From NCBI GenBank assembly GCA_020721945.1, contig DYLT01000012.1, positions 1 through 35,114 on the forward strand: a stretch of DNA of 35,114 nt, written 5' to 3'. The notes under the pieces are model-generated. The model saw nothing but the letters and a program-made list of their open reading frames with translations, made no database searches and was not told the DNA's origin. This DNA comes from Blastopirellula marina. Lineage in GTDB: Bacteria > Planctomycetota > Planctomycetia > Pirellulales > Thermoguttaceae. This document shows positions 1 through 35,114 of this stretch, piece by piece. The position numbers were made by a program, and so were the translations under genes. Position 1 is the first letter of the stretch. Each line of letters opens with the position of its first letter.

Positions 1-309
1 GGGCGCGCCGTTAATGTTCAAAACATAATATGGCATATTGCCTCCGTTGGAACGCTCCACCCCGAACGACTCGAGATCCACCAGCAGGCTGAACGCCAGG
101 CTGCCCTGGCCCGTCCACCAGCGTTTGGTCCCGCGCCCACGCCCCGCGGTCTGCCGGTCGGCCACGATCAGCCGGGGCCAGCGGTCGGCGGATTCGGCGG
201 CCATCGCGCGGGCCCGGTCGTTCGTCGAGCCGATCACGGCGTGGTGCTCGACGTGCCGGACGAAGGTCTCGCGGATCAGGCGGCCGGGATCCGGGGGAGC
301 AGACGTCAT
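1..309 (-). CDS. birA: Biotin--[acetyl-CoA-carboxylase] ligase, N-terminal part, cut by window edge
   Basis: The enzyme activates biotin with ATP and attaches it to the carrier domain of acetyl-CoA carboxylase. The frame opens with ATG at 309 and is still open at base 1. Residues 27-30 read GSTN, followed by an ADRQTAGRGRGTKRWW segment (about 50-65) and GSLAFSLLVD (69-78), the substrate-binding signature of the family. The STN motif lies so close to the start that there is no N-terminal helix-turn-helix, so this is the ligase-only type and not a biotin repressor. It lies 51 bases downstream of thiC on the same strand, and no clear ribosome-binding site precedes it, so it is probably read from the thiC transcript. 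From about base 50 down to 1 the reading becomes AT-rich (AAT ATG CCA TAT TAT) and no longer resembles the family, so the last 16 or so residues are doubtful. Confidence 0.88.
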   Translation of the reverse strand, partial: MTSAPPDPGRLIRETFVRHVEHHAVIGSTNDRARAMAAESADRWPRLIVADRQTAGRGRGTKRWWTGQGSLAFSLLVDLESFGVERSNGGNMPYYVLNINGAP

Positions 310-360
310 GGGGAATAAGGGGCAGGTCGAACGAGACGGCGGTTCCTGGCCTCGTGCGCG

Positions 361-1662
361 TCAGGGCCGCTGGCGCTCCATGCGGCGCAGCTCGGCGGTG
401 GTCTTCATGGAACAGAACTTCGGGCCGCACATGCTGCAGAAGCGGCCATCGCCGGCGTCGGCGGCCGCCAGCGATTCCTCGCGCAGGCGCCGCGCGGTCT
501 GGGGATCGAGCGACAGGCGGAACTGCTCTTCCCAGTCGAAGGCGAAGCGGGCACGGGACAGGGCGTCGTCGCGATCGCGCGCGCCCGGACGCCTGCGCGC
601 CACATCGGCCGCGTGCGCCGCAATCTTGTACGCCACCACGCCTTGGCGCACGTCGTCGAGGTTGGGCAGACCGAGGTGTTCCTTGGGCGTCACATAGCAG
701 AGCATGGCCGCCCCGTACCACGCGGCCATCGCGGCCCCGATCGCGCTGGTGATGTGGTCGTAGCCCGGCGCGATGTCCGTCACCACGGGGCCGAGCACGT
801 AGAACGGGGCCTCGTGGCACCACTCCCGTTGGAGCCGCACGTTCATCTCGATCTGGTCCATGGGCACGTGCCCGGGCCCTTCGATCATCACCTGGCAGTT
901 GTGCTGCCAGGCCCGCCGCGCCAGTGCGCCCATGACGCGGAGTTCGGCGAACTGGGCTTCGTCGCTGGCATCGGCCAGCGAGCCGGGCCGCAGCCCGTCG
1001 CCCAGGCTCCACGTGACGTCGTGGGCGTGAAGGATCTCGCAAAGGTCGTCGAAGTGGGTGTAGAAGGGGTTCTCTTGGCCGTGGGCCGTCATCCATTTGG
1101 CGACCAGCGAACCGCCGCGGCTGACAATTCCGGTGACCCGCTTCTCGGTCAGCGGCAAGTGCTCACGGAGCAGCGCGGCGTGGATGGTCATGTAATCGAC
1201 GCCTTGCCGGGCCTGGCGCTCGACCGCCTCGAGAAAGTCCTGCGGGCGCATGTCGCAGATGTCGTCCAACCGCTCGGCGACCTCGTAGATCGGCACCGTG
1301 CCGACGGGCACCGTCGTGGTGTCGATGATCCGCCGGCGGATCACGTCGATGTCCGGGCCGGTCGAGAGGTCCATGACCGTGTCGGCTCCATACGCCACGG
1401 CCGCGCGAACCTTCTTCAGCTCGCACTCGGTGTCGCTGGTGACCGCCGAGTTGCCCAGGTTCGCGTTGATCTTGGTTCGCGCGGCGATCCCGATGCCGAT
1501 GGGGTGGAGCCCCTTGGTCAGGTGGGCCTTATTGGCCGGGATGACCATCCTACCCCGGGCGACCTCGCCCCGCACGAGTTCGGGATCGAGCCCCTCGTCA
1601 TGCGCCACGGTTTCCATCTCGGGGCTGATTTCGCCCGCCCGGGCCAGTTCGATCTCGGTCAT
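361..1662 (-). CDS. thiC: Phosphomethylpyrimidine synthase ThiC
   Basis: This radical-SAM enzyme rearranges 5-aminoimidazole ribotide into hydroxymethylpyrimidine phosphate, the pyrimidine half of thiamine. The 433-residue protein shows the ThiC landmarks: [12 protein letters not shown] near residues 65-76, [11 protein letters not shown] near 92-102, [14 protein letters not shown] in the middle, and the C-terminal iron-sulfur motif CSMCGPKFC at 409-417. It is the short form without the extra N-terminal domain found in E. coli. I chose ATG 1662 because GGAG lies at 1672-1675, nine bases upstream; ATGs at 1686 and 1740 are in frame but lack a site. birA follows on the same strand. A good promoter sits at 1747-1774, and the roughly 78-base leader contains no recognisable TPP riboswitch, so control by thiamine, if any, must work otherwise. 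Confidence 0.97.
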
Positions 1663-1746
1663 CCACCAATACTCCACGCGGCCCATGGGATTTGCCGGCG
1701 ATCCCGGCGCGACGCCTTGCGGCGGCGCGACGGCCCGCAACAGGTC

Positions 1747-1774
1747 ATCCTATCACCGGCCCAGGGCTTGTCAA
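1747..1774 (-). promoter_or_regulatory. Sigma-70-type promoter of thiC
   Basis: Read on the minus strand, a perfect TTGACA (1774-1769) is followed after 16 bases by TAGGAT (1752-1747). Transcription would begin near 1740 and give a leader of about 78 bases. The same TTGACA/TAGGAT pair recurs before the GH127 gene at 29411-29440. The -35 box overlaps the in-frame stop of the symporter remnant. Confidence 0.7.
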
Positions 1775-1977
1775 CGAGCGTCGAGGTTGCACGGGCGCGT
1801 AGACCACATCCACCAAGACGTCCCGACCAGCGCCCAGGCGAGTGTTCGGCCTGCCAGGAAGAACCCGTCGTTGGTCTGGGCCTGCCGGGCGCGCAGGGCC
1901 AGCCACAGGCCGACCGCCAGGCTACCGAACCGCACGACGCCGCACGCGGCAGCGTCCCCGGGGAGTCCGTGGAAGGC
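1771..1977 (-). pseudogene. Remnant of a sodium:solute symporter (SSS family)
   Basis: Read on the minus strand, an open stretch between TGA (1980-1978) and TGA (1773-1771) encodes about 68 residues. They contain VRFGSLAVGLWLALRAR, then TNDGFFLAGRTLAWALVGTS. A short hydrophobic helix, a basic stretch, (F/Y)FLAGR.L.W and a following VG.S are the N-terminal hallmark of sodium:solute symporters (known family pattern). Nothing of the remaining dozen or so membrane helices is present, and the frame ends after WWMWST. I infer a decayed fragment, because no start with a ribosome-binding site is visible. The rest of the 1663-2235 gap (1978-2235) shows nothing else beyond the ribosome-binding site of the next gene. 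Confidence 0.5.
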
Positions 1978-2235
1978 TCAATCCGGCAGGCAGGCTCGGA
2001 ATCCTCAAGAGACCATGTCCGGCAGTCTGCCGCCACCGCGGGCCGCGGCGCTTGCGAGCAGACCATACGGCTTGGGCCGTCGAGAGTCAACCAGCCCGCG
2101 CGGGTTGCGGCGCGCGGGCGGGTGTGCTATGACGTCGATGCCGCGGGGCGGATTCGAGCCCGTGGAACCTCGACTCGGGCGACGCCGGGCCCGCGTCGGG
2201 TTGCACAGGCCCTCACGGTTTCTGGAGGATTTCCC

Positions 2236-3318
2236 ATGGCACCACCTGTTCGCGTCGGGCTTGTCGGGTCGCAGTTCATCTCCCGCATCCATGCCGAGGC
2301 GTTCCAGTCGGTACCGCAGGGCGAATTGTTCGCGGTGTCCTCGCCCACCCCGGGCCATGCCCAGGCGTTGGCCGCACGGTTCGGTATCCCGCACCACTGG
2401 ACCGACTACCAGAAACTTTTGGAGATGGACGAGATCGATCTGGTGGTCTTGGGCGTGCCGAACCACCTGCACTGCGCGTTTACGGTACAGGCGGCCGCAG
2501 CGGGAAAGCACGTGGTCTGCGAGAAGCCGCTGTGCCTGAACCTGCGCGAGGCCGACGAGATGATCGAGGCATGCCGCCGGGCGGGCGTGAAACTGATGTA
2601 CGCCGAGGAACTCTGCTTCGCGCCCAAGTACGTGCGATTGAAGAAGCTCTTGGACGACGGGGCCTTGGGCAAGCCGACCCTCCTGAAGCAGTTGGAGAAA
2701 CACGACGGCCCTCACGCCCCGCACTTCTGGGACATCGACCGCTCGGGCGGCGGCGTCGCGTTGGACATGGGCTGCCACGCCATCGAGTTCTTCCGATGGA
2801 TGCTCGGCAAGCCGCCCATCCGCTCGGTCTATGCCCACATGGCCACCCAGGTCCACACCGGCAAGACCCAAGGCGACGACAACGCCCTCATCCTCCTCGA
2901 GTTCGAGGGAGGCTGCATGGCGCTGGCCGAAGAGAGCTGGACCAAGCTCGGCGGCATGGACGACCGGGCCGAGGTCTACGGCTCCGAGGGCGTGGCCTTC
3001 GCCGACCTGCTTCGCGGCAACTCGATCGTCACGTATTCGCTCGGCGGGTACGACTACGCGGTCGAGAAGGCCGGCTCGACCAAGGGCTGGAGCTTCACGA
3101 TCTACGAAGAAAGCTGGAACTACGGCTTCCCTCAGGAAATGGCCCACTTCGTCGACTGCGTGCAGAACGACAAGCAGCCCTTGGAGACCGGCGAGGACGG
3201 CCGCGCGGTGCTCGAAGCCCTCTTCGCCGCATACCAGTCGGCCGGCACCGGGTGCAAGGTGACGCTGCCGTTGACGACCGATGCCGCCAGGCCGATCGAC
3301 CTGTGGAAGAAGTCTTGA
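2236..3318 (+). CDS. Gfo/Idh/MocA family NAD(P)-dependent oxidoreductase
   Basis: A cytoplasmic dehydrogenase of 360 residues, from a family acting on sugars, inositols and related cyclic polyols. The N-terminal Rossmann fold begins VRVGLVGSQFISRIHAEAF (residues 5-23), where the usual GxGxxG has become GLVGSQ. The family signature CEKPLC is at 95-100 (EKP 96-98), and DMGCHAIE near 178-185 supplies the usual catalytic-region histidine. The C-terminal alpha/beta domain is complete and ends GCKVTLPL. The start is set by GGAGG at 2224-2228, seven bases before ATG 2236. It is followed after 82 bases by the beta-helix gene on the same strand. There is no signal peptide, unlike the Tat-exported relative at 18297. 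The substrate cannot be told from sequence. Confidence 0.92.
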   Translation: MAPPVRVGLVGSQFISRIHAEAFQSVPQGELFAVSSPTPGHAQALAARFGIPHHWTDYQKLLEMDEIDLVVLGVPNHLHCAFTVQAAAAGKHVVCEKPLCLNLREADEMIEACRRAGVKLMYAEELCFAPKYVRLKKLLDDGALGKPTLLKQLEKHDGPHAPHFWDIDRSGGGVALDMGCHAIEFFRWMLGKPPIRSVYAHMATQVHTGKTQGDDNALILLEFEGGCMALAEESWTKLGGMDDRAEVYGSEGVAFADLLRGNSIVTYSLGGYDYAVEKAGSTKGWSFTIYEESWNYGFPQEMAHFVDCVQNDKQPLETGEDGRAVLEALFAAYQSAGTGCKVTLPLTTDAARPIDLWKKS

Positions 3319-3400
3319 CCCGCCGCCGCGCTCGCGGCGACAACATCGTGGCGATCGGGCGATGTAGCCCCGGCTACCCCGATGGAGGATGGTGTTTGCC

Positions 3401-5047
3401 ATGACCATGCGAACCACGAACCGATGGGCTCTTGCGATCCTCGTGCTGGCGGCCGCGCGGGCGGGCGCCCAAACCGTCGGCGACGCGCCGAAAGCGATTC
3501 CCACCTTCCATTGTCTGGGCCTTTACTGGTCGCCGCCCGGCGGGGCCGCTGACAAGGAAGTGCTCGTTCGCTATCGTCCCCAGGGCGATCGCACGTGGAA
3601 CGAAGCCCTGCCCATGCGATACAACCCCATTCCGGGCACCGACGAAGACCTGGCCGACTACCGCGGGAGCATCGTCCGTCTCGCCCCCGGCACGACCTAC
3701 GAAGTCGAGTTGTCGCTGGCCGGCACGTCGACCAAGGCGCGCTGGACCGCGTCGACCTGGAGCGAGCGTTTTCCCATCGGCCAGACGGTTCGCGTGGCCG
3801 ACCGCGACACGCCGCTGGTGCTCCGCGAGTCGGGCACGCCCGGCGCGTACCGCCTCTACGACGGCCGCGGGGCAACGATCGACGTCGGGCACCGCCACGA
3901 CCAGTGCGTTACGATCGACGCCTCGTACGTGATCCTGCGAGGATTGACGCTCAAGGGGGCCGGGGTGGGCGAACCGAGTCGCGGCAGGCCCTTGGGCGCT
4001 GTCCAGATCGACGGCGGACACGACATCGTGATCGAAGATTGCGACATCTCCGACTGGGGCCGGCGCCATCCCGAAACCGGCTTCGGCCGCGATTACGACT
4101 CGGCCATCTTCTCGCGCAGCCGGACCCTCGAACGCCTGATCGTCCAGCGCTGCAAGCTGCACCATCCCCGCTGGACCACGAACCCTTGGGACGAACGGTT
4201 TGACCGCCACACGACCGGCCCCCAGTGCATTTCCCTATTCGATACGGCCGGCAACCATGTGATCCGCTATAACGAGTGCTGGTCGGACCTGGATCACATG
4301 TACAACGACGGCATCGGCGGCGGCAGCAACGGCAGTTTCCGCGGCGCGCCCGGGCCCGATTCCGACATCTACGGAAACCTGGTCAGCCACTGCTGGGACG
4401 ACGGCCTGGAGGTCGAAGGCGGCAGCCGCAATGTGCGCGTCTGGGGAAACTACATCACGCAGACCCTCATGGCCATCGGCAACGCCGCGGGCTCGATCGG
4501 GCCGTTGTACATCTGGGAGAACGTGGCCGGCCGCAGCCAGCGCGATCGCGACGCGGTGGGCTTGAATTTCCTGAAGATGGGCTATGCCGGCGGCGAGCAG
4601 TGGATGACGGGACACATGTACATTTTCCACAACACCATCTTCCGTGAGGACGATTGGCTGCCCCAAGGCGGCCTCGGCGGCGATCGCATCGTCAAGCACG
4701 TGGTCTCGCGCAACAACATCCTCCACGTGCGATCCCCAACGGGCCCCAGTGCCAGCAGCCACCGCCAGAACATCGACAACGACTTCGACTACGATCTCTA
4801 CCGCGGCAGGGTGCCCGAGGGCCACGAGGCGCACGGCGTGCGCGGCGAACCGGTCTACGCGGCCGGGTCGGGATTCGATCCGGCAACCAGGACTGGTCAC
4901 TTCCAACTGGCGCCCTCGAGTCCCGGCGCCGGCGCGGGCGTGGCGATTCCCAATTTCACCAGCGACTTTTCGGGCCCCGCGCCCGACATCGGCGCCCACC
5001 AGCGCGGCGCGCCGCCGTTGCGATTCGGCGTAGCGGCCGGGCCGTAG
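3401..5047 (+). CDS. Secreted right-handed beta-helix protein with N-terminal FN3-like domain
   Basis: The precursor is 548 residues. MRTTNRWALAILVLAAARAGA followed by Q is a Sec signal peptide. Residues about 30-120 look like a fibronectin-type-III-like beta sandwich (EVLVRYRPQGDRTWNE, later LAPGTTYEVELSLAG). From about 125 a parallel beta-helix follows, with repeating coils of the type YVILRGLTLKG, HDIVIEDCDISDWG, LIVQRCKLHH, HVIRYNECWSD, SDIYGNLVSHCWDDG and NVRVWGNYITQT. The end, SDFSGPAPDIGAHQRG, matches the DIGA(H/Y) closing motif common in such proteins. Beta-helices of this kind include polysaccharide lyases and glycosidases, but no catalytic set can be named here. GGAGG at 3384-3388 serves ATG 3401 with a 12-base spacing; ATG 3389 touches the site and ATG 3407 is further away. 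Confidence 0.85.
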   Translation: MTMRTTNRWALAILVLAAARAGAQTVGDAPKAIPTFHCLGLYWSPPGGAADKEVLVRYRPQGDRTWNEALPMRYNPIPGTDEDLADYRGSIVRLAPGTTYEVELSLAGTSTKARWTASTWSERFPIGQTVRVADRDTPLVLRESGTPGAYRLYDGRGATIDVGHRHDQCVTIDASYVILRGLTLKGAGVGEPSRGRPLGAVQIDGGHDIVIEDCDISDWGRRHPETGFGRDYDSAIFSRSRTLERLIVQRCKLHHPRWTTNPWDERFDRHTTGPQCISLFDTAGNHVIRYNECWSDLDHMYNDGIGGGSNGSFRGAPGPDSDIYGNLVSHCWDDGLEVEGGSRNVRVWGNYITQTLMAIGNAAGSIGPLYIWENVAGRSQRDRDAVGLNFLKMGYAGGEQWMTGHMYIFHNTIFREDDWLPQGGLGGDRIVKHVVSRNNILHVRSPTGPSASSHRQNIDNDFDYDLYRGRVPEGHEAHGVRGEPVYAAGSGFDPATRTGHFQLAPSSPGAGAGVAIPNFTSDFSGPAPDIGAHQRGAPPLRFGVAAGP

Positions 5048-5094
5048 GCGCGACGGACTGCCCATCCATCCTGGCTCGCCTCAGGGAGAGAACC

Positions 5095-5623
5095 ATGTTA
5101 CGGATCGTGATGTTTGCCGCCTGCCTTCTGGCGGCCCACGCGCTTGCGGCCCAACCCAAGTCGACCGATTTCCATCCGGTGCGAAAGCCCCTGGCGATCG
5201 GAAAGGTCGACCTACGACGAGGAGATCGCCGTCGAGGTTCCCGCGGGCCGCCACCGCATCCGCGTCGACAACTTCGGCAACGACTGGGTCGCCGTCGCCA
5301 AGTACACGTTCGCCGGGTGCAAGGTGCTCGATCGTCCCAACGTTCTGGTATGCGGCATGAAGACCCAAGGGCTGGCCATGCTGTGGATCCAGAACCGCGA
5401 GAGTTGCTGGTACCACCACGGGCAGGGCAAGGTCGGCGACGTGGGGGCGTTTGCGCTGGATGTCGTGGGCCTGCCCCACGGGCCCCATCGCGTGGAGTGG
5501 TGGGAAACGTGGAAAGGCGCGGTGGCGCGGACCGAGCCCGCGGAAGTCCGCGGTGGCAAGTTGACCCTTCGCGTCCCTCCGCTGGCAAGCGATGTGGCGG
5601 TCAAGATCCGACCTGCGCCGTGA
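5095..5623 (+). pseudogene. Frameshifted secreted fragment resembling the C-terminal domain of a cellulase-like glycosidase
   Basis: ATG 5095 has GGAG at 5085-5088 and encodes a signal peptide (MLRIVMFAACLLAAHALAAQ), then TDFHPVRKPLAIGKVD. That frame then turns into arginine-rich nonsense. The next frame carries clean coding from STYDEEIAVEVPAG onward: RHRIRVDNFGNDWVAV, LAMLWIQNRESCW, HRVEWWETWKGAV and LRVPPLASDVAVKI, ending at TGA 5621-5623. Removing one C in the gacctac stretch at 5209-5215 would join the two into about 176 residues (KVDYDEEIAV). The second part resembles the beta-sandwich tail that follows the catalytic barrel in planctomycete cellulase-like proteins (family knowledge), yet no barrel precedes it. 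I infer either a decayed gene with an internal deletion plus frameshift, or a small secreted protein with a sequencing error. Confidence 0.7.
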
Positions 5624-5710
5624 ACGCCCCGGGGAAGCCGCGGCGCCGCCTGGTCGAAGTGCTTTCGAGAACCCGGCACTCGCATGGCGCCTGCCGACGC
5701 GGCACGCGCG

Positions 5711-6544
5711 TCACTCCTCGTGCTGGAGCAATTCGGTGTCGTAGGCCTCCTCCAACTGCCGTACCGTGTTGGCCAGTTCCTGGTTCTCCTCGATGATCGC
5801 CGAGATCTGGAGCTCCCATTCGGTGCTGGCCGCGCGGAGCGACGCCAGGTCGAGCGGCAGCTTGAGCATTTTGGCCAGGCGCCGGGTGACGGCCTCGATG
5901 CACCGCGGGTTGGTGCCCTGGAGATAGCTGGGGATCTCCGCGGCCAACGAGACCATTTCGAACCCTAAGGCGCCGGCCTGCGACATCAGGTAGCTCGTGA
6001 ACGAGCCCGGCCCGCGGTACCCGCTGCGGCGCAAGCCGTACTGGTCCATCTCGGGCAGCAGGCGGACGTCGGAACACGTCATGTACAGTCGCGGTTCGCG
6101 GGTGTGCGGCACGGCCCCGCCGAACGATCCGACGAAGACGATCCGCCGCACGCCCACCTCGCGGGCCAGGCGAAACACGCAGCTTCCGAAGGTCCGCCAC
6201 TGCAAATTGGGCTCCTTCCCGATGAAGAACGCGAGGTTTGCCGGCTCGTGGACCGAAAACACGTTCGTCGGCATCTCGCAGGACGCGACGAGTCCGTCCT
6301 CGATCACCACGTGGGGACGGAACAGGGCGGCGATCTCCATCGACCCCGGAAAGTTGAACAAATAGAACGGTTCCGGGTCGATCTCGGCGAACGGCTGCGC
6401 ATCGAGCAAATGCACCAGCCGCGTCACGGTGCCCGTCGAGACGTCGCCACCATCCATCCACCCGCTCAGCGCGAGCACCAACGTGCCCTGGGAGAGCGCA
6501 GGGTGGCGCTGAAAGATCAGCGGGTCGGTCGGGGTTGAAGTCAT
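5711..6544 (-). CDS. PAC2 family protein
   Basis: A cytoplasmic protein of 277 residues related to the proteasome-assembly-chaperone-2 fold. Typical features are LVLALSGWMDGGDVST (about 22-37), the FPGSMEIAALFRPHVVIEDG region, IVFVGSFGGAVPHTREPR (about 138-155) where PAC2 proteins carry a conserved G.xG..pHtr stretch, and GPGSFTSYLMSQAGALGFEMVSLAAEIPSYL cut into its two known blocks (GPGSFTSYLM and SLAAEIPSYL). The last 60 residues form a charged helix (WELQISAIIEENQELANTV) likely to be a coiled coil. Bacterial members have no settled function. The gene is monocistronic and convergent with the fragment at 5095-5623. Its -10 box lies six bases before ATG, so the mRNA is probably leaderless (promoter entry 6551-6580). 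Confidence 0.9.
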   Translation of the reverse strand: MTSTPTDPLIFQRHPALSQGTLVLALSGWMDGGDVSTGTVTRLVHLLDAQPFAEIDPEPFYLFNFPGSMEIAALFRPHVVIEDGLVASCEMPTNVFSVHEPANLAFFIGKEPNLQWRTFGSCVFRLAREVGVRRIVFVGSFGGAVPHTREPRLYMTCSDVRLLPEMDQYGLRRSGYRGPGSFTSYLMSQAGALGFEMVSLAAEIPSYLQGTNPRCIEAVTRRLAKMLKLPLDLASLRAASTEWELQISAIIEENQELANTVRQLEEAYDTELLQHEE

Positions 6545-6550
6545 GCCGGT

Positions 6551-6580
6551 ATTCTATGACGCCGCTGGCGACCGCGGCAA
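6551..6580 (-). promoter_or_regulatory. Promoter of the PAC2 gene, probably giving a leaderless mRNA
   Basis: On the minus strand TTGCCG (6580-6575) is followed after 18 bases by TAGAAT (6556-6551). Only six bases (accggc) separate the -10 box from ATG 6544, so initiation seven bases downstream of the -10 falls on the A of the start codon. No ribosome-binding site fits in this space. Confidence 0.55.
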
Positions 6581-6615
6581 CCATCCCAAGCCTCCCCTTG
6601 CCCACGCGCGGCAGC

Positions 6616-6644
6616 TTGATTCGATGGCCCCGCGCGGGTACACT
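6616..6644 (+). promoter_or_regulatory. Promoter of the triheme cytochrome gene
   Basis: TTGATT (6616-6621), 17 bases, TACACT (6639-6644). Start of transcription would be near 6651, giving a leader of about 80 bases. It diverges from the PAC2 promoter, the two -35 boxes lying 35 bases apart. Confidence 0.6.
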
Positions 6645-6732
6645 CGGCCGAAGCGCGGCGCCGCGATGCAGCTCGCCGGCGCGCCGGCGCGGTGGTCCCG
6701 GAACACGGCTTTGGCAGGCTCCGAGCGGTGGG

Positions 6733-7350
6733 ATGATGGCAGGCCGCACGACAATTCGCCCGGCCTGGGCCCTTTGGGGCATCGTGGCTTGCTGCCTTGC
6801 CGTCCGCGGGGGACGCCTCGTGATGTGCGAAGATCGGGGCGTCGAAGCGAGGCGTCCCTCGGGTGGGAAGATCCTCTTCCCGCCCGATCGTGCCATCCTC
6901 ATGGTGGGAACCTTCCACGTGATCGTCAAGGGAGGACAGGGCGGTCTCTACGTGGACGGGCAGCCGCAGCCCTGGGAACCGTTCGAGCCGCCGCTCCGCG
7001 TGGCCAAGGTCGGCTTGTGTCCAGGGGCGCACGAGATCCGCGTCGGCCACCGGTCCGTCCGATTCGTCGTGGCCCTGAGCGAGGAGGAACACGACGGGCC
7101 GAAGGACTGGCCGCTCCACCACCTGCACTCAATCAACGCCCAGCGCCGTTGTTCGGGCTGCCACGCCACGCACGAAACGAACGGCCGCCTGCACGTCGGG
7201 GCGCTCAAGCCGTCGGACGCCTGCTTCGCCTGTCACCGCCGCGACTGGTTCCAGGACACGCACGCGCATCTGACCGGGCCGCTGGACCACTGCCGCGACT
7301 GCCACGCGCCGCACGACGCCGTGCGCAAGCCTCTGATGAAGGCGCCGTAG
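6733..7350 (+). CDS. Exported triheme c-type cytochrome (doubled-CxxCH type)
   Basis: The 205-residue precursor has an N-terminal hydrophobic stretch, WALWGIVACCLAV (12-24), fitting an export signal. Residues about 45-118 form a beta-rich domain (ILMVGTFHVIVKG, GGLYVDGQPQPW, AHEIRVGHRSVRFVVAL). The C-terminal third holds three CxxCH heme-attachment motifs: CSGCH (140-144), CFACH (164-168) and CRDCH (187-191). The first and third continue as CxxCHxxH, the doubled-CXXCH pattern. Extra histidines (DWPLHHLHS, DTHAHL) can serve as distal ligands. The protein would act as a periplasmic electron carrier. The start is uncertain: ATG 6733 and ATG 6736 follow GGTGGG (6727-6732) almost directly. No partner oxidoreductase or cytochrome-maturation gene is adjacent, so the electron donor is unknown. 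Confidence 0.82.
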   Translation: MMAGRTTIRPAWALWGIVACCLAVRGGRLVMCEDRGVEARRPSGGKILFPPDRAILMVGTFHVIVKGGQGGLYVDGQPQPWEPFEPPLRVAKVGLCPGAHEIRVGHRSVRFVVALSEEEHDGPKDWPLHHLHSINAQRRCSGCHATHETNGRLHVGALKPSDACFACHRRDWFQDTHAHLTGPLDHCRDCHAPHDAVRKPLMKAP

Positions 7351-7396
7351 GGGCCCCCGGGCGGCGCCGGGGACTCCCCGGATCACGCCACGCCAC

Positions 7397-9919
7397 TCAG
7401 CGCAGCTCGACCCGATCTTCCCCCCGCGAGACCACGTCGACAAGGCGTCCGTCCACGAGAATCTGGTACTTCCGTCCGGCCTGACCGCGGATCACCGCGT
7501 GGCCGTCGCGGATCGTCACGGGGAAGGGCGCCGCCACGCGGTGTTTCCCCTCGGTGGCGACCGCGAGGTAGTCGACCTGGCCGTCGAGCACCAGGCGCAG
7601 GCTGACCAGCGCGCACGGGTTGATTCGCCACGGGTTGCGCGTCTGGGTGGCCAGCGTCACCGAGTCGGGGAGCAACCCGGCCCAAGGACCGTCGGGAAAC
7701 TGCTGCTGTTCGGCGGAGAGGAGGATACCGCGCGCCAGGTGGTTCCAATCGAGCGACTTGTCGTGCGGGGCGAGCATGGTCAGGGCGTAGGCATAGACCC
7801 CGCCGACCCATTGCACGGGCAGCCCGATCCACACCGGAGCCTCCCAGTTCGTCGCACCGAAGACCGGGGGCGTGGCGTAGCGCATGATCGGGTAGCGTCC
7901 CCACAGGTACACGAACGGAATGCCCGAAAGGGCCCAACGCCGCGCCTCGGCCAGGTACTCCTTCTTGCCCGACAGCTCGAAGCCGCGCACGTAGGCCCAG
8001 ACGGCGTAGGCCGAGGCCAACTGGTCGGGCGTGTGGAGCGGGATCTCCCAGACCTGGGCGCCGCGGGGCACGTCGAACCGCTTCATGTAGTCGAGCGTGC
8101 GCAGGCCGGCCTCGAGGGCCTTGGGGTCGCCCGTCAACCGCGCGTGCTCCAACAGGAGGGCCGCCGGCCTGGCGCACACGCCGTTGGCCGTGTCCTCGAA
8201 GTGTCCCTTGGCGAATGGGCCGTGGTAGCGGTACGACCCGTCGGGCCGCTGCTGCGCGATGAGGCCCTTCGCCTGCTCGTCGTGCCGGGCCTTCCACTCG
8301 GCCGCGCGGCCGGTCACGAAGTAGATCGACTCGTTCGTCACGTGCGATCCGCCGGGTACCAGCCGCGGCATCTCGGGGATCTTGCCCGTCAGTCGCCAGA
8401 CCGTCGAACCCATGTCGGCAAAGGGATGGCGCGGCCAGTGGTCCTCGGCGCAGTGGCCCCAGCCCGCCTCGGTCTTCAGCGGTGGGCCGCTGAGGGCCTT
8501 CAAACACAGGGCCCATTGCGCTTCGACCGTGCGCGGCGGCTTGGGCAGCGGCGGCAAACCGTGCTTCGCCACGGCCCAGGCGATCGTCTCTTCGACCGGC
8601 AACCGATCGACCAACAGGGTCGTTTCGATCTTCGTGCCGCGCAAGGCCATGCGGTGGTCGCTCGTGCCGTCGAAGAAGTTCGGCGTGGCGAAGAGGGGCT
8701 CAAGCGCCATGTCGGTCCACGTCATCGCCACGGCGGCCCGGTCCGAGACGAGCGACGCCAAGGGCAGCGTGATGTGCAGCGGGTCGGGGGCATAGCGCAG
8801 GTGCTTGGGTGGATTGGCGTCCAGAGGCGACGAGCTGGCGTCGCCTTTACCCAGGTACTCGACGCCCGCCAGCACGCCCCCCTGGAAGGCGCCCAGCACG
8901 CGCACGACCGGTCCTTCGCACGGTTTGGCCGCAACGATCGAAATCGAAACCTCCTTGCCGGCGGTCGAAATCGAAAGCCTTACGCCGTCGCCTTCGAAGC
9001 CAAGCGAGGGCGTCTCTTGCGCGAGGCGCAGTGCCGGCACCTTGCCCTCGCAATGCACTGTCGGGGCCAGCGCCGCGGCCACCACCTCCCCGCGGCGAAC
9101 GCGGGCCGTCGAGCCGTCGCGGGCAACCTCCAGGGTGAACTCGCCCAGCGGCCGGGAAAGCCAATCGGCCTTGGCTTCGGGATGGACGACGAAAATCGTC
9201 CGGCGGACCGGCGGAAGGTCACGCCCCAGGGCCACGACCTCGATCGTGATCGCCTCCATCGGCTTGGTGGCGTCGGTCGCCTGCTCGACCGTCACGCTGG
9301 CCTGGGCCGGCGCCTGGTACGATCTGCCGAACGCCGAGAATTCGATCGGCTCGTCGGCGTGGTTGCGCACGACGAAGCGCGCTTGCGGGCCGTCGGCACC
9401 GACGGCTTCGATCTCCAGAGGATGCAACGGCCGGCGCACCAGCCGAATCCAGTCGATTTCGACCACGCCGGGGCCCGTCCCCGGATCCAGACGCACGTCG
9501 CGGAGCCTGCCCTGGGCCGAGAAAACAACCTCGCACTCGTGCCAGGCTCCATCGTGCCAGAGGGAAAAGCCCTGCGATTGCGCTCGGCTGCGCCCGGGAG
9601 CGCAATCGGTTGTCCAGAACACCTGGCCCCGGCCCCCGGCCCGGCAACGAACCCGCATCTGCAAGACCAACTCGCCGCCTGGCAGATCGACGGCGCGGTG
9701 GAAGTGGGGATCGTTCCCCTCGGTCTTGATCCTCAAGAGTCCCCCCTCGGCCGCCAACGCGCATTGGTGTTCGGCCGTCCAACCTTCGGTCGTCTTGTCG
9801 AAAGACCAGCGGGCGATCTCGACCTCGGCGAGCGTGGCCCGGGGAACGGGGTTGATCTGGGGCGCCGAAAGGCTGGCCGCGCCCACAAGAACCAGCGGCA
9901 GGGCGAAGAGGCTGGACAT
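7397..9919 (-). CDS. Large secreted protein of unknown family: beta-sandwich N-terminus and helical-toroid C-terminus
   Basis: The protein has 840 residues. It starts with a signal peptide (MSSLFALPLVLVGAASLSA). Residues about 35-165 read like a jelly-roll module (ARWSFDKTTEGWTAEH, GELVLQMRVRCRAG, VVEIDWIRLVRRP). The middle, about 170-440, is beta-rich. From about 470 to 780 helical repeats dominate (WRLTGKIPEMPRL, GRAAEWKARHDEQAKGL, RPAALLLEHARLTGDPKAL, QLASAYAVWAYVRGFELSG), with many aromatic and acidic residues as in (alpha/alpha)6-toroid carbohydrate enzymes. A short beta tail (GRKYQILVDGRLVDVV) closes it. I recognise no named family. A polysaccharide-degrading role is inferred from architecture only. 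GGAAG (9930-9926) lies six bases before ATG 9919. The unit is monocistronic and divergent from purA. Confidence 0.8.
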   Translation of the reverse strand: MSSLFALPLVLVGAASLSAPQINPVPRATLAEVEIARWSFDKTTEGWTAEHQCALAAEGGLLRIKTEGNDPHFHRAVDLPGGELVLQMRVRCRAGGRGQVFWTTDCAPGRSRAQSQGFSLWHDGAWHECEVVFSAQGRLRDVRLDPGTGPGVVEIDWIRLVRRPLHPLEIEAVGADGPQARFVVRNHADEPIEFSAFGRSYQAPAQASVTVEQATDATKPMEAITIEVVALGRDLPPVRRTIFVVHPEAKADWLSRPLGEFTLEVARDGSTARVRRGEVVAAALAPTVHCEGKVPALRLAQETPSLGFEGDGVRLSISTAGKEVSISIVAAKPCEGPVVRVLGAFQGGVLAGVEYLGKGDASSSPLDANPPKHLRYAPDPLHITLPLASLVSDRAAVAMTWTDMALEPLFATPNFFDGTSDHRMALRGTKIETTLLVDRLPVEETIAWAVAKHGLPPLPKPPRTVEAQWALCLKALSGPPLKTEAGWGHCAEDHWPRHPFADMGSTVWRLTGKIPEMPRLVPGGSHVTNESIYFVTGRAAEWKARHDEQAKGLIAQQRPDGSYRYHGPFAKGHFEDTANGVCARPAALLLEHARLTGDPKALEAGLRTLDYMKRFDVPRGAQVWEIPLHTPDQLASAYAVWAYVRGFELSGKKEYLAEARRWALSGIPFVYLWGRYPIMRYATPPVFGATNWEAPVWIGLPVQWVGGVYAYALTMLAPHDKSLDWNHLARGILLSAEQQQFPDGPWAGLLPDSVTLATQTRNPWRINPCALVSLRLVLDGQVDYLAVATEGKHRVAAPFPVTIRDGHAVIRGQAGRKYQILVDGRLVDVVSRGEDRVELR

Positions 9920-9964
9920 CGGTATCTTCCAACAAACCGGTCAGGAAAACAGGCAGGACCGTCG

Positions 9965-9993
9965 ATTGTCGGGCAAGGCCGGTTCGGTGTCAA
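9965..9993 (-). promoter_or_regulatory. Promoter of the 840-residue secreted protein gene
   Basis: On the minus strand a perfect TTGACA (9993-9988), 17 bases, then GACAAT (9970-9965). The leader would be about 40 bases long. Confidence 0.6.
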
Positions 9994-10067
9994 CGCGGCG
10001 CTGGGCGACCGGTGGCCGCGCGGTTTCGATCTGCGGGTCGAGCGATTCGCCCCCGCCGCCGGCGCGC

Positions 10068-10097
10068 TTGACGATCCCCCACGCGCCCTGTTAGACT
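10068..10097 (+). promoter_or_regulatory. Promoter of purA-uppS
   Basis: TTGACG (10068-10073), 18 bases, TAGACT (10092-10097). Transcription would start near 10104, about 60 bases before the GTG start of purA. Confidence 0.6.
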
Positions 10098-10163
10098 CAT
10101 TTGCTTGGGAAGTGGTCGCCCGATTCGGCTGGGCGGCCGGGACCGGTGTGGAGGGTTCGTGTC

Positions 10164-11456
10164 GTGCCAGGAACCAGCGTCATCGGCCTCCAGTGGGGCG
10201 ACGAGGCCAAGGGTAAGATTGTGGACCTGCTTACGGAGGAGCACGACATCGTCGTTCGCTATCAGGGGGGGGCGAACGCCGGGCACACCGTGGTCACGGG
10301 GGGACAGACCTTCAAGTTGTCGCTCATCCCCAGCGGGATCTTCCGGCCGCAGGTGCAGTGCGTGGTGGCGGCCGGCGTGGTGCTCAATCCCGCGAGTCTG
10401 TTGGACGAGATCGGCCAGCTCGAGTCTCGCGGCGTCCGCGTGGGAAAGAACCTCTTGATCAGCGACCGCGCCCACGTGATCTTCCCCTGGCACTTCGAGG
10501 AGGACCGGCTTCTGAACGAGCGATGCCCCGGCGGCGAGGCCATCGGCACCACGCTGCGCGGCATCGGCCCGTGCTACCGCGACAAGGTGGGGCGGTCGTG
10601 GGCGGTGCGGTTGGGCGACCTGTACCGCGACGACTTCCCGCAGCGAGTGGAGCAGATCGCTCGGGCGAAAAACGCCATGCTGGCCGGCTTTCAGGAGGTC
10701 CAAGCCCCCGCGACCCTCGATGCCGAGGCGATCTGCACCCAGTACCGCGCCCATGCCGAACGTCTGCGCCCCCACGTGGCCGACACCACGGCCTTCTTGC
10801 TCGACGCGGCCGAGGCCGGCCGGCGCATCCTGTTCGAGGGAGCCCAAGGGGCCTTGCTCGACGTGGATCATGGCACCTTCCCCTTCGTCACCAGTAGCAA
10901 CAGCTCGGGGGTGGGTGTATCGAGCGGCTCGGGGGTACCGGGTCGGTACATCAATCGGGTGGTCGGCGTTGTCAAGGCGTACACCACGCGGGTAGGCGGA
11001 GGGCCGTTTCCGACCGAGCAGGACAACGAGACGGGCGATCATATCCGCCGGCGCGGCAACGAATACGGCACCGTGACGCGGCGCCCCCGGCGGTGCGGGT
11101 GGTTCGACGCGGTGGCGGCCCGATACACCGCCCGGCTCAGCGGCGCCGACGTGCTGGCCGTCATGCTCCTCGACGTGCTCTGCGAACTGCCCGAACTGAA
11201 AATCTGCGTGGCCTACGAACTCGATGGCCGGCGCACCACCGACTTCCCCAGCCATGCCGACGACTTGCGGCGCGTCACGCCGGTCTACGAGACGCTGCCT
11301 GGCTGGCAGCAGGAGATCAGCGACGTGCGTCGCTACCACGACCTGCCCACGAAATGCCGCGCCTATCTCGAGCGGCTCAGCGGCCTGGTGGGCCGGCCCA
11401 TCGACATCGTCTCCGTGGGACCGGATCGGCAGCAAACGATCTTCGTCCGGAGTTGA
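10164..11456 (+). CDS. purA: Adenylosuccinate synthetase PurA
   Basis: PurA joins IMP and aspartate with GTP to form adenylosuccinate, the first committed step to AMP. The 430-residue protein is full length. [11 protein letters not shown] near residues 8-18 is the phosphate-binding loop with the catalytic aspartate, GGANAGHTV holds the catalytic histidine, [14 protein letters not shown] and [15 protein letters not shown](F)PFVTSS are hallmark blocks, and GEPFPTE of other species reads GGPFPTE here. I chose GTG 10164 ([10 protein letters not shown] follows) because GGAGGG at 10150-10155 sits eight bases upstream; a longer frame to 10101 would use TTG without a site. uppS starts 13 bases after the stop, so the two are probably cotranscribed. 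Confidence 0.98.
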
Positions 11457-11469
11457 CCGGCGTCCGGCC

Positions 11470-12240
11470 ATGGCTGAACCGCCCCTTGCACTTCCCGATG
11501 ACCTGAGCGATGTTCCCAAACCCCGGCGGCCGCGGCACATCGCGGTGATCATGGACGGCAACGGACGTTGGGCCCAGCGCCGCGGCCTGCCGCGCATCGA
11601 GGGCCATCGACGCGGCGTGGCCAGCGTCCGGCGCGTCACGGCGGAGTGCTCCCGGCTGGGCATCGAACAACTGACGCTCTACTGCCTCTCGAGCGAGAAT
11701 TGGAAGCGTCCGCAAGAGGAATTGGACTTCCTGATGCGCCTGCTCGAGCAGTACATGGTCGAAGAACGCGGGACGATCCGCGACCGGAACATCCGCCTGG
11801 CCGTGATCGGTCAGCGCGAGGGCATCCCCGCCGACGCCCTGCGCGAGATGGACAAGACGATCGCCATGAGCCGCGACAACACCGGCCTGACGCTCTGCCT
11901 GGCGATCAACTACGGCGGCCGCGCGGAACTGGTCGACGCGGTGCGGGCCATTACGCGGCGCGTCCAGGCTGGCGAACTCCAGCCCGATCAGGTGACCGAA
12001 GCGGTCGTGTCCGCCCACCTCTACACCTCGGGTATGCCCGACCCCGACCTGCTCATCCGCACCGCCAGCGAAATGCGCGTGAGCAATTTCCTCTTGTGGC
12101 AGATCAGCTACGCCGAACTCTGGGTCACCGACCTGTGTTGGCCCGACTTCGATGAACGGCAGCTCCATGCGGCGATCCGTTCGTTTGCCTCGCGCGACCG
12201 TCGCTTCGGCGGATTGGCACGCCCGGCCTTCCCCAAATAG
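11470..12240 (+). CDS. uppS: Isoprenyl transferase (undecaprenyl diphosphate synthase)
   Basis: This cis-prenyltransferase extends farnesyl diphosphate with isopentenyl units to make the C55 lipid carrier for cell-envelope glycan assembly. The protein has 256 residues, a normal length. HIAVIMDGNGRWAQRRGL (23-40) contains the Mg-binding aspartate D29; LTLYCLSSENWKRP, the LCLAINYGGRAELVDA block and RTASEMRVSNFLLWQ with the following YAELW are all present. The usual RTSGE reads RTASE here. ATG 11470 lies 13 bases after the purA stop, and no strong ribosome-binding site is seen in that gap, which points to coupling with purA. In many bacteria uppS is followed by cdsA; here a secreted glycosidase-like gene follows. 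Confidence 0.97.
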   Translation: MAEPPLALPDDLSDVPKPRRPRHIAVIMDGNGRWAQRRGLPRIEGHRRGVASVRRVTAECSRLGIEQLTLYCLSSENWKRPQEELDFLMRLLEQYMVEERGTIRDRNIRLAVIGQREGIPADALREMDKTIAMSRDNTGLTLCLAINYGGRAELVDAVRAITRRVQAGELQPDQVTEAVVSAHLYTSGMPDPDLLIRTASEMRVSNFLLWQISYAELWVTDLCWPDFDERQLHAAIRSFASRDRRFGGLARPAFPK

Positions 12241-12257
12241 CCCTCGTGCGACACCCT

Positions 12258-12266
12258 TGCTACACT
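12258..12266 (+). promoter_or_regulatory. Candidate extended -10 promoter of the DUF6259-like gene
   Basis: TGC directly followed by TACACT (12261-12266) fits an extended -10 element; the same TACACT hexamer serves the cytochrome gene at 6639. No good -35 hexamer lies 17 bases upstream. It starts 18 bases after the uppS stop and 112 bases before ATG 12379. Confidence 0.4.
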
Positions 12267-12378
12267 CGGAATTCGAAACGCGAGCGTCTGGCGCATCGTC
12301 GCCTGGGCGGGCGAGACGCCAGCGCGTGACGCCATCGGTAGTTCCTTCCCGCCTGATGCCTTCGAGAAAGGGGGTTCC

Positions 12379-14724
12379 ATGGCGCTCGACCGGCCAGGAC
12401 GGTTCCTCGCGCGGCGATGGGGCATGGCGGCGGCACTGGTCGTCTCGGGACTCGTGTGCGTGGCCGGACGACCGCTCTGGGCCGCGTCGTCCTCCGGTGC
12501 GCCCACGAGGATCTCGCTGGTCGGCAAGGCTCTGCGTCTGGACTTCGATGGCCGCGACGGCAGCTTGCTTCAAGTCCACGATCCTGTCGCGAACCGCGAC
12601 CACCTCGACTTGGCCTCTGCGCCCGTTGGGCTGTGGCGATTTCGGGCCGGCGCGTCGGGAAGCACCGTCGACCTCGTGCCGCGTCACGCCAAGGCGTTTC
12701 GCGCCGACCTTGCGGATGCGCAAGCGAAGCGAGTCCTTCGGCTGGTCTGGAGCGGATTTGGCCTCGCGCTGGCGCCCGAGCTGGCGATCGAGGTGGTGGT
12801 CGGGCTTGACGGGCGAGGTTCGACGAGCGATTGGGACTTTGCGGTCCGTAACCCGGCCGGGCTGGTGCCCCAGGAAATCCACTTTCCCGTGTTGCCGGCC
12901 ATAGCCCGACAGGAGAACGAGCGCCTGGCCGTTCCCCACTGGATGGGCGAGGTGGCCGCCGATCCGCGCAATCGCCTGGCCGCCCGCCCAGGGCGGCGCT
13001 TCGCGTGGCATTATCCCGGCGAGCTGTCGATGCAGTGGATGGCCTGGTATGGCCAGGAGGGCCCCGGGCTGGATGTGGCCTGCGACGACACGAAAGCGCG
13101 CCGCAAGGGCGTGGCCGTCTGGAGCGGCGCCGACAACCAGGTGCATCTCGAGGTGTTGCACTGGCCCGAGCAAAAACCCGCAACCGGCGACCCTTGGACC
13201 TTCGGCTACCAGGTGCGCCTCGGCGTGTTTTCTGGCGACTGGTTTGCCGCGGCCCAGCGGTATCGGGCGTGGGCCATCGAGCAACCCTGGACCCGCCAAA
13301 GCCGGCTTGCCCGGGGACTCGTGCCCCCTTGGGTTCAGGACACCGCCCTGTGGGTATGGAACCGCGGGCGTTCGCCGCAGGTGCTTGGCCCGGCTGGCGC
13401 GCTGCGCCGGGAACTCGGTTTGCCGGTGAGCGTGTTCTGGCACTGGTGGCACGGGTGCGCGTACGACACGGGCTTTCCCGAGTACCTTCCGCCGCGCGAA
13501 GGGACCGAGGCCTTTCGCCGCGCTGTGGCCGAGGCGCATCGCGGGGGGTTGCACGCGATGGTGTATATGAACCAGCGTCTGTGGGGCATGACCACGCGGA
13601 GTTGGTCCGACGAGAACGCGGCCCGCTTCGCCGTCAAAGGCCCCGATGGAACGATCCGGCCCGAGGTCTACAACACGTTCACCCGCCAGGCCTGTGCCTC
13701 GATGTGCATGGGCACCTCGTTCTGGCGGGAGAAGTACGCGGGGCTGGCCGAGCAGGCGTGGCGCGACTTGGGCATCGACGCGATCTACATGGACCAGGCG
13801 TGCAGCAGCCTAGCCTGCCACGACCCCAGCCACGGGCATCCGCTCGGGGGCGGAACCTACTGGATCGAGGGCTTCCAGGCCCTGGCCGCCGATCTGCGCC
13901 GGCGCTGCGGGGCCCCGCGGCCGATCGCCCTGGCGGGTGAAGGATGCGGCGAGGCCTGGCTGCCGCACCTGGACCTCATGCTCACGCTTCAGGTCAGCCG
14001 CGAGCGCTACGCGGCCATCGGCGACGGCTGGGAACCGGCCCCGCTGTTCCACGCGGTCTACCATCCTTACGCGGTGCTGTATGGGAACTACTCGTCGCTC
14101 ACCGTGCCGCCGTACGACGACCTCTGGCCTGGGGAACACGCCCCCAAAGAGCCCTTGGCGCTTTTGGATCGCAAGTTCTCGCGACAGTTCGCCCTGGAAC
14201 AGGCCCGCGCGTTCGTCTGGGGCCAGCAGCCGACGATCGCCAACTTCGTGCCCTCGCATCGGGTGGACCGGGCCGAGGACATGGATTACGTCGTCCGGCT
14301 TGCGCGCACGCGCCGCCACGCCTTGAAATACCTGGCCCAGGGCACCATGCTCCGAGCCCCGGCGCTCGACGTGCCCTTGATCGACATCGACTTCTCGCGA
14401 CTGTCGATCTACGCGGGCCAGGGCGATCGGGTGCGCGCGTTCCGCAAGGCCGTGCCGGCCGCGGTGTGCGCCGCCTGGCGCGCTCCGGATGGCGACGTGG
14501 CGATCGCCCTGGCAAGCATCGCGGACGAACCGGTCGAGGTGACCGTGCGCCTCGGCGGCGACGATGCGCGTGGCCTGCCGCCAGCGCCGGCGTACCGGAT
14601 CGACGCGACGGGCCGCCGCCGGCTCGATGCGCCGAGCGCGGCCGGGACGCCCTGGAGGTTCGCGCTGCCGCCCCGCGCATGCTGGGTCTTGGAGCTGCCC
14701 GCGGCACGCCCGGCGAGGTCTTGA
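12379..14724 (+). CDS. Secreted DUF6259-like glycoside hydrolase candidate
   Basis: The precursor has 781 residues. An arginine-rich start followed by WGMAAALVVSGLVCVAG and WAASS gives a cleavable export signal. Residues about 40-300 form a beta-sandwich typical of GH-clan N-terminal domains (LRLDFDGRDGSLLQVHDP, RFAWHYPGELSMQWMAWYGQ). A TIM barrel follows from about 310: LPVSVFWHWWHGC, HAMVYMNQRLWG, LGIDAIYMDQACSS with D472, and ALAGEGCGEAWLPHLDL with E521. D472 and E521 are my candidates for catalytic residues, by position at barrel strand ends (inference). A C-terminal beta domain ends VLELPA. The layout matches DUF6259 proteins and, more distantly, alpha-galactosidase-like families; the substrate is unknown. 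AAAGGGGG at 12367-12374 precedes ATG 12379. Confidence 0.78.
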   Translation: MALDRPGRFLARRWGMAAALVVSGLVCVAGRPLWAASSSGAPTRISLVGKALRLDFDGRDGSLLQVHDPVANRDHLDLASAPVGLWRFRAGASGSTVDLVPRHAKAFRADLADAQAKRVLRLVWSGFGLALAPELAIEVVVGLDGRGSTSDWDFAVRNPAGLVPQEIHFPVLPAIARQENERLAVPHWMGEVAADPRNRLAARPGRRFAWHYPGELSMQWMAWYGQEGPGLDVACDDTKARRKGVAVWSGADNQVHLEVLHWPEQKPATGDPWTFGYQVRLGVFSGDWFAAAQRYRAWAIEQPWTRQSRLARGLVPPWVQDTALWVWNRGRSPQVLGPAGALRRELGLPVSVFWHWWHGCAYDTGFPEYLPPREGTEAFRRAVAEAHRGGLHAMVYMNQRLWGMTTRSWSDENAARFAVKGPDGTIRPEVYNTFTRQACASMCMGTSFWREKYAGLAEQAWRDLGIDAIYMDQACSSLACHDPSHGHPLGGGTYWIEGFQALAADLRRRCGAPRPIALAGEGCGEAWLPHLDLMLTLQVSRERYAAIGDGWEPAPLFHAVYHPYAVLYGNYSSLTVPPYDDLWPGEHAPKEPLALLDRKFSRQFALEQARAFVWGQQPTIANFVPSHRVDRAEDMDYVVRLARTRRHALKYLAQGTMLRAPALDVPLIDIDFSRLSIYAGQGDRVRAFRKAVPAAVCAAWRAPDGDVAIALASIADEPVEVTVRLGGDDARGLPPAPAYRIDATGRRRLDAPSAAGTPWRFALPPRACWVLELPAARPARS

Positions 14725-14749
14725 CAGCCGCCTTCGCCGGAAGTACGAC
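14721..14749 (+). promoter_or_regulatory. Candidate promoter of the AKR-like gene
   Basis: A perfect TTGACA (14721-14726), 17 bases, TACGAC (14744-14749). The -35 box overlaps the TGA stop (14722-14724) of the preceding gene, so the downstream gene may be transcribed on its own. Confidence 0.45.
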
Positions 14750-14829
14750 AGCAAGTGGGCGGTCGTTGCCTCGCGGTTGGGGACGTCGCGCCCGATGCCA
14801 GGCGGCCGAGGATGTCCAAGGAGATCCCG

Positions 14830-15789
14830 ATGACCGATCCTGAACACCGCAGGACGTTTGGCCCGGCGCCGGCCATGGCGCGCCGCCGTTTTCTCCAAGG
14901 GCTGCCGGCGGTCGCCGCGGCAGCGTGGATCGGGTGGGACACGCCGGCGCCGGCCGCCACGCCATCGGACAGTGGCCCCTTGCCGGCCATTTCGCTAGGC
15001 CCCCACCGCATCAGCCGGCTCGTCGTGGGCTCGAATCCCATTTTGGGCTACTCGTACCTCGGCCCCCACACCGATCGGCACATGAAGGAGTACTTCACGA
15101 CCGAGCGAACCGTCGAGTTCCTCCAGCAGTGCGAACGCGAAGGGATCACCGCGCACCAGTTCTCGACGGTCGAGCAGCGGGTCGACAGCCTTCGCTTGCT
15201 GCGCGAGCGCGGGTCGAAGATGCACTTCATCTGCCTGCATGCCGATCGCAGCAAGATCAAGACGGCCATCGAGCGGACCGGGCCGATCGCCATGGTCCAT
15301 CATGGCGGGGTGACCGACCGCTTTTTCGCCGAAGGGCAGTTCGGCAAGGTGCACGACTATGTCAAGGCGGTCCACGACCACGGTGTGCTGGCGGGCGTGT
15401 CGGCGCACAATCCCGACTGCATCAAGCGGATCGCCGACGAGGGCTGGGAGGTTGACTTGTTCATGACGTGCTTCTACTTCGTCACGCGCAAGATCGCCCC
15501 CGGCAAGGACGAACTCCCCACGCTCGAAATCTCCTACCCCTTCTTCAAGGACGACCCATTGCGCATGACCGAGGTCGTGCGCCAGGTCAAGCCGCCGTGT
15601 CTGGGGTTCAAGATTCTCGCGGCCGGCCGGCGGTGCGCGAACCAACAGATGGTCCGCGAGGCGTTCCAGTTCGCCTTCGCGCACATCAAGCCGACCGACG
15701 GCGTGATTGTGGGCATGTACCCGCGGTTCTTCGACGAGGTCCATGCCAACGCCGGCTACACGCGCGCGTTGGGCCGGGTCCCGACGTAG
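14830..15789 (+). CDS. Tat-exported aldo/keto-reductase-like protein
   Basis: The precursor has 319 residues. MARRRFLQGLPAVAAAAW (16-33) is a twin-arginine signal, so the protein is exported folded and probably with cofactor. After it come ISRLVVGSNPILGY, then barrel strands with EFLQQCEREGITAHQFS, MHFICLHADRSKIKTAIER, PIAMVHHGGVTDRFF, GVLAGVSAHNPDCIKRI and CLGFKILAAGRRC. The GLKxH-less barrel resembles the aldo/keto-reductase-like proteins annotated in many planctomycetes. The classical D-Y-K-H catalytic set is not clear, so reductase activity is uncertain. AAGGAG (14818-14823) six bases before ATG 14830 fixes the start; upstream in-frame ATGs at 14755 and 14812 lack a site. Confidence 0.78.
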   Translation: MTDPEHRRTFGPAPAMARRRFLQGLPAVAAAAWIGWDTPAPAATPSDSGPLPAISLGPHRISRLVVGSNPILGYSYLGPHTDRHMKEYFTTERTVEFLQQCEREGITAHQFSTVEQRVDSLRLLRERGSKMHFICLHADRSKIKTAIERTGPIAMVHHGGVTDRFFAEGQFGKVHDYVKAVHDHGVLAGVSAHNPDCIKRIADEGWEVDLFMTCFYFVTRKIAPGKDELPTLEISYPFFKDDPLRMTEVVRQVKPPCLGFKILAAGRRCANQQMVREAFQFAFAHIKPTDGVIVGMYPRFFDEVHANAGYTRALGRVPT

Positions 15790-15870
15790 GCCGCCGTGGA
15801 ACCGCGGGTCGCACGCGCCTGACCATCGCGACGAAGCCGCGCGTCGCGTGGCGAGCTGTGCGCGCATCGG

Positions 15871-16293
15871 TCACTGGCCGATCACCTTGACCAGCACCCG
15901 CTTCGGCCGGCGCCCGTCGAACTCGCCGTAGAAGATCTGTTCCCACGGCCCGAAGTCGAGCTTGCCGCCGGTGATCGCCACGACGACCTCGCGGCCCATC
16001 ACCTGGCGCTTGTGATGGGCGTCGCCGTTGTCCTCGCCCGTGCGGTTGTGGCGATAGCGTTCGGGCGAGGGATCATAGGGGGCCAGTTGTTCGAGCCACC
16101 GCTGGTAGTCCTCGTGCAGGCCCGGCTCGTCATCATTGATGAACACGCTGGCCGTGATGTGCATCGCATTGACCAGCACCAGGCCTTCGCGCACCCCGCT
16201 TTTGCGCACGGCTTCTTCGACCCGCGCCGTGATGTTCACGAAGTCCATGCGCTTCGGAACGTGGAAGACGAGATACTCGGTGTACGATTTCAT
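15871..16293 (-). CDS. YjbQ/UPF0047 family protein (secondary thiamine-phosphate synthase type)
   Basis: A compact cytoplasmic protein of 140 residues. [57 protein letters not shown] and the C-terminal [18 protein letters not shown] match UPF0047. The signature GTWQ reads GPWEQ here. Family members complement thiamine-phosphate synthase mutants weakly, and their normal role is unsettled. The presence of thiC elsewhere in this window is no evidence of linkage, as they are 14 kb apart. Histidines in NAMH and AHH are probable metal ligands. No ribosome-binding site is evident before ATG 16293. It is convergent with the AKR-like gene. Confidence 0.93.
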
Positions 16294-16334
16294 GGCGTAG
16301 GTTTCCGGGGGCGCCCGAGCAAGTAGGCGGTTGT

Positions 16335-16363
16335 GTTATACGGGCGACACCGGGGCGTGTCTA
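16335..16363 (-). promoter_or_regulatory. Promoter of the YjbQ gene
   Basis: On the minus strand TAGACA (16363-16358), 17 bases, TATAAC (16340-16335). The leader is about 35 bases. Confidence 0.6.
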
Positions 16364-16387
16364 CCCGGGGGCCCCCGGAAAGACGCC

Positions 16388-16416
16388 TCGACGGGGTTCC
16401 GAGGACGGCCTACAAT
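16388..16416 (+). promoter_or_regulatory. Promoter of the aminotransferase gene
   Basis: TCGACG (16388-16393), 17 bases, TACAAT (16411-16416). It diverges from the YjbQ promoter, with 24 bases between the two -35 boxes. Confidence 0.55.
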
Positions 16417-16487
16417 GCCCATTTGGCTCGAGCCCGGCCTCGACGCTTCCCCTTGCACCCCACCCCTGTTTTGGCCTCCGCACCTTT

Positions 16488-17606
16488 ATGCCGCACCGCT
16501 GGCTTGCCGATCGAACGTACAGTTTCGACGCTTCGGGAATTCGGAAGGTCTTCGACCTTGGCGCCCAACTGGCCGACCCGATCAACCTGTCGATTGGGCA
16601 GCCCGATTTCGACGTGCCCGATCCGGTGCGCCGCGTGGCGCGGGAGGCGATCGAGGGCGGCAAGAACGGCTATGCCCTGACGCAAGGAATGCCGGTCTTG
16701 CGCGACAAGCTTCAGGCCGAAGTCGATCAGCGGTTCGGCCATGCCGACCGGCGCGTGTTCGTCACCTCGGGATCGAGCGGCGCGCTGGTGTTGGCCGTGC
16801 TCGTCGTGGTGAACCCCGGCGACGAGGTGATCGTCTTCGACCCCTATTTCGTGATGTACGAGGCGCTGGTCAAGATGGTCGGCGGCGTACCGGTGTTCGT
16901 CGATACGTATCCCGACTTTTGCATCGACGCCGGCCGGGTGGCGGCCGCGATCACCCCGCGGACCAAGGCGATCGTGGTCAACAGTCCGGCCAATCCCACG
17001 GGAGCGGTGGCCGGCGATGCGGAGGTCCGCGCCCTGGCGGAACTGGCGGCCGAGCGGAACGTGCTGTTGATCAGCGACGAGATCTACCGGCATTTCTGCT
17101 ACGACGGCGAGTTCGTGTCGCCCGCCCGCCACAACCCCCAAACCCTGGTGATCGACGGGTTCAGCAAGACCTACGGGATGCCGGGGTGGCGCGTGGGGTT
17201 CGCCCACGGGCCTTCCGAAATCATCGAGCAGATGATCAAGTTCCAGCAGTACAGCTTTGTGTGCGCCCCGCATCCGTTCCAGTGGGCCGCCGCCGCGGCC
17301 ATGGACGTCGACGTGGGCCCCCAGATCCGCGCCTATCGGCGCAAGCGAGACCTGATCGTCGAAGGGCTTTCCGACTGCTACGAGCTGGTCGCGCCGCGTG
17401 GGGCGTTCTACGCGTTTCCCCGGGTTCCCTGGGGCACGGGCACGGAGTTTGTCGCCAAGGCCATCGCCGAGCACAAGCTGTTGATCATTCCCGGCAACGT
17501 CTTCAGCCGCCGCGACACGCACTTTCGCCTCTCCTATGCGGCCCCCGACACCACGATCGAACGCGGGATCGAGACGCTGCGCAAGCTGGCTCGACACGCC
17601 GGATGA
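16488..17606 (+). CDS. PLP-dependent class I/II aminotransferase
   Basis: A cytoplasmic fold-type I aminotransferase of 372 residues, of the aspartate-aminotransferase I-gamma group. Landmarks: INLSIGQPDFDVP (32-44), TSGSSGAL (93-100) binding the PLP phosphate, NSPANPTG (165-172), SDEIYRHF with D197 and Y200, GFSKTYGMPGWRVGF with the Schiff-base lysine K227 and R235, and a carboxylate-binding arginine in THFRLSYA near the end. The amino donor and acceptor cannot be read from sequence. ATG 16488 has no convincing ribosome-binding site in its roughly 65-base leader. The next gene, 41 bases on, is convergent. Confidence 0.94.
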   Translation: MPHRWLADRTYSFDASGIRKVFDLGAQLADPINLSIGQPDFDVPDPVRRVAREAIEGGKNGYALTQGMPVLRDKLQAEVDQRFGHADRRVFVTSGSSGALVLAVLVVVNPGDEVIVFDPYFVMYEALVKMVGGVPVFVDTYPDFCIDAGRVAAAITPRTKAIVVNSPANPTGAVAGDAEVRALAELAAERNVLLISDEIYRHFCYDGEFVSPARHNPQTLVIDGFSKTYGMPGWRVGFAHGPSEIIEQMIKFQQYSFVCAPHPFQWAAAAAMDVDVGPQIRAYRRKRDLIVEGLSDCYELVAPRGAFYAFPRVPWGTGTEFVAKAIAEHKLLIIPGNVFSRRDTHFRLSYAAPDTTIERGIETLRKLARHAG

Positions 17607-17647
17607 GGGCGATGGCGTCGGCGTGCCGTGGGACCGACGGGCTGGTC

Positions 17648-17908
17648 TCAGGCCGCGTCGCGCGCCGGCGCGCCGAGCGGGGTTTGCAGGGTTCGACCGT
17701 CCGCGGTGCGGAACCAGACCTCGCCTCGGTCGGCCAGCCACAGGGCCGAGGCCCCATGGAGGGAATATCGCCGTCCGGCATAGTAGCCCCGGCGCACGAG
17801 AATGCTCTCTTCGATCGAGGTTTCGTCCACATCGGTCAATCCGAGTTGGCGCAGGCCATCGAACACGACCTTGCGGACCTGCTCGATGGTTGGCATGTCG
17901 TTTGGCAC
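17648..17908 (-). CDS. Small conserved-looking protein of unknown function
   Basis: The protein has 86 residues. I place the start at GTG 17908 (PNDMPTIEQVRK follows) because GGGAG (17919-17915) lies six bases upstream; the alternative ATG is 17896. The first half is helical (TIEQVRKVVFDGLRQLGL), with an acidic turn (DVDETSIEES). The second half reads as a small beta sheet (RRGYYAGRRYSLHG, ALWLADRGEVWFRTADG). No signal peptide or membrane segment is present. I do not recognise a family. The mixed-charge, GC-biased codons match its neighbours, so it is likely a resident gene. Confidence 0.68.
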   Translation of the reverse strand: MPNDMPTIEQVRKVVFDGLRQLGLTDVDETSIEESILVRRGYYAGRRYSLHGASALWLADRGEVWFRTADGRTLQTPLGAPARDAA

Positions 17909-18228
17909 CGCAGACTCCCTGGACTTCCAATGCCACGTGGCCCCTCCTTGGCAGCCAAGGCGGGACCGCGGCAAGATCTCCTGACGCATGTCGGTGGAAG
18001 ATCATCGGCCAAGCAAGCGCTGGCGGTTCGGAATGGTGTGCCAAGCACGCAGAGTTCGCCCAATCCTCCGGAATTTCTACCAAGACCATGCATTGTAGGG
18101 ATAGCATACTGCCTATATCGAGGGGGTCTCACGCATCGTCCGCGTTGGGCGACATGCGATGGCGTGTTCGTGCGGCAGGGTCTACCCCTAGGGTGTGGGG
18201 TTCGTCTCGCGCGCGGCCCTCGAGTCGC
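17909..18228. other. Intergenic region between divergent genes
   Basis: No gene is supported here. The stretch 18071-18120 is unusually AT-rich for this window. On the minus strand it holds a TACAAT hexamer (18097-18092) that could be the -10 of the small gene at 17648-17908, but without a good -35 box. The rest shows no hairpin or coding signal. Confidence 0.5.
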
Positions 18229-18258
18229 TTGACAACGCGGCCTGGGGTGTCCGAAAAT
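18229..18258 (+). promoter_or_regulatory. Promoter of the Tat-exported Gfo/Idh/MocA gene
   Basis: A perfect TTGACA (18229-18234), 18 bases, GAAAAT (18253-18258). Transcription would begin near 18265, leaving a leader of about 30 bases that contains AAGGAG. Confidence 0.55.
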
Positions 18259-18296
18259 CGTGGTTTCCGAACTGGACTTTCTCAAGGAGCACCTCG

Positions 18297-19607
18297 ATGA
18301 GTGAAGCGAAACGTTGTCGGCGCGAATTCCTCAAGGCGACCACGGCCAGCGCGGCGGGATTGGCGCTGGTGGGCGGCCTGAATCTGGCCAGGTCGGTGCA
18401 TGCGGCGGGTTCGGACCGGATCAAGATCGCGCTGGTGGGCTGCGGAGGGCGCGGGACGGGCGCGGCGGCGAACTGCCTCAACGCCCAGCACGTGCTCAAG
18501 CAGCCAATCCAACTGGTGGCCGTGGCCGACGCCTTCGAGAATCGCGCCAAGGGCGCGCTCGGCCAGTTGAAGAAACAGTTCCCCGAGCAGGTCGATGTGC
18601 CCGCGGATCGCGTGTTCGTCGGTCTCGACGCCTACCAGAAGGCGATCGACTGCGGCATCGATCTGGTGGTGATGGCGACGCCTCCCGGCTTCCGCCCGAG
18701 CCATTACGCCTACGCGATCGAGAAGGGCAAGCATGTGTTCATGGAGAAGCCCTGCTGCACCGACGCACCGGGCTACCGCACGCTCGTCGCCGCGAACAAG
18801 ATGGCCGATCAGAAGGGGCTGAAGGTCGGCGTGGGACTTCAGCGCCATCATCAGGCCGGATACATCCGCGGGGTTCAGGAAATTCACGACGGCAAGCTGG
18901 GCGACGTGATGTTCTTGCGCGTCTATTGGAATGGCGGCGCGATCTGGATCCGCGGCCGCGAGCCCGGCATGACCGAGATGCAGTACCAGGTGCACAACTG
19001 GTATCACTTCTGCTGGCTTTCGGGCGACAACATCACCGAGCAGCACGTTCACAACATCGACATCGCCAACTGGGTGATGTGCAAGGACGGCGACTGGCAG
19101 AAGGCCCATCCGGTCGAGGCCAACGGCATGGGCGGATGCCAGGTCCGCAACAACCGGGGCATCGGCCAGATCTTCGACCACCACTACGTCGAGTTCACCT
19201 ATGCCGACGGCACGAAGTGCTTCAGCCAGTGCCGCCAGCAGCCCAACACCTGGAGCAGCGTCTCGGAGTTCGTCCACGGCACCAAGGGAAGCCGGGGTGT
19301 CGAGGTGCGCGGCGGCCCCAAGCTCGAGAGCAACAATCCCTACGATCAGGAGCACATCGACCTGATCAAGGCGATTCGCGACGGCAAGCCGGTCAACGAG
19401 GGCTGGTTCGGGGCCGTGTCGAGCATGACGGCCACGTTGGGCCGCATGGCCACGTACTCGGGCCAGGTGGTCAAGTGGGATGAGGCGGTCGAGAAGGGTC
19501 CCAATGAATTCCCCGAGCGCCTCGCCTGGGACGCCAACCCCCGCGCCATGCCCGACGCGCAGGGCAATTACCCCATGCCGGTCCCCGGGGTCTACAAGGC
19601 CTACTGA
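18297..19607 (+). CDS. Tat-exported Gfo/Idh/MocA family oxidoreductase
   Basis: The precursor has 436 residues. CRREFLKATTASAAGLALVGG (about 7-27) is a twin-arginine signal. The Rossmann fold starts IKIALVGCGGRGTGAA (a proper GxGGRG), and HVFMEKPCC carries the EKP signature. VGVGLQRHHQAGYIRGV, TEQHVHNIDIANWVM and GIGQIFDHHYVEF are typical of the larger exported clade common in planctomycetes. The C-terminus (NPRAMPDAQGNYPMPVPG) is the usual end of that clade. NAD(P) would have to be carried inside the folded protein during export, as in glucose-fructose oxidoreductase. AAGGAG (18284-18289) lies seven bases before ATG 18297. A strong hairpin terminator follows 20 bases after the stop. Confidence 0.93.
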   Translation: MSEAKRCRREFLKATTASAAGLALVGGLNLARSVHAAGSDRIKIALVGCGGRGTGAAANCLNAQHVLKQPIQLVAVADAFENRAKGALGQLKKQFPEQVDVPADRVFVGLDAYQKAIDCGIDLVVMATPPGFRPSHYAYAIEKGKHVFMEKPCCTDAPGYRTLVAANKMADQKGLKVGVGLQRHHQAGYIRGVQEIHDGKLGDVMFLRVYWNGGAIWIRGREPGMTEMQYQVHNWYHFCWLSGDNITEQHVHNIDIANWVMCKDGDWQKAHPVEANGMGGCQVRNNRGIGQIFDHHYVEFTYADGTKCFSQCRQQPNTWSSVSEFVHGTKGSRGVEVRGGPKLESNNPYDQEHIDLIKAIRDGKPVNEGWFGAVSSMTATLGRMATYSGQVVKWDEAVEKGPNEFPERLAWDANPRAMPDAQGNYPMPVPGVYKAY

Positions 19608-19626
19608 CGCACGGCGACACCACGCG

Positions 19627-19662
19627 CTGCCCCGCGGCCCCGATCGAGCCGCGGGGCAGTTT
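19627..19662 (+). terminator. Intrinsic terminator after the exported Gfo/Idh/MocA gene
   Basis: A perfect 12-bp stem, CTGCCCCGCGGC (19627-19638) and GCCGCGGGGCAG (19648-19659), encloses a 9-base loop and is followed by TTT (19660-19662) and a T-containing tract. It is the clearest terminator in the window. Confidence 0.8.
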
Positions 19663-19685
19663 CGTCTCGTGACCAGACCGCTCCG

Positions 19686-20060
19686 CTACGTGCCGTTCGG
19701 CAAGGCGACGACCGCTTCGGCCCAAAACGAAAGACTTCCTTCACTACAGCAAACGCACCGGGCGACCACGCTGACTCTGTCCCAGCCCCGCTCGCTCACA
19801 TTGCGTATCTCAGGCCCAGCCAACGAGGGGAGACATCCCTGCATCCGAATGCCTGACGGGTTCTTGAACCGCAGCCGCTTACACTGTCCGGCTGGGTTAA
19901 TCATCGTCAGATCGAGGTATGCTCCGTCGATCGTATCGCGGTGGTATCTCAAGTCGGTAATGCGGTACTGGGTGAGATCTCCCACCATCGGGTGCAAAGG
20001 CTCCCGGCAGAAGTCCTCCTCGTAGGGGCTGTGATACGGCCGACTTCGCTCAAGGACCAT
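19686..20060 (-). CDS. Small protein of unknown function, probably an acquired gene
   Basis: The protein has 124 residues, from ATG 20060 to TAG 19686. Segments such as PMVGDLTQYRITDLRYHRDT, DGAYLDLTMINPAGQ, CKRLRFKNPSGIRMQG and GSLSFWAEAVVAL read as a compact mixed beta/alpha domain without signal peptide or membrane helix. Codon choice is mixed (AGA, ATA, GGA, TCA, AGT and TGT occur), unlike the strongly GC-ending neighbours, yet the amino-acid order looks like real protein. The size and beta-rich pattern recall immunity proteins of polymorphic toxin systems, but I cannot name a family and no toxin is adjacent. No clear ribosome-binding site is seen. It lies between a strong terminator and a broken PQQ-propeller fragment, which suggests an insertion/deletion-prone patch. 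Confidence 0.6.
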   Translation of the reverse strand: MVLERSRPYHSPYEEDFCREPLHPMVGDLTQYRITDLRYHRDTIDGAYLDLTMINPAGQCKRLRFKNPSGIRMQGCLPSLAGPEIRNVSERGWDRVSVVARCVCCSEGSLSFWAEAVVALPNGT

Positions 20061-20188
20061 AGGCCGACTCGCAAGGTACGGCTACCAACGGAATGCCTGG
20101 ACTGCTGGACATCTTTTGTACGACGGAGACCGGGTGAACTTTACGCGCGGTCTTCGAATTCCCCTCGGAAAAGGTGTTGTCGCCGAGG

Positions 20189-20361
20189 GCTGCGGCATGG
20201 CGCTTGGTCCTTGCGGTTGCACGCCACGACGGCATCGCCTTGGTCGATGGCAAGCTGCTCTGGCAGGTCGCCGCGGCCGTCGAACGCAGGGCGCAGAACG
20301 CGGTCACGCCGATCGTCGACGGGCAGACCGTCCGCTAGACCGGCCAAGGACGCAGTGACCC
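20189..20361 (+). pseudogene. Remnant of a PQQ-like beta-propeller (BamB-like) protein
   Basis: The frame beginning near 20189 reads LVLAVARHDGIALVDGK, LLWQVAAAVERRAQ, NAVTPIVDGQTVR, stop (TAG 20336-20338), TGQGR. This matches the repeat of planctomycete PQQ-like propeller proteins, where NS/AVTPIVDGQTVIYTGQGRG is usual (family knowledge): the isoleucine-tyrosine pair has become arginine-stop. Both the beginning and the end of the propeller are missing. The flanks 20061-20188 and 20362-20448 show nothing else. Confidence 0.6.
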
Positions 20362-20448
20362 TGTTCGTCTTCCCCTGAGACCCCGTGGCACAACCCGCCG
20401 CGCCCTCGGGCGGCATGTCGGGAGGTCTCGCACCGTGACCGCCGGGGG

Positions 20449-21834
20449 TCAGTTGCGGTCGCTGCGGTTCGAGCAACAGCAGATGCCCTCAATCAGCCGC
20501 ACGATGGCGTCTTTGAGCACGCGCTCGGTGTCGGGAGCCACGTGTGACGCGCTCGGTTCGTAGCCGCCCTCGCGGAACGCCTGCTCGGTACAGATATAGC
20601 CGGGGCCCAGGTCGCCGTACGCCGCCACGGCAAGGAACTCGCCCGGCTTGATCTCCTGGGCGAACCGCTGGAACTCGACCATGCACTCGCCGGGCAGATG
20701 GAGCAGGTGGACCGGGCCGATGCGCAGCCCACTGAAGTCGAGCGGTTCCTTGGCGCGCGCCACGAAGGCCAGGCGGCAGGCGGCCCGCGTCCGGGCGATC
20801 GGGTCGGCCTTGGCATCGGCCAGCAGGGCGCGGTCCTTGGCCGCTCGCGCTTCCACATCCGGGGCCAGCGGCAACACAACGGGCATGGCCCGCCACTGGA
20901 GCCGGCCGATCGGGGCGTATCGCGTGGCCGCGGCCGCCGCTACCATGCCCGCGTAAAGCCGGCCGGCCAGTTCCTCGCGGGCCTTCGGCGTGCCATCGTT
21001 GTACTTGCCCATCGCCACATCGCCCGAACAGCCCGTAAAGTAGATCTGAAAAACCCCTTCCTTCTGTTCCATGCGTTGGCGGGCGATGCCGGGGACATCG
21101 GCCGACGCCCGCGCGTCCTGGTAAAAGCTCTGGGGGTGTGTGGCGTAGTAGTGCAGGCGGACCACGGGTTGGTCGCCCCGCGCGAGCGTCACGGTGCGGA
21201 GGACGGGGTCGATCAACCCCTCAGGCAGGGCGCGCAGGGCCGCGTCTTTGGTCGCGCTCATGCGGCCGTGCAGCTTGCCGTCGGCCGTGATGATGCGCCG
21301 GCTCGAGGCGACACGCTCCACCCTGGCCTCGCCATGCCCCACCGCATCGACCGTCTGGAAATGCGCCAGCGACTGCTTGACCGCGGCGGCCAGACGGTCG
21401 GTGACCTCGTCGAGGAACTTGAAGTCCACGTAGCGCAATGGCGCGCCGGTCTGATCGAGCAGGCGTTGGGCATCGCCGTCGGTGTAGGGGGCCGTGTGCT
21501 GATGGACGGTCTGCACCGCGACCCGGGAAACAGCGACGCCCGCTGCCGCCGCGATCTTCTCGCGGAAAAGGCGGTGGCTCGAGTTGCACAGCCCACACCA
21601 GTCCACCGCACAGATCACGTACCGCTGGTCGCCCTGCTCGAGCACGATGCCCTTGGCCCAGAGCGGGTCTTCCACCGTCGCAAGCGGCTTGAGCCAAATG
21701 ATCGGGTGGCCACCCAAGGGCGGGGTGACGTCGCAACAAAACGTGGCCACGCGCACCGGCGCGGCATCTTGGGCCGGCAGCCAAGCCGACGCGGTCCATA
21801 CGAGAAGCCATCCCATCGCGAATTGCCTCATCAT
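20449..21834 (-). CDS. Secreted neutral/alkaline ceramidase-like protein
   Basis: The precursor has 461 residues; MRQFAMGWLLVWTASAWLPAQ is a signal peptide. Family-like motifs of the neutral/alkaline ceramidase N-terminal domain: CCDVTPPLGGHPI (33-45), VQTVHQHTAPYTDGD (108-122) with an HxH likely to bind zinc, LHYYATHPQSFY with H233, and YFTGCSGDVAMG (265-276), corresponding to the GDVxPN-type block but with AMG in place of the usual SPN. The later part, LRIGPVHLLHLPGECMVEF and LAVAAYGDLGPGYICTEQAF, is also typical. The altered GDV block suggests an amide or ester substrate other than ceramide (inference). GGGAG lies seven bases before ATG 21834. It is divergent from the histidine kinase. Confidence 0.85.
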   Translation of the reverse strand: MMRQFAMGWLLVWTASAWLPAQDAAPVRVATFCCDVTPPLGGHPIIWLKPLATVEDPLWAKGIVLEQGDQRYVICAVDWCGLCNSSHRLFREKIAAAAGVAVSRVAVQTVHQHTAPYTDGDAQRLLDQTGAPLRYVDFKFLDEVTDRLAAAVKQSLAHFQTVDAVGHGEARVERVASSRRIITADGKLHGRMSATKDAALRALPEGLIDPVLRTVTLARGDQPVVRLHYYATHPQSFYQDARASADVPGIARQRMEQKEGVFQIYFTGCSGDVAMGKYNDGTPKAREELAGRLYAGMVAAAAATRYAPIGRLQWRAMPVVLPLAPDVEARAAKDRALLADAKADPIARTRAACRLAFVARAKEPLDFSGLRIGPVHLLHLPGECMVEFQRFAQEIKPGEFLAVAAYGDLGPGYICTEQAFREGGYEPSASHVAPDTERVLKDAIVRLIEGICCCSNRSDRN

Positions 21835-22152
21835 CGCCACACTCCCGCATCTCGAAACAAGTCGGGCCCACCGCAAATCCCAGACGCCGCGGCACCTGAA
21901 CCCCGCTACACCACCGCGCCGTCGAAACACTTGGCACCGCCGTTCCCCGAACCCCTTCAACGTAACCGACCCAGGCGCAAACGACAACCTCAGCGCTTCG
22001 AATCGAACAACCCCTTTCCAGAGAGGGTCTGACGGGGCCATCGTCACAGCCTGTCCATCCGGCACGGCCATTTGGCAGCGTGCCGCCAGGCGTGCGGGCC
22101 AGCGCAACGGCGTCCGAACTATGTTTGAAAAGGCGCCCCCAAGGAGAGCGGC
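21835..22152. other. Intergenic region between divergent ceramidase-like and kinase genes
   Basis: No gene is supported in these 318 bases. It carries the ribosome-binding sites of both genes: GGGAG on the minus strand next to 21834, and AAGGAGAG at 22141-22148. TATGTT at 22120-22125 is a possible -10 for the kinase but has no matching -35. I see no long inverted repeat. Confidence 0.5.
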
Positions 22153-24372
<2,220 letters not shown>

Positions 24373-24408
24373 CCCTCCTTCGGAACCCGATCGGCAAAGG
24401 ACGTTTTT

Positions 24409-24428
24409 AACCAGGCGGGTCCCTGGTT
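24409..24428. repeat. Perfect 7-bp inverted repeat between convergent genes
   Basis: AACCAGG (24409-24415), a 6-base loop, CCTGGTT (24422-24428). It sits midway between the convergent kinase and lipoprotein genes, where a shared transcription-end hairpin would be expected. The T run (24404-24408) is on the upstream side for plus-strand transcripts, so it does not fit a standard intrinsic terminator in either direction. Confidence 0.45.
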
Positions 24429-24440
24429 GGTAGCGGCCCC

Positions 24441-25520
24441 TTACCGCCAGAGATTGGGCCGCGGGTCCAGGAGCGGGACCTCGTCGGCATGCTCGGATGG
24501 CGGCAAGACCGGCGGCAGTGGCCGGAACGCGCCGGGTGCCGGGGCCTCGTTCGGCTTGGCCTCGCCCGCGCTGGGAGAGCCGTCGGAGCGGACGCGACCT
24601 GGTGGGGACTCGGCCTGGGGCGCGGTGGGGGAACGGCCGAGCCCCTCGGCCTTGGGAATGTCGGGCGCCGTGTGGGCCGTCTGAATCACGCCGGCCGAAT
24701 TGGTCGAGGCCGCGGGTGCCGCCTCGGCCTTCTGATGGCTGGCGGGTTGGGGCGACGCCGTCTGCTTGTCCGGCGTCTTGTCTTCCGTCGCCTTGTCACG
24801 ACGCGCGAGGTTCTCGTTCTCCTTCGGCTCGACGAAGAACGCCTCCTCGGCCACCGAGACGGGATTGTGCTTCCCGTCCTGGGCAAAACTCAAATCGATC
24901 AACGGAATATGGAACCGGTCGCCCGCGAACTTGGTCCCCTGATAGATCGATCCCCGCTGGAACGGGCCAGCGCCGAAGAACCACACGGCCTTCGCTTTGC
25001 TTTCCTGGGGGATGACCCCCGATTGCCACACGATCCGGCCGGTATTCCGGTTGTAGACGAACAGCGCGATCTTGGCCACCCCACGCTGATCAGTCTTCTT
25101 CATCAACGGGATTTCGGGGATCTGCGAAGGGACGCCGGCCAAGGGAGCGACGGGAAGGCTCAAGGCGGGCACGCCAAACAGGACATCGTGCCGATCGGTT
25201 CCCACGGCACCGGCGCGCAGCTCGACGATGTAGTCCGCCTCCTCGCGTTTCTCTTTGAGAATGCCGCCGCTGGCGAGGAGGTGCTGGCGGATCAAGCTGG
25301 TCAGGTACGGTCCGTCGGTGATGCCAGCAATCGGCGTCGAATCCAGGTATACCTTCTTGCCGGCCACCGCGCGGAAATCGATCCGGCTGACCGCCCGATC
25401 CATCGAGTCGCTCAGCAACAGTTGCTCCGTGGCGGTTCGGTTCGTGTCGGTCCACTTCGTGGTTCCGCATCCGACGCACACAGCGCAGCACATCAGAATT
25501 GCCCAAAATCGCAACCGCAC
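24441..25520 (-). CDS. DUF6655-type lipoprotein
   Basis: The precursor has 359 residues. I place the start at GTG 25520 because GAGGA lies six bases upstream; the longer frame to 25571 lacks a site. RLRFWAILMCCAVCVGC is a short lipoprotein signal ending at C18, followed by GTTKWTDTNRTATEQLLLSD, the characteristic opening of the planctomycete DUF6655 family. The globular part (about 20-230) includes VYLDSTPIAGITDGPYLTSL, DYIVELRAGAVGTD and KIALFVYNRNTGRIVWQSG. The last 120 residues are a low-complexity Pro/Ala/Lys/Glu-rich tail, probably disordered. Its role is unknown; a DUF4136-like or periplasmic scaffold role would be guesswork. It is preceded by a promoter with a perfect TATAAT. Confidence 0.82.
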   Translation of the reverse strand: MRLRFWAILMCCAVCVGCGTTKWTDTNRTATEQLLLSDSMDRAVSRIDFRAVAGKKVYLDSTPIAGITDGPYLTSLIRQHLLASGGILKEKREEADYIVELRAGAVGTDRHDVLFGVPALSLPVAPLAGVPSQIPEIPLMKKTDQRGVAKIALFVYNRNTGRIVWQSGVIPQESKAKAVWFFGAGPFQRGSIYQGTKFAGDRFHIPLIDLSFAQDGKHNPVSVAEEAFFVEPKENENLARRDKATEDKTPDKQTASPQPASHQKAEAAPAASTNSAGVIQTAHTAPDIPKAEGLGRSPTAPQAESPPGRVRSDGSPSAGEAKPNEAPAPGAFRPLPPVLPPSEHADEVPLLDPRPNLWR

Positions 25521-25609
25521 GGCGGTTCCTCGGGTCGAGCCCCCCTGGAACTCGACGGGCCTCGCTCGCATCCCTTGGGTGCCTTGCCCACGGAACGAAG
25601 CGGGGCGGG

Positions 25610-25638
25610 ATTATAGCCAGACCCGCGCCCTGCGAAAA
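25610..25638 (-). promoter_or_regulatory. Promoter of the DUF6655 lipoprotein gene
   Basis: On the minus strand TTTTCG (25638-25633), 17 bases, then a perfect TATAAT (25615-25610). Transcription would start near 25603, about 83 bases before GTG 25520. It lies just downstream of the diguanylate cyclase stop (25657), so the lipoprotein gene can be expressed separately. Confidence 0.55.
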
Positions 25639-25656
25639 CACCCGTTTTGTCGGGCA

Positions 25657-26688
25657 TCAGAAATCGGGGAACACGGCAGGGGACTCGCCTGGGGCCGAGG
25701 GACTCCACGCGGCAGATTCTCCCCAATTCGGCGATTCGCTTCCCCACAAACTAGGTGAAGCCGAGGTGTGTGGGAGCAAGGACATCTCGGAAGGGGGTTC
25801 TTCCTGGTCTTCGCAAGTTACCCGATTTCTTCCGTAGCGCTTGGATTTGAGCAAGGCCTGATCGGCCCGCTGGATGATCTGGTCCACGGTATCCCCGACC
25901 CGACTGCCCGCAACCCCCACACTCAGGGAAAGCGAGACCTGCTCGCCGCGGAAGGTCACGCCCGAGGCTCGCTCGGCGGTCTGGGCGCGGAGCTTCTCGG
26001 CCAGGGCCACGGCGGTTTCGAGTTGGGTGCGAGGGAGCAGGATCGCGAACTCGTCGCCCCCGTAGCGACCCACGAAGTCGTCGTCGCGGACCCACTGCCG
26101 GAGCCAGCTTCCGACGATTTTCAGCACGTGGTCGCCGGCCGGATGGCCATGCGAATCGTTAATTCGTTTGAGGTGGTCGAGGTCCGCGAGGATCAGCACG
26201 AAGGGGGACTGATCGCGTTCCCATTCTGCCAAGAGCACTCGGAGCTTCTCGTCGAACGCCTTGCGGTTGGCGACGGAGGTCAAGGCATCGGTTCGGGCCT
26301 CGCGGCGGGCGTGGTCGATCTCTTGTGCCTGCTCTTCCATGCGGTAGCGAGTGCACATCAAATCGTTCTGGAGGCGCTGATTCGATTTCAGCAACGAAAC
26401 CATGTGCGCCAGCAGGGCTTGCTGCACATCCTCCATGTCGCCGGTTACGCGCAAACTGCCCACCTGGTCGGCTTGCTGGCGGATCTCGGTGTTGTGGCAC
26501 TCGACATCGCCGTTCATCTGCTCGACGGCCTTGAGCAGTTCGACGAGGGCCTTGAGGGTGGCTTGGCGCTGCCGTTGGGCCGCTTCGCCCAGTCCGCTTT
26601 TTCCCAATCCGCTCAGCAAGTAGCCGACCAGAATGCCGACCGCGACGCTGCCGAGCACCCACGGCGCGATATAGCCCAACGGTTCCAT
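25657..26688 (-). CDS. Membrane-anchored diguanylate cyclase (GGDEF)
   Basis: The enzyme makes cyclic di-GMP from two GTP. The protein has 343 residues: one N-terminal membrane helix (APWVLGSVAVGILVGYLLSG, 8-27), a long helical coiled-coil region (about 36-135), and a GGDEF domain from about 130 to 290. The domain shows TDALTSVANRKAFDE, ILADLDHLKRINDSHGHPAGD with the metal-binding aspartate, and RYGGDEFAILLP with GGDEF at 210-214. RDDD at 201-204 is an inhibitory-site RxxD exactly five residues before GGDEF, so product feedback is likely. The last 40 residues are disordered (PSLWGSESPNWGESA). No EAL or HD-GYP phosphodiesterase is in the window. No strong ribosome-binding site precedes ATG 26688. 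The 227 bases upstream (26689-26915) hold no supported gene. Confidence 0.95.
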   Translation of the reverse strand: MEPLGYIAPWVLGSVAVGILVGYLLSGLGKSGLGEAAQRQRQATLKALVELLKAVEQMNGDVECHNTEIRQQADQVGSLRVTGDMEDVQQALLAHMVSLLKSNQRLQNDLMCTRYRMEEQAQEIDHARREARTDALTSVANRKAFDEKLRVLLAEWERDQSPFVLILADLDHLKRINDSHGHPAGDHVLKIVGSWLRQWVRDDDFVGRYGGDEFAILLPRTQLETAVALAEKLRAQTAERASGVTFRGEQVSLSLSVGVAGSRVGDTVDQIIQRADQALLKSKRYGRNRVTCEDQEEPPSEMSLLPHTSASPSLWGSESPNWGESAAWSPSAPGESPAVFPDF

Positions 26689-26915
26689 AGGATCATCCGG
26701 AGGTCACCCGACCTTGATCACCCACTCAACCATAGCTTGTGGCCAGCTCGAGGACGGGCGTTGGGCGAGCAACGGGCTGGATTTGCCGGCACCGCGGAGT
26801 CCTTGGCTCGTGCGGCGGGCGCCGATTGCGCGGGATCCGCCGCGGGGATCATCGCCGTGCGGCCGCCGGGGCATTGAGCCTGGCACGTGCCCCCCCGCAT
26901 CGGGGAGACGCCCGG

Positions 26916-27746
26916 TTATGTCCCGTGCGCCGGTGCCAGCGCCAGGGCCTTCAGCGCATCCAATGCCGCCAACACATCGTTGCGCGGAACCTCGCGCCAG
27001 CCAGACACCTTGTGATGAAGAATCGCCAGCTTCAGCGCCTCGAAGGCCTCGTGCAGATCGTCGGGTAGCGCGGGCAGATTCTCGAAGGGACGCACGGGCC
27101 GCTCGGACTCGACGAGCGGTTCCGATGCCTGGTCCAGGGATGCGGCCTCCGCCGGTCGATCGCTCAGCCGCTCGGCACCCTGGGCCGCGTCGGGATCTCG
27201 GACCTCGCGGATCGGTTCCTCGCCGAACGGGCGCGGCGTGTCGTCCAACGCGGCGTCCTCGTCCAACTCGGCCGCCACGATCTCGTGCTCGCGCGGTTCC
27301 GCCTCGGCCGCTTCACCCAGCGTCTGCCATCGCTGGCGCCGCATCTGGGCCACCGACCAGCCGTTTTGGACCGCTCCTTCGAGCCACATCTCGGCATCGG
27401 GCCAATCGAGGGCCGCCAGAAAATGGCTCCAGTAGAGGCCGGGATACTGGTCGTACACCCCGCCGAACTGCTCGTAGGTTCGGCGCAGTCGGCCCACGTG
27501 TTGCGGGCTGACATGGCCCACGCGGCGACTCCATGCCTCGTCCGAGCAGAGCTGGATGGGCACCCCGGCGGCCAGAAGGCTCTGTCGCCACTGTGAGATG
27601 ATGCGGCCCTTCTCCCAGTTCGTCGTGCTGACCAGGCGGTTCCAGCGGCCGAGATACTCGACCGAGGTCCGCTCGACGACCGTCTCCTCAGCGCCCAGCA
27701 TATCCGTCGAGAAACCCGTATCGAATCCGACGCCCTGTGTATCCAT
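26916..27746 (-). CDS. Cytoplasmic protein of unknown function with helical N-terminal domain
   Basis: The protein has 276 residues. Residues about 27-150 form a helical domain rich in tryptophan and arginine (VEYLGRWNRLVSTTNWEKGR, IISQWRQSLLAAGVPI, SRRVGHVSPQHVGRLRRTYE, YWSHFLAALDWPDAEMWLE, WSVAQMRRQRWQTLG). Alternating helices with a SPQHVGRLRR recognition-like helix could bind DNA or RNA (inference). An acidic, proline-containing linker follows (about 150-215), then a C-terminal helical module (DLHEAFEALKLAILHHKVSG). I do not recognise a named family. The pattern of the first half loosely recalls DUF3102-type phage/plasmid proteins. GAAGGA lies about nine bases before ATG 27746, and a TACAAT hexamer at 27807-27802 (minus strand) is a possible -10 without a -35. 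Confidence 0.72.
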   Translation of the reverse strand: MDTQGVGFDTGFSTDMLGAEETVVERTSVEYLGRWNRLVSTTNWEKGRIISQWRQSLLAAGVPIQLCSDEAWSRRVGHVSPQHVGRLRRTYEQFGGVYDQYPGLYWSHFLAALDWPDAEMWLEGAVQNGWSVAQMRRQRWQTLGEAAEAEPREHEIVAAELDEDAALDDTPRPFGEEPIREVRDPDAAQGAERLSDRPAEAASLDQASEPLVESERPVRPFENLPALPDDLHEAFEALKLAILHHKVSGWREVPRNDVLAALDALKALALAPAHGT

Positions 27747-27996
27747 TCCTTATCGTCCTTCGCGGTTTCTTCGCCATGATGCCTCGTCGATCAACAAGCT
27801 CATTGTAACGGCGCGCGCCGCGGCGCATGGTTCGATCTGGCTTGGCGACCACGCGAGACCGCGCCAGCCTGCGAAATTTCCCACAAGGCGCGAGAGGGTT
27901 GGACGGTTTTCGGGCTTTGAGGGCGGTCGCCTGGCGGAGGATAACCTGTCGATCGCGGCAGCGACCCCGAGCACTCGCCAGATCGTACCACTCCCT

Positions 27997-28446
27997 TTAG
28001 CCCTTGGGCCCGCGATTCTCTTCCATGCTGTCGATGTAGCTCCGCAAGCGCTCCAGCTCGTCGGTGATGTGGCGGAGCTTGAGCATGTTCTCGACCCGCT
28101 TGAGCAGTTCCAACTTGTTGATCGGCTTGCTCAAGAAATCGTCGCAGCCGGCCGCCACGGCCCGCTCGATGTCCCCGTCTTCGTTGAGCGCCGTGACCAT
28201 CAACACCATGATGTCCCGAGTCTTCGGATCGCTCTTGACCCTCTTGCAGACCTCGAACCCGCTGATCTTGGGCATCATGATGTCCAGCAAGATGACATCG
28301 GGCTGGAACTGGGCGACTTTGTCGAGCGTGTCGCGGCCGTCGACCGCCGTGGCGATCTCGCAGTCGACGTCGGTCAGGAAGACTTCCAACAACTCGACGT
28401 TCGTGGGATTGTCGTCGGCGATGAGAATTCGACTTTTCGGTGGCAC
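27997..28446 (-). CDS. Single-domain response regulator (CheY-like)
   Basis: The protein has 149 residues. Receiver residues are all present: D11 and D12 (ILIADDNPTN), phospho-acceptor D55 (VILLDIMMPK), T85 (VLMVTALNED) and K107 (FLSKPINK). A short C-terminal helix (LERLRSYIDSMEEN) may be a coiled coil for dimerisation. There is no output domain, so it acts by protein-protein contact or as a phosphate relay, possibly with a hybrid kinase such as the one at 22153 (inference from proximity only). The start is GTG 28446 with GGGGA about six bases upstream. A TATAAT lies 42 bases upstream. Confidence 0.95.
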   Translation of the reverse strand: MPPKSRILIADDNPTNVELLEVFLTDVDCEIATAVDGRDTLDKVAQFQPDVILLDIMMPKISGFEVCKRVKSDPKTRDIMVLMVTALNEDGDIERAVAAGCDDFLSKPINKLELLKRVENMLKLRHITDELERLRSYIDSMEENRGPKG

Positions 28447-28487
28447 GGGCTTTCCCCGATCGGGTCCAAGAGAACCACACTCTCCTC

Positions 28488-28493
28488 ATTATA
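28488..28493 (-). promoter_or_regulatory. -10 box of the response regulator gene
   Basis: A perfect TATAAT on the minus strand (28493-28488), seven bases after the stop of the preceding gene. No good -35 hexamer lies 16-18 bases upstream. The leader would be about 35 bases. Confidence 0.45.
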
Positions 28494-28499
28494 GCGGCC

Positions 28500-29150
28500 T
28501 TACGGCTGGACGGCGCGGTGGTAGAGCTTGACCCCGGCGATGCGGCCGCAAACCTGGTACGGGGGGCCGGGCTGGGCGCTGTACTGGCCCACGCACAGGC
28601 CGCATCTCAAGACCACCGGCATGGTGCCCGGCTCGTCGAACCAGACGCGGCACTCGATCGACCGCGGCTGGCCGAGATCGAACCGTTCGTCGTGGGGGAA
28701 GCTCACGTGGCCGTTCTGGCGGAGGTCGATCTCGCCATCGGCCGGCCGGGCGCTGCCGTGGAGCTTCGCGGCGAGCGTTCGACCGCCGTGGAGCGTGCCG
28801 CGGATTTCCTTGTCGATTTCCACAGCGAAGACCGGTTCGTTGACGAGGGTGGCCGTCGCGGTTACCGGCGGCGTCGGCCCGCTTTCGATACCGCGGGGGC
28901 TCACCGAGCGCACGGCGTACGTGTAGGCCACGCCCGTTTCCGCGGTGGCGTCGGCATAGACCGTCTGCCGCACCGGCGCCTTGGTCAGTTGCACCAGGTC
29001 TGCGGCCCCGGGCTTGCCGCGATACACGTGGTACCCGGTCAGCCCGGGCCGCGGGGCGTGCCAGGCCAATCGGACCGCGCCCGAGGCGGGATTCCACGCC
29101 GCGCCGATCCCGAGGGCCAGGACCACAACCAACGTGCAAGGGAGTCTCAT
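28500..29150 (-). CDS. Secreted FN3-domain protein with a shortened LamG-like domain
   Basis: The precursor has 216 residues. MRLPCTLVVVLALGIGAAW is a signal peptide, which favours ATG 29150 over the in-frame ATG at 29213. A fibronectin type III domain follows (about 27-105: VRLAWHAPRPGLTGYHVYRG, TAETGVAYTYAVRSVSPRG). The rest resembles a concanavalin-A/LamG jelly roll (HGSARPADGEIDLRQNG, RSIECRVWFDEPGTMPVVLRCG), but the text jumps to LCVGQYSAQPGPPYQVCG and ends RIAGVKLYHRAVQP. In full-length LamG relatives about 60 residues, including the GWFLQ/WRWHVGG strands and the ligand side, lie between those two blocks. I infer an in-frame internal deletion, so carbohydrate binding may be lost. No ribosome-binding site is evident. 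Confidence 0.68.
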   Translation of the reverse strand: MRLPCTLVVVLALGIGAAWNPASGAVRLAWHAPRPGLTGYHVYRGKPGAADLVQLTKAPVRQTVYADATAETGVAYTYAVRSVSPRGIESGPTPPVTATATLVNEPVFAVEIDKEIRGTLHGGRTLAAKLHGSARPADGEIDLRQNGHVSFPHDERFDLGQPRSIECRVWFDEPGTMPVVLRCGLCVGQYSAQPGPPYQVCGRIAGVKLYHRAVQP

Positions 29151-29235
29151 CAACGGCGCCAAGAAGAACGGCTGACGTGCGGAGGGATACCATGTTCCGA
29201 AACGACCGTGCAAACGCTCGGCGACCGCTGGCCTC

Positions 29236-29331
29236 GAACCCGGCTTTCCCGGTCGGGTTCCGACTCCAAAGGGAGCGGCGGGCCACGCTTTTCTTGTAAC
29301 TCAGGCCGTCGGGCGAAGCAAGCTGCCCGAC
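29236..29331. repeat. Pair of perfect 7-bp inverted repeats in an intergenic region
   Basis: Hairpin 1: GAACCCG (29236-29242), 11-base loop, CGGGTTC (29254-29260). Hairpin 2: GTCGGGC (29308-29314), 10-base loop, GCCCGAC (29325-29331). They lie 47 bases apart in the 355-base gap 29151-29505, between two divergent genes. No coding signal is convincing there. Such paired palindromes are typical of structured dispersed repeats, but the window holds only this copy. Confidence 0.5.
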
Positions 29332-29410
29332 CCCCACGAACGATGCCGAGGGCTGGGGTCCCCCGCGGGCCGAACCGGTCGCTTCCCGCATGCCCTTGCC
29401 TTCTACGCGG

Positions 29411-29440
29411 TTGACAGGTGCGTGCCAACGGCCGTAGGAT
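29411..29440 (+). promoter_or_regulatory. Promoter of the GH127 gene
   Basis: A perfect TTGACA (29411-29416), 18 bases, TAGGAT (29435-29440), the same hexamer pair as thiC. Transcription would start near 29447, about 59 bases before ATG 29506. Confidence 0.7.
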
Positions 29441-29505
29441 CGACGGTCACCTCGGTTCGCAGGGGCTTGGCACCCTACGAGTTGGGCGATCTTAAGGAGC
29501 ATTCG

Positions 29506-31824
29506 ATGCGCGGGTCGCGATCGGTCGTTGCGGGTTTTCTGCTGGTTCTTCTCGTTGCCGCGTTGGGTAGCCGGCGCGCGGTCCTCGCCGAGGTCCGGCA
29601 AGTCGTGCCTCGAGCCGCCGAGCCCTTCCCGCTCACGCAGGTGAGGCTGCTCGATGGGCCGTTCCAACACGCGATGGAACTCGACCGCAAGTACCTGTTG
29701 AGCCTCGACCCCGACCGGTTGTTGCACAACTTTCGCACGAACGCGGGCTTGCCCTCGACGGCCAAGCCTCTGGGGGGCTGGGAAGAACCGAAGTGCGAGG
29801 TCCGAGGGCACAGCCTCGGCCATTTCCTCTCGGCCTCGGCGATGATGTACGCCAGCACCGGCGACGAGCGGCTTCGGCAGAAGGCCGCGTACACGGTCGC
29901 CGAACTGGCCAAATGCCAGGCGCAGTTTCCCTCCGGCTATTTGAGCGCCTTCCCCGAGAGTTTCATCGAGCGCGTCGAGGCGGGCAAGCCGGTCTGGGCC
30001 CCGTGGTACACGTTGCACAAGATCTACGCGGGGCTGCTGGATGTCTATGGGCTTTGCGATAACCGCCAGGCCCTCGAGGTGCTCGAAAAGGCGGTGGCAT
30101 GGATTCAATCGCGAACCGACAAGCTCAGCGACGCCCAGATGGAGAGGATGCTGGGCAACGAGCACGGCGGCATGAACGACGTGCTGGCCGAGTTGGCGGC
30201 GGTCACCGGCAAGGAGTCCTATCTGCGGCTTTCTCGGCGGTTCAACCACCACGCGGTCCTCGATCCCCTGGCCAAACGCCAGGACCGGCTTACCGGCCTC
30301 CACGCGAACACCCAGTTCCCCAAGATCCTCGGCGCGGCCCGGCAGTACGAGTTGACCGGCTGGGCCGACGGCCGCACCATCGCCACGTTCTTCTGGGATG
30401 TCGTGACCAAGGAGCGTTCGTACGTAACCGGCGGCAATAGCGACGGCGAGGTCTTCAGCCCCAAGGAGGCACTCTCGAAGCACCTCGGTCCTTCGACCAC
30501 CGAGACCTGCAACACCTATAACATGCTCAAGATCACGCGGAGGATCTTCACCTGGGACCCCAAGCCCGAGTACGCCGACTACTACGAGCGGGCCCTGTTG
30601 AACCACATTCTCGCCTCGCAGAACCCCGAGACCGGCATGGTGCTGTACTATATGCCGCTGCGGTCCGGCAGCCAGCGCGTGTTCGGCACGCCCCACGATT
30701 CGTTCTGGTGCTGTACGGGCACGGGCATGGAGAACCACGCGAAGTACGGCGACAGCATCTACTTTCATGGGAAGGACACCCTGTATGTGAATCTGTTCAT
30801 CGCCTCCGAGCTTGCCTGGAAGGACCAGGGGCTGGTGCTGCGCCAGGAGACGAAATTCCCCGAGGCCGACTCGACCCGGCTGGCGTTTACCTGCCAGAAG
30901 CCCGTGGAGCTGGCCCTGCGTCTTCGCCGGCCGTATTGGGCGATCGAGGGATTCGAGGTGGCGCTGAACGGCCAGAAACAGCCGGTCGAGAGCCGGCCAT
31001 CGAGTTACGTCGAGTTGCGGCGCGTGTGGAAGACAGGCGACGTGGTCGAGCTGCGCATGCCCATGAGCCTGCGCACCGAGGGATTCCGCGACGATCCGAA
31101 GAGGCGGGCCGTGTTTTTCGGGCCCGCGCTACTGTGCGCGCCGGTGGTGCCGGGGAAGCCCTTCCCAGTCATCGTTGGCGAGGCGGAGAAGATTCCCTCG
31201 GCGATCGAGCCGGCCGGCAAGCCGCTGGAGTTCCGCGGGTTACCACCGATGTTCCGCTCGGTGGAGGCCGGCGCGGGCGTCGCGGTCGCGCTCGTGCCGT
31301 TCTACAAGGAGTACCAGCGGCCGTATCACGTCTACTGGGACGTGCTCGACGAGGACCAGTGGAAGGCCCGATGCGCCGAGTACCAGGCCGAGGTGGCGCG
31401 CGAGAAGGCCCTCGCAGCCCGGACGGTCGACCGCGTGGTGATCGGCGATCGGGATTCCGAGCGTGCCCACCGTCTCGACGGCCTGCGGCATGCCTCGGGC
31501 CCCTTCGGTGGAAGGCATTGGCGCCACGCGGGCGACGGCTGGTTTTCGTACGAGCTGAAGTCGCTGCCGGACCGGCCGGTGGAAGTCCTTTGCACGTACT
31601 GGGGTAGCGACGTGGGGGCGCGGGTGTTCGACGTCCTGGTCGATGGCACGAAGATCGCCACGCAGAAACTCGACCGGAACAAGCCCGAGTCGTTCTTCGA
31701 TCAGATCTATCCTGTGCCCCCCGAGCTGACCAAGGGCAAGGATAAGATCACGGTCCGGTTCCAGGCCCATCCGGGCAATACCGCGGGCGGCGTGTTCGAT
31801 CTTCGGGTCCTGCGGAAGGAGTGA
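29506..31824 (+). CDS. Secreted GH127-type glycosidase (beta-L-arabinofuranosidase family, DUF1680)
   Basis: The precursor has 772 residues. GFLLVLLVAALGSRRAVLA (10-28) is a signal peptide. The (alpha/alpha)6 catalytic domain spans about 40-440, with LHNFRTNAGLPS, RGHSLGHFLSA, WAPWYTLHKIYAGLLD and GNEHGGMND. Known GH127 enzymes use a cysteine nucleophile held by zinc through three cysteines and a glutamate. The matching residues are E333 and C335 (TTETCNTYNML) and C402-C403 (FWCCTGTGMENHAKYG), and E315 (YVTGGNSDGEVF) fits the acid/base position. Beta domains follow from about 450, and the last 120 residues (HRLDGLRHASGPFGGRHWRH and WFSYELKSLPD) match the DUF6805-type C-terminal domain. It would cleave beta-L-arabinofuranosides of plant-type glycans. 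AAGGAG (29494-29499) lies six bases before ATG 29506. Confidence 0.94.
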   Translation: MRGSRSVVAGFLLVLLVAALGSRRAVLAEVRQVVPRAAEPFPLTQVRLLDGPFQHAMELDRKYLLSLDPDRLLHNFRTNAGLPSTAKPLGGWEEPKCEVRGHSLGHFLSASAMMYASTGDERLRQKAAYTVAELAKCQAQFPSGYLSAFPESFIERVEAGKPVWAPWYTLHKIYAGLLDVYGLCDNRQALEVLEKAVAWIQSRTDKLSDAQMERMLGNEHGGMNDVLAELAAVTGKESYLRLSRRFNHHAVLDPLAKRQDRLTGLHANTQFPKILGAARQYELTGWADGRTIATFFWDVVTKERSYVTGGNSDGEVFSPKEALSKHLGPSTTETCNTYNMLKITRRIFTWDPKPEYADYYERALLNHILASQNPETGMVLYYMPLRSGSQRVFGTPHDSFWCCTGTGMENHAKYGDSIYFHGKDTLYVNLFIASELAWKDQGLVLRQETKFPEADSTRLAFTCQKPVELALRLRRPYWAIEGFEVALNGQKQPVESRPSSYVELRRVWKTGDVVELRMPMSLRTEGFRDDPKRRAVFFGPALLCAPVVPGKPFPVIVGEAEKIPSAIEPAGKPLEFRGLPPMFRSVEAGAGVAVALVPFYKEYQRPYHVYWDVLDEDQWKARCAEYQAEVAREKALAARTVDRVVIGDRDSERAHRLDGLRHASGPFGGRHWRHAGDGWFSYELKSLPDRPVEVLCTYWGSDVGARVFDVLVDGTKIATQKLDRNKPESFFDQIYPVPPELTKGKDKITVRFQAHPGNTAGGVFDLRVLRKE

Positions 31825-31923
31825 CGCGCCGGTGGTGTGGCCACGTCACCGTTGGCGCGGAAAGGCACGTTGATCGGCCCGCAAGAGGCCGAACGGCGAG
31901 CCCGCCTTCGCGCCGCGGGGCCC

Positions 31924-32835
31924 TCAGGCCCCCTTGCGTTTCATCCGCGCGGTGAGGTAGCTCGACAGGGCCAGGTCGAGCGGTTGATCGGTGCGCATCA
32001 GCACGTAGTCGATCTGGTGCATCCGGCACCCGTGCCGGACTCGGCGCAGGAACTCGCCGAACTCGCGCAGGTACGCCTTGCGCAGCGCCCGGGGCTCGAC
32101 GAGCACGTCCGGCAGTTGCTCCAGGCCGAAAAACCGCGTGGTGTTCTCGAAGGGAAAGTCGAGCTCGGCGGGATCGAGCACGTGGAGCAGGATGACCTCG
32201 TGCCGGCGGTGGCGGAAGTGCTTCAGTCCCGCCATGACCGAGTCGACGTCGTCGAACAGGTCGCTGAGGACCACGACAATGCCCCGTTTCTTGAACCGCT
32301 CGGCCAGTTCGTGGAAGATCGGCCCCATCTGGGTCTTGCGCTCGGCGGCGGCGTCTTCCATGACCCGGAGCAGGTCTTTCAGGTGCGAGGGGTTGCTGCT
32401 TGCCCGCACGAGGGAACGAATCTCCTTGTCGAACGTCACCAGTCCGGCGCTATCCTGCTGCTGGAGGACCAGGTACGCCAACGCCGCGGCGGCGCACTGG
32501 GCATACTGGAGTTTCGACATGGGGGCGTCGGGCCCCTGGTAGGTCATGCTCTGGCTGGTGTCCAGAAGGACCATGCAGACGAGGTTCGTTTCTTCCTCGA
32601 ATTGCTTGAGGTAGAACTTGTCGGTCCGCCCGAAGACCTTCCAGTCGAGGTAGCGGAGGTCGTCGCCGGGCGCGTACTCGCGGTGCTCGGCGAACTCGAT
32701 CGAGAAGCCGTGGTAGGGGCTGCGGTGGACGCCCGAGACGTACCCTTCGACGATTCGCCGGGCGCGCAGGTACAGCCCCTCAAGTCGCGCGAGGACCCGC
32801 GGGTCCAAGAACGTCGGGGAGCCTTCGGCGGGCAT
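31924..32835 (-). CDS. DUF58 / von Willebrand A-like protein
   Basis: A cytoplasmic protein of 303 residues of the DUF58 family that accompanies MoxR ATPases. The signature [20 protein letters not shown] (48-67) is present. A vWA fold follows with a DxSxS metal site, D92-T-S94-Q-S96 in VLLDTSQSM, and [11 protein letters not shown] later as the second metal loop. There is no membrane helix, unlike many DUF58 proteins. ATG 32835 has AGGAAG about eight bases upstream and lies inside the 3' end of the MoxR gene (56-base overlap), so translation is probably coupled. MoxR/DUF58 pairs act as chaperone-like modules for other proteins; the client here is unknown. Confidence 0.93.
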
Positions 32836-33838
32836 CGGACTGGTCTTCCTGGGCGGCGGCCGTGTCGAGGAGCCGGCGGATCACGTCATCGGGTTTGACC
32901 CCCTCGGCCTCGGCATTGAAGTTCGTGACCATGCGGTGCCGGAGCACGGGGCAGGCCACGGCCTGCACGTCGTCCCGGCCGGCGTAGAACCGGCCCTGGA
33001 GCGCGGCCCGGGCCTTGGCCCCCAGCACCAGGTACTGGCTCGCCCGCGGCCCGGCACCCCAGGTCACATATTGGCGAACGAAGTCGGGGGCCGACGGACC
33101 GGGCCGGGTCAGCCGGGCCAGACGCAGGGCATAACGCATCACGTGGTCGGCCACCGGCACGCGGCGCACGATCCGCTGAAGATACACGATCTCCTCCGCG
33201 GTCAGCGTGGGCGTGGCCTGAGCCACAAAGTCGGCCGTGGTCCGCTTGACGATCTCCAGCTCCTCGTCCTCGCCAGGATAATCGACGAACGTGTTGAACA
33301 TGAAGCGGTCGAGTTGGGCCTCGGGCAGGGGGTACGTGCCCTCCTGCTCGATCGGATTCTGCGTGGCCAGGACAAAGAAGGGCTCGTCGAGCACGTGTCG
33401 CTTGCCACCCACGGTGACCTGATGCTCCTGCATCGCCTCCAACAGCGCGGCTTGCGTCTTCGGTGGCGTGCGGTTGATCTCGTCGGCAAGGATCACGTTG
33501 GCGAAGATCGGCCCCTGAAGGAACCGCAACTCGCGAGTCCCCGAAAGCTTGTCCTCCTGAATCACCTCGGTACCGGTGATGTCCGAGGGCATGAGGTCGG
33601 GGGTGAACTGGATACGGCTGAAGCGCAACGACAGCGCCTCGGCCAGCGTGCGGATCATCAGCGTCTTGGCCAGCCCAGGCACGCCGACCAATAGGCAGTG
33701 TCCGCGGGCGAACATCGCGACGAGCAGCTCTTCGAGGACCGTCTGCTGGCCGACGATCACCCGGCTCAGTTGCCCGGTGATCGCCCGATACGCCTCGCTC
33801 AGTTGGTGGACCGCTTCGAGATCGTCGTGGGGAGGCAT
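32780..33838 (-). CDS. MoxR family AAA+ ATPase
   Basis: The protein has 352 residues. Walker A is GVPGLAKT (about 53-60), Walker B is [20 protein letters not shown], the sensor region is [26 protein letters not shown], and the C-terminal lid contains [21 protein letters not shown] as its family blocks. It remodels or activates client proteins, usually with a DUF58/vWA partner, here the next gene. The last 28 residues ([20 protein letters not shown]) are extra to the family core and are encoded by the region shared with the DUF58 gene. Its start, ATG 33838, has no ribosome-binding site and lies inside the preceding PQQ-propeller gene (40-base overlap), which fits coupled translation. Confidence 0.95.
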
Positions 33839-35114
33839 GGTGGTGGATACCGAGGTTCTCGTTGCGCGAGCCGACCCGCGCCGTCCTTGGCCCCTCCGCT
33901 CGTCTGGCCTAAGGCGACCAGCTCGGTGCCGGTGGCCACGAGCACGTGGCCTTGGGCCACCACGAGGTTGCCGCCCGACAGACCGCGCGGAGCAAGCGGG
34001 ATCTCCTTCTTCAGCCGGCCTGTCGTGGATTCAAACAGATAAATCTTGTCCCGCGCCGGCCACCAAACGCAATCCCCCGCCAGGATGCCGCGGCCGTACC
34101 CCAGCTTTTCGTGGCTGTCGGGCCAAACGTGCCGGACCCGGCCTTGGTCCGGGCCGCGAAGGCTGATCCAGTACAGCCGGTGACCACTGGCAATCAACTG
34201 GTCGTCGGCCACGCCGAGCACGTGAACGACGTCCTCCACTTCGGGCCCGGTTTGCCAGAGGATCTGGCCGGTGGCCGCGTCGAAGCAGAAGATGCGGCGG
34301 CTGTCGGCGGGCGCCACCAGCAGCGTGCCCCGGTCGTACAGGCACGGCACGAGGTCGCGGTCGAGATGCGGGGCGGGCTTGAGCAGGTCGCCTTCCGTCA
34401 CGCGAGGATAACGGCTGACCCACCGCAAACGGCCGTCCTGGGTAGCCAGCGCGGCGACCGCTCCGGCGTTCGTGTTGTAATAGAGCGTGTCGCGGTGGAG
34501 CGTCAGCAGGTTGTTCGTGGCCTCGAAGAAGCTCGTGCCGGCGGGCGTGTCGGCGGCCAGGACGAACTGCCGCCACCGCGACTGGCCGGTTTCGGCGTCG
34601 AACGCGGCCACGTGAAGTTGAGGCTGAATCTCGTGCCGCCGCGTCGCCACGTAGAAGAGGTTTCCGTCGCTGATCGGGGCGCCTTCGAACGTCCATCCCG
34701 CCTCGGTCTTGATGGGAGGGAACACCAGCCTTCCTTCGGCCTTCAGGTCGAGGCACACCAAGAACCCGTCCCGTCGCCCCGGCACCGAAAGGGTTGCCGG
34801 GCCGCTGAGGGCCGACCCGGTGCGCGCGTAGAGCCGGTCGCCGCAGGCGGTCAGGGTGAATCTGGGGGCCCCCACGACATTGGGCAAGTCGGGCGCGACG
34901 GCTTCCGACGACCCGCCCACGTTCCGATCGCGGTAGACCGCCGCGTTGGGTTGCCCCCAGGCCGGCGCCCCCGTGCGCAGGTCGAACGCGAGGATTTCGT
35001 CCTGGCCCGCCACGAAGACCAGTCCACCGACCACGATCGGATGGTAGCTCAGCGGCGTTTTCGCGTCATCGGCGACGCGCCGGACCCCGACCCACGCGCC
35101 GAAGAGGGTCCTCA
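33799..35114 (-). CDS. PQQ-like beta-propeller protein, C-terminal part, cut by window edge
   Basis: About 438 residues are visible and the frame is open at base 35114; it starts beyond the window. Propeller blades recur with the pattern of a DG/AG turn then W or [94 protein letters not shown] and [19 protein letters not shown]. At least six blades can be counted. The family includes BamB and quinoprotein-like proteins, which are usually exported; the signal peptide is outside the window. A role as scaffold or sensor is possible, but the tryptophan-docking spacing of true PQQ dehydrogenases is not seen. Its 3' end overlaps moxR by 40 bases, making it the first visible gene of this operon. Confidence 0.85.

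Follow-up and report, generated by a model that had tools for sequence, protein, structure and literature searches.

The minus-strand gene running from position 9919 to position 7397 of the window (the whole 35,114-nucleotide stretch analysed here, from contig DYLT01000012.1 of Blastopirellula marina) encodes an 840-residue protein that is about as likely as not to be a secreted carbohydrate-active enzyme of known fold, whose family is undescribed in Pfam, NCBIfam and the PDB. The protein matched nothing in Pfam-A or NCBIfam up to E 1 and no PDB sequence up to E 10, and a description of the family was not found in literature searches. An initial reading of the DNA, here termed the sequence-only reading, had proposed that the protein belongs to no recognised family and represents a candidate undescribed carbohydrate-active family, and both proposals are supported with respect to Pfam, NCBIfam and the PDB, the latter also by conserved residues of the predicted cleft and by matches to the folds of toroid enzymes.

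The sequence-only reading had listed an 840-residue ORF at 7397-9919 with no strand. This ORF was borne out as a minus-strand coding sequence, with its ATG at 9919 and its stop codon, included in these coordinates, ending at 7397. Codon-position GC (0.70/0.50/0.87) follows the pattern expected of a high-GC gene, and comparison with the sister species (Thermoguttaceae genome L033, in which the protein is 92% identical) revealed 41, 29 and 149 substitutions at codon positions 1, 2 and 3, respectively (dN 0.038, dS 0.277, dN/dS 0.14). A 905-aa plus-strand ORF (7499-10216) was rejected as a shadow ORF, as codon-position GC and the substitution pattern both favour the minus strand, and the upstream minus-strand ORF at 9990-11663 was shown to be a shadow of purA. 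The latter gene (adenylosuccinate synthetase; 10101-11456, plus strand; PF00709, E 3e-169) is the divergent neighbour with which the intergenic region is shared, the 840-aa gene starting its own unit. Two promoter-type sites were found in the region against 0.3 expected. The sigma-70-like site TTGACA-17-GACAAT (9965-9993, minus strand; consensus match 10/12), situated ~45-75 bases upstream of the gene, is conserved in the sister species amid a flanking stretch that has diverged, which supports a real promoter. The suggestion that the gene has its own promoter was thus upheld as far as the presence of such a site is concerned. A possible ribosome-binding site, GGAAG (9926-9930, minus strand), was read directly from the sequence 6 bases before the ATG.

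The encoded protein (all coordinates on the minus strand) begins with a putative signal peptide (approximately residues 1-19; 9863-9919), a hydrophobic stretch that is also present in most complete relatives. It is followed by a CBM-like jelly-roll module (residues 30-165; 9425-9832), which in the full-length model superposes on CBM22, CBM6, CBM29, CBM11 and xylanase CBMs (VIA Z 13-15) and has a profile match to a Xyn10A CBM (E 0.006), and by an Ig-like β domain (residues 168-250; 9170-9418), indicated by predicted strands and a weak profile match to designed Ig-like proteins. The core comprises a β-sandwich (residues 251-440, or about 250-440; 8600-9169) and an (α/α) toroid (about residues 442-778; 7586-8596), after which the core model places a C-terminal β domain (residues 785-840; 7400-7567). 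The signal peptide, jelly-roll-like N-terminus, β-rich middle and helical toroid described in the sequence-only reading were therefore all recovered, the first as a putative assignment, the second through its superposition on CBM-type folds and the last two in the AlphaFold2 core model.

Structure predictions were limited by alignments of only seven sequences. The full-length protein was poorly modelled (pLDDT 64, pTM 0.44), while the model of the core (residues 250-840) reached a pLDDT of 73 and a pTM of 0.80. In the core model, the best superposition of the sandwich (residues 250-454) was with the middle domain of PL26 (Z 13.5, 2.9 Å, 178 residues), and the toroid superposed on those of GH88, GH76 and AGE epimerases (VIA Z 13-16 over 250-300 residues), although a Z of ~13 can arise from a common helical arrangement, so that such matches indicate fold class rather than family. 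Foldseek returned GH94, GH139, a GH65-like entry and PL27 at E 1e-7 to 1e-5, with low TM scores to PDB entries (0.2-0.3), and the best two matches in a structure search of a viral library were GH65 and GH95 proteins. The architecture reference for this fold comparison (core model, Foldseek and VIA) was PMC8377490. The outcome agrees with the resemblance to toroidal carbohydrate enzymes that had been suggested, and the predicted sandwich-then-toroid core, together with its matches to the sandwich-plus-toroid carbohydrate enzymes GH94, GH139, GH65-like and PL27, argues for an enzyme. The low TM scores and the weak full-length model count against this reading.

The same matches could point to a toroid sugar or uronate epimerase, isomerase or phosphorylase (AGE-like, C5-epimerase-like or GH94-like), as AGE-type epimerases superpose at a Z of about 13, GH94 phosphorylases rank first in Foldseek and sub-threshold C5-epim_C matches occur in 7 of 33 relatives. 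However, the C5-epim_C matches inspected span one 28-residue stretch only, and apparent export and a CBM-like module are ill-suited to soluble-sugar or phosphate-dependent cytoplasmic enzymes, making such an activity improbable.

Conservation within the toroid is concentrated in its long loops. By helix order, one face bears loops 478-498, 557-579, 613-629, 666-701 and 739-767, and the opposite face the remaining connections, most of which are short. In toroid enzymes such as the GH15-type toroids, the long-loop face is the active-site face. The long loops and helix starts of the present protein carry W487, D560-G, Y671-x-W673, W697, Q703-W704 and P751-D752, along with the motif PRGAQxWExPLHTPD (residues 618-632; 8024-8068, minus strand), which is conserved in the alignment as R619-G-A-Q-x-W-E625-x-x-L-H629-T-P-D632 and constitutes a candidate catalytic loop (E625, D632, H629 and R619). 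The D560-G-S motif (8234-8242, minus strand) sits in a long loop on the predicted active face, and all 12 distant paralogs retain D560 and G561. A conserved loop of the sandwich, G352-x-E354...S362-S-S...D367...R375, contributes E354 and R375, the latter being invariant in the core alignment (A6). Several active-face loops score below 50 in both models, rendering exact side-chain placement unreliable.

Acidic and aromatic cleft residues had been anticipated at around positions 480-720; residues in the 480-760 region were indeed conserved among the 33 relatives of alignment A2, which has 22 invariant columns, and largely in the 12 distant paralogs. Most of the conserved long-loop residues persist in the distant clades, and D560, E625, D632, D720 and D752 are kept superfamily-wide, E625 being replaced by Asp or otherwise changed in the smallest clade. 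Both the clustering of conserved residues on one predicted toroid face and the superfamily-wide acidic residues are supportive of an enzyme. H489, H526, N529 and GHFEDT (572-577), by contrast with these superfamily-wide positions, are typical of the main clade, suggestive of a role in substrate specificity.

From these patterns, we infer a possible route of catalysis, with roles for individual residues and a class of substrate. The CBM-like jelly roll would anchor the enzyme to a polysaccharide, which would enter via the mouth of the (α/α) toroid, partly covered by the sandwich loop bearing E354 and R375. The conserved W487, W624, W673, W697 and W704 could serve as stacking platforms, and R375 may serve to bind a substrate carboxylate or sulfate. 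Cleavage would most likely be hydrolytic, the acid being a carboxylate of the 613-632 loop (E625, with D632) and its partner D560 or D752; this pairing is proposed from conservation. A glycoside hydrolase is favoured over a lyase with modest confidence, the data not firmly separating the two.

A polysaccharide lyase that acts by β-elimination beside a uronic acid, in the manner of PL26 or PL27, with Y671 or H629 as the base and R375 neutralizing the uronate carboxylate, appears unlikely, yet is the most serious competitor of the hydrolase. The invariant Arg, nearly invariant Tyr (Y671) and widely kept His would also fit the needs of a lyase, and it is the PL26 middle domain on which the sandwich superposes best. 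Conversely, H629 is missing from about a third of the distant paralogs, in which the acidic residues mostly persist, and a sequence relationship to PL26 was not found by Pfam or hhalign (<1% probability).

Relatives of the protein were identified at 31-92% identity in Planctomycetota, Lentisphaerae and Verrucomicrobia. Of 99 related genomes, 45 had tblastn matches, many of them full length at 46-92% identity, and further matches were obtained in contigs of Lentisphaerae, Sedimentisphaerales, Pirellulaceae (Rhodopirellula sp.) and Chthoniobacteraceae. Of 294 genomes drawn from across the phylum, 30 matched in profile searches, in some cases through the jelly roll only; the phylum sample centred on the Chthoniobacteraceae genome contributed matches in 8 of its 195 genomes. 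Relatives were not found in the viral contigs searched, and the plasmid collection yielded a match in a Natrinema plasmid only, limited to the CBM-like part at the N-terminus.

The 12 more distant proteins share mainly the core (about residues 330-793), which is 20-38% identical to that of the main clade, and form four further well-supported clades in a 45-row core tree; these clades, at least five with the main one, might represent several families. The jelly roll of the distant paralogs is N-terminal, C-terminal, present at both ends or missing, indicating that the β-sandwich and toroid are the functional unit and that the CBM-like domain is a movable accessory. The paralogs also carry other modules, including NPCBM-associated and LamG domains, and this CAZyme-like modularity is in keeping with an enzyme. 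The genome from which the window derives encodes a clade IV paralog with a C-terminal jelly roll (G000 contig C60, L095:2732-5473, minus strand), and one related genome harbours two family copies in tandem (G047:C16:23356-28089). The jelly roll encoded at 9425-9832, which has no Pfam match, is shared as a movable module with other proteins, occurring at about ten places in one Lentisphaerae genome, in several Planctomycetota and on the Natrinema plasmid, and may merit a CBM-like family of its own.

The genomic surroundings are less informative. Among the 24 loci compared besides the window, no conserved transporter, regulator, CAZyme operon or polysaccharide utilization locus was observed, and the sole recurrent neighbour was purA, which lies divergently in the window as well as in the sister species and four other genomes (Pfam having been run on the window copy). 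Other neighbours, of housekeeping or mixed kinds, were mnmE, rsgA, a GFO/IDH/MocA oxidoreductase and a MalK-type ABC ATPase, the last in two sister genomes. Neighbourhoods with no conserved CAZyme-type operon count against an enzyme, and a context that is not PUL-like, with purA as recurrent neighbour, would suit a non-catalytic glycan-binding or cell-envelope protein that has retained the toroid fold. Such a protein is nevertheless improbable, as strong conservation is focused in the long loops of one predicted toroid face, and clades sharing 20-38% identity retain many charged and aromatic positions in common.

Elsewhere in the window, a plus-strand gene at 29422-31824 encodes a GH127-type β-L-arabinofuranosidase catalytic domain (PF07944, E 1e-133, at 29638-30753), several of which occur in this genome. 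A 781-aa protein with DUF6259 (12379-14724, plus strand; E 3e-110) is encoded near an undecaprenyl diphosphate synthase gene, and its neighbours recur on a contig of the sister species. A 552-aa protein (3389-5047, plus strand) with a sub-threshold right-handed β-helix match (E 0.004) is possibly another polysaccharide enzyme.

Many complex polysaccharides are broken down by planctomycetes and related bacteria, and much of the machinery involved lacks a family name. The secreted carbohydrate-active enzyme proposed here would belong to a family present in roughly half of the close relatives sampled, and a family model would annotate many currently nameless proteins. Its wide presence, clear candidate catalytic residues and stable domain core make activity testable through expression of one or two members.

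Comparison with known systems was performed for both lyases and hydrolases. The PL26 exo-rhamnogalacturonan lyase PcRGLX (5xq3, 5xqg, 5xqj and 5xqo) likewise has a β-sandwich followed by an (α/α) toroid, whereas the N-terminal domain of PL26 is replaced in the window protein by a CBM-like and an Ig-like part. This PL26-type order is present in the core model, but superposition of the whole core aligned 394 residues at 17 Å rmsd, so that only the sandwich is clear. PL26 was rejected, as PF19501, PF21345 and PF21346 were unmatched in the protein up to E 1 and unlisted for any of the 33 relatives, and the low hhalign probability applied to A2 or A6 against a PL26 alignment. Divergent PL26-like proteins gave hhalign probabilities of 67-70% over 73 columns; such proteins, encoded at L067, L068, L069, L079, L081 and similar Planctomycetota loci, match only about the first 124 positions of PF21346 and are perhaps another unnamed toroid group. 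The PL27 L-rhamnose-α-1,4-glucuronate lyase BACCELL_00875 (5no8 and 5nok) was matched by structure (VIA Z 14.1 over 260 residues; Foldseek E 2e-5), but at about 10% identity and with no sequence match found; no PL27 chain was among the matches listed in a PDB profile search with A2 or A6.

For GH127 β-L-arabinofuranosidase, Pfam matches below threshold were present in 19 of the 33 relatives, and hhalign returned a probability of 79% over 133 toroid columns. The domain order of GH127 is the reverse of that of the window protein. PF07944 gave no match to the protein up to E 1, the highest score among relatives inspected singly was 18.9 bits (cut-off 24.9), and no Cys occupies an invariant or nearly invariant column of A2 or A6, while the GH127 alignment (A7) keeps E289-T-C291 and C358-C359 of the Cys/Glu zinc site; GH127 was rejected. 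The D-glucuronyl C5-epimerase model (PF06662) was likewise matched only below its cut-off, the best relative scoring 19.4 bits against 23.3, and its comparison alignment was set aside because too few members were found. In the cases inspected, the matches of relatives to both PF07944 and PF06662 cover short toroid stretches.

GH94, GH65, GH95 and GH139 share the sandwich-then-toroid order and gave the best Foldseek E-values (1e-7 to 1e-4), but with low TM scores (about 0.2 for GH94, GH65 and GH139, at E 1e-7 to 1e-5) and no Pfam match; GH95 was rejected, its catalytic domain PF22124 being unmatched up to E 1 and its hhalign probability 14%. The resemblance to the GH88 unsaturated glucuronyl hydrolase and GH76 mannanase (about 4-4.5 Å) is limited to the toroid, at 5-16% identity, and GH88/105 reached 39% over 24 columns by hhalign, with only three sequences on the GH88 side and Pfam unmatched. 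The β-1,2-glucanases of GH144, GH162 and GH192-194 (PMC12102758) were not among the sequence or structure matches listed. The methylmannose polysaccharide hydrolase MmpH (7qsj), a 373-residue protein, was matched by the core profile (E 4.6e-5) along a single local helical stretch of 97 residues surrounding the DGS motif. These matches fit descent within a broad toroid superfamily, with no placement in a named family of Pfam, NCBIfam or the PDB, and we tentatively propose, as somewhat short of an even prospect, a new CAZy-level family of planctomycete-verrucomicrobial secreted toroidal enzymes that would target an acidic polysaccharide, possibly through an E625/D632 and R375 catalytic arrangement unlike that of described toroid enzymes.
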